A DNA stretch of 64,000 nt from Tribonema minus (Eukaryota > Sar > Xanthophyceae > Tribonematales > Tribonemataceae). The position numbers were made by a program, and so were the translations under genes. Positions 1 to 64,000 of the stretch are shown one piece after another (positions within the stretch are counted from its first letter, which is position 1; each line of letters opens with the position of its first letter). The stretch covers positions 248,001 to 312,000 of the forward strand of contig JAFCMP010000081.1 of NCBI GenBank assembly GCA_017506865.1, in the 5' to 3' direction. Below the pieces are notes generated by a model that did not search any database, had not been told where the DNA came from, and worked only from the letters and a program-made list of their open reading frames with translations.

Positions 1-284
1 TGCTGGTGCAAGCCTCAGCGCTGAACTCCGCGGTTGCGTCCAGTGCACTAGCACCTTATAGCAGATGCAGTAGTCTAGAGTATGCTCGGGCAGCAGCCTG
101 GTGCCCATAGGTCTTGTACCGGCACCTCAGATAAAGCGCCACCAAGTGACAAGAGGGCAAGGCCAAGCGTGCAGGACTCACATTCTGAGTCTCTGAGCGA
201 TCAGCACATTGCAAGGCAGCCCATCACAGTGCTTGGACCCCCTCTCCCTACCCCCCACACACAGAGCTTGCATGCGCACCTGCA

Positions 285-345
285 TCACGCACACACCGGC
301 GCCAGCAGGTGCTTCGACAGGGGTCGCTGCGCCATGGCGTCGCGA
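285..345 (-). repeat. Degenerate copy of the 3' end of exon 929-504
   Basis: The stretch GCCAGCAGGTGCTTCGACAG and what follows resembles the last ~60 bases of the upstream exon (near 504-565), including its CAG|GTGC donor. It sits in the following intron about 200 bp downstream. The rest of 1-503 looks like intron with no exon I can support. Confidence 0.6.
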
Positions 346-503
346 CGGCGCCAAGGGCAAGACTCCAAGTCTGAGTCTCTAGACAACCACCGCGCATCCG
401 CGCACTGCAGAACGCCACACACAACTCAACACACAACTCAACACGAAATGCCCTGCTGTAATGCTCAACAGTGCTCAACTCGAGCCCCAGCTCATCAACG
501 CAC

Positions 504-962
504 CTGCGCCAGCAGGTGCTCCGAGAGGAGGCGCTGCACCATGGTTGCGGGCGTCGCGACGGCGCCGCCCGCCGCCGCCGCCGCGGCGACAGCCTCCGCG
601 AGCGTCGCCGGCGGCGCGTCCGGCGCGCCGCCGTACTTGCGCAGCGCGATGCGCAGCAGCGCCTCCAGGAGCTCGGACCGCATGAGCGCGCGGTCCTCGT
701 TGGCGACGGCGTCCGCGGAGGCCTTGTCGGACTCGACGTTGACGGCGATGAAGATCTTGCCGATCTCTTCGACGGTGCACGTCGCGCGGTCGGGGATGCC
801 CGCGTCCTGGCACATGCGGTTGTACGCGTTCTGCTGGATCGCGAACGCGCCGCGCCCCATCTGGTTGGAGATGACGCAGTAGTAGTCGAAGAGGCTCAGC
901 ATCATCTTGTAGTGGCGCGCGAAGACGACCTGGGGGGGGGGGGGGGGTTCGGGGGGGGGGGG

Positions 963-1002
<40 letters not shown>

Positions 1003-4000
1003 GCAGTGTCGTATCAGCGATTGTGTCGTGCGTTGATGCGGAGACGTGCATGAGCACATCGCTCTGGGCAATGCCGCCGCTGAACGAGTAAGTGCTGTGC
1101 CCCTCTCATCAAGAGTCATTGCAGATGCGCGGCAGCAGGTGTTGTGCTTGAGCACCTCCTGACGCCTGTCAGCGTTGCACGCGGCGACATCAAGCGCTGG
1201 TGCACTCTGGAGCGTTGTGCTTGTCATGAAGATGCTCAAGTGCCGGTCATTCGATCATCTTCAGCAGGGTAAGGTTCTGTGGTGAAGTTGCAGGCTCTGC
1301 ATTCGTCCATGACAGGGTAAGGATATGTTAGTTATGTGCCTTGATCTCCGCCAGCGCGTCGTCCAGCGACAGCAGCATGCATCATGCATCTTCGACTCTA
1401 CGGCAGCAGCACGCATCACGTAACTTCAACAAATGTGTGTACTTCAAGTAAGTGACATGCCTTGATCTCTGCCAGCGCGTCGGCCAGCGACAGCGCGCCC
1501 GCGGCGGCGCGCAGGTCATTCAACTTCAACCCTTCTACATACATACATACGTGTGCTCCGAGGAAGTGACATGTCTTCATTGCCGACAGCAGCACCCACC
1601 GCATGCTTCATGTAACTTCAACTCTTCTATGTGTACCTCAAGTACTTTCAAGTATGTGACGTGCCTTAATCTCCGCCAGCGCGTCGTCCAGCGACAGCGC
1701 GCCCGCGGCGACGCGCGGTTCATTAGACTTCAACTACCATATATCACTTCAAGTATGTGACGCACCTTGATCTCCGCCAGCGCGTCGTCCACCGACAGCA
1801 CGCCCCCGGCAACGCGCGGGTTATGCAACTCCAACAAACATATATCACTTCACGTATGTGACGCACCTTGATCTCCGCCAGCGCGTCATCCAGCGACAGC
1901 GCGCCCGCGGCGACGCGCGGGTCGGCGCGGTTTACCATGCGCCCCACGCGCTCCTCTTTGAGCATGCGCGCAAAGTCTGTTTCGGCAGCCTTGGTAACCA
2001 CGCGCGCCGTGTCCCAGAACGACTTGGACTCTGCCTCCTTGCGCCGCGCGGCAAAGATGCTCTGCGGAGCGGCGGGTGGCGGAGGCAGGTTCATGAGAGT
2101 CACGATTCATGGGTGGTGCCATGACTTTGTGATGAGACCACAAGAGTAGTTAGCACTGTCTTCCTTGCGAAGGGCGCGGCAACTGCGTGGTGGGAACTAG
2201 GTAGGGAGTGGGCTACACTACTGTAGAACGACTTGGACTCCGCCCTCTTGCGCCGGGCGGCAAAAATGCTCTGCGGAGGCGTTTTGAAGGCGCCGGAGCG
2301 AGTCGGGTTTATGAGAGTCACGAGTTCACAGTTCATGAATGGGCATCCTGACATTGTGGTGTGTCCGCACAAAGGTTGGAACTATCTTTTTCGCAAGGGC
2401 ATGGCAAGTGTGCGGTGTGACGCACAGCGAAGATGCTCTGCGGAGGCGTTTTTGAAGGCGCCGGAGCGAGTCAGGTTTATGAGAGTCACGATTCGTGGAT
2501 GGCGCCATAACATGTGCTGAGTTCATACAGTGATGCGAACTATCTTTCTCGCAAAGGGCGTCGGGTAGGGTTGGGGAAGATGCTCTGCGGAGCCGTGACG
2601 GCTGAGGCGCCGGAGTGAGCCGCCAGGTCATGAGAATTTGCGATTCATGGATTGCACCATGACAGTGTGATGAGTCTACGTAGTAGCTAGAACTGTCACG
2701 TGTGCAAAGGGCGTGGCGGCTGCGTGGTGTGGTGTGGGAATCAAGCAGGGTTTGGGGGCGACCTACATGATTCAGCTCCCAGCCGGAGTATAATGCACGC
2801 GCATTGTACCCATACCTGTCCAGGTGCAGCTCGCAGCCTGGCTCCTCGAGGTATGTATGCATTCACCTGCCTGAAGCAGCTCCCATCTGGACTCCTCCGG
2901 GTATGTCTACCTGATGCAGCTACCGGTATGTATACATATGACATACATACTTTGAAGTCCATGCATCCATACATGTACATGGTATATATGCACTCACTAC
3001 ATCGATACCTACCTGGTGCAGCTCCCAGCCGGACTCCTCCGGGCCGGACCCCGGCTCCTCGCCGGGCGGTGGCGGCGGAACCTGGTCCACCTTGACCACC
3101 AGGAAGCTGCGCGGCATGGCGCCAAACGCGCTGCAGCCGGGCCCGGGACACTCGCTCTGCATCTGAGGTTTTTCAGCAAATTTTCAATAGGTGTACAGGG
3201 GGAAGAGGGGGCCGGGAGGGGGGGGGCTGTGACAAGGTATGTATATGCGGTGCGGTGCATGGTCTCTGAGTGGCACGGTGAGTCCATGCGAGAGGATCAC
3301 GTGAATGGGCCTCGTTTCAGGTTCCATGCTGAACGTTTACTGTCGGGGTTTATAAACACACACGCTCGCAGCAATGAGGTGCATGCAAGTAGCGCGAGTC
3401 TTCGTTGGCAAGTCTCAAGCTGAAGTTCGAGTGAATTGTGGTTCGCCTCAGCCGAGTGACACAGTATGGTGCGCCTTGCCTAACCCTAACCCTAACCCTA
3501 AGCTCACACAGCGGTTGACAATGGCTGCAGACAACCAGGTTGCTGATGCCAGTTACCGCAGGAGCAGCACTGGCAGCGAGGTTTATGCACTTCAACTGCT
3601 ACTTGTGATGCACAGCATGGCTCCTTCAACTCAATGCCCTAGAAGTCAGAACGGGCACTGGCGCCGGGGGTTCATTGGCAACTCTGCAGACAACGCTTGG
3701 TAGGCAAATGTGAATCGCTTGGCTGGCCTCTTGACATGCGCTCTGCCAATCATCGAGGTCTTGTGGTCATCATGCAATGCGTTGCGCTGGGGATTTAGTG
3801 GGCAATTTTGGGGCCCACAAGCATATGACCAGCAACTGTGAATTGCTGGATTGTCCATTCCACGCGCCTTCTGCCACATATCAAGGTGTTGTTGTCATCA
3901 TGCAGTGCGAGGCAGCACACACCTGTCTACAGGCCACGCTGCAGAGATCAACATAGTGCTGTGAGGGACCCTCGCAGGGGGGGAGCGGCGGTAGATACAG

Positions 4001-6369
4001 TATGGAGGGGTTCTCGTCGTCCGAAGGGGGGGGCGGGGGGGGCAGGCGCCGCTGCAGAACGTGGTGCAGTTCTGCGGGCGCCCCTGGTCGCGGGTAGCTG
4101 CAGCACGCATGTGCAGAGAAGAAGTGAATGATGAAAGCGGAGGTGGTGACGGCTTTGCTGCAGGTGCAAGGTAGTTGTAAAGCGGTGCGCAGAAGTTGAC
4201 ATGCAGCGAGCCCTAGGGTTAGGGTCAAGGCCTGACCCTAGTCCTAACCGAGAACAGCACATGGGCGACAAACTGCAAATGCGCGTGTGCCGATCGATAA
4301 GCCAAGAGCGCCCAGCAATGCTGTCTGTTGCACCAGCAACATATTGCAAGCGCGAGTGTGTCGATCGATGAGCAGCGGGCGCCTGGCACTACTGTCTGTC
4401 GCGCCAGCACCAGCTGCGGCCAGCCTTAGCCAAGGGCTCAAAAGCTTTCTCAAGTACCGCGGCAAACGCGTCTCGCGAGCCTTCAACTTCAACTTCAACT
4501 TGCCTGCCGGGGTCCAGCGCGTCGCACGCCACCGCGCCGCGCCGGTACAGGTGGTAGCAGCGGCCGTCGGCGGCGACAAAGTGCTCGTACAGCGCCGCGC
4601 ACGTTGCCGCGCCCTCGCAGTGCTCAAACATGCCCATCCACCCCGCGCCTGCCGTCCTGTGCCCGGAGCCCCCGCTGCGCGCTAGCATGGGATCTCTGCC
4701 AAACACCACCTTGTGGTTCAGCGGGGGGTCCAGCACCAGCACCAGTTCATCGCCGCCGCCGATGCCGCCGTGAGTGCGCCCGCCGCCGCCGCCGCCGCTG
4801 CTGCGGCGACGCGCGCCGCCGCCGCCGAGCTGCGCGACGGTGGCGGGCCGCCGGTAGCAGCGCGCGACGCCGGGGTGCCAGCGGTTCTCGCCCTGCGGCG
4901 TGGGGTCAGAGCCGAGCCCCCCCCCGGGCCGATGCGGTGCGACCCGCGCAGCAGCGGCAGCGCTCCGCTGAGGGCGGCAGTGCTCGCCGGCGCAGTAATG
5001 GGTGACGTCGGCAGCGTCGCGCAGCTGGCGGAGCAGCTGCGGCGCTGGTTGACGGTGCTGCCGGCGGCGGCGGCGGCAGCGGCGGCAGCGGCGGAGGTGG
5101 TGCCGGAGAGACGGCCGTAGGAAGTAGTTGCGCGCGCGCGCGTGCGTGGCGGCGTGCTGTCACCTTCCTGTGATGGTGATGGGGGGGGGGCCAAGAGGGG
5201 GGTGCCGAAGGTGAGAGGCGCGGTGTGGTTTTGGTGTGCCTGACTAGGACAGTGCTGGTACATTGGATAGACCTGTACAGCTGTCGAGGTCTTCTGTTGC
5301 GTGTAATGTATGGGTAAATTTGCGAATATTTGGTGGCCTGCCAGTCGGGGTGTGGCTGACGCAGTGCATGCGTATGCGCAGCGGTCACCAGCGCAAGGGT
5401 TGGTGTGCAAGTCGGGTTCAGCAAGTGTCAGAGGACAACATCGCAGGCCATTCACATATGACACAAACACCTCCCCTGCACGTGGCACTGTGCGCGCAGC
5501 GCCACCGTCCAGACCACGCATCCTCTCTGGCCGCCGTATCATATCGTGCCCTAGCACACGCCAGCCTGCAGGTACCAGACTACTGTTGCACTGCTCAGCG
5601 CTTGCGCAGCGCACCGCAGCGCAGACACAAGAGGTGTTTGCTGACAAAGCCGGACTGCTCACCCAGAGACACGACACCGGCTGCGCGAGCCGGCGCTGCA
5701 CGTCAATGCGCTGCCGCCGCGTCCACGCGTTGCCCTTGCCGCCCTTCCCCCTCTCGGCGCCCCCCATTTCAGCAGCAGCGCCGCCGCCGCCGCCGCCGCT
5801 GCCGCCGCCGTTGCACGTGCGCCGCATGTGCTCGCGGAACATGACGCCGCGGCACTCCGGGCACCCCAGAAGATTGCACAGGACACCGGCGGCAAGCTGC
5901 GCCGCTGCCGCCGCACCCGCCGCCCCTGCTGCGTCCGGCACGGCTGGCACCGCGGGCACTGGCGATGGCGCGGAGGCCGCGGCACTGGCGGCGGAAGGAG
6001 AGGCGGCAGCAGCACAAGCGGCGCTGCTGCCACGGGCGCTAGCAGTGCTTGTGCCGGCCTCGGCAGCGGCACAGCCGTTGGCGAACGCAAGCAGCGGCGG
6101 CAGCGCGGCGCGGCACAGCGGCAGGCGGCACGCGGGCTCCGCGCTCAGGTTCAGCAGCGCGTGCAGGACGCGCAGCCGCAGAGCGGCGCTCACACCGCCG
6201 CGGCCGCTGCCGCCGCCACGGACGCCGTTGCTTCCGCTGCCGCCGCCGCTGCTGCCGCCGCGCCCGCTTCGAGCACCATGGCGCTCAGCGCCGCCTGCAC
6301 TGGACCTATGACCATCGCCGACACCGTGATCACCTCGAGGGCTCCAGGCGCCATTCCTTCCGCCGCCGC

Positions 6370-6435
<66 letters not shown>

Positions 6436-9400
6436 TTGTGGCGGCGGCACCGCCGGCGCTGAGAGCCGCAGGCGGAGCCGTGTTGGGGCGCGAGTGCGGC
6501 GCGGAGTCGCGCAGCAGGCGCGCCAGCGTGGCAAGCGCGCCGTTGGCCAGCAGCGTGAGGCGCGACTCGCAGCGCAGCGCTGCCCACGCGGCGCCGAAGG
6601 CGCCGATGGCGCGCAGCTCGGGCGCGTCGCTCGCCAGCAGCGCCGCGAACGTGTCGCACAGCGGCAGCGACGCCGCGGCGGCGCCGCCCTCCTGCGGCGA
6701 CAGCGGCGGCGGCGGCGTGAGGCAGCGGCACTCGGACTACACAGCGGCTCACTGCGGCGACTCGCCTCCTAGACCTTCACTACGTCAAGTCCGCATACAG
6801 CATCATCTTGTGAATGGTTCGTCTGAGCAACCGCATGGCTCATGCACCACATTCAGCCCCTTTCCAGTACCCTGGCTCACGTGCTGCTGTCACCCCCCCC
6901 GCCCCCCAGGCGTGAGGGCTTGCGAGTCGAAGTGGGCTCAGCATGAAATCACTTGAAGATGCGTTCATCAGACGCCTGAAGACTGCCACAACTGATCACA
7001 GCCGACACGCGAGCACAAAAAAGAAAAATCTCTGCAATCAGATCTTCAAGTGCACTCTTACCTGACCCAGGCACACCAGCAGGCCCCCCGCCAGCACGTT
7101 GAAGTACACGCTGCTCGCCGCCCCCGCTATGGACCCCAGCAGGGCCCCTCCCAGGTCCAGCTGCAGCGCGAGCACCCTCACATCGCTGAGCGCTGTCACG
7201 CGCAGCAGCGCGCCGGCGGCCAGCGTCTTGAGGTGCGCGTACGCTTTCTCGTCGGGAAACCCCAGGATGCCAATGAGCGCCTCTAGACCACCCTGTCGCG
7301 CGTGCGCAGGGATGGGGCGAATCGGAGGGCGCCGAGTGAGCGGCACATCGCAGAGTAAATCCTGGAGTTTGCAGCCCAAACATAACCAGAATCTAATTCT
7401 GAGCATAGGGTTGGGATGAGATGTGCATCGCGCCGGCACCGTCGCCTGAAGACGCTACGCGTGCGCGCTGCTTGCCGCGCTGCAAACCTCCGCAGGTGCA
7501 AGCAGTCGGCTGCGGTGCACGAGCCCTGAGACCTCGTACTGTCTCGATGCGCTGCGCGAAGACGAGCCGGCGCTTGCGTTGAGGAGCGCTGCCACATGCA
7601 GAGACGTGGCAGTCGCATCCTTTGTGCGCGGCGCAGCGGCTGGCTCTGCTGCAAGCAGCACGCGGTGCCAATGAGTGCTTTTCTAGCTATACTTCAAGTG
7701 TATACAGTCGTCAATGCTCGGTGACGCTCCTCACGCGTGCTGCTTGCCATGTTGCGCAGCGAAGCGTACTGCAGACCTACCACATCAGCATCAGGCGTGC
7801 ACACATGAAGGCGCTGACTAGGTGGCCTCTAGCCACAGTGCGAGAATGTACTGGTTTACCCAGCCTGAAGCCGAACCCTACCCCAAACTCACCCTTGACT
7901 TTATCCCTGAAATTTGGAGTTGATGTTGTGCCTTGTAGCTTCACCTCAGCCAACGCACTCATCATCCTGCACAAACACCGCGCTTATGCACAAGCCCGAG
8001 GTGACTGCTGCACTCGCCTCCCAACTTCAACTCTGGGCGGCGACGCACCTTGAGGGCCAGGCGCAGTGCGTGATTTGAGCCCTGAAATCTGGAACTGATG
8101 TTGAGCCTTGCAGCTTCAACTCCAGCCGACGCACTCAAGCACGAAAGCGGCCATGCACAAGCCCGAGATGAACACTGCAAGCGCCTCCCAACTTCAGATG
8201 CGCTGCACTCGTTTTTTAACTTCAACTCTGGGCGGCGATGCACCTTAAGGGCCAGGCGCACCGCGTTGTCGTCGTCGCACGCCAGCAGCCACAGCGCCGC
8301 CGCGGCCGCCTCCTTGAGCGGCAGCGCGGCATTGCTGCGGAGCAATGCCACCAGGCCGTCAACGCCCCAGAGGCGGCCGAGCTCAGCGCGATCGTGCCGA
8401 TTGCGCGCCAGCAGCCAGAGGCTCGTGCACGCGTAGCGCAGGACGGCAGGGCTGTTGAGCGTTGAGGGAGGGCGAGGCGGCAGCGGCGCGCGTACAATGG
8501 GGGCATACCGCTGATCAGTTGAGTGTTGCAAGAGCAGCAACCTGCTGCAGATATGCAGGCTGTCGGCGGGCATGCTAGGGTTAGGGTTGAAGCGACTGGC
8601 CCAGGCGCGTTTGTAGGGTTAGGGTTAGGGTTAGCCTGCTGAGGCACGAGCAGCCTGAGGCCTGTGCATAAGTACTATTAGCTCACCAAGAGTGCAGGCC
8701 TGTGCACATGGAGAGTTAGGCAACCCTAGGCGCAGTACCACAGCAGCTCTCTGGATTAGGGCTTGATCAACATCGCATGTGCGCACGGGGTTATGCTCTG
8801 GGAGACACGCTGCCGTGCGCCGTCCGGCCGCAGCAGCATTGCACGAGAGCGCTGCCGCTCTGGGCCTGGCTCCGTGCAACATGCCTGCCGCTGCGCACGT
8901 TGCGACACCATGCACCAGGGGCACTTTGCCGCGCGCACATAGAATACCGCGCCGCACACGTGTGCTTCGACCCCGACCCTCATTCTAAGGCGCAGGCCCC
9001 CTGTGACACGCCGCCGCCGCAACCACGTGCCGCGCACCTGCTGTGCTGCAGCGCCGCCACGGCGCCCTGCAGCTCCGCCTCGGCATGCGGCGGCGCCGCG
9101 CCGCCGCTGCTGCCGTCGCCGTCGCCCTCCCAGCACAGCAGCATGGCGCACGCAGCAGCGCTCGCCGCCAGCGCCGCCGCGGCGGGCCGCCGTACCGTTC
9201 CGAGAACGACGCTCTGCATGGCGGCCAGGCGCGCGCGGTGGCGAGCGCGTGCGGCGCCGCTCGCGTGCAGCATCTGCGCCGCAGCCGCCGCGGCGTGCGT
9301 GCGCACGGCAGCGGCGGCGGCTTCCGCTGCTGCCGCTGCTGCTGTGCTGGCGGCAGCGGCGGTGCAGGCGTCGCCGTCTGTAGCCGCTGCCGCGGCAAAG

Positions 9401-12193
9401 CCGGCTACTGCTTCATCAGGTGCGGGAGACGTCAGCGGCAGCAGCGGTCCGCGCTCTACGGTATCGAGCATGCTGTCGAGGAGTTGCGGGTGATCGGCCA
9501 TGGCTCTGCCGAGCGACGCGGAGGCGGTCGCGCACGCCGCCGCGGCGCATACGGTCGCCCACCTGTGGCGGTACCATTTGGTGCGTTGGGGGGGGGGGGG
9601 GGGGGGGGGGGTAACGGGGAGGAAGGGGGGGAGGGGGGGGAGGAGGAAGAGTGCGCTGCTCAGGGCCAGAGCTCGCAACCTTGGGAATTGTACATGTCGT
9701 GCGTGCTATGTCAGTGTCACGTGATGGAGCCGCTTAAGCGTGTGTGTCGAGTGCCCATCAGCACATGTTGCGCAGCAGTATGTGTGGTCAGGGTCTGCCC
9801 GGTTGGTTTGGTATGCGCAGCAGCTGAGCAAACTGTCCACCATCAACTATATAATGCAAATAGGTCCGCGTCCCCCAGCAAGTTGAGTTAAACTTCAGGC
9901 CACTCAGTCAGTCAGCCAGTGCTCACACTGTGCGGCGCCGGTGTCCGCATCAGTTGCGCAACAAGCAGCAGCTCTCACTAATGAAGTTACAGGTTAAGTT
10001 CAGCCCAGATTGATTGAAGTTGAAGTTGTTGCAAACCTTGCCACTCCGGCGTCCTCCGTGAGCTGCGCGACCAGCAGCAGCGGCTCCAGCCACGGCGGCA
10101 GGCAGTCCGCGCTGCAGCACGCAGCAGCACCCGCCGCCGCCGCCGCTCCCCCCGCGCGCCTGCTTTCTCGCAGCGCCGCGACGCAGCCGCAGCACGCCGC
10201 CGTCGCCTGCTTGTGCGAGTGGCAGAAGTTTACAAAATGTCCACGCATGTCAGAAGATGATGGTCGGCTGTAACACAACAACCACAGACGCAACAACATG
10301 GCTGACAGACACAATTGTGCAAACTGAGTCTGACTGCTTCAGAGTCACTTCTACTTGAAGCTGAGAACGTGGCAATATCAGCCCTCAGGCCACTGTCCCC
10401 TACGCTAGTGCGTCTTAAACAATCATCAGATGGTTTGTGCAGTGTCACAGTGAGTGTAACGCTCTATAATCCCGTTATGGTAGTTGAAGTTCAAGACTCA
10501 ACACTGAGTTGGCAAGGCGCAGCTACTGAATCCTCTTTTCAATACTGCAACAACCACATTGAGTCCAGCAGGTGCTTTGGTGAGGTTTAGATCTAGGGCT
10601 AGAATCAAGACCGCTCACCTGCTCAAGGATCTTGAGCGCGATGCCGGACGGCTTCCTGGCATTTCCCTGCCACCGCCGCACTTGCTGGGCTGCACCAGTG
10701 ACACCGCCACCCCAGCTGCTGCCGCTGCTGCTGCCGCCACCGCCGCTGAAACTGCCGCCGCTGCTACTGCCGCGACCGCTGCCGTCGCCGCCGCCGCCAG
10801 AGCTTCCGCCACCAGCATGGCCAGCTAATCCCAATTGGCCAGCTGCCCACGCGCACGTGGCAGCGGCAGCATGCAGCAGCGGCATAGCATCTGCAGCGCT
10901 CAGCAATGCCCTGTCTGCGTGCGTACGCACCGCCGCGTGCGCCGCAGCGGCGGCGGCGAGCAGCGCCGGCAGCGTCCGTGCGCTCAGCAGCAGCGCTGCG
11001 ATGCGCGCCGCGACTCCTGCGCGCGCGGCTGCGACGCGGCAGCCGCCGTGCGCGCACACCGCCAGCGCCAGCGCGCGCGCCGCCGCCTCCGCCGCCGCCG
11101 CGGACTCCGTCGCCAGCGCAAGGTCCGCGAGGCGCAGCAGCAGCGGCGGCGCCGCCGCGGCCTCGTCCTTGGCGCACTTCGAGCGCATCACCGCCGCCAG
11201 CGCGCCCAAGCAGTGCACCGGCAGCTGCGCGTCCAGCGCCTCCGCCGCTCCTGCCGCCGCCGCCGCCGCCGCTGCTGCGGCAGAAGTGCGCGCCGACGCC
11301 ACTGCTAGGAGCGGCAGGCGCTTTGCGTCCACTGGCGGCAGCGGCGGCGGCGGCGGCAGCAGCGGCAGGCGCGCGGCGAGCGCGAGGAGCTGCGCGGCGG
11401 CGCCCGCGGTGACGATGCGACTGCGCGTGTCGGCGGCGTCGCTCAGGCGCCACGCGAGGCGGCACGCCGCGGACGCGACGACGGCGCTGGCGCCGCCGAT
11501 GCAGCGCACGGCCGCCGCCAGCAGCGCGTCGAGCTGGCTGCGCGCGGAGAGCACGTCCAGATTGCCCGGCACCTGTCAGCGGCGGCAGCGAGGCTAGGGT
11601 TAGGGTCAGGGGCAGCGGTGCTCATGCTGTTGTACGTCCTTTCTCATCCGCCGTCGGGTCTGGAATGAGGGTGTCGCCAAGGCCACCTTCGACACTGCGT
11701 ACACATGTTGGGATGTGTGCATAAGCGCTGAGGCAAGCCCTGCTCTTAGGGTTAAGGTAGGGTAGTTGTGTGACGAGTGGAAGGCCGGACCGTCTTCAGC
11801 AGCCATTTGCATCACTCCGTCACGGATGGCAGCGCTGCCTTAAGTGTAAGGTTTGCATAAAACGGCGGCGGCATGCGACAACACGGCAGCAGTCTCAACC
11901 ACGTTTATCTACTTCAACAGCCGCCGCACACACACAGCAGCACAATCTGCATTTACACGCGCCGCGTTCAGCGCTGCCGCCCCCCCTCCTGAGTACTGCC
12001 ATATATTTGAGCGCTGCCCCGAGTCTCTTGCCTGCGCCAGCTCGAACAGCTGATTCAGCGCCAGCGCGACGGCGGCGGCGTCCTGCGGCTCTGCACGCGC
12101 AGCAACGCTCAGCGCCTCCAGCACGCCGCCGGCGACGAGCGCCACCCAGTGCGCGCGGCGCTCTGCGTGGCGTTCCGCAAAGGCGACGGCCGC
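504..12193 (-). CDS. Large armadillo-repeat protein, partial (12 exons seen)
   Basis: Exons: 12193-12032, 11572-10619, 10206-10037, 9562-9038, 8451-8244, 7292-7062, 6691-5663, 5057-4504, 4097-3923, 3162-3013, 2061-1867, 929-504. Every junction keeps phase and the total is exactly 1593 codons. The first seven exons code Ala/Leu-rich helical repeats of armadillo type (for example LKEAAAAALWLLACDDDNAV near 8310 and LRLRVLHALLNLSAEP near 6170), broken by Ala and Gly linkers. A ~24-glycine run lies at 6360-6434. The C-terminal half is different: GENRWHPGVARCYRRP, DPPLNHKVVFGRDP, then a helical region SKSFWDTARVV and a final exon with GKIFIAVNVE and EDRALMRSELLEALLRIALR. I do not recognise this tail by name. 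The exon ending at 504 stops at CAG|GTGCGT, so more exons lie outside the window; the 5' end is also unresolved. Introns after 12032 and 4504 appear to use GC donors. Armadillo scaffolds of this type often serve cilia, but that is inference. Confidence 0.8.
966..1001. repeat. (GCA)n microsatellite next to a poly-G tract
   Basis: About a dozen CAG/GCA triplets follow G runs at 931-964. On the coding (minus) strand this reads as a CTG repeat, then a C-homopolymer tract ending in CAG, the 3' splice site of the exon at 929. Confidence 0.8.
1336..1835 (-). repeat. Four partial copies of an exon 3' end with donor site
   Basis: The last ~65 bases of exon 2061-1867 plus its donor (minus strand: GAGATCAAG|GTGCGTCA) recur, diverged, at about 1767-1835, 1665-1730, 1454-1525 and 1336-1380. 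The shared core on the plus strand is CTTGATCTCCGCCAGCGCGT. Spacing is roughly 100-210 bp. The nearest copies are the most intact. Confidence 0.85.
2231..2630 (-). repeat. Three partial copies of an exon 5' end with acceptor
   Basis: The 5' edge of exon 2061-1867 and its acceptor (plus strand GATGCTCTGCGGAG) recur at about 2231-2330, 2425-2495 and 2575-2640, each followed by GGCGCCGGAG and a TCATGAGA-like tail. Together with the donor-side copies this makes one 195-bp exon flanked on both sides by its own fragments. Confidence 0.8.
2774..2945 (-). repeat. Copies of the 3' end of exon 3162-3013
   Basis: The motif CAGCTCCCAGCCGGACTCCT at the exon 3' end (near 3019-3040) recurs diverged at about 2774-2795, 2820-2855 and 2877-2915, each next to a GTATGT-like donor. 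These lie in the intron just after the exon. Confidence 0.65.
3480..3502. repeat. Interstitial (CCCTAA)3
   Basis: CTAACCCTAACCCTAACCCT in the armadillo gene's intron. Similar one- to four-unit runs lie near 30450, 45246, 48323, 51009 and 58427. Confidence 0.85.
6360..6434 (-). repeat. (GGC)n run coding polyglycine
   Basis: About 24 GCC/GGC triplets inside the armadillo gene's 1029-base exon. On the coding strand the frame reads glycine on both sides of the run and no frameshift is needed. Confidence 0.85.
8030..8065 (-). repeat. Copy of exon 8451-8244 3' end
   Basis: CACCTTGAGGGCCAGGCGCA at about 8047 matches CACCTTAAGGGCCAGGCGCA at the exon-intron junction (8241). The upstream intron words TGCACAAGCCCGAG and CTTCAACTCTGGGCGGCGA are duplicated with it, so a ~190-bp block spanning the junction was copied. 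Confidence 0.8.
8573..8634. repeat. Interstitial telomere-like TTAGGG units
   Basis: CTAGGGTTAGGGTT at 8575 and TAGGGTTAGGGTTAGGGTTA near 8614-8633, in an intron of the armadillo gene. Short and interrupted, not a telomere. Confidence 0.8.
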
Positions 12194-12881
12194 CTGCGCA
12201 GGTGTCAGCGAGGAGGCGCATTGTTCTTTTTGTCAGCAGAGAGGTGATGAGTGGTGAAAGGAATGGCGGTCGTTCACAAGAGAGGCGACGACTGATGAAA
12301 GGAATTGTTCGGAAGAGAGGTGGCGACTGGTGAAAGGAATTGCGGCGGCAACGGGCATGGCGCACTCTGACCCTTCGCACGAGCGGCGCGCTCGATCGGG
12401 GAAAGAAGCGCCCAAAGCGAGCTCAGCCGCACAGCGGTGTGCGTGTCCAACTGCTGGTGCTGCAACCAGCAGCGCGGGAGAGCAGACGCTGTAGCGATGG
12501 GGGAACGCTGCATGATGCGTCATGTTTGGAAACTGTAGCAGGCGATGCCACTGGTACTGACGGACTGGCGCGCCCCTGAGACGACAAATGAATCTTTTGA
12601 TGCGCTGCAGAGCGCAGGCGCGTCAACTGGTTCCCCTACGCGTGCACACTGCCTAGGCATGCAAGCTGCTGTGCATGTGTCGCACTCTAGCGTAGCTTTT
12701 GCATCCTCAGGCCTTGTATGTTGGTGTAGAGTTGCAACTGGAACATGCTGCATTTGACATGGTTGCAGCTGTCCATGCTGGTCCTGATGTCGTACGAGTT
12801 GGTGCAGGCTTTCCTCTTGATGTTGTCTCACTGACGAGTTTCTCGCAACCACCCACTATCAATTGCAGCGCGTAGTCTCAC

Positions 12882-13214
12882 CATGCTCAGCTTCTCGTCG
12901 CTGTGCAGCCACTGCGTCTTTTCCCCGTGTGACTCCCCGACAGACAGCACAGCATCCCTGGCCAGAGTGAAAAACCCAGGGATTAGGGACTGCACCGCAT
13001 CACCCCCATTGAAGTCCCACCAACATATGTGCCTCTTGCCGCAGTCAGCGCAATCCTCTGCAACACACAGAAAGTCAATGAAATTCTGGCCACGGCGGCA
13101 ACACGACTGGCGCACGCATTCCCAGCCTCCGAGTTGCTCCTCTTGCCGTGAGAAATTCTGCAAGTCCTGCAGAAGAGCTTCTTGGGCCTTCATGGGATGA
13201 GGTGTGATGGCCAC
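12882..13214 (-). CDS. Candidate 5' exon of unknown gene
   Basis: An open frame of 111 codons from ATG at 13214 (a second ATG lies at 13193) to ATG|GTGAGA, a good donor, at 12882. The product is Cys/Trp-rich (WECVRQSCCRRG, DCADCGKRHICWWDFNGG) and has balanced composition, unlike the polyalanine shadow frames around it. It may be the 5' exon of the armadillo gene or a separate short gene. I do not recognise a family, and the next exon is not certain. Confidence 0.4.
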
Positions 13215-13420
13215 GATGGCTGCACCACAGCAAGCTGGTACCCCCTTACTTACAGCATGCGCCTAGAGCTGTCGGCGCTAGAGGTCATGCGAATTGCATG
13301 AAGTTCTTCAAGGGTTCTTGACAGTTCAACAGTTACAAAGTAACCGATATAACCCAAGTTCAAGTTCAAGTTCGAGTTTGCATCCTTGCCGCCTTTGTTC
13401 ACAACAACAAAAAAATGTCA

Positions 13421-13620
13421 GTCTGATGCCAACTGTTGTAGCAGGACTCTCCATGACGCAACGCCGTTTTCAGCGTGCGGCTTGCGTAAAAGCGAGAGGC
13501 ATTTGCATTGCCTACTCGCACGATATCATGCCGCTTATATTCACGGGAAAAAGAAAGTCTGATGCCAATATGTTGTAGCAGGCCTCTCCATGCCGCAAGG
13601 CCGTTTTCAGCGTGCGGCGT
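13421..13620. repeat. Direct repeat, ~62 bp copies, 136 bp apart
   Basis: 13421-13482 and 13557-13620 share GTCTGATGCCAA, TGTTGTAGCAGG, CTCTCCATG and CCGTTTTCAGCGTGCGGC with a few substitutions and one small gap. Nothing coding is recognised in either copy. Confidence 0.8.
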
Positions 13621-14533
13621 GCACGAATTCGAAAGCAAGATATTTGCATGTTTTGAGGCAGGAATTGCACATGACACCGTACAAGCACTTGTCAGGCAGC
13701 ACAAACTTTCAATTGGGTGCACAAGCAGTTGCATTGTCTGCTCACAAGTAACGCTGTTAGCGCGTGGCCACTTCTGAACTGCCACATGTCGTGTTGTTGG
13801 CCAAACGATTGCACGCAGAAGAGAATGTTGGCAAGCAAGTTAGGTTTGGAGCATAGTGCACAAGTCTTTTACAAGTGATCGGCAATGCGCGTTGAGACAC
13901 TTTATGTGTTCTTGAAGACAGCTGTATATTCTGGTTGCAAGTCCATGGACATCCACCATCTGGGCTTTGCGCCCTGAGCGAGATCAATGAAAAGTACATG
14001 CCAACTTCAAGTTGCTGCCGCATTGCATCGCAGTTAATGCACAATCGGAGCGCATACACGCGACACGTCATGCACACACAGCAGGCCAGCAGACGACGAA
14101 ACCACAACAGCAGAAACGGCGACACCAACTGGAAACTGCGCCGTAATCTGTCATTAACACAAAATAATGCCCTCTCCCTACTACATACAGCACCACGACA
14201 CACATGTGTGACACAAGGGCGGGTCAAATGCACCCGCCGCTGGCTAATCTCCCGGCTCCCCCCCCTCCCCCCCACTATTGACGCCACCGGCACTTCTTCA
14301 GATGTGAAGGTGCGCTCTGCCGCAGCATGCCGTACACATAGGCTGAACAAGGGGGGGTCAGGTGACCCCCACCGTACCTCCCATCAGGCGGACTCACAAG
14401 GACGTGCCAGTGTGCGGCAGCCCAGCCTTGGCTACGCAGGAAGTACTGCTGCGCGACGCAGCAGTAGAGATACCGAGGCAGCAGGAAGAAAAGAGCCAAA
14501 TCCCCCCCCTTCTTCCTCGCTATGAGCTACCCC

Positions 14534-16699
14534 TCAAGCAGTCGCTGCTGCTGGCTGCTTGATGCCCTGCTTCTCAAACCACCCCTCCGGGTCGTTGAAG
14601 TCATAGCCGGCCGCTGCGGCCTCGCGCTCCTCGTCCGTGGGCAGGTATGCGCTGCATTGGGTAGGTAGGCATGAATGGTCAGGACGTGATGTAGGGTATG
14701 TATGAGAGGGTATAGGGTAGGCATGTATGACAGCATCATGACTTCGTTAGCCTATACGTGGGCAGGCGCACAACGTGCGTGGTGGCGCAATGTAGCAAAC
14801 TTGATGTCACGCATAACTTGTGAGGAGGTCTGTTGTTGAGCACATGAGGTGTGCCACAGTCACCCAGCCCAAAAACATGCACGTGATGTTGTGGGTATGT
14901 TGTGGGTTATGCCAGCAGATTCCTGGTGCCATGAAGTTGACAATTTACCACTGGATAACTTGAAGTTAGTGGGGAACGACCACAGCGCTCACGTGGCGGT
15001 GTGTGTAATGCGTCATTCAGACGCTGTGGGTTCCTGCCAGTTAAAAACTGGTGTCATTGATGTCGTGCATGGTGCATCCCAAATCTACAGCGCCCCGCAG
15101 TACAGTGCAGTGCACTCTGTGCTGGTTGGTGACGAGCGTTGCTACTGCAGTACACATATCAAAGAGTACGTAGGGTCAGGCGTGAGCGTCACGGCGCGAC
15201 TTTCCTGTAGACTACAGCAAGTGCTCGCTGATGCATGAGGTGCAGCACGTGATGTGTACAAACTGGCGCTTTGACAGTGCGTCACATGTGTACACACGCG
15301 CAAGCTGTCTGTGCGCAAGAGCGCAGTGCTGGCGTGCACAGCGTCACGATTCCCCGGAAATCGCCCGGCGATGATTAACAAGGCTCATTATAGCAACAAT
15401 AAGCAATGCTGAGCGCCACTCTAACGTGACGCTGTGTGCGAGTGGAATACTTCAACTATGACTTGAAGTCTACAACTTCAAAGAATTGTGCGCCTGACGC
15501 GCACATGCACAGGCGTGCATATTGGACAGGCTGTAGACTACCAGGATGGTGAGGCCTGTATTCGCACATCAATGCAACCCCAACGAGGACTGCATTATAA
15601 AGCACCCGAGCCATGAAAGCGCAACACTTGTCACGTGAGTGCTGACCGTCCAGCTGGATAAGCGGGCCCAGCAACAACTGCAGAGCCTCATAGAGTATTT
15701 GATCGCGCAAGCCACTTACGAGATCCAGTCGAAGTTGGGGTTTGGCTCGTCCTCCCAGACCTCCTTCCTGTCATTTTCCCTGTCCCAGCTTGCATCTGCG
15801 CTAAGCTTCTCCAGCTGCAAGCCCGCAGGACGGTGTTGCCCCCAGAGCGTTGATGTAGTTAGTAATTGCTACTGTGATGTACTGCATGCACCTGCTTGCT
15901 TCTGTTGAGCTGAGGGCATGCACCTTGCTGGCTTGCGGTCATGATCATGATATTGCTATGTTCAGGAAAAGCGTGCCAGCATGATGGCAGCTGGCATGGT
16001 ACTGTATTGCGCCACCAGCAGCTTTCATGAACATTACCATAGTTGCTACTTGAAGTACTTCAAACTGTAATGATGCCTTTCGTGTAGCACGCCTGATAGC
16101 AGGACGTTGCATTCAAGATCAACTCTCAGATGCAGCGCCAGGGATAAGGGCAATCGGAATGCAAACAACAGTGAGAATCCTTTAAAAAATTAGTACGTGC
16201 TCAGCAGCAAGCTCATTGACCTTGTCCGCATTGTGAGCCAAACTACTGTAACCCTGCAGTACTAGCAATCAGGTTTTCACCACAGTTTCACGTAAAAAGC
16301 TTCATTCAAGAAAAGCCGATGGCCGTACCTCTACCTGCAGAACATTATAGTGTGACTCGACGCTGGCATTATGGCTATGCTGCAACACAGAGAGCCTGAG
16401 TGTGCGTGATCACGTGTTGTGACACTCTCAGGACACAGCGGCAAATCGACGGGATTACGAGTGCACCGCAGCCGACACATGCATGACGGGCCGCTCCCAT
16501 GCAATGCAGCAGCAACTCCTGAAGCTGCACTCACCAGAGGATTCTTCTTGGGCTCGCTCTTACCATCCCATTTCATGCTGAGAGCAGGGCTTCGTGAGCA
16601 GGAGCTGTGTGCGCGGCACCACGATGTGGCGACAAATGCGTGGGCCGGCAGCAGGGCCAGAAGGGCTGCTGCTGCGGTAAAAGCAAACCTGAGCGCCAT
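14534..16699 (-). CDS. Small plastid-targeted protein, 125 aa
   Basis: Exons 16699-16535, 15814-15720 and 14651-14534 sum to exactly 126 codons including the stop, with matching phases (TC|C makes Ser at the second junction). Residues 1-21 form a signal peptide ending LLPAHA, followed by Phe22 (FVATSW) and a Ser/Arg/Cys-rich stretch to about residue 38 (SPALSMKW). This bipartite layout, with Phe at +1 of the signal peptidase site, is the known import signal of red-derived secondary plastids, so I infer plastid stroma. The mature part is short and acidic, with KLSADASWDREN, EDEPNPNFDWIS and GYDFNDPEGWFEKQG; the aromatic/acidic motifs suggest a small accessory protein. I do not know its function. 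Donors are GTGAGT and GTAAGT. The spaces 16534-15815 and 15719-14652 are introns with nothing recognised. Confidence 0.75.
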
Positions 16700-18417
16700 G
16701 GCTTCTGCAGCGGCACAAAACACATGCAGTGGACGAGGTGTGCATGTTGACAAATGCCGCTCGGCGAAGAAGCTACAGTTTCAGCAGGAACTTGATTACG
16801 CGCAAAGACGAAGATGCATGCGCTCGCAAGCGGAACGCAACGCAGCACAGGGCACCTCTTCTCTACTCACCTGAGCTTGCGCCGCACTACGCTGCTGGAA
16901 GTGAGCGAAACAGAAACAGATTGAAGTGCAAAACTTGAACCTCAACTTCCGCGTTTTGTATGAGCCTGGTTTTCCGTTCCCACACGTGCATGTATGTGGG
17001 CAGCCTGCGGTACTGATCCCTACTCCTCGTGACGAAAGCTATACATGTGTCACAACAGTGAGCTGTGGGCAGAAGAGATCATTCATATCAGGTCGGCACT
17101 ATTTAAAGAGCCTCCCATCAAGGGGGTCTTGCTCCCATGGCCATTGCATGATCCGTGCTCGCTATTAAGATGCATCAAGGGCATGACCTGCTTCTTCTGT
17201 GTTCAGGGTTTGACCGGAGTTTACTTTGACTTGGATCTGGACATGTCAGCTGCGCGCTCTGATGATGTTTGCAGGCTCCCATGGTTTATTGCCATGTACG
17301 CATCGACAGCCAGCCATGCCATACTGTGCCGACGTTGAAACTGGTACACATTTTAAAACTAAGAACATGGCAGAGCGGCGCTCTCATATGCGCGCATGTG
17401 CTCAATGTGTGGCAGGGTTGACAAGCTGCTGCCAGGCAGCAGCGCGCTGACACCCCTCTTCAGCTGCCGCGCTGCCGTTGCCCGCCTCCGGCACTGAGTG
17501 CAAAAAAAGAAGCATAGACGCACACACAAACGTGCAAGTCATGCTAGCGGCAGTGTTGTCACGCTCACAAGCACAAGTGCACAGACACAGTAGGTGCTGC
17601 CCGCGTCAGAAGTGAATAATCTTATTCAATCGCAGAAGCCAACAGATGCTCAAAGACTTGCAAGACACTTGAGGTGGTCTTCCCGATGCAGCGCTCGCCC
17701 CATTTATGCATTGCTTAGCTTAAGAGCTGCAAACTCGCGCAGTTCTCAATTAGACCACTAACGTTTGTGGCACCAAGCACTTGACATGTTGATGCATGTA
17801 CTTACCAGCACTGTATGCATACATACTCAAGCATCACCGCAGTCAAGCCACACAATATACGACCTTCCTCCTAGCTGTCCTCCTTCTACTTGCTTGCTCC
17901 GTTAAATCACTGAACCTAACATTTCCCTTCGCGCTGACCTGACTTTGCCTGGATCGCAATGCCCCCCCCCCCCCCCCCCCCACCTGTGGATACCCTGCGC
18001 CCCACTAGGACAACATATTGAGGCGCCTGGCATGAGCTTACCAGTCAACCCTCTGTTAACTGCTGCTACCTTACATTGGGGCCATCACTTGCGGACCCTG
18101 CGCCTGCCTTTGTACAACAAAGCTGTAGGCGACATGGCTTGTTACGCATCCTTCCTGGCGCAGCGCAGGCACAAACCCATCTTTGACCCGCTGCAGCCTG
18201 TCGCGAGCATGCTACCGTCGGCACCGCCACCACTAGCCAGTCGCTGTGTCAACTTGTCAACTGCCTGATGGGCTTTTGTGTTGCTGCACTGGCCGCTGCG
18301 GCTCATGCACTTTTGACGCGTACATACATCCTCGCAGCACCCCCTCCTAACTGATCCTGTTGTGAAGTCTGCTGGAGCATGCACAGTGCGCCGCGGCAGC
18401 GCGCACAGCAGCAGCGC
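16700..18417. other. Intergenic region
   Basis: Lies upstream of the plastid-protein gene and downstream of the Smr-domain stop codon. It contains a poly-C tract at about 17960-17979. Short open frames on both strands look random. No gene, RNA or transposon is recognised. Confidence 0.6.
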
Positions 18418-21400
18418 TCAGGTCTGTCGGAGTTGCCGCAGCTGCAGCGCGCCCGCATTGCCGGGCACGGGCTCCCATGCAAGGTTGATCTCCGCCAGGT
18501 GCGCCTTGACGCTCTCGCGCAGCGCACACTGGCCGGGGACCGCGGAGTGCGCGCCGCGCCCCGTCACGAGCACGATTCCGCCGCCGCCGCCGATCAGCAC
18601 GCCCGCGATCGGCGCCACAAACTCGCTGACGATACGGCACGCCTCCTCGGGCGTGAGGCCATGCAAGTCGACGTACGCAACGTCGCTCGCGCCGCTGCCG
18701 CCGCTGCTGCCGCGCCCGGTGGCGGCGCCGGCGGCGACGCCCATGCGGCCCACCGCGTTCATGCTGGCATAGATGTCAGTGGCGGCGTTGACGCGGGCCT
18801 CTTCGAGCCGCGCGCTCACCGCAGCGCGGCGGCGCAGCGCTGCCGCATGCTGCGCATCCGTTGCTGCTGCCGCCGACTGCGTCTCCGCCTTGCGCAGGTC
18901 CTGCTGCAGCGCGCGCACGGGGCGGCGCGCGAGCTCGTAGATGGCCTGCGAGCGCAGCAGCAGCGCTCAGTGAGAATGAGCACCGTGTGGCGCCGACAAT
19001 GCCTACTCCTGCTCCGTGCAGGGCTGCTTGAAGTCTGAAAGCGGGCGATGTCAGCCGCTCTGTGAAGGCGCTGCAAGCACTCACAGGCGGCTTGCAGCAG
19101 GTGGAGCACTGCAACAGCGGCGGGAAGCAGATCATGCATGTGCGTGTGTCTGCGCGCTATTTGGCGTTGATCACACCCCGTGTGAAGTCAGAGGGTCCAG
19201 TGCATCATGTGCAATCATGGAATTGACGGCTTTCCATGATACCATGTGGGACATCAGCGAGCCGATGGGATGAGAGCCATTGACACTGACATGTTGACTG
19301 TGCTGCATGTAAATGCAGAGGCAGCGGTGTCTTGCACGCACACAACGTTGCGCTATACACTGCAAGTACTTCTGTAGACACCTGAAGGTCTTTCAAGGTA
19401 AGCTGTTTGCGGCGTCATCAGCAGCGAAACCACCGAACTCTGTGATGACTTACACGTGTGTGGGGTCAAAGGACATCTTTGAGCAGGCACTTGCTGGTGA
19501 TGATGCTCATCTGATGCGGGCTGGTGGCGATGCTCAGTTGCCTCACTTCTTCTAGCTTAATTAGCCGTGTGCAGTGCTCAACAGATTAGGCACAAACTTG
19601 CGTGGTACAGTAGCTCTGATAGACTTCAAATAGGGTTAGAGTTAGGATTAGAGCTAGGGTTAGGGCTAGTCCTACCTTACTGGCTAGTTGCTAACTGGTA
19701 AGGGTTAGGGTAAGTAAGTCCTACTTTGCTAGCTAGGGCTAACGCTAACCCTAATCTAACCTCGAGTACAAGTCTGACTGCACTTGAACCCGTCATAGCC
19801 TGGCACTGAGTCAGGGAACCTCACCTGCTTGTCTTCCGTCCCGAGGTGGCGCGCGCGCGGATCGTAGGACACCAGCCCCACCATCTCGAATAGCACGTTC
19901 TGCACCTTGGCGATGTCAAAGCTGTGTGTAACGAGCAGCTTCTCCACCAGCAGCAGGCACTGCAGGTTGCGCGCACCATCGTCGCCCTCCCCCCTGTGCC
20001 GCACCTGCAGCCTGCAGACGACGGTGCGGAGGCAAAGTTCAGTGCCAGTCAGCTACCGCAACGCAAGGCGGTGGCACGTGACACAATGCGTCGCGCCCAC
20101 ACCCCGCACACACTCCTTGCATTGTAATCCTTTCCCGAGCAGTCTTCACAGCCGGCCACGTTGCTCCTGAATTCAGCTCTAATACTAAGTCATGCCTCTT
20201 ACTGATGGCCACTGTACTTCGACTTCAACTCCAGCTCTAACCCTGATTATCGCCCCTCATTAGCCTACCAACTTGGTGGTGACTCTCCCCTCTCAGGTAC
20301 CAACCCCCCCTTCTCACCTACTCGCCAGCATGGTCAGCCCGCTGGTGAGCGCCCCCGTGCGCAGCAGCTCCTTTGCCAGGTTGCTCGGCAGCTGGCGCGA
20401 CAGCGGCTTGCGGCACAGCGCGCAGCAGAAGCGCATGCACGTGCCATCATCCTCCTCCTCCGAGTCCAGCGCCTCGCGCGACGCGCGCCACTGGCTCGTA
20501 AGGCAGCAGAGGCACGCGGCGTGGCCGCACTGCAGGACGACGGCGAGGCGGTCCGCCAGCTCTGACCAGGCCGTTCTGCAGATCTGAGACCAAGCGTGCA
20601 GGGGGAAAGTGGGGGGGGGGGGGTTAGGGGGAGATGCATGAAGGTTGAACTTCGCATGGCTGAAATGGGCGCTGCTGAGTCGCCGTGGTTCATGGACGTT
20701 GAATCGAGCCGTGCAGCCCGTTTGCAACACGCTCGTGCCAAGTAAAGACATGTTGTCAAGCATTTCTCTAAGACACGATATGACTGCAAGCGTGCCACGA
20801 CGTGCGCCGGCTGCCACCTGGTGTGCTGACCGTCTCTCTCCATGGAGCCGTCTGTCATGCACACATACATACACGTGAGTGCATACATCCAAACAGAATT
20901 CAGGCTCAGGTCGCCCCGCAGCGCACAAGCAATGTCGTGGTCAGGATTGGGGCTCAGCGGCCGCCAACGCACCGGGCAATGCTGGTAGTCCCTGTCCACA
21001 AACCCCATGTCGTGTGCAGCGTCCACGCAGATCCCCGCCTCCACCACCTGATCGCATGTCAAGATTGTCGCCCCCAGACTCTCCGCCGCAGCCTCGCCGT
21101 GGCTGCTGTGCAGGCCCGCGGAACGCTCTGCTTGGCCTCGGCCGCCGCCGCCACCGCTGCCGCCGCCGCCCGCACCGCCCCCAGAGCCGCTCCGCCGCGC
21201 TTGCCGCCCGCTGCGCTTCTGCCGGCGCTTGCGCTCCGCGCTGCCGCCGCCGCCGCCGCCGCCAGGTGCAGCGGCGATGCACCATTCACTGAGATCACGC
21301 GCTGCGGCATCAGTGCGGCCGCTGGAGTGTGGCGCCGCCGCTGCGCTCTCCTCCGCCGCAGCAGGCGCGGGAGCTGCGCAAGGTGGCGTGTCTTTGTCGC

Positions 21401-24400
21401 TGTCTCTGTCGCCAGCATTACCCCCTGTCCGCCCCTGCATGCTGCCCCTCCGCGGCCTGCGGCGCGCTGCTGTCGACGGCAGATGCGGCGGAGCATCGCA
21501 ATGTGCAGAGGCGCCGGGGGCAGCAGCGCGCGCTGCCTCGTCGGCCTGCATATCGAGCCCCTCCTCGTGGAACGCCTGCACGCGTGTGATAACCGTGTCC
21601 TTGTCGTTGTACTCGGCAAACGTCGAGGCGCTGCGATACAGCAACATCTCGTAGCCCTCGGCCATCTGGCGCAGCTGCTCCAACGACTCCGGGGGCACGT
21701 TCGCCATGCTCTGATGTGCCAACCGCCAGCGCCGCTGAGCTTCCATGAAGATGCGCGCAATGTTCCGCGTGCGATGCGGCGCGTCGTTTTCTGACCGCCA
21801 CCTGCCTGTCACCTGCGCCAATGCTGCCTTGCCCATTTGATCTGCAAGAACTGCCTGGCGCGATAACTGTTGCGGCAGCGCAGTGACAGCAGACACGCCG
21901 CTGCCGCCGGGAGCGCTGTCCCCGGCGGCAGCGGCAGGGACAATGTGGCTGGGCGCAGGTATCGGAGCATCGCTACGTGCAAAGACGCCGGGGGCAGCAG
22001 CGTACGCTGCCTCGTCGGCCTGCATCTTGAGCTGCTCCTCGTGCACCGCCTCCACGCGTGTGTGCAGCGTATCCGTGTCGTTGTACTCGGCAAACGACGC
22101 GGCGTTACGATACAGCAACGGCTCGTAGGCCTCAGACGTCCGGCGCAGCTGCGCCATCACCTCCGGGGCCAGGTTCGCCCTGCTCTGATGTGCCGACCGC
22201 CAGCGCCGCTGAGCTTCCATGATGATGCGCGCAAGGATCCTCCTGCGATGCGGCGCGTCGTTTTCTGACCGCCACCTGCCTATCACCTGCGCCGCTGCCG
22301 CTGCCGCAGACACTCCATCTGCAACTGCTGCCGGGACTGATGACATGAGCCGCAGCGCAGTGACAGCACTGGCAGTCACGTCCGACTCGCTGCTGCCAAG
22401 AGCGTCATCGGCGGCAGCAGCAGCGGGGACGGTGTGGTTGGAAGCAGGTGCTGGAGGTTTGCGCGACAAACCGCTAGGCGACCCGTCGCTGCCGCTGCCG
22501 CCGTCACCAGCATACTCCGTTGTGCGCCCCTGCATGCTGCCCCTCTGCGGCCTGCGGCGCGCTGCCGCTGCAGGCGATGACCCGTCCTTGTCGCTGTCGC
22601 TATTGCTTTCACCAGCGTAGCTGTCGCTGGCACCAGCAAAACTCTCTGTCTGCTCCTGCATGCTCCCAGCGGTGACAGCGGCACCGCTGGCAGCGGCGGC
22701 GGCGGCGGCGCCGACGGCAGCAGCTGCCTCGCCTTGCCGCTGGAGCAATTTATCGATGGCCTGGCGTACGGGCACGCAGAGGGCGCACTCGTGGTCCTCG
22801 CAGCATTGGTAGTGGCTTAAGACGGATCTGAAGCGGATGAAGGGGAAGTTCGGGGGGGGGCAGTGGTCCAGCACAGCGAGATCGAGGGGGGCATTAGAGC
22901 AGCACAGTGGAGAGGGGGGGGGGGGGGGGGGGGGGGGTCAAACGAATGTGCAGTGACGGCGAGTGCTGCGGTCTGCAGTGCAGCATAGCGTTCAGGAAGT
23001 CTGAGTGCTGAGCACAGGTTTCTCGCAGCTGCCGGTGCCGCCGCTGAGAGGTGTGTGACGAGTACTTGCTATACAGTGTGACACCTGTTTGGAGACTGAG
23101 CTCACAACTAATGTGTCCTCAAAGTCTGGTTTGCGCGACCGTGCCTCAACTGTTGGGATTGTGACGCCGCCCCCACCCTCGAACAGCGATGGTTTGACGA
23201 ATATACGGCGCACACATGCATGTTGTTGGAGCATATGGCAGTTACATGCTCATTGCCGTTTGCAGGCTTGACGGTTACGGCAGCTACAATTGCCAGTAGA
23301 CAGACTACAATACATTCACTTCTAGCAGCACACGACTGGCGTCGGCCTTCTGTTGCATTTCCCCTTGGTGTCTAGCTCTGCGGGTGTGGTGCAACAGGGT
23401 AGTAAGCAGCAGCTCTCTACGTTGCAACACATGCATGATGCGAAGAATGTAAATTCGTATGCATGTATGCGCCAAGGCGCCAACGCAAAACTGGAGTGGT
23501 CACAACGCGACCGCTACAAGCAGGTCATACGCAGGATGCAGATGCATGCACATCTAAGGGTCAGGGTAAGGCTGACTGTGACCCTATCCGTTGGTGCTAC
23601 TGACTGGTCGCTTGTGTACATAGGGCTACCACCAACTTGAAGCCTGGTAGCGTGGCTCAACTCCGCCCGCACGTACGCTGTCAGCAGCTGACACAGCGTG
23701 CCATATGGGTGCTGGGCCCCTGAGCGTTGCTGCGCTGTCTGCTTAATGGCGGATTTGATGACAGCACGCACCAAACACCAGCGATAAGTCCGCAAAGCAC
23801 GGTCCTGAGCTGTGACTGACGGCCATGCCCTGATCCTGCCAGTATGTAAGACTCAACAGCACATGCTTGCAACATGCGCTGGCGCTCACCTCATGCTAAT
23901 CTATAGATATAGCCACAACTCTTACTCTGCTACATGCAGGCAGCACATCAGGATGCGCACGTGCACCAACCCTGCAAGCTTGCCCGATGCAAAGCCCTAA
24001 GTAGACCTAGCGCCACGCACCTGAGGCTGACACAGTGCGGCACGGTGCACATCTGCACCTTGCACTGAACGATGTGCTGCCAGAGCGTCTTCAGCTTGGC
24101 GCAGTGCTGCGTCACCTGGCACTTGCCCTCCTCAGAGGAGCAGTTGCTCACATGCCACATTAGCAGCAGCCCCTGCTGCTGCTGTTGCAGCACCGCCATT
24201 CGCTGCTCCTGCGTGTACTCGGGTGTCTGCGCGCCGCTGCTGCCGCCGTCACCGCCGCTGCAGTGCGCTGCCGCAGCCGCGGCTGCCCTCAGCAGTGCAG
24301 ACAGGGCACTCGCGTGCGCCGCAGCGGCAGTAGTGCCACAAGACCGCTCTGCAGCGGATGAAGGGGGGGACGGGGGGGGGGTCAGTAGACCACCACAGTG

Positions 24401-26096
24401 ATTGAGGGGCACAGTAAGGCAGCACAGTGAAACAGGTGGTGTCACACCAATGCGCACTGACGACGGAGGCTGCAGCAGTGCTCGGCGAATGGGGGGGCAC
24501 CTCAGCGCTGGTCACAGGCTTTCGATTCACGACTGCCAGTGGTGTCGGTGGCCTGCGAGCCCCCGACGTCAATTGGTTTGCAGAGGGGCGACAGGACCTC
24601 CAAGTTGCAGACATGAATCACTTCAAGCAGGGGCCTTCACTCAAAGTCTCTGCCACGGATTTTGCTGACAGCGGTCGGCTTGTTGGGAGGTGTGTGACAG
24701 TTGTCTACCTACTGCGCAGTGTGAACAGTATTTGCGGACTACTGTAGGCTCACAACTGATGCATCCTCTTGATGCTGGCGACATGCGCTGGCGATCACCC
24801 CCTACATGAACAGGCGGCAGCCTGCTGCGAGCAACGTTGCGAGCATGACCAATGCAAACAGTTCATCCTAGCTTTGCAGCACACACCTGGAGCTGTCGCA
24901 GTGCGGCATGGTGCACGCCTGCCTCTTGCACTGAATGGCGTTCAGCAGGAGCTTCTTCGTGTTGGCGCAGTGCGACGTCGCCTGGCACTTTCCCGCCTCC
25001 GCGAAGCAATTGCTCGCGTGATGCAGCAGCAGCAGCAGCAGCAGCAGCCGCTGCAGCTGGTGCAGCAGCTGCTGCTGGTGCGACTGCGCCGTCTGCTGCT
25101 GCTTGCGCTGCTCCCGCATGCACTCAGGCGTGAGCCCGTCGCCGCCGCAGTGCGCTGCAGCAGCCGCAGCGCCGCCAGCTGCCGTCCCCTCAGCGCTGCC
25201 TTCCACCTTCCCATTGGCCGCGTCGCCATGGCCACTGATGCTCATCATGGACGCGTTGACTGCGAGTCCGCCCGCTGCCGCTGCCGCCGCATCCGCCGGC
25301 TGCACCGCCAGCTGCTGCCCCTTGACGTGCCTGCCAGTGGTCAGGTCGGCGCCCGCGGCGGCACCAGCAGCAGCCGGCACGTTTTCGGGCTGGCACATGT
25401 CCAGCGGCGCAGGGGAGCCGTTTCCACAGGCGGGGTCACAAGTGCCGACTGCAGCCGCCGCCATCGGCGCGGCGGTGGCGACGGCGCTGTGTGCGGCGAC
25501 GCCCTCGACCTGGCTGCCCTGCAGCTCGGCTGGCTGTGCCTCGTTGCCGAGGAACTGCGCCAGCTGCGACACTTGTGTGAACAGCGTGTCCGCATTGCTG
25601 TACTCAGCCAATGTCGCTGCGCCACGGTAGCGCTCGCTCTCGAGGCGCCAAGCCGTGAGCGGCAGGTTCTTGATCCACTCGGGCGCGCATTCGGCTCGCG
25701 CTGCTGCAGGTGCACGGCGATGCGCGAGAGGATTCACTTGCGGAGCGGCGCGTCGTTCTCTGACCGCCACGCGCCGGTCACGTGCACCAATGCTGGTGCC
25801 GCAGCCGTTTCATCTGCAGCCGCGTCTGCAGCCGCTGCCTGCAGCGATGATTGTGGCAGCAGCGCAGAGACGGCAGGCACGTCGCTGCCGAGAGCGCCGT
25901 CCGCGTTAACAGCGGCAGGGACGATGTGGTCGAGCGGCGGTGCCTCCGGCGCTGCCAGCACTGGCTTGTTCTCCTGCCCCTTCACTGCATGCTTCACCGC
26001 AATTTGTTTCGTGGCGGCTTTCGTAAATGATGCGGAGTTCACCGTCTGCAGCGGTGTGCGCGCCCGGCGTGGACCAACTGCCAAACTGACGTTAGC
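18418..26096 (-). CDS. TAZ - KIX - KIX - RING - DUF1771/Smr protein
   Basis: Intact exons: TAZ 24348-24021 and 22827-20973, RING 20583-20318, linker 20011-19825, Smr 18945-18418. From Met at 24199 they give exactly 1004 codons plus stop. The TAZ zinc finger (about residues 1-85) has H-x3-C clusters: WHVSNC, QHIVQCKVQMCTVPHC, then SHYQCCEDHECALC across a splice. KIX-like domains at about 241-331 and 398-489 share GRWRSENDAP, YE.LLYR and AEYND. The splice at 20973/20583 joins HCP to ICRTAW, making a RING CPIC start; LQCGHAACLCC and CCALCRKPL follow. The last exon has DIYASMNAV, DLHGLTPEEACRIV and VLVTGRGAHS, i.e. DUF1771 plus Smr. TAZ and KIX bind transcription-factor tails, RING recruits E2 enzymes, and Smr domains bind or cut nucleic acid; a chromatin or RNA-linked ubiquitin ligase is inference. 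The upstream exon 26096-24887 is damaged, so the true start is unsure. Confidence 0.8.
19627..19758. repeat. Degenerate telomere-like TTAGGG/CCCTAA cluster
   Basis: Within the intron between linker and Smr exons: AGGGTTAGAGTTAGGATTAG, GCTAGGGTTAGGGCTAG, GGTAAGGGTTAGGGTAAG and, inverted, CTAACCCTAATCTAACC. Units are mutated and change orientation. Confidence 0.7.
24249..26096 (-). pseudogene. Decayed upstream KIX-TAZ unit of the same gene
   Basis: Exon 26096-24887 codes a HIVPAA leader, a KIX-like domain and the first part of a TAZ finger; 24348-24290 codes the second part (RAVLWHYCRCGARECPVC). Splice positions and phase equal those of the intact TAZ. It has three defects: a TGA at 25736-25734 directly after WRSENDAPLRK, a frameshift inside the same KIX (the AECAPEWIKNL part is in another frame), and a one-base frame conflict after CPVCTA near 24290. 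In addition the second zinc cluster reads LLNAIQC, with Asn where the ligand His should be. All damage lies in this unit. It may be a dying duplicate, or partly sequence error. Acceptor CTGCAG|GCTAAC precedes 26096, so an earlier exon existed. Confidence 0.6.
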
Positions 26097-27094
26097 CTGC
26101 AGGAAGGTGCAAGAGGAAGGAAATGGAAAGAAAGGAAGGAGGAGGAGTTGACGTTGCTGCGGCGCTGATGGAATTTAAGCGCACCTGTTGTTGCACGCGC
26201 TCAAAAGTTATGGCAGCGCCAAATGTGTTGTCACAATCGAAGAAGTATCACACGCTGAGGTAGCAACTCACTGGACCAGTGCACGCCTCATGGCATGCTC
26301 GTGCCCTAGACAGTGCACGCTTCATGGGACGCTCGTGCTCTAGACTTGCACTTCACGCAAGCGGTTTGTTGGTGCAGTCTGGCGCGTGCTTAACGCAGTT
26401 CGTTGTGCAAGCATGCCCCCCAAATGGGGTAGCCTTTGCTGCTGAGCGCAGCACGTGCACGACAGCATGGCTTGGCTGAGCCTTAGGGAGGCCTACCTTT
26501 CGGTTCCACTCATTGGAGCGCAGCATGCCGGCTGCGCTGTCGCTGCAGCTGCCAGGCAACACACACACACACACACACTGAACTGTCACTTTTGTTTTTC
26601 AACTGCAACTCCCGCTGTTCAACTCCCGATGTTCAACAATGGGGGCAGGAGAGGGGTGTGTGTAGCTAAAGGGTGCCATGGGGATTTTAATGATCTTGAG
26701 CGTCTTTGTGTTGCACAATCAGGATGCTGCGAAAGAGCAATAGCATGGCCACAGTTGTTGGTGCATGTACCAATCACCGCCTGAGTCTCTGTACATCAGG
26801 GTGTAAGATTTGAGGCCCATGGCCAGCAGGACCTCCAGCTAGCTATGTAGCAATCATGCTCAACATCTGCACAGAGTCATTTTCCTTGCCCTGCATGCTG
26901 TCCGCAGTGTCAACAGCTCAGACAATGGCAGAGCAACTCGGCAGCAACACCGCCGACACGCATGGCCCGGCAATCTCAGTTTGCAACATAGCAGCAACGC
27001 GTGCGCCACCACCACACACACACACAGATGAGCAAGCACACAAACAGCGCCCAGTCCCTCGTACTGTACAACGTCAAACTGTGATTGCATGATA
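26097..27094. other. Interval between the MOK stop and the TAZ-KIX gene
   Basis: Under 1 kb separates the 3' end of MOK from the first supported exon of the composite gene, both on the minus strand. A weak exon candidate is at about 26185-26245 (reading TFGAAITFERVQQQ up to CAG|GTGCGC). A (CA)n tract lies at 26560-26578 and CAGTGCACGC..CATGG units are duplicated at 26276-26345. Otherwise nothing is recognised. There is no room here for a large catalytic domain. Confidence 0.5.
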
Positions 27095-30000
27095 TCATGA
27101 CAAGTGCTGTCGCCAGCCGCCGCCGCCGACGGGCACGCGCGACGCGGCGGCGCCGCCGCGCCCCACCATGAGCCCCGCCATATTGGCGCCAGACGCGAGA
27201 CTCGCGCCGCCGCCGCCGCCACCAGCCTTACTGCCGATGGTCTGGCTCGAACCGTACGGCCCGCCGCCCATGTGCGCGCGGCCGTTGCTCATGTCGTAAA
27301 CGGTGCGCGTCTTCTTCTTGCGCTTCGGTTCCGCGCCGGCGGCGGCGGCGGCGGCCGCGGCGGCGCTTACCGCCGCCAGCGAGGGGTCTGTAGAACCGTA
27401 CATGCCCCCCGCTCTGCCGCCGCCGCCGTTGGCGGCGCCGCCGGCGGCGGCGCCTCTGTTGGCGTTGTTGCCGCGCCCGAGGATGCCCATGATGGGCGGC
27501 AGCGCGCTCTCATCTTCCGATGGACCTGCGGGGTGGCGTGAGCACGACCGTAGGCAGTGCTCAGAAACCTATCAGCAATGACCAGTGGCTTGGGCTGTGG
27601 CGACTAAATGCGCAGCTGCGCATGCGTGGATGGCGAGGACCCTGCGCGTGTGGCGCATTGCGCTGCCGTCGCGATCTGCGGGCGGCCACGTGCTGCCGTA
27701 ATGCATTGATTGCTCGGGGGGGCTTGCGCCTGTGCCTCTAGGGGATCTGGCAAGGTCAGGTTGGCAACCCTCAGCAATTGAGCTCTTTCAGGAAGCAGCA
27801 TCAAGCAACAACAGTGGAAGAAGTGACAGGCTAGATCAGGCGCCTGGAGGCGCATTTGTGACCTTTCAAGCTAACTCCAACCCTAACCCTAACCCTAACC
27901 CTAACTCTAACCCTTACCCTAACCCTAAGCAGGAGGTGTGGTGACCCACTTCACAATGCTTTATGAAGGCAGGTACAAGGTGGCTTTCAGTGTTGCACAA
28001 GGTGCATGCACGCATGGCCTCACGAGTTTCAAGCCTGCAGCCACCAAGAGAAGCACTTTGGTTGTGCCAGTGAAATAGCCATGCTCACCAGTACCGCACA
28101 CCATTCCGCCAGCTTCGAGCGTAGGCTAAGATCACCCTCCTGTGGTATGCGTCAAGTGCCACCAGACGCAGCATCAGGGCGCTCGCATGCATGTACGATA
28201 GCGCACCACCGTACGTCACGTGGCCTCTACAGCGACTTGGATCTTATTCAAAGAGTTCAAGTCTTGCTTGCCCAAAGCGCCAACAGGCATGTCCCCGTGA
28301 CTCGCACAAATTGCCGCTTCATGCCCGCAAGACCCAGAATCTCACCTGCACTGGCGTTAACGTGCCCGGCGCCTTGCAACTTCAACTTCAACAGAAGTGC
28401 TTCGACTTCAACAGAAGTGGCACCGCAGCAGTACGGGACGCTCAGAAAGTTTGCGAATAGGCACACTGCGTCTCGAGGCGCTCGAAGTTCCAGCCGCATC
28501 ATGCGTGCCACATGGTTGCACTCAGAAACCCCACATGCTTCATTGAATGCGCCCATGGAAGCCACCTGCGCTTGTTGCCGCCTCGTTGTGAGCTGAAGCA
28601 AAGCAACATGCCTTATGTTGAACTTCAACTTGCCTTTTTGCACCGCTCCTCGCCCCGCAAGCAACGATGCCTTGTAGTGCACGTCCCCCGCTGCCCCAGC
28701 CGCATTACCACCGTGCAATTGATACTGCGCTGCCGCCGCCGCCCCGCCGCCGCTCGCGTCCTGCTTCCCTGCATGGCCAACTGCGAGAGGGATTGGTGGC
28801 AGCAGCGCACACTGTTGAACAACACTGTCACTTCGACGTACACGGGATTATCGTCAGAATAAAGTTGCGTTTTGGCTCAGCGTTACGGTCGGAGGTAGGA
28901 GAGGAGGAATGAGGCAGCAGTGCTCACGCAACAGCACGGAGACATGATGCAACACGCTGTCGAATCCAGCGCACGCGCAAATGCCCAATCCTGACCCTGA
29001 TCCTCACAGGGTGCGTGTTGGCCAAGAGGGCGCCTGCCCCGACGCCGCCCGCACACTAACGCACCCAACTTGCGCGTCCCGCTCAGTGCCGTGTGCGGCA
29101 CCTAGCCCCGACCCTGACCCTACGGCGGGTGCGCATGTTGTGGTTGCGCCAGATCGCGCATCACATCGCAAGAAGCTGCGCGCGCCACGGAGATGAGTTC
29201 GCATGCCACCACGGGCCACAGCGCCACGAGGGCCGCGCGCACGCAGAATTACGCCGCGTCAACCGCTTCCCCTGCGCTGCCATCGCGTCCTCCCTGCCCC
29301 TACGGGCGCCCGGCGTCATCGACGTTCACGCTGCCACCAGGTGCTGTACAACGCTCACCAGGGGACCCTGCATGCGCTAGGCGTGTGCGCGCCCATTGCG
29401 AGACACAGCGCTATAGGAAGGTCGCCGAGCGTGCACCGGCGCCGAAGCGCCCGGCGCGGCCGCCGCCAGCATCTGCCTCCTCCGCAGACCTCCGTGACGC
29501 GCACATGCCGCGCAGGTTCTGTCCGCTGCAGCTGCAGCAGTGCTCAGTGCATGCGCAGCAGCGCTACGTCGCTGGAGGCACCTGGCACGGGCTGCGGCAG
29601 CCTGCGACTGCCCTGCCGCCAGGCTTGAGACTCTCTCTCTTGCAGCTCAGACCGGGCGTCGCAGGCGCGCGCATGCTCACGGCGGCGGCGCGAGGCGCGG
29701 CGACCGGCGCCGCGCAGCGCGCTGCCCAGGCTCCACAGAGGACTCAGTATTCATGTCGCAGTGTCATCGCCACAGCGCGCTCCATTACATACATACCTGC
29801 AAACGCGCCAGCCTTCATGACGCGCGAGCTCCGCCGCGGCGCGCCGCTGAACCGCCCGCCGCCCGCCCCCGCGCCGCCGCCGCCCGCCGCCGCCGCAGCC
29901 GCCGCCGCCGCAGCGCCGCCGCCGCCGTGCTGCTGCCCTATCGTTGGCAGCGCCTTGCTGATGGTCGGCTGCGGCGGCGTCGCGGGCTTCGTAACGCGCG

Positions 30001-32848
30001 CGTTTGTGCCGTGTGAGCGCTGTGACCGGTCCGTCAGCGCTCCGTTGGCGACGGCGGACGCGGCGTTCGCCGCCGCGGCGGCACGCGCGGAGATCGCGCC
30101 CAGGCCGCCGCCGCCGCCGCCGCCGCCCGGTGCTGCCGGCGCCGCGTTGCCGCCCTGCTGCGAGCACGCGCCAGAGGCGTCGTCCAGTGAGCGTGTGGCT
30201 GTGCCACGACATGATGTGCAAACCTATTGCACGTGAAGTAGGGCGCACTGCAGCTGCGCTGCTGCCGCTGCGGCGCCGCACGACGTTGATGCTGCATGCT
30301 CAGCTCCTCGCCTGCGGCAACAGCGTACGTCCTCCTCTCAGCGACCATTGCGAGTGCCCTGATGCTGCTGCAGCGCCGCCACTGCCGCTGCCGCTTCAAG
30401 CACAGCGCGGGCACCCGCGGCAGCGGGCTCGGCGTGTCCAGGTTGCCTAACCCTAACCCTAACCCTGACCCTGACCCTGTGCCGGCGTCACATCGTGTCG
30501 CACCACAGGCCAGCGGCGGCTCACCACGACATTGGCCGCAACCAGCGCTGCCGTGCGGGCTCTCGGCCACCACTATGATGTGAGCTCCGCACGCATCATG
30601 CCGCTGCCGCCGCCGCCGCCGCCGTCGCGGCAGGCGGCAGCCGTCATCTGGTGGCAGCGCTCTGCGTGTGCGGCTCCGCATCTCTTTCGAGGGGTGCGCG
30701 ATTGAGCACCCTGTGTGCACATGCAGGGCCAGGCATGAGTCCATCCTGTGACCTATTTCTCGCCCTGCCAGAGCTGTCTTGCAGAGTGCGCCGATGCGGC
30801 ATCGCGCAGCTCCCTGTGTCCACGGGCACAGCGCCAGCTGCGCCAGCAGCGGTTGCAGCGGCAGCGCTCCGCTTCTCGCACAGCGCGACTCGCCCTGACC
30901 TAACTCATATCCTACTACAACTGCCGCACTACCACTGAAACCGCTATCGCGAGCGCGCCGCTCACCTCGTCCGCGGGCGCGGCGGCGGCGCCCGTAGCAG
31001 CAGCGCTCCGCCCATCCAGCTTCCGCATGTGTTTGAGTGCATGCGCCACAGGGCGACAAGCCCTGACCATAACCCCAGTCCTACTGCAACTGCATCACCG
31101 CCGCCGACTCCGCCATTGCAAAGGCGCGCAGCTCACGTTGTCCGCAGGCGCGCCACCAACGGCAGCGCCGGCGCCGGCGGCAGCAGCGCTCCGCGTGCCC
31201 CGCTCCCGCATCTCCTTGAGCGCATGTGCCACAGCGCGACTAGCCCTGACCCCAACCCCGGTCCTACTACAACTGCTCACCGTCATCGCAACAGCGCGGC
31301 GCTCACCTTGTCCGTGGGGGCAGCGGCGGCGCCGGCAACACCCGCGGCAGCGCTTCGCGCGTCCAGCTCCCGCATCTCCTTGAAGTACGGGTGCCGCAGC
31401 GCCTCGCGCGCCGTCATGCGCTCGCCCCAGTCGTAGCACAGCAGCTTGGTGATGAGGTCGACGCACTCCGCGCTGCCGTGCGGTATGAGCTGCGCGACGC
31501 CGATGCCCTTCTGCGGCGGGAAGTCGAAGTTGACGTGCGCGGCGCCGTTGCGCTTGAACTTGGCCAGGACGTCGTCCGGCGGCGTGCCGAGGACCTGCGG
31601 GGGCGCGCGCGCGCGGCGACAGCGGTCAGCAGTTGGTGCTGATGCTCAGCGAGATAAACAATGGTGTGAGCCGCTTTGGAACACAGACAGCTATTGCATC
31701 GCGTGCAGCGTATCTGAGGGGGGGGGGCAGTATGGGGGGGGAGGGCAGCGGCAGCGGCCCTAAACCAAGCTGGAAGTTGATGATCAAGAATGTATGCATG
31801 GTGCGCTGCTGCACCATGATGATGAGCAGGCCACGCCGCACGGTGACATTGGGGCTAGCACGCGTGCCCACGATCGTGCTCGCTGCCTGTTCGCAAGGCC
31901 TTCTGCCTCTCATCACATGCGGCCAGACACCGCACGTCTCAGCATAAGCACGGAAGGTACAGCCCGGGGCACATTGCTCATGCAATCGCCCGCTGGCGCG
32001 CGCTGCGAGCCCATGATACCCCCACTACATACCCAACAACATCTATAGCCCAGCCAGCATCAACTCCGTCGCTCCGAGCGACAGAGCGCACGACGCGCTA
32101 TGCGCCACACGCGCGCTCGTGCGTCGCCAACACGGCACGCGCCCCCCCCCTCTCCGAGCGCTAAGCGCTGACGCGGCACACTCGCCTTGTGCACGCGGTT
32201 GATCTGGTCCAGCTCGTTGGTCCCCGGGAACAGCGGGTACAGGCTGGTGATCTCAAAGAACACGCAGCCCGCGCCCCACAGATCCATCTCCGGCCCGTAG
32301 TAGCCGTCCGTCAGCAGGCACTCCGGCGCGCGGTACCAGCGCGTGCTGATGTACTCCGTGTACGGCTGCTTGGAGTAGATGCCCCTGCAGGAGCCGAAGT
32401 CCGCGAGCTTGAGGCCCCGGCGCACCTCGCTCGTGGACTCTATGAGGATGTTCTCCGGCTTAATGTCGCGGTGGAAGATGCCCTTGCGGTGCATGTGGTC
32501 CAGCGCCTTGAGCAGCTGGTACATGTAGCTCCTCACCAGCTGGTCGCTGAGGTAGTGCCGCCTCCCCCGTATCAGCTCGTACAGGTTGGCATCCATGAGC
32601 TCGAAGACGAGGGCCAGCCGGCCCGTGGGCTGGTCATAGAGCACCTCCTCCAGGGTGATGATGTGCTGGTTGGGGCTGAGCCTCCTGAGTGCCTGAATTT
32701 CCCTCAAATTGTTCACCTGATCTATCGAGTCAAATCTGTTCTTCATGCACTTGATGGCATAGTATTTACCGTCTTTTACATTTTGGGCCTTGAGGACCTC
32801 GGAGAAGGTCCCCTCCCCCTTCTTCGCCACCAGCCTGTACTTGCGCAT
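27095..32848 (-). CDS. MOK: MOK/LF4-type MAP-kinase-related protein kinase
   Basis: Exons 32848-32186, 31594-31307, 30157-29797 and 27525-27095 give exactly 580 codons plus stop. The kinase domain fills residues 1 to about 300: glycine loop GEGTFSEV (11-18), YYAIKCMK, HRDIKPEN, DFGSCRG, the TEY activation motif in QPYTEYISTRWYRAPE, and NELDQINRVHK|VLGTPPDDVL across the first splice. Those motifs are diagnostic for MOK rather than other RCK kinases. In algae the orthologue LF4 limits flagellar length; that role is inferred here. The low-complexity tail holds KALPTIGQQ, KRKKKTRTVYDMSNG and long Ala/Gly runs; its splice to the last exon is supported by phase (G|GT). Intron 1 starts with a GC donor (AAG|GCGAGT). 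The start at 32848 matches family length; an in-frame ATG also exists at 32917. Confidence 0.92.
27526..29796 (-). other. MOK intron 3 (2.3 kb)
   Basis: Contains a CCCTAA run at 27871-27929 and CTTCAA-type repeats at 28376-28410. A possible degraded copy of the exon 30157-29797 start lies near 28680-28720 (minus reading GGNAAGAAG). No other gene is recognised within it. Confidence 0.5.
27871..27929. repeat. Telomere-like (CCCTAA)n tract
   Basis: About nine CCCTAA-type units with a few changes, inside MOK intron 3. It is the longest such tract in the window. Confidence 0.85.
30800..31216 (-). repeat. Tandem ~170-bp copies of MOK exon 2 end plus donor
   Basis: The true donor is at 31306. Diverged copies of the preceding ~80 exon bases (GAGATGCGGGAGC, AGCGCTGC, GCGGACAA|GTGAGC-like) end at about 31136, 30965 and 30814, i.e. 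steps of 170, 171 and ~151 bp. Intron words such as CCCTGACCCCAACCC and TCCTACTACAACTGC are copied with them. The first two copies still have GTGAGC; the third has lost it. Confidence 0.88.
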
Positions 32849-34515
32849 CGCTGCCAGCGGCGAGAGTGTTGGTGTGCGTGCCGCTGCGGCCGCTGGTCCC
32901 TCAACATGCCCTTCCAATACAACCGCTGTGTGGGGTCATCAGGGGCTGGTGTGCAGGCAGTGAGTGGTGCAGCAGCAGCAACGGATGGTCGCTTAACAGG
33001 ATGCACCGTCTTCCTCACGCGCACACCCTGCTACAGCACCTTGGCTTGCGCAATTCCTCCAGATATTAGTGCTTCTTCTCCGCATTTGTGATGTGACAGT
33101 TACATCAACAGGAGAGAAGCGCCCCAGAAGGCGGAATGGCGGGCGCAAAGCATACACATATTTTTTTTTGCGCAGCATTACTTGCATACGCCCAAAGGCT
33201 GCATGCATGCTGAGTAGGGCACAGTCAACAATCATTAACTGGCACAGCGGGGTCTGCATCAATGCAATCTCAATGGCGCCTGCCAGTCAGCTCTGATGTG
33301 GGCGATGGGACATCGCAGCTGCTCACCAGCACCGGCATACTGACACAGTAGCAGAGTCTGATGGCAGACATACGTCGACGAAACTGTGCCGATGCATCCT
33401 CTGTGATTGTATATCTACAAAGAAAAGTTTGACAGATCCAAGTTCAAGTGGCGTACAAGAAAGACACGCGCATGCATACATGCCCGATGACTTGAACAAG
33501 CGTCGTTCACCATTGCAGCGTTGAATAAGCGAATGTCGCTCGGTCAGCACCAGTGAATGCTGTTGTGCGCTCTTCTACATTAAAGAGAGCACAGCAACGT
33601 CCACATGTGTCCGTGTGCGTACCAGCAGCACTGCAATTGCTTCCATCACGCCAGCCTCGCCGAGCAACGCGGCCGGTGAGTTTGTGTCTGTCCCGTCTGG
33701 CTCAGTCCGCACCACCACGTCTGATCAAACCAATACCAGCAGCGTCAGCCAGAGCGCCTGGAAGAATCCAAGGTCACCTCGCGCGACCACCGCCGCAGAC
33801 GGTCCAATAGGCGACGTCTGTGAGATGGTTGCAAGGTGGGGCGTCACCGGTGGTACTCCGATGATGAGCAGCCACCGCTGCCACTGCCGTTGTGGCTGTC
33901 GCTGCGGCGCCACACGCGCAGTTGCGATTGACCAAATCATTGCCATTCGATTGCAGGCTGGTGTGTGTGTGGCCACGCTGTCTGCGCCGACGACTTCTGC
34001 ATGTATGGCGGCCGGAGGTAGGCATGAGCTTCAGTCTGCCGCCGCGTGCTGCCCAGCCACCGCACAAGCCGCATTGGCAGTATCCGTGACAGCAGTGGCG
34101 GCGGCCGCAGACATGTAGGCTGATGTAGCAGCAAACTGCGCCAACGGAGGTGTGCAGACGCCTGCATGGCAACAACGATGCCGGCGGCAGCGCTACTGTA
34201 GTAGCCCGCCCAGACATCACACAGGCATGGGGCCGCATTGATGCACGCCGCATCGACTTCACCAACACAGCCAACCTGCCCCTTTAAATTGTGCAGCTGC
34301 AGTGGGGTGCGGCCGGACCGCGAGGCAGCAGCCCTCAGCACTCAATGGTGCCGCAGCTGTGCCCCGCGCAGCAGTGGTGCAGGCGTACGCGCCCAGCGCG
34401 GAATGGCCATCGACCCTGTGCGCCGCCTCAAGGCGCAGCACATGCTTTGTCTGCGACGCTTGCATGAGCTGCCGCTGCCCGTGGTAAAAAAAGATGCTGA
34501 CAGAATCTCTTCTCT
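32849..34515. other. Interval between METTL22 stop and MOK start
   Basis: Holds the presumed MOK promoter and 5' UTR. A T9 tract lies at about 33162. Long overlapping frames on both strands at 33600-34340 lack splice-consistent or homologous content. Nothing else is recognised. Confidence 0.5.
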
Positions 34516-37500
34516 TCACCGCCGCCAGATCTCCCACAGCTCCATCTGCGGCGTCCGCACATACGACGCAAAGTGCTGCGCGAACGTCAGCGGCAGCCGC
34601 CGCCCCTCAAACTCCGGCCGCACTGCAGCAGCACCCGTCACCCCACACGAGCGCTGCTGCTGCTGCTGCTGCGAGGGCTGCTCCGCCGCGTCCATCATTC
34701 CGCATGAGACCTGCGGCAGCGGCAGCGGCGGCGACCTACGTGGCTCCTGCTGCGCGACGCCAGCGGCGTCGACGTCGCGCACGCGCGCCAGCATGGCCCT
34801 GTAGCCTGTAGCCACAACGCTCAGCTCTTCAAGCGAGAAGTTGAAGCGCTTCTCGAGCGCCAGCAGGACAACCGGGCTCCGCCGCGCGTCCCGCACACCC
34901 GCACCTGCTGCTGCTGCCGCTGCTGCTGCCGCTGCCGCTGCTGCCGCTGCTGCTGCTGCGGGTGGCGGCGGCAGCAGCAGCGCGAGCGTGTCGAACAGCG
35001 CCGAGACCGCGTCCTCGTCATATACGACGTCGCTCGCGAGCACCACGTCCAGCGTGCGCAGGTCACGCAGCTCCTCGGCGCGCCAGTGGAAGGGCGCGCG
35101 CGCGCCGCCGAAGCCCGGGCCTCCAAGCGTCGCCGCCGACACTTGGAACCAGTCCAAGCGGCGCGCACGCGCCACGGGGCTGCACTGCTGCTCTGGATAA
35201 TGCAGATGCTGCTGCTGCTGCTGCTGCGCGTTGTCGCCGCTGTTGTCACAAGGCGTCTGCTGCTGTTGCGCGTTGTCACCGCTGCAGTCACAAGGCGTCT
35301 GTGCGTTTGTCTCTGCGGTGCCGGCGCTCGCGGAATCGTTGCGGAAGAGGTGGCGGTTCGCCTCGACGTTGCGCTCCACAAGGTGCAGGACCTGCGGCAT
35401 CCAAGGGCAGGGCAAAGGTGGATTGTTATCAAGAGGGTCAGGGTTGCAAGTAGATTGATTACATTGTGCGCATGCTGAACAGGTGTTCAGCGTGCGCTGG
35501 GTCCAGCAATACTAATCCTGACCTAACCTCAATCCTAATTTGACCTTAGACAACACAGAGGGGCAGGGCGCATATGCAGCACCAAAGCATCTGAGACCCG
35601 TTGTAACTGCACCGTACGACCAGCGTACGGGCCGGCAGTCTTGCGCAAGCTGCCCCCTACAGGGCAGACCGCATTGCGGGCCAGGTGCGTTGCGATGCGC
35701 AATGGCGCGCGATGCGCAGGCAACTGTTACAAGCAAGCGGCAGCCCTGATCTGTTGCGACCTGCGTTGCCATGAGGGCGCAGCGCCCAGATGCCATGAGT
35801 GCGCAGCGCTCAGTGCTATGCGTGCACAGCGCAGTGCGCAGGTGCCATGAGGGCACAGCGCTCAGGTGGTATAAGTGCACAGTGATCAGGCGCTACAGTG
35901 CACAGTGCTCAGGTGTCGAGTGTGCAGCGCTCAGGCGCTATGTGTACACAGCGTTCACTCGTCACACGTGCACAACGCTCAGAGCGCGCAGCATTCAGGC
36001 ACTACTCAGCGCTCAGGCACTGCGCGTGCACAGTGCTCAAAGTGCCATGAAACGCGCAGCGCTCAGACGCCTGAGTGCACAGCGCTCAGGTCCTCCACAC
36101 CGTCGCAGCGCTCACCTCCTCTGGCCCATCGGTGAGGAAGCAACGGCGCGCCACGCGAGCCATGATGATCCCTGCGACCCCTGGCCCGCTGCCCACTTCC
36201 AGCGCCTGCAGCATCGCTCGCCACAAGCAGCAGCGCTCAGCCTTAGCAGACATTGTAGTCAGATTGCGCGTCATACGCGCGCATTGACTTCGTCATGCAA
36301 AAGAGCGCTGGTGCGGAGCTTGAGGCCAGATGGCACCAGAGAGCGCACTGGAGTCGTGCTTGAGGGTGAATATAAAGGTTAAGGTCAGGGCAAGTCATGC
36401 TAGAGGCAGGTGGCTTTGGAGCGCCACTAGTGTGCTGCCCACTTCCAAAGCCTGCAGCAGCGCTCGTCACAGCCAGCAGCGCTCAGCCTCAGCAGACATG
36501 CAGTCGGGCCGCGTAATACTCATTGACTGCATCGCGCAAGAGAGCGCATGTGCGAAGCTCAAGGACAGGTGGCGTCAGAAAGCGAGCTGGAGTCATGCTT
36601 TAGTGCAGATGGCTTTGTGCCGTCACCAGTGTTCGCACACAGGATGGCATGCTAATGCGATCGCGCATTGCAGTTATGCTGGGTTGGGTTGCCCTTTCGC
36701 ACACAACAGATTGATAGCAGCAGACAACTTAGCATTGCATCAGCGAGCTTCGCTACGGGACAAATGCTGGTGTGTCTTGATGCGCACATGCAGTAGTAGT
36801 GCCAACAGTGTTCGAGAAAGAGGTCTGGCGTTGTTTAAACAATTGCAGGCACATGTACCTGGCGCAAACATCTCTGCTGCACGTTCTTGAGTATCAACCG
36901 TAATGAGGCCATCTATGAGCAATGCGCTAGTCGCTTTAAGCTTCACCACTGCACATTGTTGCTGCTTCGAGCCATGCATCTCAGCATGCAACTCTGCCAT
37001 TTCGATTGGGCAGGAGACAATGGTGCGTTAAAGCTAGACTGTGCCCATGCCATAATGCCATCATGGCTGGTGCGGGTTTAAATACTGTATCTGAAAACGC
37101 ATTCGACCTGACTGTACTTCAAATTAGAGCTGCACAATTGCCGCGATGGTGTTGATATCAGGGCAGAAAATCCTCTGCTCATGGCAGTATGACAATGATG
37201 ACATGAATATCTGAGCTGTATTGGTCGCTTTTGCAAAGTGCAGGTTTTTAGTGGAACCGGCAGCGCGGTAGGCCGGCAGGTGTGATCAACGATACCTATC
37301 CTCTGGTGGTTCACCGCAGCTGGCTCACCACACAATCCCTGAAGCGCTCTTGGTGAGCCAACAGGTAGTCGGCCAGAAGAAAGGCGCCAGACCACACCTG
37401 CAGCCCCACCAACTTCAGAGGAGTGGCGAGTGAATGGGCGATGGTAAGAGACTCTCGCGAGCCATCGCCGGTCGTGTACGAGAATCGACTCCTGCCCGTT

Positions 37501-37598
37501 GCGGCGCCAGCTGTGTGTCCGATGTGTACATCGGAGAGCACCAGAGGCTCCTCCTCGTCTTCGCCGGCAGCGAATGCCGCTGCCTCACTCATGATCAC
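34516..37598 (-). CDS. METTL22: METTL22-type protein lysine methyltransferase
   Basis: Three exons, 37598-37329, 36205-36116 and 35391-34516, sum to exactly 411 codons plus stop, close to animal METTL22. Residues 17-30 read EEPLVLSDVHIGHT and 69-83 VGLQVWSGAFLLADY, both typical of METTL22. Exon 2 is the SAM-binding motif I, LEVGSGPGVAGIIMARVA, and ends CFLTDGPEE. Exon 3 continues VLHLVERNVEANRH, RLDWFQVS, VVLASDVVYDED, LALEKRFNFSLEEL and a C-terminus MELWEIWRR. Known members are seven-beta-strand methyltransferases acting on lysines of partner proteins. Q, A and P-rich inserts in exon 3 are lineage additions coded by CTG/GCT repeats. It shares a 92-bp divergent promoter with phosphoglycerate mutase. 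Confidence 0.92.
35770..36112 (-). repeat. Minisatellite of CAGCGCTCAG-type units in METTL22 intron 2
   Basis: About a dozen diverged units of roughly 25-30 bp, each carrying a form of GTGCACAGCGCTCAGG. On the gene strand the unit reads CTGAGCGCTGTGCAC, resembling the start of the intron itself (GTGAGCGCTGCG at 36115). Confidence 0.8.
36189..36600 (-). repeat. Two ~170-bp copies spanning METTL22 exon 2 acceptor
   Basis: 36189-36362 and 36428-36600 are diverged copies, starting GCTGCCCACTTCCA and ending GGAGTCGTGCTT / GGAGTCATGCTT. The first spans the 5' end of exon 2 and its acceptor; the second lies further into intron 1 and keeps a CCTGCAG site. Confidence 0.85.
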
Positions 37599-37690
37599 GA
37601 TGTGTCATGGGCAAATTTACTTCAAGCGAACTTCAAAACAGGCATGCTCTGGATCTTAGTCCACCACGTTGGACAACACACATCGTAGCC
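37599..37690. promoter_or_regulatory. 92-bp divergent promoter, METTL22 / phosphoglycerate mutase
   Basis: Only 92 bp separate the two start codons. The interval holds ACTTCAAGCGAACTTCAAAA-type hexamer repeats and no TATA box I can see. The 5' UTRs of both genes must lie within it or overlap. Confidence 0.7.
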
Positions 37691-40600
37691 ATGCCGGAAG
37701 TCAAGTACACGTTGGTGCTGATCAGGTGAGCATCGTCACATGTGCGTATCGTAGAGTTCTGTGCTCGGAAGGCTGTGTCCAAGGTTATTTGCTCGCCTGC
37801 GGCCTCTGACCTTCACCAAGCCATTGACAGCTCCGCCGTGCCTGGCTTGATCTGATCTGTTTTATGTCTAACATTCCCTTGATGGGTTCGGGATCACCGC
37901 TGCCTCAGCCTGCCCTCAGCTGTGTCTGGTGCTTGCGTGTCACCCCGCGGTTTGGTAAGCTTGACGTCGCCGCCATCTCCGCTGCCTGATAGCCCACAAG
38001 CAACATGTGGTGAGCTCACGCCCTTGCTGCTGCGATGATTCTGTTGTTGATTGGCTCTCAGGCACGGGGAGTCTGACTGGAACAGGCAGGCAAGTGATCA
38101 TTGACAGCGGCATGAGACGAAAGATACAGGCATGAGACCGCCCAAGATTCGCTGGTTTGCCGCTCGTTAGCTTGGGCTTATGAGCAGCACTGGCTGAAAT
38201 CACTCAACAATGCAAGCGCCCTGCTACAAGGCGTGGTTGAAATCAAGCATCATTTCAATCAAACTCAAACTCGGGCATCTTTGCCTGGAGCTCAGGGTGG
38301 CGGCATTGGCGACACCTGAACATGCTGGTTTTGTCGCAAGTGGTTTTGGGTTCGTCACTAGCTCTGGCCTGGTAACACTCAAGCCAATCAATGAATGTAC
38401 CAAGCAGCGATGCAGTCAGGATTCTATCATATGTTGCACAGAGATACCAACTGCTGCATGTTCTCGGCGAGGAGGTCGCCATGAGTCACCATGAGTGCAC
38501 CATGGGTTCATGCAGCGTTCAAGCTAGAAGATCGCAGCCTCCATGACAATTACTGCTGCTCCAGCTTGCTACTTCAAGTATGAAGGAGAAGGGGATCAAC
38601 AAGCGCCACTTGAAGGACACAAACAAGCATGCACACGTATACATCAAGTCTCGCGCGTGTGTGTTTTTTTGTTCCCAGCAGGATGCGATGACCAACCGCT
38701 GATAGTTCACGCGTAAATTTCCAATGTTCCCTCTATCAATCATGACAAGGGGTGCGACTGAGTCTCCCTTGTTACAATTTGATTGTCACAAGTGTGCCAT
38801 CAACAATAAAGACAGAAACAGGCCATGTCTGCCATCAGGAAATGACTCGATGCGGCTCTGTGCTCCCCCAGTGTTGCCACCTCGCACGTGCCCGTGAAGA
38901 GGGGTGACCACGTGACCACGTGACCACGTGACCACTTGACCAAAGCTCGCCCACTGCTCCCTGCGGTTGCAGTTGCCAAACTGCGCATGCGCGTTGGAAA
39001 AATCACACTGTAGTGAAGCTGATTTTAGCCCTAATGCTGTACGAGACACCCAAATACTTGCCCACCCTAGCTCAGCAGCTCATGCCTGCTGCGATCTGCC
39101 ACTTCCTCCTCTGCCGCGCGCAGAACCGGTTCACTGGCTGGCACGATGTCCCGCTCTCCGAGACGGGGGAGCTGGAGGCAGCGGAGGCGGGCAAGACGCT
39201 GGCCAAGGAGGGGCTGCAGTTTGACGCCGTCTACACCTCAGGTGGGTTTGAGCGCTGCTGTCATCATGCTGAGCGCTGCCACAGTTGTGTTGAGCACTGC
39301 CATTGTGACGCAGATTGTTACACGTCAAACGGGTGCGGCCGTCGTCATGTGGAGCGCTGTCACGGTTGTGTTGAGTTGAGCACTGCCAGTTTGACGCCGT
39401 CAACACGTTAGGTGCGGTTAGAGCGCTGCTGTCATCATGCTGAACGCTGCCACAGTTGTGTTGAGCACTGCCATTGTGACGCAGTTTACATGTCAAACGG
39501 GTGCGGCCGTCGTTATGTGGAGCGCTGTCACGGTTGTGTCGAGTTGAGCACTGCCAGTTTGACGCCGTCAACACGTCAGGTGCGGTTAGAGCGCTGCTGT
39601 CATTGTGCTGAGCGCTGCCACAGTTGTGTCAACCACACAGTTACGTTGAGCACTGCCATTGTGATGTCCTCTACACGTGGGGTGGGCATCATAGTGCTGA
39701 GCGCTGTCACAGTTGTTTTTGAGCACTGCAATTTTGCGACCCTGTCTACATGGCAGATGGGCGCTGCCACTACCATGTCGGGCGCTGCCACAACTGTGCA
39801 GAGCGCTGCGATTGTGCTGAGCGTTGCCGTCGTCACAGCGGCGGACTGGCTTCATTGTGTGTTTGCTGCTGTTGGAAACACCGAGCGCTTGCCGTCATCA
39901 TGTAGAGCACTGCCGTCGTCTGAGTGCGCTGCCGTCTGACACGTCAGTCGGGCGGTATGAGGACATTCGACGCTGCCCCGTTTCGTTTGATGATGTCAGG
40001 TTGAAGTTGGTAGCACAACCGCGCCTGGGCGTTGTGCGACGCCAATGGACGCAGTTAAAACTACACGCGTACCCAGCTGTGCGCGAACGCACCCCATCTC
40101 TTGAAGTTGTTCAATTGGGCCGCCAGGCGCGTCAACACGCACAATGGCAATCTCTGACCATGGCAAGGCGGCGGGGGACCATGCCGCAGGCGTGCAGGCA
40201 CTGCCGCGAGAGCGCAGCAAATGCGGCACATCTACAGTATTGCAGCCTATGTGCTCAGAGCTCAGTGCATTGTGCGCTGTTGGGCGGGGGCAGCCGTGGG
40301 TGTTCTGCTGCCGCGCGCTGCGTCAGCATGCGTTGGACAGCGCGGTTGACGCTCAAGGCAGGGTCGGCGCCGCGCACGCAGTGGCGTCGCACTGCGCACG
40401 CGACGGCATCATCAGGCTCCACACCACTACCCTCTTAGCTGCCTAAGGGGGGCCGCCGCCCTCGCCTGGCACGCGATCTCGACCAATCAAAATGATCGAG
40501 TGCCGTGGAGCGTCTGATGGGGCTTCTGGAGGAGATGCAGCGCGCGTCATCACTCGCTCTCAGCATGTGGTGCGGATGAGGGGCCAATGTGGTGGCGCTG

Positions 40601-43600
40601 TTGCGGTACCACCTTCATCACTGCTCAGGAGTCGTCGTGCTCGCGCTGCGCCACACTTTCCGCCGCCCGCTGCCCTCCGCGGCTGCGCCGCGCCATCATC
40701 TACTTGAAGTATCATTCGTATAGCGAACGAGGAGGCGCGTGTTGCTGCTGCCGCTGCGGCTGCTGCTGCCGCTGCTGCTGCTGCTGACAAAGTTAGCACT
40801 CACGACATGCTGAGCACTGCTCACTCACACACCGCCAGTGCTGCCCTCGCCGTCGCCGTTGCCGCTCGCCGCGCAGTGCTGCGCCGCGCCATCAAGACGG
40901 CGTGGCACTGCATGGAGCAGACCAACCAGATGTGGCTGCCCGTGACGCGCGCGTGGCAGCTCAACGAGCGCCACTACGGCGGCCTGACGGGCCTTAATAA
41001 GGCCGAGACTGTCGCCAAAGTGGGCGAGGCGCAGGTGCGTGCGTGCGTGCGTGCGTGCGCCACCGCTTGCGCGTTGTGTATGTATGTATGCCACTCCGGC
41101 GACCTGACGGGCCTTAATAAGGCCGACACTGTCGCCACAGTGGGCGAGGCGCAGGCGCATACACATTGCCTGTGTGTCCTTCTGTGTGCGACAAACGTTT
41201 GTGCCGTGCACACGTACGACCGACGCCACGGGTCGCAATGGTGGCGACGGCGCGCCGCCTTGCACGTGCATATATCCCCTGTGCCTGTGCGCGCGCGGCC
41301 GGCATCAGCGCCTGAGGCTGGCGCCGTGTGGCACTGATGCATCATGGCGTTACTTTGGAATTAGGGTGAGGTTCTGGCGCGTGCAGAACGCGACGGGGGC
41401 ACGCATCCCACGGCGCCACATCAATCACATACTTCTTGAAGTAAGCTTCACTCCTCCCCCCCCCCCCCCCCCCCCCCCCAACACTGAAGGTGCTGGTCTC
41501 TACAACATCCTGCGCGCTTGCGTGTTGCCGAAGCCACGACTCCCGCTGCCACAGTACTCCTACACTTGAAGTGACCATAGTTGAAGTGTACTTCTCCCCC
41601 TCCCCCACCCTCCCCCTCTTCCCGCAGGTGCTCATCTGGCGCCGCAGCTACGACATCCCCCCCCCGGAGGTGGAGACGACCAGCGAGTACTACCCCGGCA
41701 ACGACCGCCGCTACAAGGCCCTCACGCCCGAGCAGCTGCCCAAGACAGAGTCCCTCAAGCTCACGCTCGAGCGCGTGCTGCCGTACTGGGAGAGCGACAT
41801 CAAGCCCGCGATGCAGTCGGGCAAGCGCCTGCTGGTGAGCACTGCCGTCCTTTGCTAAACTGCATACCGTATGTATAATCTAGACTGTCACACGACATGT
41901 AAATTCGTACTGGGAGAGCGACATCAAATCCGCGATGCAGTCGGGCAAGCGCCTGCTGGTGAGCGCTGCCTCGTTTTAACTGCATACCGTATGTATACTG
42001 TATCGTCTATCGTTTCACGGCCACGACGGCAAGCCCGCAACGCAATCGGGCAAGCGCCTGCTGGTGAGCGCTGCCATTTTGTGCTGGTCAATCTGGTACC
42101 GTATGTATATGTACTGCATTGCCTGCGTCAGTGGGAGATCAACGGCAAGCATGCGATGCAGGCAGGCGCTCGCAGGCGGGCAGGCGCCTGATGAGCACTG
42201 CCGCTGGCGCCGAGCACTGACACAGATGCTTCACACTCAGGCTTCGTTGGCCAGTGCGCACAGACCGTATAGTGCACCTGAAGGGTCATGAAAAAGCCGG
42301 TGGCTGTTGAGCGCTGCTGTTAAGAGCGGAACCGCTCAGGCAGCCGCCGCGCCTGCGGATGGTGCAGCAGCGTCGTCGGCCATCAAATTGCAAATATCGC
42401 CACCAGATCGCGAGTGTCGAGATCGCGAGTGTCGCCGCTGCAGTATCGCGAGTGTCGCCGCTGCAGTAGGCACACTGCTGCTGCCACTCGTTGCGTCTGA
42501 TACTTCAGCACCGCCACTGAGGTTTGTGGCATTGCCGCGCTGCTACACAAGCAGTGTACAGCTGTTGCGTTGTCGCGCTGCTGACGTCCCTCCCCCCACC
42601 TGTGTCCCCATGCTTACTACTGCTGTCATCCCCCCCCCACCCCCCTCACCCCCTCGTATCACCCCCCCCCTTTTTTGGCAGATTGCCGCCCACGGCAACT
42701 CCCTGCGCGCCCTGGTGAAGCACCTGGACGGCATCCCCGATGACGTCATCCCGGGGCTCAACATCCCCACGGGCATCCCCCTCGTGTACGAGCTGGACGA
42801 GGACTTCAAGCCCATCCCCAGCGCCGACGCCATCGCGCCGCTCAACGGGCGCTACCTCGGCGACCGTGAGGTGCGTGAACGGATCAATTCATATGCGTGC
42901 GAATGAACATCACACGAATCATGTAGGGTATGCATGCAAGCATCCCCCTCGTGTACGAACTCGACAAGGACTTCAAGCCCATCCCCAGCGCCGACACCAT
43001 TGCGCCGCTCAACGGGCGCTACCTCGGCGACCGTGAGGTGCGTGAATGGGCGAATGAACGTGTGTTTGTAAATGAAAAGCACATGGATTGGTGATGACAT
43101 GATCGCGTGAAAGCATGTGTAGGGTATGTACATACAAGCCTGCCCATGCAGGGTGTGCGGACATACCCCCCCCCCCTGTAGAGTGTACCCAGTGTGGGAG
43201 CCGTTGCACGGCTTAACGGCCGCTACCTCCGCAGCTGCGATGTGGCGCCGGATGAATTCATGTGCGTGAATGTGAATGAAAATCACACGATTGAATGATC
43301 AATCATGCACCACGCGTGTTGGTAATATTTGGCAACTATATACATTTGAAAATGTGCTTGTAGTGGATGTATGAAACGGTCACAGAAGTATACTTTGAGG
43401 TATGTTCATTGCCGCATGGTGACGAATATTCCGTATATGCCAGAGTAAACGCCCCCCCGGGCGTGCGGATCTGGACCTTCGCACAGCACGCCCGTGGGCG
43501 TTGACATGGGGGGGGGGGCTTACCTGCTCCATTTTGAGTTGCCAGCTAGCAGAGGGGGCGTTTACTAGGGCCCGGAGGCGATAGCGGACATCTCTGATAA

Positions 43601-44298
43601 CGGCAATGGCGGTGCTGGCGAAGCTGCTGCAGCTACGTCAGCTCGTCAAGCGAGCATTGCTGCCTGTGTGACCAGCGTCAGCAGTAGAGAAGCACTGACG
43701 ACAATGAGTTCAAGTTGGGCTTGAAGTTTGGCGTAATTCGTCTTTCGGGGCTGGTTTTGCGAGGCCGCGAGCAAACCCGCAACCATTTTGGTTGCTAGGG
43801 GGCGTTTACAAGGGGGGGATGGGCGTTGTTGCCCACTTTGCCCTGGCAAGCTCGCCCATGGGCGTTTACAAGGGGGGGGGGGCGTTTACTCGGGCATATA
43901 CGGTACGAGTGATTGCATGCACGTGTGAATGAGGGCACAGCATGTTTGCATACTTCTAGTACTCAAGTTCTCGTCTCGCCGCTTAACAAATGCTACTTGA
44001 GGCGATATCAAGGTGCGTTGCGTGCAACATCATGTGTGTTGAGCAAACAGATTTGCGAATAAACACATGCATGAATCACGCACGTGAAGCTCGCACGGCA
44101 CCCTTTTGAGGTAGCATGCACCATGCGGCGCAAGTGCCGCGTGCCGCACTTCACGTGCTTACATGTAATGCATTAATATCTACATTTCATCTACGCCTTC
44201 GTGACACCATGGCCCCGCTCTTTTACGCAATGCACCTCTGCCCCCTGCAGATGGTGGAGGCGCGCATCGCAGGCGCAACGAGCACCGGCCACAAGTAG
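37691..44298 (+). CDS. PGAM: Cofactor-dependent phosphoglycerate mutase
   Basis: Seven exons: 37691-37725, 38062-38089, 39124-39241, 40877-41034, 41628-41834, 42682-42870, 44251-44298. They total 783 bases, 260 residues, normal for the dPGM family of glycolysis (3-phosphoglycerate to 2-phosphoglycerate). Start [19 protein letters not shown] carries the catalytic RHGE (residues 12-15). [42 protein letters not shown] and [16 protein letters not shown] with the second catalytic His follow, then [12 protein letters not shown]. No organelle presequence is visible, so it is probably cytosolic. Exon 2 is only 28 bases, codes the active-site loop, and ends at a GC donor (CAG|GCAAGT). Introns 3-6 are crowded with exon-edge copies, and intron 6 holds a transposon-like element. 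Confidence 0.95.
38905..38940. repeat. Triple CACGTG (G-box/E-box) tandem repeat
   Basis: GTGACCACGTGACCACGTGA and following bases give three CACGTG palindromes at 9-bp spacing, then a mutated fourth (CACTTG). It lies in phosphoglycerate mutase intron 2. It could be an intronic enhancer or just a microsatellite. Confidence 0.8.
39241..39940 (+). repeat. ~171-bp tandem array built on PGAM exon 3 end
   Basis: The exon 3 end, CAGTTTGACGCCGTCTACAC then CTCAG|GTGGGT at 39241, recurs as TTTGACGCCGTCAACACG(T)TAG|GTGCGG at about 39411 and 39582, steps of 170 and 171 bp. The units also share GAGCGCTGCTGTCAT and GCCACAGTTGTGTTGAGCAC. More decayed units run to about 39940. Confidence 0.9.
41089..41154 (+). 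repeat. Copy of PGAM exon 4 3' end
   Basis: 66 bases (GACCTGACGGGCCTTAATAA through GGCGAGGCGCAG) repeat 40969-41034 with few changes, 120 bp downstream. The GTGCGT donor has become GCGCAT. Confidence 0.92.
41906..42190 (+). repeat. Three copies of PGAM exon 5 3' end plus donor
   Basis: TACTGGGAGAGCGACATCAA at 41906 with CTGCTG|GTGAGCGCTGCC at 41954 is a near copy of 41786-41846. Shorter, older copies (CAAGCGCCTGCTGGTGAGCG) end near 42063 and 42190. ACTGCATACCGTATGTAT from the intron is copied too. Confidence 0.9.
42937..43250 (+). repeat. Two copies of PGAM exon 6 3' end
   Basis: 42937-43037 repeats about 100 bases of exon 6 (CATCCCCCTCGTGTACGAAC to CGACCGTGAG|GTGCGTGAA) with only a few changes, still open in frame. 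43195-43240 is a much older fragment (AACGGCCGCTACCTC). Confidence 0.92.
43431..43903. mobile_element. 473-bp inverted-repeat element, MITE-like
   Basis: The ends are inverted repeats: 43431-43457 (CCGTATATGCCAGAGTAAAC then GCCCCCC) against 43877-43903 read in reverse (CCGTATATGCCCGAGTAAAC then GCCCCCC), one mismatch in 27. Sub-terminal GGGCGTTTAC motifs occur four more times inside. There is no open frame for a transposase. I see no clear target-site duplication. It sits in the last intron of phosphoglycerate mutase. Confidence 0.65.
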
Positions 44299-45842
44299 AC
44301 TTGAGCGCTGCCGCAGGCCAACCACCGGCGCCGCCGCCGCCGGGCCACACCGTTGCTCTGGGGGATAGGTCAGGTGCGTGCCGCGTGTGACCACTCCCCA
44401 ACTAGATACCAAATGAGGATGAGTCCCACATACATGTGTGACTACTCCCAACTGTATTTCAAACAAGTGAAGGCATTACTCCCACGTATATGTGACTACT
44501 CCCAACTGTATTTCAAACAAGTTCCAAGTAGGCTAGGCTGTTTGTGACTCTGTTGCTATCGTGATGCGCAGCGGTTGCCGAGCGGTGACACGCACCGCGC
44601 TGGCGCGGGCACGCTGGGCGCCTGACGCTGAGCGTTGCTGTGCACACGTTGCTCCCAGCTCTTTTGGGCGCGGTTTCATGCATGTATGCAGGTGCCAGGT
44701 TGTGGTGCCCCGTGGCATGCACTTCATGGCGATTGTGGCTTGGTGGGTTGTCCTGCTGAGCCTGCGTTGATCACGTACGTGTTGCTTGGTCGCCAGGCAG
44801 CGCTCGAGTGCTAGTAGTTGCAGTCACTTGCGCTCTCATGCTCCACATAACTGCACCCAAAGCGTGCGCGCCCGCCACTGCAGCTTTGTGCATACTCGCC
44901 AGTTGCGCTATGGAGACTGCTCTGGCATAGCAGCACAAGGTGAAAACTGCAAGCTGCACACATCCGTTGTGCAGTTGCCTCACTAGCTGCGTACGCTCTG
45001 TCCGTGCCTTGTGTGTGGCAGGTCAAGACTGGATTGGAACCACGTTTGCAAGTGGTGACGTACGCCGATAGCTACAGCCGCTGGCAAGCGATGGCAGGAG
45101 TGTGTTGTTCAATATTGCGGCCGTGACTTGTAGCGTGCGCAAGCGAGCCTGTTAATGAAATGTTGGACTAGTGATGCGCGCCCATTGGCTTCTTGTGCCC
45201 TGCCCCCTGCGCATCGCCGGTTCGCTCTGTCTGGTTGTCGTGGTGAACCCTAACCCTAAGCGTCAGCCACACGGCTGGTATCGCATCACATGACATCGAC
45301 ACAACTTTGCCTTGCCGATTAACCGGAGGTTATGGGCCTGCTTTGAGCATGCCAGTGGTAGCTTCGGTCGCAGGCCCATTGACTTTGCCCGCATGGATTA
45401 TTAGGAACGAGAACGGCAGAGCGGACGGTCAACAAAATAAACTGACGCCCACATGAATAGCAGAGCATCAATGTGTGCACTTGCTGTCTTGTCGATATCT
45501 CAAAGCATAACACACAAATTGAATGAAGTGCGCCATTTGCCAGGAACGCCTAAGCACCAATGCCGAAGCAAACAGTCCAAGGCAAGCGGCCTGCTGCAGT
45601 GCTGCTGCTACTGGCCTTGCTGAAAGTGTTCTCAAGATTCTGCCCCATGAAGCGACCATGTGCTTGAACCACTGTCAAAACACTGCTTCCAAACACGTAA
45701 CTGCTGCGCGGCTGTGCTGCTGCTGTTTGATGCCGTATCGCTCACAAAACACATCAGGTACCACGAAGCCTGTGTGTGGTTGTTGCTGCTGTGCTGCCGC
45801 ATGATGCCCGAGAGCCATGATTCAGGAATAGCTTATACTCAC
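44299..45842. other. Intergenic region after phosphoglycerate mutase
   Basis: No gene is recognised with confidence. It contains the direct repeat at 44437-44522, a CCCTAACCCTAA pair near 45246, and a minus-strand frame at about 45590-45470 (QAACLGLFASALVLRRS) that could be a further exon of the candidate gene at 45843. Confidence 0.5.
44437..44522. repeat. Direct repeat, two ~32-bp copies 54 bp apart
   Basis: TGTGACTACTCCCAACTGTA followed by TTTCAAACAAGT occurs at 44437 and again at 44491, nearly identical. A third, older form (TGTGACCACTCCCCAACTAG) is at 44387. Confidence 0.85.
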
Positions 45843-46871
45843 GATGCAAGATGCGCGCGCAGCCCTGCAGGTGCTGAGTGCGCTGCTGATGCACAGCCCA
45901 CTTCACCATGCCACGAGCATCCTTGACTGTGATGTCAGCGAATTCCCTGCCGCCGCCGCTGCCACCGCTGCCGCCGAATCCGCTGCCGCCGAATCCGCTG
46001 CCGCCGAATCCGTCTCCGCCGCCGCCGCCGCTGTTGCACCCGCTGCCCGTGCCAGTCGCTCAGGCGCGGCCTGTGCCGGCGGTGGCAGCAGCGCATCCAA
46101 GGCCACGGCGCACGAGTGCACTAGCTGCTGCAGCAGGTCGCGCGCGTCATCGGCAGTGTCCGCGGGGGCTGGGAAGAACCAGCGCTTGCCCCCCGCCGCC
46201 GCTGCCGCCGCATCCGTCTGCGCTGCCACCACCGCTGCCGCCGCCGCCGCTGCAGGTGCCGCCGCCGCTGCCCATGCCTGTCGCCCATGCGCGGCGTGTG
46301 CCGGCGGTGGCTGCAGCACCCCCATGGCCACGACGCGCGAGTGCAGCGGCAGGTCGCGCGCGTCATGGGCGCCGCGCGCGTGGGCTGGGAGGGGCCGGCG
46401 CTCGCGCGCCGCCGCCGCCGCCGCTGCCCATGCCTGTCGCCCATGCGCGGCCTGTGCCGGCGGTGGCAGCAGCGCGCCCATGGCCATGGCGCGCGAGTGC
46501 AGCAGCAGGTCGCGCGCGTCAAGGGCGCCGCGCGTGGGCAGGCGCTCGCGCGCCGCCATTTCCGCCGCCGCTGCCGCCACCGCCGCTGCAGGTTCCGCCG
46601 CCGCTGCCCGTGCCTGTCGTCCATGCGCAGCCTGTGCCGGCGGTGGCAGCAGCGCGCCCATCATGGATGGATGTATGTGGCCTTTTGAGGGTTGCAGCGA
46701 GAAAAATCCTTGAAATTTATGTGGGGACACCTCGAAAGACCGTGCCCGGCCCCCGAGAACGTGCTTCGTTGGATTTCGCATCGTGCACTCAACAGTCAAC
46801 AGATAGGCGGTTGCCAGCTGCGTTTTGAAATGGCGAAGTGCTGCCTGGCCTGCTGCTGCAGCCACAACCAT
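45843..46871 (-). CDS. Candidate gene with internal repeats, product unknown
   Basis: A minus-strand frame opens at ATG 46871, and a well-formed exon 45946-45843 (REFADITVKDARGMVKWAVH...) ends in CATC|GTGAGT. Between them a helical unit with the pattern ARDLL..HS.A.ALLPPPAQAA occurs four times: near 46110 in its fullest form (DTADDARDLLQQLVHSCAVA), and decayed near 46310, 46480 and 46650. The three upstream units look like intron-borne copies of the real exon, as elsewhere here. The exon at 45946 resembles an armadillo-type helix pair. Exon limits are unsure and no family is named. Confidence 0.4.
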
Positions 46872-46932
46872 CGGACACTGCTGCCGAATCGACCTTTAGA
46901 GTACTTTTACCTCAACGCCAAAGTACAGAACG

Positions 46933-49585
46933 ATGAACGCTGCCATGCTCCTCGCTGCCGCTGCGGTCAGTTTTGGCTTGGCATCTGCGTACGAGGGCTA
47001 TGGCACTTACTACGGTGAGCAGTGTTGTGTTCATCGCAGTTGAGAATCAGGTTTGCGTCAGGTATCACAAAGCACACGGCGTGTCAGCCTCTGCAGTCTC
47101 TTCGAGTCAGCGAAGCACCTGCCAGCTTGAGTGCAGCTGCTTGCTATGTCGTGATCGTCTGAGCGTTCATACCGTTTGTCTACACGGCCTCCGTATGTAG
47201 CTGCACGAGTGTGACTGCAGTTGTCGACTGCAGGCCCTCCTCTAGATTCAGTTCGATGAACATTCGATGGCAGCAACAGCGCTGACGGAAAGCACTGGAA
47301 TATAAATCCATGCATACACCTGTTGGTCTATAGTGTGTGGACATGTATGCTGAGTAAACCTCACATGAACTGGCGAGTCTCCAGGCGCCATCAGGTCATA
47401 CAATCGACAAGTCTGCAGCTCTGCGGATGAAGCCACTGTGTGTACTCACAATAACCCTGACTCTGACTGTGTACCTATGCACGACCTGTGTCCCGCTGCC
47501 ACAGGTGGCATTGGCGGTCAATGGGGGCCAGGTGGGTGCCACCAATTTCGCCTTATCATGTAATGGGGAACATGTAATGGTACTGATGCTGCAGCAGGTG
47601 TGGTGGCAACGTGTCTGATTCGCTCGCAACAGCTCACTGCAGTCATGTCAAGAGCGCTCTGCAGCGCGTGACTCAGCAGCAACTTGCATGGATGCCACAC
47701 AGCAGCGACATGATGCACACCTTACGGTATGTTCATCGAAGCATCAGAACGAGCACTCATCTGGTGCTCTCTGCAAGAAGTGGTGCCAGTGCTCAGCCGC
47801 GGTGCCAGCGCTCAAACTCATTCAGCGGCCACCTTTCCGTGCTGCCAATGCTGCAGCTCATCTATGTAAACGAGTCAAAAGATCGTAGAGCTCATGCATG
47901 GAAACGAATCAAAAGATCATGGAGCTATAGTATACGTATACCCTTCCTAATCCCCCTCCTCTCACCCACCCAACCATCCCTGCTGATGCCAGGCACCTGC
48001 CACCAGACCTTCATATACGACGGCTTCTGGGGCATCGCGCTCAATGAGGCGCAGTACGGCGACATGGGCTCGGGCCACTACTGCGGCGCGTGCGTCGCCG
48101 GCACCATCAAGCAGCAGGACGGCAGCACGAAAGACTTTAAGGGCGTCATCGACAATGCATGCGGGACGTGCGGCTACAACGACCTCGACTTTGGCATCGA
48201 CGGCGACGGCCGCTACGATATCACGTGGGACTTCATCAGGTGGGTGGCTGTGCTGGACGATGCCCCTAAACGACGTTAGTGAACGTAGCGCTGACCGCGA
48301 CTCGAGCAGACTTAGCCCAACCTTAACCCTAACCCGGGATGTGCAGCGAGAATGATGACCGCGACTGTGGTGTCGACGGCGACGGCCGCTACAGCATCAC
48401 GTGGGACTTCATCACGTGGGTACTGTAGCTGTGCCGGACGGTGGCCCTAACAGTTAGGCCTTGGGCGCTGACTCGAGTACTTCACTTGAAGTAGATTTAG
48501 CCCAGCCCTCACCCTAAACCGGGACGTGCGGCAAGCATGACGTCCACTTCAGCGTTTACGGCAACGGGCGCTGCGACATCACATTAGGTGATATTGGGGA
48601 TCAGCCCCTTATTGCATCCCTAACACTAGGTCTCGGGCGGTGAACGCCACTGAGGCTGAAGCTAACCCTACTACTCAGCTGGTGCACCTATCACCTGCGA
48701 CTTCATCACCGCGATATTGGCCATCACTTGCTGCTAGGTGTATATTCTCGTGATGGGGGACCCCCTGACGCAAGCGGCTCTGACGTACGTCAGTGGCAGC
48801 AGCCACTGCGGCATCAGCTGCTTCATGAGGTGTGCTTTCACAGGGCACACGATGGGGCTTTGCCTGCTGTCTGCCCATGGGTGCAACGGCATCTGCGCCA
48901 TCAGAACCAGTGGCACGCCATTCAAGCCCTCTGCATCGCTCCTAAATCCAGTGCACTGCCGCACAAGCCACACGTCAACAACTGGCACATCTGCTCGCGC
49001 TCGCACTGCAGCATGGCTTCCCCGTCCACAGCCTGATCTGCAAGTGTACATAGCGCCAGCCGCATCACATATACCTACATACCATACGTACATGCATACA
49101 TACCTATGCACCTTCCTGCCATCCACGTCGCATATACCTACCCACTTGCCGACCGCCGCGTCCATCTTCTTTGACACACCTAACCCTCACCCTCACCTGA
49201 CCGCCACCGCAGCTGCCCCGAGCACGACCTCATGCTGAGCGTGGAGGTCGGCAACCCCTACTACGGCCTCATCAGCGTGCAGGGCGGCGGGCCCGTGGAC
49301 GGCGTCGACGTCAACGGCGCGCCCGCGACGCAGCAGGACGGCCTCTGGGCGATCCACAGCGACGCGGGGCAGCTCGGTTGCGGCCCAGAGGTGCGCGTGC
49401 GCCTGCGCGACGGCCGCGACGTCACGCGCTGCATGTCGCCCGGCGACTTCGGCGGTGACTGCCTGAACGACGGGCCGCGCTGCAGCGGCGGCGACAGGCG
49501 CCGCGCGCTGTGGCCCACGGGGGGCTACCACCACGAGACGGCGGCCGCGGATGCTGCGGCGGCAGCGGCGGCGCTCGTTGCGTAA
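46933..49585 (+). CDS. Secreted expansin-like protein
   Basis: Exons 46933-47014, 47993-48239 and 49213-49585 total exactly 233 codons plus stop; phases match (G|GC, AG|C). Residues 1-19 are a clear signal peptide (MNAAMLLAAAAVSFGLASA). The mature start YEGYGTYYG, then CHQTF..DGFWGIALN, GHYCGACVAGT and DNACGTCGYNDLDFG, follow the Cys/Gly pattern of the double-psi beta-barrel of expansins. The C-terminal exon (LSVEVGNPYYGLISVQ, DGLWAIHSDAGQLGCGPEVR) matches the second, carbohydrate-binding-like beta domain. Expansins loosen polysaccharide walls without hydrolysis. Here it could act on scales, cell covering or food particles; that is inference. The catalytic-type Asp of the barrel cannot be assigned safely by eye. 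Confidence 0.8.
48364..48720 (+). repeat. Decaying copies of expansin exon 2 end
   Basis: GTCGACGGCGACGGCCGCTA then CATCACGTGGGACTTCATCA at 48372 copies the exon 2 end (48199-48239). Weaker copies lie at about 48513-48590 and 48685-48712. Spacing is about 175 bp. GAGCGCTGAC-type motifs and TTAGCCCA(A/G)CC intron words recur with each copy. Confidence 0.82.
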
Positions 49586-51824
49586 GCGCACGATGTGGCG
49601 GCGCGGTGCTGCTGTGGAGGCGCAGCGAGATTCGCCGGTGCTGTTTTTGTAACAGCCCGCCTGCCTTCGGCGGGCATGAGGCAGAAGGCTTCGTGCTGTT
49701 GAAAACCGTGAGCTGCAGCTGCCGCTGTCCGCGCTGGTTTGACTGATTTGACTTTTGTACTTCCTTCGTTGTAGCGTGCCAGTGGCAGCTGGTAGCGGGG
49801 CAGACGCCTCCGCTGTTGTTGTATACGTAGATGCTTGCCGTGTGGCGACGATTTCTTCTTTTCTGTCTGACAGCCGCCGTGCGCGCTTAGAGCCACTGCG
49901 CGCTGATGACTCTTCTTCCAGGGTTGAAAATTTTCCCCTCTGCCGACTTCCCGCGTGCAGCTCTGTTTACCGTTTCGGTACAGCAGGCCTGCTGGGGGTA
50001 GGTATAGGTATCCGCGTGGGGTTAGACGCGCTTGCTGGCACTGACATAGCCAGTGCTCAACAGATACACTTTTGTTAGCTGTAGCTTACGGGTTTTTCGA
50101 CGCGGGTTCATGATGTGCTATCTTTAAGAAGAGCGGTGCTTGCGCTGCCGTAAAGCCGCACATACCGCTGTGGCGCATGACCCGCACGCTGTTTTACCTT
50201 CACAGTGTAGTAGCTGCGGCTTCCGCAGCTGTCGCGTTTGGCCACCGTGTGCTCTCAAATGTCATGTTGCCCTCAGTGAGCACTGACGCATACTTCAAGA
50301 TTGAAGTAAATCGAATGGGACACACCCCATGCATCAAGACCTTGTCGAGTTGTGTGCTCTTCTGTTGTTTGTGTGCTGCTCTACTTGCATGCAATTGGCG
50401 CTTGGCACATCGCTTCTGTTGTGCTAAGTAGGGATTGATGACACTGCCGCTTGAGCCGCCTGTGGGCATCCTTGTGTTGGCAGTTTTTGAAGTACTTTCA
50501 TGCCCACACTATGCCTTTGTTGCCATGTGGTACATGCGTGCCAGCATGCGGAGATGTTCGTTGATGCTCCTCTGATGTCGAGCAGCGCAAACTCTCATTG
50601 GGTACCCAAGCTTTCATCGTGTGGTTAATGGGGGAAAATCGGGCAAGATTTAGCGTTGTCAAAATATGCACTCGATCACTGAATCTCAAATCAATGTCTT
50701 CGAAGTATTTGTTTACACGAAATATCACACTTTCTAAAGAAAATGGCACCAGGCCAATTAGGACAGGGCCTCAGGGACACCCCAAATGAGCACTCAATGA
50801 CCTCCCGCGAAACTGTGTCTTGGAACATTCAATGTTAAAATGAATGGTGGCTTTTAGGCGATGAGGCTGACACCGATATGTCGTTACAATGGATCATGGC
50901 ACTTGCGGTCTGCTTGCTTGCTATGGCATTATGCTTCATGTCATTGACCGTGAGCACACCATGTGGCCAGGCCATGATCAAGCTGACACGAGACGTTGGT
51001 CACCAGGCCTAACCCTAACCCTAAGTTGAGAACACCAGCAACACCTGGGCGTAATCAGGGATGCTCCTACTCCTGTCCCAGTTGGGGTTTGTAAAGCACA
51101 TATTGGTGAATGTGAATATGTACAGCATCGTCTCATAAAAAGATATATAGTACCCCCCTGCGGTGCCCCGTTGATCATCTCAAATCAGGCATTTGCACTC
51201 GCTTGCCGGTCCCCGCTGCTATCGACGCGCGGCGATATGGCACTTCTACGTCTGTTCAAAGTTATTCGCTTGTATCGTCAACTGCCATGAAGCTCCCCGT
51301 CCACAGAAAACTTCAACTGCTCAGAGTCATGGCATGCATGCACAGACAGGCCCACATGAAGCAGTCAGCGCCAGACATCAGCAACGCCGTCGCATCCCTT
51401 AAAGCACTTGAGTGCTCAGAGTTGTGCGCTCATGTCGTCAGCACAGAGTCCGCACAAACAATGAGCACTCTCGTTGCCAGCATGCGGTCAAGCCCAGATG
51501 AAGCAGCGAGCACAGGCGACACAGACGCCAACGCGCCGCGTGGCCAGAGAACCGCAGTGGTATTACGGCCCCCTGCGCAAAGGGGGCGGCACCCCCTGGA
51601 GAAAGGGCTGACGGAACCAGCGAGGCCGGCCGGGGCGGGGGGGTCGACGCACGCGCACCGCAGCGTTCGCCCAAACGCTATCCCCCCCGTACAACCGACG
51701 GCGCAAGCTGACACCGCGCCTCGCTGCCGCCGGTGCGCCGGACCGCTGCCGTTGCCGCCAGGGTAACTGACGGCAGGCGGCGGCGGGGTCTGCGGCAGCA
51801 GCAGCGCTCAAGCGCGTGCGCCGC
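49586..51824. other. Convergent intergenic region, expansin and RPS2
   Basis: Holds the 3' ends of both genes. A hairpin lies at 49655-49675. CCCTAACCCTAA occurs near 51010. 51205-51765 is open on the plus strand but has no recognisable motif. No gene is called. Confidence 0.5.
49655..49675 (+). other. 7-bp stem hairpin in expansin 3' region
   Basis: GCCCGCC, seven-base loop, GGCGGGC, about 70 bp after the stop codon. A TGTAA lies just upstream (49648). It may mark the 3' UTR or its processing site; the role is unknown. Confidence 0.5.
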
Positions 51825-54800
51825 TTACAGGGTCTTGTGGGACTTGGCGAGGAAGTCCGTGTGCTCCTGGTAGGGGGACGCCTTGAACTGGGTGGGGGCC
51901 CACAGCTCGGGGGACAGGTAGCCGTACGTCTTGCCGAGGGCAAAGAACACGGCCTTGACAAAGTTGCCCATGGTGCGCGTGTGGCCTGCATGGGGGGGGG
52001 GGGGCAGGGGGAGGGGGGGGGGGGGGAGGGTGATTGTTGCCCCGCAGTAACAGTCATCACATCAACGATGATGCCGGTGTACACTGATGCTGAATTAAGC
52101 AAGGATATGTGGCACCCAAAAGAAGCACGTGCTGAGCAGCGCTGCATCGAGGTGGGCAATGTTGCTGAGCACTGCCACGCACCGCTGAGCCATGTCACAC
52201 AACGGCAGGTGTATAAGCGCGCCGTAAAGGCCCGACGTAAAAGGCACTTATTCCACTGCGCTTCTGCTTGCGTTGCAAACGGTGGCAAACTTGCTTGACA
52301 CCATGAGCGCCTTACCCTGACCCTCAACCATGAGGCGCGCAATGCTGCCAGGGAGACACGCTTCTACTCGGGGCTAACATATCACATGTTGATGGCATGG
52401 TTGAAGAGTTTGAGGTTGAGTGCTCATGTCGAAGTCACCGTCAAAACAGGTACAGTTATAGTAAGTTCAATGGCTAGGGTTCAGGTTGAAGTTCCCATAG
52501 GAGCAGGTGTGGCAGTGCTATCCTATCCCGTGGGGATTAACTTCAGGGAGATTGACAGGGTTGCTATCTGACGTTGGGAAGTTTGTTGGGGTTGAAGTTG
52601 GTGTTGAAGTTACCATTGCAGCAGGTGCAGCAGTCCTATGGGCTATCATGTGCTATCCCTCGAGGGTTGACTGCGGAGTGGACAACAGGATTGACATGGA
52701 TGACTGAGACATTGATTAGAGTTGAGGTTAGTGTTGAAGTTACCGTTGGAGCAGGTGTAGCAGTCCTCCACGCCGGCCATGCCGAGCAGCTTGCGCGACA
52801 CGGGGGACGCGACCAGGCCGGTACCGCGCGGCGCGGGAATGAGGCGCACGCGCACGGAACCGCACTTGCCGGTGACCTGGGGGGGGGGCATTGCGAATGG
52901 GGGGGTACAGCGGGGGGGGGGGTGAGAGGGGGGGGGGGGGGAGGGAGCACGATGAGCAAAGGTTCCTCAGGATAAGGCGGCTGCTGCCTTGGTACAGGAG
53001 AGCGCTGACTCTAATCCTGCGTCCAACTTGAACCCTGAAACTGACACTGACCCCACGACAGCAGCGCTTGACAGCGACGGCACGGAGCCGCACAAAGCAG
53101 CCCGCGCGCATTGCGACGCAGGCCGCTGCGCAAAGGCCCCATGCTGACTCTAAACCTAATTCTGAGCCATTGCAGCAGCAGCGCTCGACAGCGGCGTGGA
53201 GTGCAGCGCAGCGCACCTTGCACAACACGGTGCGCGTGCAGGCCATCACGCAACGCTGTACAACAGCCCTAGCGCTGTTTCAACCCTGATCCTTTGCTGC
53301 AGCAGCGCTCGACGGCGATGTGCAGCGCAGCGCAGCTTGAGCGCCGCAGGCGCCGTGCTAACCCTACCTCTAACCCTAAGTCCAACTTGAACCCTGAAAC
53401 TAACTCTTAACACTGACCCTGCGCTGAGCAACAGCAGTGCTGGACAGCGACAGCATGCAGCAGCACAAAGCAGCGCGGCACGCCTCGCAAGGCACGGTGT
53501 GCGCCGTGCTGCCCCTAACCCTACATCTAAGCAGTAGCAGCAGCAGCGCTCGACACTGCGCGGCGCACCTTGCAGGGCACGGTGTGCGGCTGGCCGTTGC
53601 GGCGCCCCCAGTAGCCGCGGCGGATGGGCACGACGCTCATCTTGGCGATGGTGATGGCGCCGCGGATGGCCGTGGCGACCTCCTTGGCGCACTTGACGCC
53701 CAGGCCGACGTGGCCGTTGGAGTCGCCCACCGCAACAAACGCCTTGAAGCGCGTGATCTGACCGGCCGCAGACACCTAAAGGGGGGGGGGGAGAGGAGGG
53801 GGGGTTGGGGGGGGGGGGGGGGGGGTAGCGGTGAGACAACTTTCAGGACGTATGAGCCGCTTACAATTAATACGAATGCCTTGAAGCGCGTGATCCGACC
53901 GGCCGCGGACACCTAGGGGGAAGGGGGGGGGGGGGGAGTTTGGGGGGGGAGGGAGGGTGTTGCAAATCTTAGAACGCATGGGCCGCTTGACAAATTGTAT
54001 GAATGACTTGAAGCGCGTGATCTGACCCGCTGCAGACTCCTGCCAAGGGGAGCGGTGCTGCAATGTTCAGCACTCATGTATGCACACTTCCATCGTACAA
54101 GTATAAGCGCTTGCAGAGGCAGAAGGTCAGCGCCAAAGTTCTCCGCTTACGCGAGACCGCAAGCGCGCGAAGCGCGCAGCAACGGCAGCGCGGCGGGCGG
54201 CAGTGGCGCAATCACGCACCCATACGAGCAGCGGCGGCGGCGGTAGGTGGCGGCAGCGCTTAGGGTTAGGGTTAGGGTTACATGCAGCCGCTGCGAACAC
54301 GCGCAACTTCTGCCTGGCCATGATCCTTATGACCTGGTCCCTGAGCTTTTGCCGCTGCGGAGTATACATGGACGGCATATGTACGCATACATGTACACGT
54401 ATACAGATATGTTATGCATGCATGCATATGCACGTTCCGCATGGGTATGATCTTCATGACCTGGTCCCTGCACTTGTCACGTGGCGTACACATACATGTA
54501 CATAGCCTACATGTACACGTATGTATAATGCGGATTGTATAAGCCTGAATACATACTTCTACATACCTTCTGCACAGGCATGATCTTCATGACCTCGTCC
54601 TTGAGGTTGTCGCCGAGGAACACCACGCACATACACATACATGCATTAATAAATTCATACGCCTGCATACGTACATACCTTCTGCACGGGCATGATCTTC
54701 ATGACCTCGTCCTTGAGCTTGTCGCCAAGGAACTTGTCCCACGCACATACACATACTGCATGAATGAATTCATGGTTGGATTCATACGCCTGAATACATA

Positions 54801-56820
54801 CATACCTTCTGCACGGGCATGATCTTCATGACCTCGTCCTTGAGCTTGTCGCCGAGGAACTTGTCCACGATCTGGCACTCCTGGATGCGCATGGAGAACG
54901 AGTAGATCTCCTCCAGGGACTTGATCTTCTCCTCCTTCACCAGGCGCCCGAGCTTGGTGACGGGCACCCACTCCTTGTCTTCGTCGCGCCCGCGTCCACG
55001 GCCGCGGCCACGCCCGCGGTCGCCTGATGGACAAGGGGTATGTAGGTATATTGGGGTGGGGATTTGCAGTTTAGGTATGGGGTAAGCATGTACAAATAGC
55101 GATCAGATTGTCTTCGTCGCGCCCGCGGCCACGCCTGCGGTCGCCTGGCAGAGAGGGGGGTATGTGGTTAAGATATGGGTATAGGTATGGGGGTAGGTGT
55201 GCACATGTGAGGGTTAGGTTGTCGTCGTGCAAAAACCGCGGCCACGCCCGCGGTCGCCTGGCAGCTATGTAGGGGTAGGTTTATGCAGTTTGGGTACGGG
55301 GGGGGGGGGGTAGGCAGGTACAGTGGGATAATTGTGAATGTGCATACAGTTGGGGCGTGCGACACTGGTGCATCACAAGTGGCATGGCGCCCCTTGGTAG
55401 CGTTTGGGCACGTTCTGGCCAGCGGCCCACAGTCAAAGTGGAAGGGAAGCCATCATGGAGGCGAAAGACCGCGCCCTAACCCTGCCCCTAAGTAGCTAAG
55501 ATGCGCCGCTGACTCGATAAACTGACATCACAGCGCTGCCACCTCATGACGGTCACTGTCAGGCACAACCCATTCTCTACTTCAAAGCATCGATTCTCTG
55601 CTTCAACGTCTCAACGTGACTCCTGACCGCAAATGGTTCTGTGCACGCACACCGGTCTGACTGCCTAATAACTGCACACGAAAGTTGCCGCAAAACCGAC
55701 TAAAACGCACCGCTGACACGATGAGCTGACATGACAGTCACTGTCAGGCACATCCCATTCTGTACTCCAAAGTATCGATTCTCGTATAGGTACCCTGCTT
55801 CAACAACTAAACATGACTCCCTCGCCGCACATGGTTTGTATTGCGCGCACACCTGTCTGATTGCCCAACTCTGCAACAAGTAGCTGCAAAACCGCTGAAT
55901 ATCTCAAAGTCACGCAGGCGAGCCAGCAACAGGAACTCTTCAGGTAACTAACCCTGCCGCTGATGCTCGCATTCACCAGATCAATATGCGTAGCATGTAG
56001 CTGAAAGCAGTTTCTACAAACAAAGAGGTGTTCGCCACCATTAGTCATGAGCACTTGTACAATCAATGAAAGGGAGGCCTGACTCTGCACCAGGCCTTGA
56101 AGATTGAATTCATAGTGTGCACCAACAAAAGAGGCTTAGCGGGCGCACTATTCCATGCGTCACAAAGACCCTCAAATTCATGATGTGCAGCTGCATGAGC
56201 GTTTGCCTCCCAAGCCACATGTCAATTAAGGAGAGGGCCAAATGAAACTGTCGGTTTCATCGGGTGCACAGCTAGCACTGCCCAGACAGCCTGTTGCTAC
56301 TTAAGGTAGTGTAATGGCGTCTGATGACCAATTATGCTATTGTATTGACTACAATAGCGGTCCCTGATCGCACTGCAAGCACGTTGTGTGTGCTGTTGCA
56401 TAGCCACGAAGTGGTGGCCCTTGAGTGGTGTTGTGTTGTGCTGCGATCTGATGTCAAGATGCAGCCAGCACTGCTTTATTGAAATGACAAAAGTCTGAAC
56501 AAGCAACTGCATTCTTTGGTAAACGAGCGAGCCAGGACAAAAGATAGCCTCGGACAGACAAGTCGTTGTCCTTCAAATCGAAGGCCCCGAAGTCCGCCTT
56601 AAAGCTCTCAACGCTATCAAATAGTACAGCTATTTGAGTTGCTAAGGAGCGCACGCCAAGCTTGCAGGCAAACGCCGACTGGAGCGCCAACTCGCTACGC
56701 CAGCCAGATTACACGACGGTGCAAATCAACAAGGAGGAACAACTCACCGCGCCCGCGGTCACCACGGCCGCGTCCACGGTCGCCACGGCCTCCACGTCCG
56801 AATCCACCCCTGTCAGCCAT
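51825..56820 (-). CDS. RPS2: 40S ribosomal protein S2 (uS5)
   Basis: Five exons, 56820-56748, 55023-54806, 53775-53569, 52876-52744 and 51985-51825, total exactly 263 codons plus stop, usual eukaryotic length. The N-terminus is the RG-rich tail of the family ([20 protein letters not shown]). Then come [18 protein letters not shown], the uS5 fold with [53 protein letters not shown], the RNA-binding loop [30 protein letters not shown] and the C-terminus [23 protein letters not shown]. It acts in the small subunit at the mRNA entry channel. RPS2 is under strong purifying selection, so its messy introns show that exon-edge copies are tolerated in an essential gene. Divergent from CFAP54. Confidence 0.97.
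52430..52650 (-). repeat. Three copies of RPS2 exon 4 end plus donor
   Basis: The junction (plus strand TGAAGTTACCGTTGGAGCAG then GTGTAGCAGTCCTC at 52734) recurs as TGAAGTTACCATTGCAGCAG at about 52605, TGAAGTTCCCATAGGAGCAG at about 52488 and TCGAAGTCACCGTCAAAACA near 52428. Divergence rises with distance. Confidence 0.85.
53075..53515 (-). repeat. Copies of RPS2 exon 3 end in intron 3
   Basis: The junction word GCGCACCTTGCAGGGCACGG (53564) recurs diverged near 53480 (GCACGCCTCGCAAGGCACGG), 53320-53360 and 53210 (GCGCACCTTGCACAACACGG). Each is preceded by GCAGCAGCGCTCGACAG-like sequence, at ~100-150 bp steps. Confidence 0.75.
53881..54040 (-). repeat. Two copies of RPS2 exon 3 start plus acceptor
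   Basis: TTGAAGCGCGTGATCCGACC at 53882 and TTGAAGCGCGTGATCTGACC at 54009 copy the exon 3 start (53743-53775), each with an acceptor-like (C)AG and, for the nearer one, a G run on the plus strand. Confidence 0.88.
54261..54281. repeat. Interstitial (TTAGGG)3
   Basis: TTAGGGTTAGGGTTAGGGTT plus one base, in RPS2 intron 2, next to GGCGGCAGCGC. Confidence 0.9.
54303..54740 (-). repeat. Four copies of RPS2 exon 2 end plus donor
   Basis: CATGATCTTCATGACCTCGT, part of exon 2's 3' end, recurs with junctions at about 54679, 54567, 54434 and 54303 (true one 54806), steps of 112-133 bp. The two nearest keep CATACCTTCTGCAC, i.e. an intact GTATG donor. The copies include TACATACATAC-rich intron sequence. 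Confidence 0.92.
55105..55262 (-). repeat. Two copies of RPS2 exon 2 start plus acceptor
   Basis: TCTTCGTCGCGCCCGCGGCC at 55111 and AACCGCGGCCACGCCCGCGG at 55235, each followed by TCGCCTGG (acceptor CCAGGCGA on the gene strand), copy the start of exon 2 (54975-55023). Confidence 0.85.
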
Positions 56821-57038
56821 GTTCGCTTGGTAACCTGTAAGGCAAGTTGCCTTGGGCGCAGGTTAGTGGCTGCCGCACACAAATCTGTTGCCCTAAGTAG
56901 GGTTAGGGCTTAGGTAACCCTCGGATCATCGGCCACCGCAAGAAACGGAAAAGCGAGCGCGAGCGAGAGAAGCAGGATCCTATCATGCCATCAAAATAAA
57001 AGTTACATCAAACACGAGTTACATCAAACACCGCCGAC
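56821..57038. promoter_or_regulatory. 218-bp divergent promoter, RPS2 / CFAP54
   Basis: Separates the two start codons. It contains one TAGGGTTAGGGCTTAGG element, a purine-rich GAGCGCGAGCGAGAGAAG stretch, and a direct repeat of GTTACATCAAACAC-like sequence at about 57001-57029. No TATA box is evident. Confidence 0.65.
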
Positions 57039-60000
57039 ATGCCCGCCACCTCTGCTACTGGCAACAGCAACGCCGGTGTTGCTGCGACAAAGAGGGCGCG
57101 CCAGCCTGCCTGCAAAACAGTCCCCGCTGCAGCAGCAGAGGATGCGCAAAAGTTGACGAAGGAGTTCCGTGACAACATCATCGATGTGGTGCTGCGAAGG
57201 AGGCGTGCAGCAGCTGCTGTGCAGGCCCCAGACACGTCTCAGCTTCCAGCCAACTCCCTATGCAACCAGGCAGTTCTGGACTTGGAGGCCTGCCGAGGTC
57301 CGGATGTGTGCCAGAACATGCAGTCGTGGCTGAAACGCAGCCTCGCTGAGCTGGCACTTTCGCAGGCCACTGCTCTGTGGGCGAACTGCGCAGATGAACT
57401 GGTGCGAGTCGGAGAGATCACCTGCGCCCGTGACAAGCTGTACTGCAAGGTCATCGCCACATGTCAGAGGGCGGCGGAACAGGCGGGAGGAGCACAGCGC
57501 ATATCAGCGGAAATGCTGTCCCTGTGGGTGCGGTCCGTGTACGCATGCGGCGACATCAGCCTGCAGCTGACGCTGGCAGCAGATCCGTACGCCAAGACTC
57601 CGGCCACTCAAGCGCGCTGCATGCAGCACTTGCAGGAAGTTGTCGCTGGCATGCAGCTGGTGCTGGACTTGCCGCAGGTGAGCTCAAACAACGGTAGATG
57701 CTGCAACCATGTGAATCGCTCAGCCCAAAAAAAATCCAAAGGACTGGCGCTCAACACAGGCTGTCCATTGTAAAATATCAGGCAGATGCCCGTTGGCTGT
57801 GACTCAGCCTGTGAGTGAGTGCTGCTACAGTGTCACACGCAACGCAGTGTCCAACCAAACCAATCCATTCATTTCGGAAGCAGCACAGGGAGGGGCCATA
57901 GCTGCAGTTGAACACGACGGCAACACTGCTCACCACCAGCTCAGCATCCCAGCCATGCCGTTGCTGCCGTGACCAGCTCATCTCTTTGCTTCAAAAACGC
58001 CGTCACGTGCACAAGGCATTTTGATGCCTCACACCTGAGACCCCCCGTTTGCGTACTTACCCTTGCGTGAGCGCACCGACTATCACAGCCGACCACACAA
58101 CTCGCTCGTGCACCAGCGCGCAATGCATGCAGCACATTCACGCAGCCCCATCTCTTGTCGCCTTTACGCGCACTGCGCAGCGGCAGCGCGAGGAGGCGTC
58201 GTGGCTGCTGCTCAACGGCATCACACTGCTCAGCGCGCGCGCCGCGCCGCTGGCAACACTGAGCCCCGACGCCGCCGCCGCTGCTGCCATCGCGCCGCTC
58301 TTTGTGTACGCGGCGGTGGCGATGGAGGCCTGTGTGAGGCTGAGCACTGCGCGGCACCTGCAGCGGCGCGTGCGCCTGTACGCGACGGCGTGCCACTGCT
58401 ACGAAGACGCCGGCGAGGTCAGCATAACCCTAACCTTACACTTAACCCTAACCTAACCCCAGCCCTACTGTCTTGAGCTGTGTTGTCGCTTGGATGCAAC
58501 GCCCATCATCTGGCAGAGCTCGTTAGTGAATGCTTACTGTCGCGCTCCCTGTTGCCCTCCAGAGTGACCTGAAGGCACAGCGCTTGCTTGTGTGCATCAG
58601 GGCTTGGGGGAAATGACGTGGCGTCACTAGCCAGGGGGGGGTGCGGGGGGGGTCAGGCCTGAATTTGCTTGCGGTGTGCTGCTCAAGCGAGCGTCTTGCG
58701 CACCAGGTGTGCTGAGCACTGCGGACAATGATCGCCACGCGCCGACTGGGACGCCCCTCGTCGAGCGGGCATGTATGCACGCATGGCTGCGCGCATACTC
58801 TAACTGCGCCTTCTCAACCCCACCACCATCCATGCGCACTCCAACTGAGCGTCACCGTCACCATGCGTCACCCATCATCCTGCTGCTCTTCACCGCCTCA
58901 CCGCGACACAACGCTCAGCTGGAGGCGGCGCGTGCGTGCCTGGCGCGCTGCGCCGCGCGCGTCGCGCAGCTGCGCCGCGAGGAGGAGATGGACCCGCCGC
59001 TGCCGCGCCGCGTCGCAGCGACACTCGCGGCAGCAGAGCGCGATGTTGCAGTGCTCAGCTTCAAGTTCGAGGCGCTTGCAGCGGCGGCGGCGGCGCCGCT
59101 GACGCCGGCTGCGGTGGCGGCGCTGCTGTCGGCGCGCGTCGGGGCGGGCGCACAGGAGAGGGCAGCGGCGCTGGCGGAGCTGCTATGCGCGGCGCGCGGC
59201 GTTGGCGCGGCCGGCGGCGGCGCGGCGCGCGAGCGGTGGGCAAGCGCTGCCGCGGAGGCGCTGCTGCTGGAGGTCGCGCCGCCGGGTCAGGTACGAGAGC
59301 GCTGCAAATGCCCCGCCATCAACTTCTGCAGCTGGCGCTGCACTGCGTGCCGTAACGCGCTGGCAGCGGCGCGTTTGTCACTTGGTGTGGTAACCTCGCC
59401 AGCGCTTTGCGGCAGCGTGCAGTGTATGCCCGTGCTGTGTCCGCAAGTGCCATGTACGCTGTTCGCAAGTGCCATGTACGGCGTTCGTGGTGCGGCATAC
59501 AGCGTCAATTGTGCCGCCGCAGAGCAGCAGCGACATGTACACTGCATATACATGGAAGTACCTAATGTACAGCATATACTTCAAAGCATTTGTACATGCG
59601 TATACGCGTCAATCAACGCACTGCATGCTCCTTTGCCGTCTTGCGCATTACGCCCCCCCCCCCCCCAGGCTGCGCAGGAAGCGCATGGGGAAGAGGGGGC
59701 GCTGCCGCTGCCGCTGGACTCGCGCACTGCGGCGCTGCTGCTGCGGCAACTGTATTTTCACGATCAGGTGAGGCGCCGCGCATCGCCTGTTGCAGCGCTT
59801 GACAATCCAGGCGCCGCCTCCGCACCGTGCCCGCTGGCATGCCCATGAGGTCACAGAGGAATGAAGCTTCTTTTTTAAGGTACCGTTTGTATCTACTATT
59901 AACCCCCACGTTGGGGTAACCTCTCAGGGTCAGGGCTAGGCATCTGTCCCACGCTCCGACCACATCACGTACTGCTGCATCGGCCGCAGCCGGTGTGCCC

Positions 60001-63000
60001 TGTTGCAAGTCCGACCGCAAGTCCTCAACCGCGCCAGACCATCCTGCTGCCACACGGCAGTGCCGCTCAACAGCGCTGCGACCGCTCCCGCGTGCAGCGC
60101 GCCGCGGCGGCGCGCCTGCTGCCGCGCGTCCTCGTCACCCTCGACCAGGACCCAGACATCAGCAGCATCGACCACGCCGACCGGCGCGCAGAGCTGGAGC
60201 TGCTCGGCTGCGTCGCGCAGCTGCCGACGTGGCTCGCGCCACCTGCGGCCGCTGGTGCTGCTGCCGCCGCGGCGGAGGCGCCGGCGCAGGCGGCCGGCAA
60301 GGCGCGCAAGGCCTCGAGCAGCGGCGCCAAACCCAAGCAGTCCCCGACGTCGAAGCTGGCAGATGCCACGGAGGGCGTGGCGGTGGCGGCGACGGCGGCC
60401 GCCGCGGCGGCGATGCCGGCGGCAGCGGCGGCAAAGACCGGCGGCGGCGCTGCCGCTGCCGCTGCCGCCATGGCCTCTTCCGCGAGCCTCGAGAGCCTGC
60501 GGGAGGGCGTCATCGTCGCCAAGCGCAACAGCGGCGACTTCACGGCGGCGCTGGCGCCGGACGGCGGCGGCGGCGGCGGCGGCCTCGAGGCAGCGGCGCC
60601 GTTGCAGCTGTGGCTGGGGGAGGCGCGCGGGGGGCGTGTCACGGCGGACCTGAGCGCTGCCGCGCGGGCGGTGGACGCGCTGAGAACTGCCACAGAGCGC
60701 ATTCACGTGAGGGGCGCGGCGGCGCACGTCGCGCGCGCAGCCGCCGCGCTGTACGCGCAGTGCTGCGTGCCGCTGCTGATCGCCGCGGGAGGGGAGCCGG
60801 ACGCGGCGGCTGCAGCTGCGGCGGCGGCGCAGCAGCAGCAGCAGCAGCAGGAGGGCGGAGCTGCAGTAGCGGCGGCAGTCGACCCGCGTGTGAAGAGGCA
60901 AGTGGGCTGTTGTTGAAGTTGTCAGCTGGATTCGCATCTGGGAGCTGTCATTACGTTGCCCGTGTCCTGCACTGCTCGTGCACTAATGCTCACGCCTAGC
61001 GCACTCACCGCTGCGCCGTGCAACAACCTGTTAAGCATCTGACAAAGCACCTGCTAGCCTTTGTAAGCCTCATCCTTTCAGCTGGCAGTCCTCGCGTACC
61101 GCCACAGTCACCAACCGCACCACGACACGCCCATTGCCTCATCGACAGAACCATTACACCCGTGCACCCGCCCTCCCCTCTCTCCCTCGCTTCGCCCCGC
61201 TACAGGCTGCTGCTCTCGGCGCTGTCGGCGGTGCACGCGGCGCTGCGCGCGGCGGACGCGGACGACGCCGCGCTGCGCGCCGCCGTCGTCCTCCGCCTGG
61301 GCCTCCTGCTGAGCGATGGCACCGCGGCCGCAGCAGCCGCGCAACCGACGAACTGCCAGCCGGGGGTCCCCGCCACCGCCGCGGGGGGGGGCAGACGGGG
61401 GGGTGCGAAGCGCTGCCGCCGTCCGCCGCGAGGGAGGCGGCGCGCGTGCTGCGGGAGGGGCTGAGCGATGTGAGGGGGGCGCGCGCGCGGCTGGTGGACC
61501 CGCTGCTGTACCCGCCGCAGGGCGCCGCGCTGCTGGGCGCTGTGGCAGCGCTCAGCGCCAGCGCGCAGGTGGGGCTGCGCGTCTGCGCGACGTGCATTGC
61601 CACACAAGCGTCGCCTTTGTGTGCAAGAGGTTGGGGGGGGGGGGGGGGGAGGGATGTGGGGGAGGGGGGGCATGCGCAGCTGCGCTCGTGTGCAAGGCGT
61701 AGGGGAGCAGCTTGATAACAGCATGCGTGCGCTGGCATGAAGTTAGGGTCTAGAATGCCGCGTCTCTGAACAAGACTGTGCTGTGAGAGCGCTGAGCTCA
61801 ACAACGTCGGAGCGCTCGCTTGCAGTCAATAATTTGTAGCCGTCGGCAACAGTCTTTGATGGTTCGGTGCAAGCTGACACACATGTTCTGCCGCCGCTGC
61901 CCCCCTCTGCCGCCGCCCTTTGTGCAGCCGTGCCCGCTGCCAGTGAGTGCGGAATTGGGCAATGGCGGCGATGAGCACTGGTCTGTTTTGCAAGTTTTGG
62001 CGACATAGTGCAAGCTGACACGCAACCGTTACCGCCGCCGCTGCCCTTTGCCGTGCAGCCACGCCCGCTGCCAGTGAGCACGGAACCTGATGCCAGCAGC
62101 GATACCGCCGCGTGGCAGCAGCTGACGGACCGCAGCAACCTCACGCAGCAGCTGGCGGCACTGCAAGTGGACCTTCTCAGCACGCTGTTCAGGGTGGAGT
62201 TGGAGGCGGGCAGGTGAACGCTGAGCGCTGGCGCAGTTGCAGTCATTGTTGAAGTTCAAGGGCTGAGCACTGGCGCGATAGCCCGCCGTTGTTGTTGAAG
62301 TTGCTGGAGGAAGTCTGAAGCAGCAGTTGGCGGCGCTGCAGGTGGACCTCCTCAGCACGCTGTTCAGGGTAGATTTGGAGGCGGGCAGGTGAGTGCTGAG
62401 CAGTGGCGTTAGCCGCCATCGAGGTTGAAGTTGCTGTTGAGGCAAGGCAGCTCGGGCTACGTACTAGCGCGACTGCAGCAGCCGCCATTGAAGCCGCTGG
62501 TGAGAGTCTGAAGCTCTATCGGGTGGGGTGGAAGATTTGAAGGCGGACCGGTCAGCGCTGAGCCCAGGCGCAATGCAGTGCCCACCGTCATTGTTGAAGT
62601 TGCTGGTGAAAATGCCAGAGCGGCCATAGGATGTGCATGCCTCAACCGCCCGACCTTGCATGCCGCCCCTGCAGAGGCGCTGCGCGCGCAGCAGAGAGCA
62701 AGCGGCGGCGCGATAAGGCCGCCGCCGCCGCGCGCTTTGCCGCGCTGGCCAGGCCGCCTAAGATGGCGCAGCGCACGAGCGGCGTGCCATCTGCCTCCGC
62801 CGCCGCCACCGCCGCCGCCGCTGCTGCCCCTTCTCACGGCGCCGCGGCGGCGGCAGCAGGGGGCAGCGCAGCCACAGCGGGTCACGCGGCAGTCATCGGG
62901 GCCGGGGCGGAGCCGCTGCTGCCGCCGCCGCAGCAGCAGGTGCCTGCGAATGGCGATGGCGGCGATGAGCAGCTGCCGCTGTGGTGCGCCGCGACGGAGG

Positions 63001-64000
63001 CGCGGCTCGCGGCGGAGGCGGGCGCGCACGACGGCGCCGCGCGCGCGGTGCTCGCCATGCAGGCGGCGCGCTTCCGCAGCGGCGGCAGCGGCGGTAGCAG
63101 CGGCGGCGGCGATGCCGAGGCGCTGCTGCGGCGCGCCATGGCGCAGCTCGTCGCCGCTGAGGAGCGCGAGCTCGCGCAGCTGGCGGCGCAGTGTCCGCCG
63201 TCGCTAACGTTTCCGGGTGATGATGCTCCGGCGGCGGCGGCAGCGGCGACGGCGCCAGCGGCAGCAGTGGCGCCGGGCACGCCGGTGCCTGCGCCGGTCG
63301 TAGTGTCCCGCTCGCACGCGTGGGTGGTGGTGCAGCCGCGGCCGTTTGTGCTGCGGCACGCGGCGCGGCCAGCGGCAGCAGCGGCGGTGTCAGCGCTCAA
63401 CGCGCTGGCAGCGTCCGGCGGCAGCCGCGAGGCGGCAGCTCCCGCGAGCATCGCGTACGTCCAGGTGTGTGCGCTATGTACCAGATGCGTGTCGGCTGCA
63501 CAGCAAGGGCACGTTCTGGGTCACAGAAATCGTACGCACGTATGACAGCGTCAGCAATCAGGTATTCCTTTGCCACTGCACTGCAGATTATGTGCTGGCA
63601 CATCCGCGCAAACGTTCTCCGTACCCCCCCCCCTATATTCACAACGTAAATCTCGCCTCGGTCCATCCCTGCAGATTTATGCCAAACCAGCGGGTGCAGG
63701 CACCGCCGTCTCCCTACACAGCGATGTTCTGCCCGGCAGCGGCGTGCCCGTCGCCTATGATGCCACCACGGGGCGCTGCGCCGCAGCGATGATTAGGGGG
63801 CTGCAGCCCGGGGAGGCGTATGTGTTTGCGGTCGCCGCATTCGATGCTGATGGCAATGAGGTGGGCATGCTGTATACAGTCGTGAACGGTAGTGAGGAGA
63901 TGCGCGTACTTCAAGCATATGACGTGTATGTCAAGTACGTGGTTGCGGTTGCCGCGTTCGATGCTGACGGCAATGAGGTAGGTAGGGTATGCAATGTTCT
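57039..64000 (+). CDS. CFAP54: Cilia- and flagella-associated protein 54, 5' part
   Basis: Exons 57039-57677, 58181-58417, 58919-59290, 59669-59767, ~60098-60897, 61206-61568, 62059-62213, 62675-63464 and 63675-63860; the gene runs off the window. About 1210 residues are seen of a protein usually near 3000. The best family match is EEASWLLLNGITLL...LYATACHCYEDAGE in exon 2, then DPPLPRRVAATLAAAERDVA. Later exons give LAALQVDLLSTLFRVELEAG, the VVVSRSHAWVVVQP region, and a fibronectin-III-like end GLQPGEAYVFAVAAFDADGN. CFAP54 belongs to the C1a/C1d side of the central pair, needed for flagellar beating. Exon 5 ends with a GC donor (AG|GCAAGT). Exon 6 has a one-base frame conflict at G runs near 61383-61404, probably sequence error. 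Confidence 0.88.
61884..61965 (+). repeat. Copy of CFAP54 exon 7 start plus acceptor
   Basis: CCGCCCTTTGTGCAG|CCGTGCCCGCTGCCAGTGAG mirrors the true acceptor TTTGCCGTGCAG|CCACGCCC at 62058, about 130 bp upstream. CAAGCTGACAC is copied as well. Confidence 0.8.
62321..62560 (+). repeat. Two copies of CFAP54 exon 7 end plus donor
   Basis: 62321-62390 copies exon 7's last ~70 bases, ending GAGGCGGGCAG|GTGAGTGCTGAG at 62388 (true junction 62213, step 175). A weaker copy ends near 62550. The intervening CGCTGAGC, GGCGC and GTTGAAGTTGCTG words are copied also. Confidence 0.9.
63932..63980 (+). repeat. Copy of CFAP54 exon 9 end
   Basis: GCGGTTGCCGCGTTCGATGC at 63945 with TGACGGCAATGAG|GTAGGT copies the exon 9 end at 63819-63860, about 118 bp later. 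The donor remains usable. Confidence 0.9.

Follow-up and report, generated by a model that had tools for sequence, protein, structure and literature searches.

Coactivators such as CBP/p300 carry TAZ and KIX modules, and these modules also occur on contig C81 of Tribonema minus (Xanthophyceae), in a frame that continues into a RING finger and an Smr domain. What kind of gene is this, where did its parts come from, and is the fused protein likely to be made? We address these questions in a 64 kb stretch of the contig, hereafter the window.

The Gene Model

The gene lies on the minus strand. Exon 1 (24021..24199) contains Met 24199 and the first part of a TAZ domain, TAZ-B, with zinc sites 1 and 2; it is identified by Pfam zf-TAZ (residues 8-77) and by homology to the TAZ exon of contig C113. 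After the TAZ intron (22828..24020), exon 2 (20973..22827), open over 1855 nt, completes the TAZ with its third zinc site (22827-22776) and also carries two KIX domains, KIX 2 (22044..22280) and KIX 3 (21570..21806), a basic/Gly linker (20973..21379) and the first cysteine pair of the RING. The remainder of the C3HC4 RING is found in exon 3 (20318..20583), up to about 20413. Exon 4 (19825..20011) encodes a helical middle region. Finally, exon 5 (18418..18945) encodes DUF1771-like helices (18945-18757), then a family-2-type Smr domain (18675-18421), and ends with the stop codon (18418-18420).

The 867-codon frame of the long exon is the longest stop-to-stop frame within the window. Joining 24021/22827 together with the three 3' splices and translating the product yields a stop-free frame of 1004 codons beginning at Met 24199. 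All four splices (24021/22827, 20973/20583, 20318/20011, 19825/18945) are GT-AG. The last three had been proposed in the initial annotation, and GT-AG is found at matching places in the paralogs of contigs C22 and C99. As predicted, the splice restores HCP|IC exactly. The eight RING ligands all align with those of relatives. The stop-free frame of 1004 codons was also correctly anticipated; Met 24199 as its start is unproven, and is doubtful because a broken KIX-TAZ copy lies upstream. A protein search over limited lengths gave, among the matches listed, no deposited protein for C81 itself.

Domains of the Encoded Protein

In a profile search of the 1004-codon protein, zf-TAZ (1.2e-12) and KIX_2 (3.1e-7; 30.6 bits for a cut-off of 25.6; two stretches, with KIX 3 at 401-469) are both above the Pfam cut-offs, as expected from the first reading of the locus. 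Six other KIX domains of the genome also served to build a KIX profile, which was run on window frames of at least 40 aa at E 0.01. It matches only at the two KIX domains (1e-19 for KIX 2, and 1e-15) and at two frames of a broken third. KIX 3, which belongs to repeat family D2, is a tandem in-frame copy of KIX 2 with a spacing of 474 nt. The TAZ and both KIX domains had been placed in one long exon; this holds for the two KIX, but the TAZ is split by intron 24020-22828, as in CBP/HAC-type genes. Across exons 1 and 2, TAZ-B has 12 of 12 His/Cys zinc ligands, at positions that we take to be those of the usual TAZ pattern. Given 52/80 identity to C113, the hypergeometric chance of holding all 12 is 0.003.

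RING (4e-4; zf-RING_UBOX 20.7 bits for a cut-off of 25.2) and Smr (0.005) are below the Pfam cut-offs. We nevertheless accept both, because of the family alignments and, for the Smr domain, because of a PDB profile match to the Smr of N4BP2 and of the Smr fold found in the predicted model of a relative, P0003. DUF1771, also named in the initial annotation, has no Pfam match in the 1004-codon protein. In the P0003 model, a long helical hairpin precedes the Smr domain. The exon 4 region has no Pfam match either; one relative shows a weak HBS1_N match.

The eight RING ligands are invariant in two alignments of five proteins, and the C3HC4 set of C81 has the spacing usual for RING fingers. C81 has an Ile in the first Cys pair, a Trp in the second loop and an Arg following the last Cys, at positions that presumably matter as in known RINGs. 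Family-2 Smr domains are described by the motifs LDXH and TGXG (PMC3200294); in the alignment, C81 has VDLH (V replacing L) and TGRG. Its Smr D, H and R are the aligned counterparts of residues that Cue2 needs. With these key residues kept, ubiquitin ligase and endonuclease roles are putative.

Chimeric Origin of the Gene

The gene is a chimera, because its 5' part, TAZ intron position included, is homologous to the CBP/HAC-type gene of C113 and its 3' part to the RING-Smr gene of C99, which has neither TAZ nor KIX. By blastn, C113 matches C81 at 25814-26066, 24880-25785, 24012-24261 and 22669-22830, with 83.6% DNA identity over 250 bp between the two TAZ exons. C99 matches at 21379-18390 only, linker included, which places the junction 5' of 21379. 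The TAZ intron position is common to C81, C22 and the CBP/HAC-type genes of C113 and C549. These last two contigs also carry HAT_KAT11 matches, in the same orientation as KIX-TAZ and about 6 kb further downstream. None of the 28 HAT_KAT11 matches across the genome falls on C81, in agreement with the acetyltransferase domain having been reported as missing.

Contig C22 bears a second copy of the whole fused arrangement, 73–86% identical in DNA to C81 by block. The deposited protein of this copy, JKP88DRAFT_285427 (P0001), combines KIX, RING and Smr in a single entry. The proposed domain order is supported. Among the matches listed in the protein search, P0001 is the only other fused protein. 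TAZ occurs on at least 13 contigs and RING-Smr on at least nine; among the matches listed, only C81 and C22 belong to both sets. The literature searched for these combinations, as far as its text was available, contains no protein with such a set of domains. RING-Smr relatives without TAZ/KIX are C99, C179, C144 and JKP88DRAFT_241238 in Tribonema, HK104_011380 in a chytrid, P0003, P0005 and probably C527 (six-frame matches only). The initial annotation had seen neither that the gene is a chimera nor that RING-Smr forms a family of its own onto which TAZ/KIX was added.

Less than 1 kb of free space had been assumed upstream. This space is occupied, since 24297-26096 holds a degraded KIX and a second TAZ. 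Comparison with C22 and C113 assigns KIX 1 and the first part of TAZ-A to 24883..26096; the second part of TAZ-A (24297..24346) is out of frame with TAZ-B, both parts being on the minus strand. This copy, with its lost start, stop and frame change, had been overlooked.

The order of events may have been the following. A CBP/HAC-type 5' segment (KIX, then TAZ with its intron) would have fused in frame to a C99-type RING-DUF1771-like-Smr gene, before the duplication that gave C81 and C22. Amplification of KIX would have followed, and C81 would also have undergone a tandem duplication of the TAZ part. The outermost 5' KIX-TAZ copy of C81 would have decayed, TAZ-KIX-KIX-RING-Smr being still open.

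Is the Fused Protein Made?

Between C81 and C22, the RING-Smr part (333/354 aa) has dN 0.031, dS 0.212 and dN/dS 0.15, values that indicate strong purifying selection. Its codon changes are 25 synonymous and 12 nonsynonymous on the C81 branch and 19 and 9 on the C22 branch, with 3 synonymous changes unplaced. TAZ/KIX evolve fast, under weak selection. Over 48 pairs, dN/dS ranges from 0.28 to 3.1, with 0.58 and 0.50 for the two exon parts of TAZ-B compared with C22, and 1.59 for KIX 2 vs. KIX 3; the CBP/HAC-type pair C113-C549 also gives 0.60-0.68 in this comparison.

The disparity in selection would be expected if RING-Smr were the only product, translated from an internal Met of the long exon (in the linker, for example), TAZ/KIX being an untranslated or non-functional coactivator leftover. 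The existence of C99 fits this reading, as do the C22 frame broken in KIX and the ATGs upstream of Met 24199 (13 in the putative exon, 19 with the intron included). So do the C81-C22 frame-shifting gaps in TAZ/KIX DNA: 5-6 in 744 positions from the TAZ end to KIX 2, 3 in a 497-base linker stretch and 2 in 171 positions of TAZ-B exon 1. Per kb, such gaps are fewer in TAZ/KIX coding DNA than in introns (20-27), and exons 3 and 5 have none. However, the 513 TAZ-KIX-KIX codons of C81 are open and in phase with the RING, although a stop would likely have arisen by neutral drift. Neutral simulation at 0.08-0.1 substitutions/site gives 3.6-4.3 expected stops, as against zero in C81; runs without a stop, out of 1000, amount to 2.7-1.4%, and to 8.7% at 0.05. 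In addition, the KIX duplication is in frame, the TAZ zinc ligands are all retained and the C22 linker has no Met upstream in the frame holding the RING start. We regard a RING-Smr-only product as somewhat unlikely.

Both fused copies could also be recent pseudogenes in early decay, the long open stretch of C81 being due to chance. In the 5' copy of C81, KIX 1 has ACG where C22 has ATG, an in-frame TGA and a 1-base frame change, and TAZ-A has lost one zinc His; its branch shows 0 synonymous vs. 21 nonsynonymous changes. C22 has frame changes at four sites (KIX 1, the interval from TAZ to the KIX array, the last KIX and just ahead of the RING), and its RING has lost the Arg after the last cysteine (R86H). 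Yet the C81 branch still shows selection on RING-Smr since the two copies split, and from Met 24199 to the end there is neither stop nor frame change, with four GT-AG splices, so that decay of both copies seems unlikely.

Assembly errors could also explain the broken frames of C22 and of the 5' copy in C81, and would then hide longer proteins, KIX-TAZ-(TAZ)-KIX(n)-RING-Smr. This is compatible with our preferred reading and suggested by one-base differences where the comparison was made base by base (C81 KIX 1, C22 KIX 1, C22 pre-RING), with flanking frames that still resemble relatives. It is nevertheless quite improbable: frame changes are absent from the aligned exons of RING-Smr in C81, C22 and C99 and from the CBP/HAC-type KIX/TAZ exons; in C81 the ATG to ACG change, the TGA and the zinc-ligand loss are substitutions; and the TAZ-A/TAZ-B frame offset sits at a duplication junction.

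The reading that we tentatively prefer, with chances a little short of even, is that a RING-Smr protein has captured coactivator TAZ/KIX, which are transcription-factor-binding modules, and that the chimera would compete with the coactivator or put a brake on it. The CBP/HAC-type acetyltransferase is normally recruited by activation domains; TAZ and KIX would bind these domains, and may thereby bring a RING E3 ligase and an Smr binding/cutting domain to factors or nascent RNA there. The initially suggested role, in which transcription-factor tails would recruit the protein as an E3 ligase, remains putative. A gene-targeted factor made of CBP-type readers, an N4BP2-like Smr and a RING, ubiquitinating and cutting nucleic acid at CBP-dependent transcription, is a much more doubtful proposal. 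If the gene is expressed, the recruitment half of a coactivator would have been captured by a ubiquitin-ligase/nuclease-like protein, creating a new control route at CBP-type sites, and the combination may send RING-Smr machinery to active genes.

Comparison with Known Systems

The C81 protein resembles CBP/p300 and plant-type HAC in its TAZ, which matches CBP TAZ1 in the PDB (1l8c, 5.7e-11), in its KIX_2 family and in the 5' homology to the Tribonema CBP/HAC-type genes. It differs from them in having RING-Smr in place of any HAT_KAT11 match. Plant BTB-TAZ (BT) proteins are BTB/CUL3 adaptors without KIX, whereas C81 has RING-Smr. Their likeness to C81 is a TAZ in a ubiquitin-ligase context (PMC13075204).

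C81 aligns with the RING-Smr proteins lacking TAZ/KIX at all eight ligands of the RING and, in the Smr domain, at D, H and TGxG. The N-termini differ, with low-complexity sequence in C99 and a Sel1 repeat in the chytrid protein. This stramenopile and chytrid family, with an E3-like and an Smr part on one chain, is a candidate ribosome-collision or transcript-surveillance factor.

In contrast to N4BP2/B3BP and yeast Cue2, which are family-2 Smr proteins, C81 has no Pfam CUE or kinase domain and adds a fused RING and TAZ/KIX in the same polypeptide. Human N4BP2 reportedly binds p300/CBP, as two proteins, and the C81 arrangement suggests that this binding may be part of a broader functional connection. 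The E3 Hel2 and the Smr nuclease Cue2 are a pair of separate proteins. If the gene-targeted fusion is true, the human p300-N4BP2 link would appear here as one polypeptide, and the RING-Smr family would be the single-chain counterpart of Hel2 and Cue2.

Gene Model and Domain Organization

The Tribonema minus (Xanthophyceae) genome comprises 158 Mb in 554 contigs, and the gene under study lies on the minus strand of contig C81, of which the window covers bases 248001–312000. Joined, the five exons of the initial annotation (24199–24021, beginning at Met 24199; the long exon, 22827–20973; 20583–20318; 20011–19825; and 18945–18418) do translate into 1004 codons with zero stops; nowhere in the window is there a stop-to-stop frame longer than that of the long exon, at 867 codons. 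The three splices proposed there are GT–AG, as are the matching splices on contigs C22, which carries a second fused copy, and C99, which carries a RING–Smr gene. C-runs (about 22907–22937, 22852–22860, 24363–24380, and 20611–20623) occupy the expected place of the pyrimidine tract 5' of several 3' splice sites, and are also seen in C99. Degenerate telomere-like repeats (CCCTAA/TTAGGG type) are found in an intron (19632–19678) and upstream of the gene (27868–27914). One neighboring minus-strand gene, at 32064–32935, encodes a protein kinase (Pkinase, 7e-55); another, at 34520–35511, encodes a protein resembling lysine methyltransferases (Methyltransf_16, 8e-6).

The predicted domains were recovered to varying degrees. 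Pfam matched zf-TAZ at residues 8–77 (1.2e-12) and KIX_2 twice (3.1e-7), and a PDB search with the TAZ sequence retrieved CBP TAZ1 (5.7e-11). RING (4e-4) and Smr (0.005) scored below the curated Pfam cut-offs, but two alignments of five sequences each, with the window protein as their sole common member, show no variation at the eight RING ligands, at D and H in DxHG, or at T, G, and G in TGxG. A PDB profile search matched the N4BP2 Smr domain (4.1e-7) and, more weakly, RINGs such as that of RNF4 (5.4e-5). The DUF1771 assignment found no Pfam match in the C81 protein.

Origin of the Fusion

Contig C113 and, less closely, C549 carry a KIX followed by a TAZ whose intron is at the same place as in C81, with HAT_KAT11 about 6 kb beyond on the same strand; this is the arrangement of a CBP/HAC-type coactivator gene. 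C113 DNA aligns to C81 at 25814–26066 (70%), 24880–25785 (72%), 24012–24261 (84%), and 22669–22830 (73%), and two further short KIX pieces also align. C99, for its part, encodes RING, a middle exon and a DUF1771-like/Smr exon with the same splices as C81, and aligns from 21379 to 18390; upstream of its RING is a long low-complexity frame, and neither TAZ nor KIX was matched on this contig. Two sources are visible in the C81 gene, one CBP/HAC-type (C113) and one RING–Smr (C99). Genome-wide, TAZ occurs on at least 13 contigs and RING–Smr on at least nine, and among the matches listed only C81 and C22 have both. Because C22 aligns across the whole fused arrangement, in several blocks over 18038–26558 including both introns and exons (main blocks 73–86%), the joining is older than the C81/C22 duplication.

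Around the CBP/HAC-type gene, at 733-793 kb of C113 (genome G000), KIX-coding frames are clustered on both strands (L024, L026-L028, L030, L031, L035, and L036), some beginning with broadly similar N-terminal sequence, which amounts to a local KIX gene expansion. Locus L007 (G000, C23, 248-251 kb) carries KIX and TAZ in one gene, with no HAT_KAT11 match on C23, and is possibly another HAT-less TAZ-KIX protein.

The region upstream of Met 24199, initially described as free space, is in fact occupied: 26096–24297 carries a further KIX (KIX 1) and a further TAZ (TAZ-A). KIX 1 has an in-frame TGA plus a one-base frame change, the ATG position of C22 is ACG in C81, one zinc His of TAZ-A is gone, and the second part of TAZ-A is in a different frame from TAZ-B, the TAZ of the gene under study. 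Between 26096 and Met 24199 there are 13 ATGs in the putative exon part, or 19 with the intron included. It is only a possibility that a donor two bases on, at 24883, opens a longer frame, in which the second half of TAZ-A would be read out of frame.

Evolution of the Two Halves

Between C81 and C22, RING–Smr shows a dN of 0.031 and a dS of 0.212 (NG86), with 333 of 354 residues alike. Polarized with C99, codon changes number 25 synonymous and 12 nonsynonymous on the C81 branch and 19 and 9 on the C22 branch, three synonymous changes being unplaced. The deposited T. minus protein JKP88DRAFT_285427, the sole match listed in its search, covers 98% of RING–Smr at 94% identity; C22 encodes pieces of this protein at 100%. 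Its model omits the C22 frame-change sites, and Pfam finds KIX, RING, and Smr in it, with no TAZ match. A deposited C81 protein was not found among the candidates scored in three protein searches (at most 8,000 each; 552–1757, 196–625, and about 195–620 aa), of which only the first could return a fused protein. That RING–Smr alone is made is a serious alternative, though an unlikely one in our estimate; the state of the TAZ/KIX half bears on it.

There, dN/dS ranges from 0.28 to 3.1 over 48 pairs, and is 0.60–0.68 between C113 and C549, both presumed to be functional. When C113 serves as outgroup, 5 synonymous and 11 nonsynonymous changes fall on the TAZ-B branch (another 9, all nonsynonymous, are unplaced), and 0 and 21 on the TAZ-A branch (24880-25096; 4 unplaced), a ratio for TAZ-A more lopsided than simple decay would suggest. 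All 12 zinc ligands are kept in TAZ-B (hypergeometric 0.003 given 52/80 identities) and in the C22 TAZ (0.011 given 56/79).

Decay of the fused copies, also a serious explanation, is to our mind somewhat less probable still. C22 is in a worse state than C81: its frame changes within KIX 1, in the stretch from TAZ to the KIX array, inside the last KIX and directly before RING (one base each where compared, in KIX 1 and before RING) are accompanied by an Arg to His change after the last RING cysteine (R86H). In C81, the 513 TAZ–KIX–KIX codons form an open frame. Intron divergence between C81 and C22 is 0.156–0.236 (Jukes–Cantor), hence about 0.08–0.12 per branch, and neutral simulation of 513 codons gave 2.7–1.4% stop-free runs at 0.08–0.1 and 8.7% at 0.05. 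Frame-shifting gaps number 20–27 per kb in introns, zero over 788 positions in exons 3 and 5, 5–6 over 744 from the TAZ end to KIX 2, 3 over 497 in the linker stretch, and 2 over 171 in TAZ-B exon 1; as the C81 frame is open, those in TAZ/KIX fall on the C22 side or cancel each other. We read this as selection keeping the C81 TAZ/KIX frame open with loosely constrained residues, on weaker evidence than for RING–Smr.

Possible Function and Known Systems

TAZ and KIX bind activation domains, and RING binds E2. Going by these known families, the fused protein could be a competitor of the coactivator at activation domains, to which it might carry ligase and nucleic-acid activity. Binding of N4BP2 to p300/CBP reportedly goes back to Watanabe in 2003. 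N4BP2 is described as a p300/CBP binding partner (PMC5663922). The Smr domain of Cue2 cleaves the mRNA of collided ribosomes, with D348, H350, and R402 being important for this (PMC6598757). Sequence comparison places counterparts of these three residues in the C81 Smr.

Searches mostly of the non-subscription literature found no publication joining TAZ, KIX, RING, and Smr, the Smr domain with RING and N4BP2, or B3BP with p300 and Smr; for Smr, RING finger, and endonuclease, the only match listed concerns GIY-YIG nucleases. Four publications bring together the Smr domain, ubiquitin ligase, and domain architecture, and no protein of this make-up was seen in two of them. Plant BTB-TAZ proteins offer a precedent for TAZ in a ubiquitin-ligase setting (PMC13075204). 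Given this precedent and the lack of a match in these searches, the fused gene is a novel combination of known parts.
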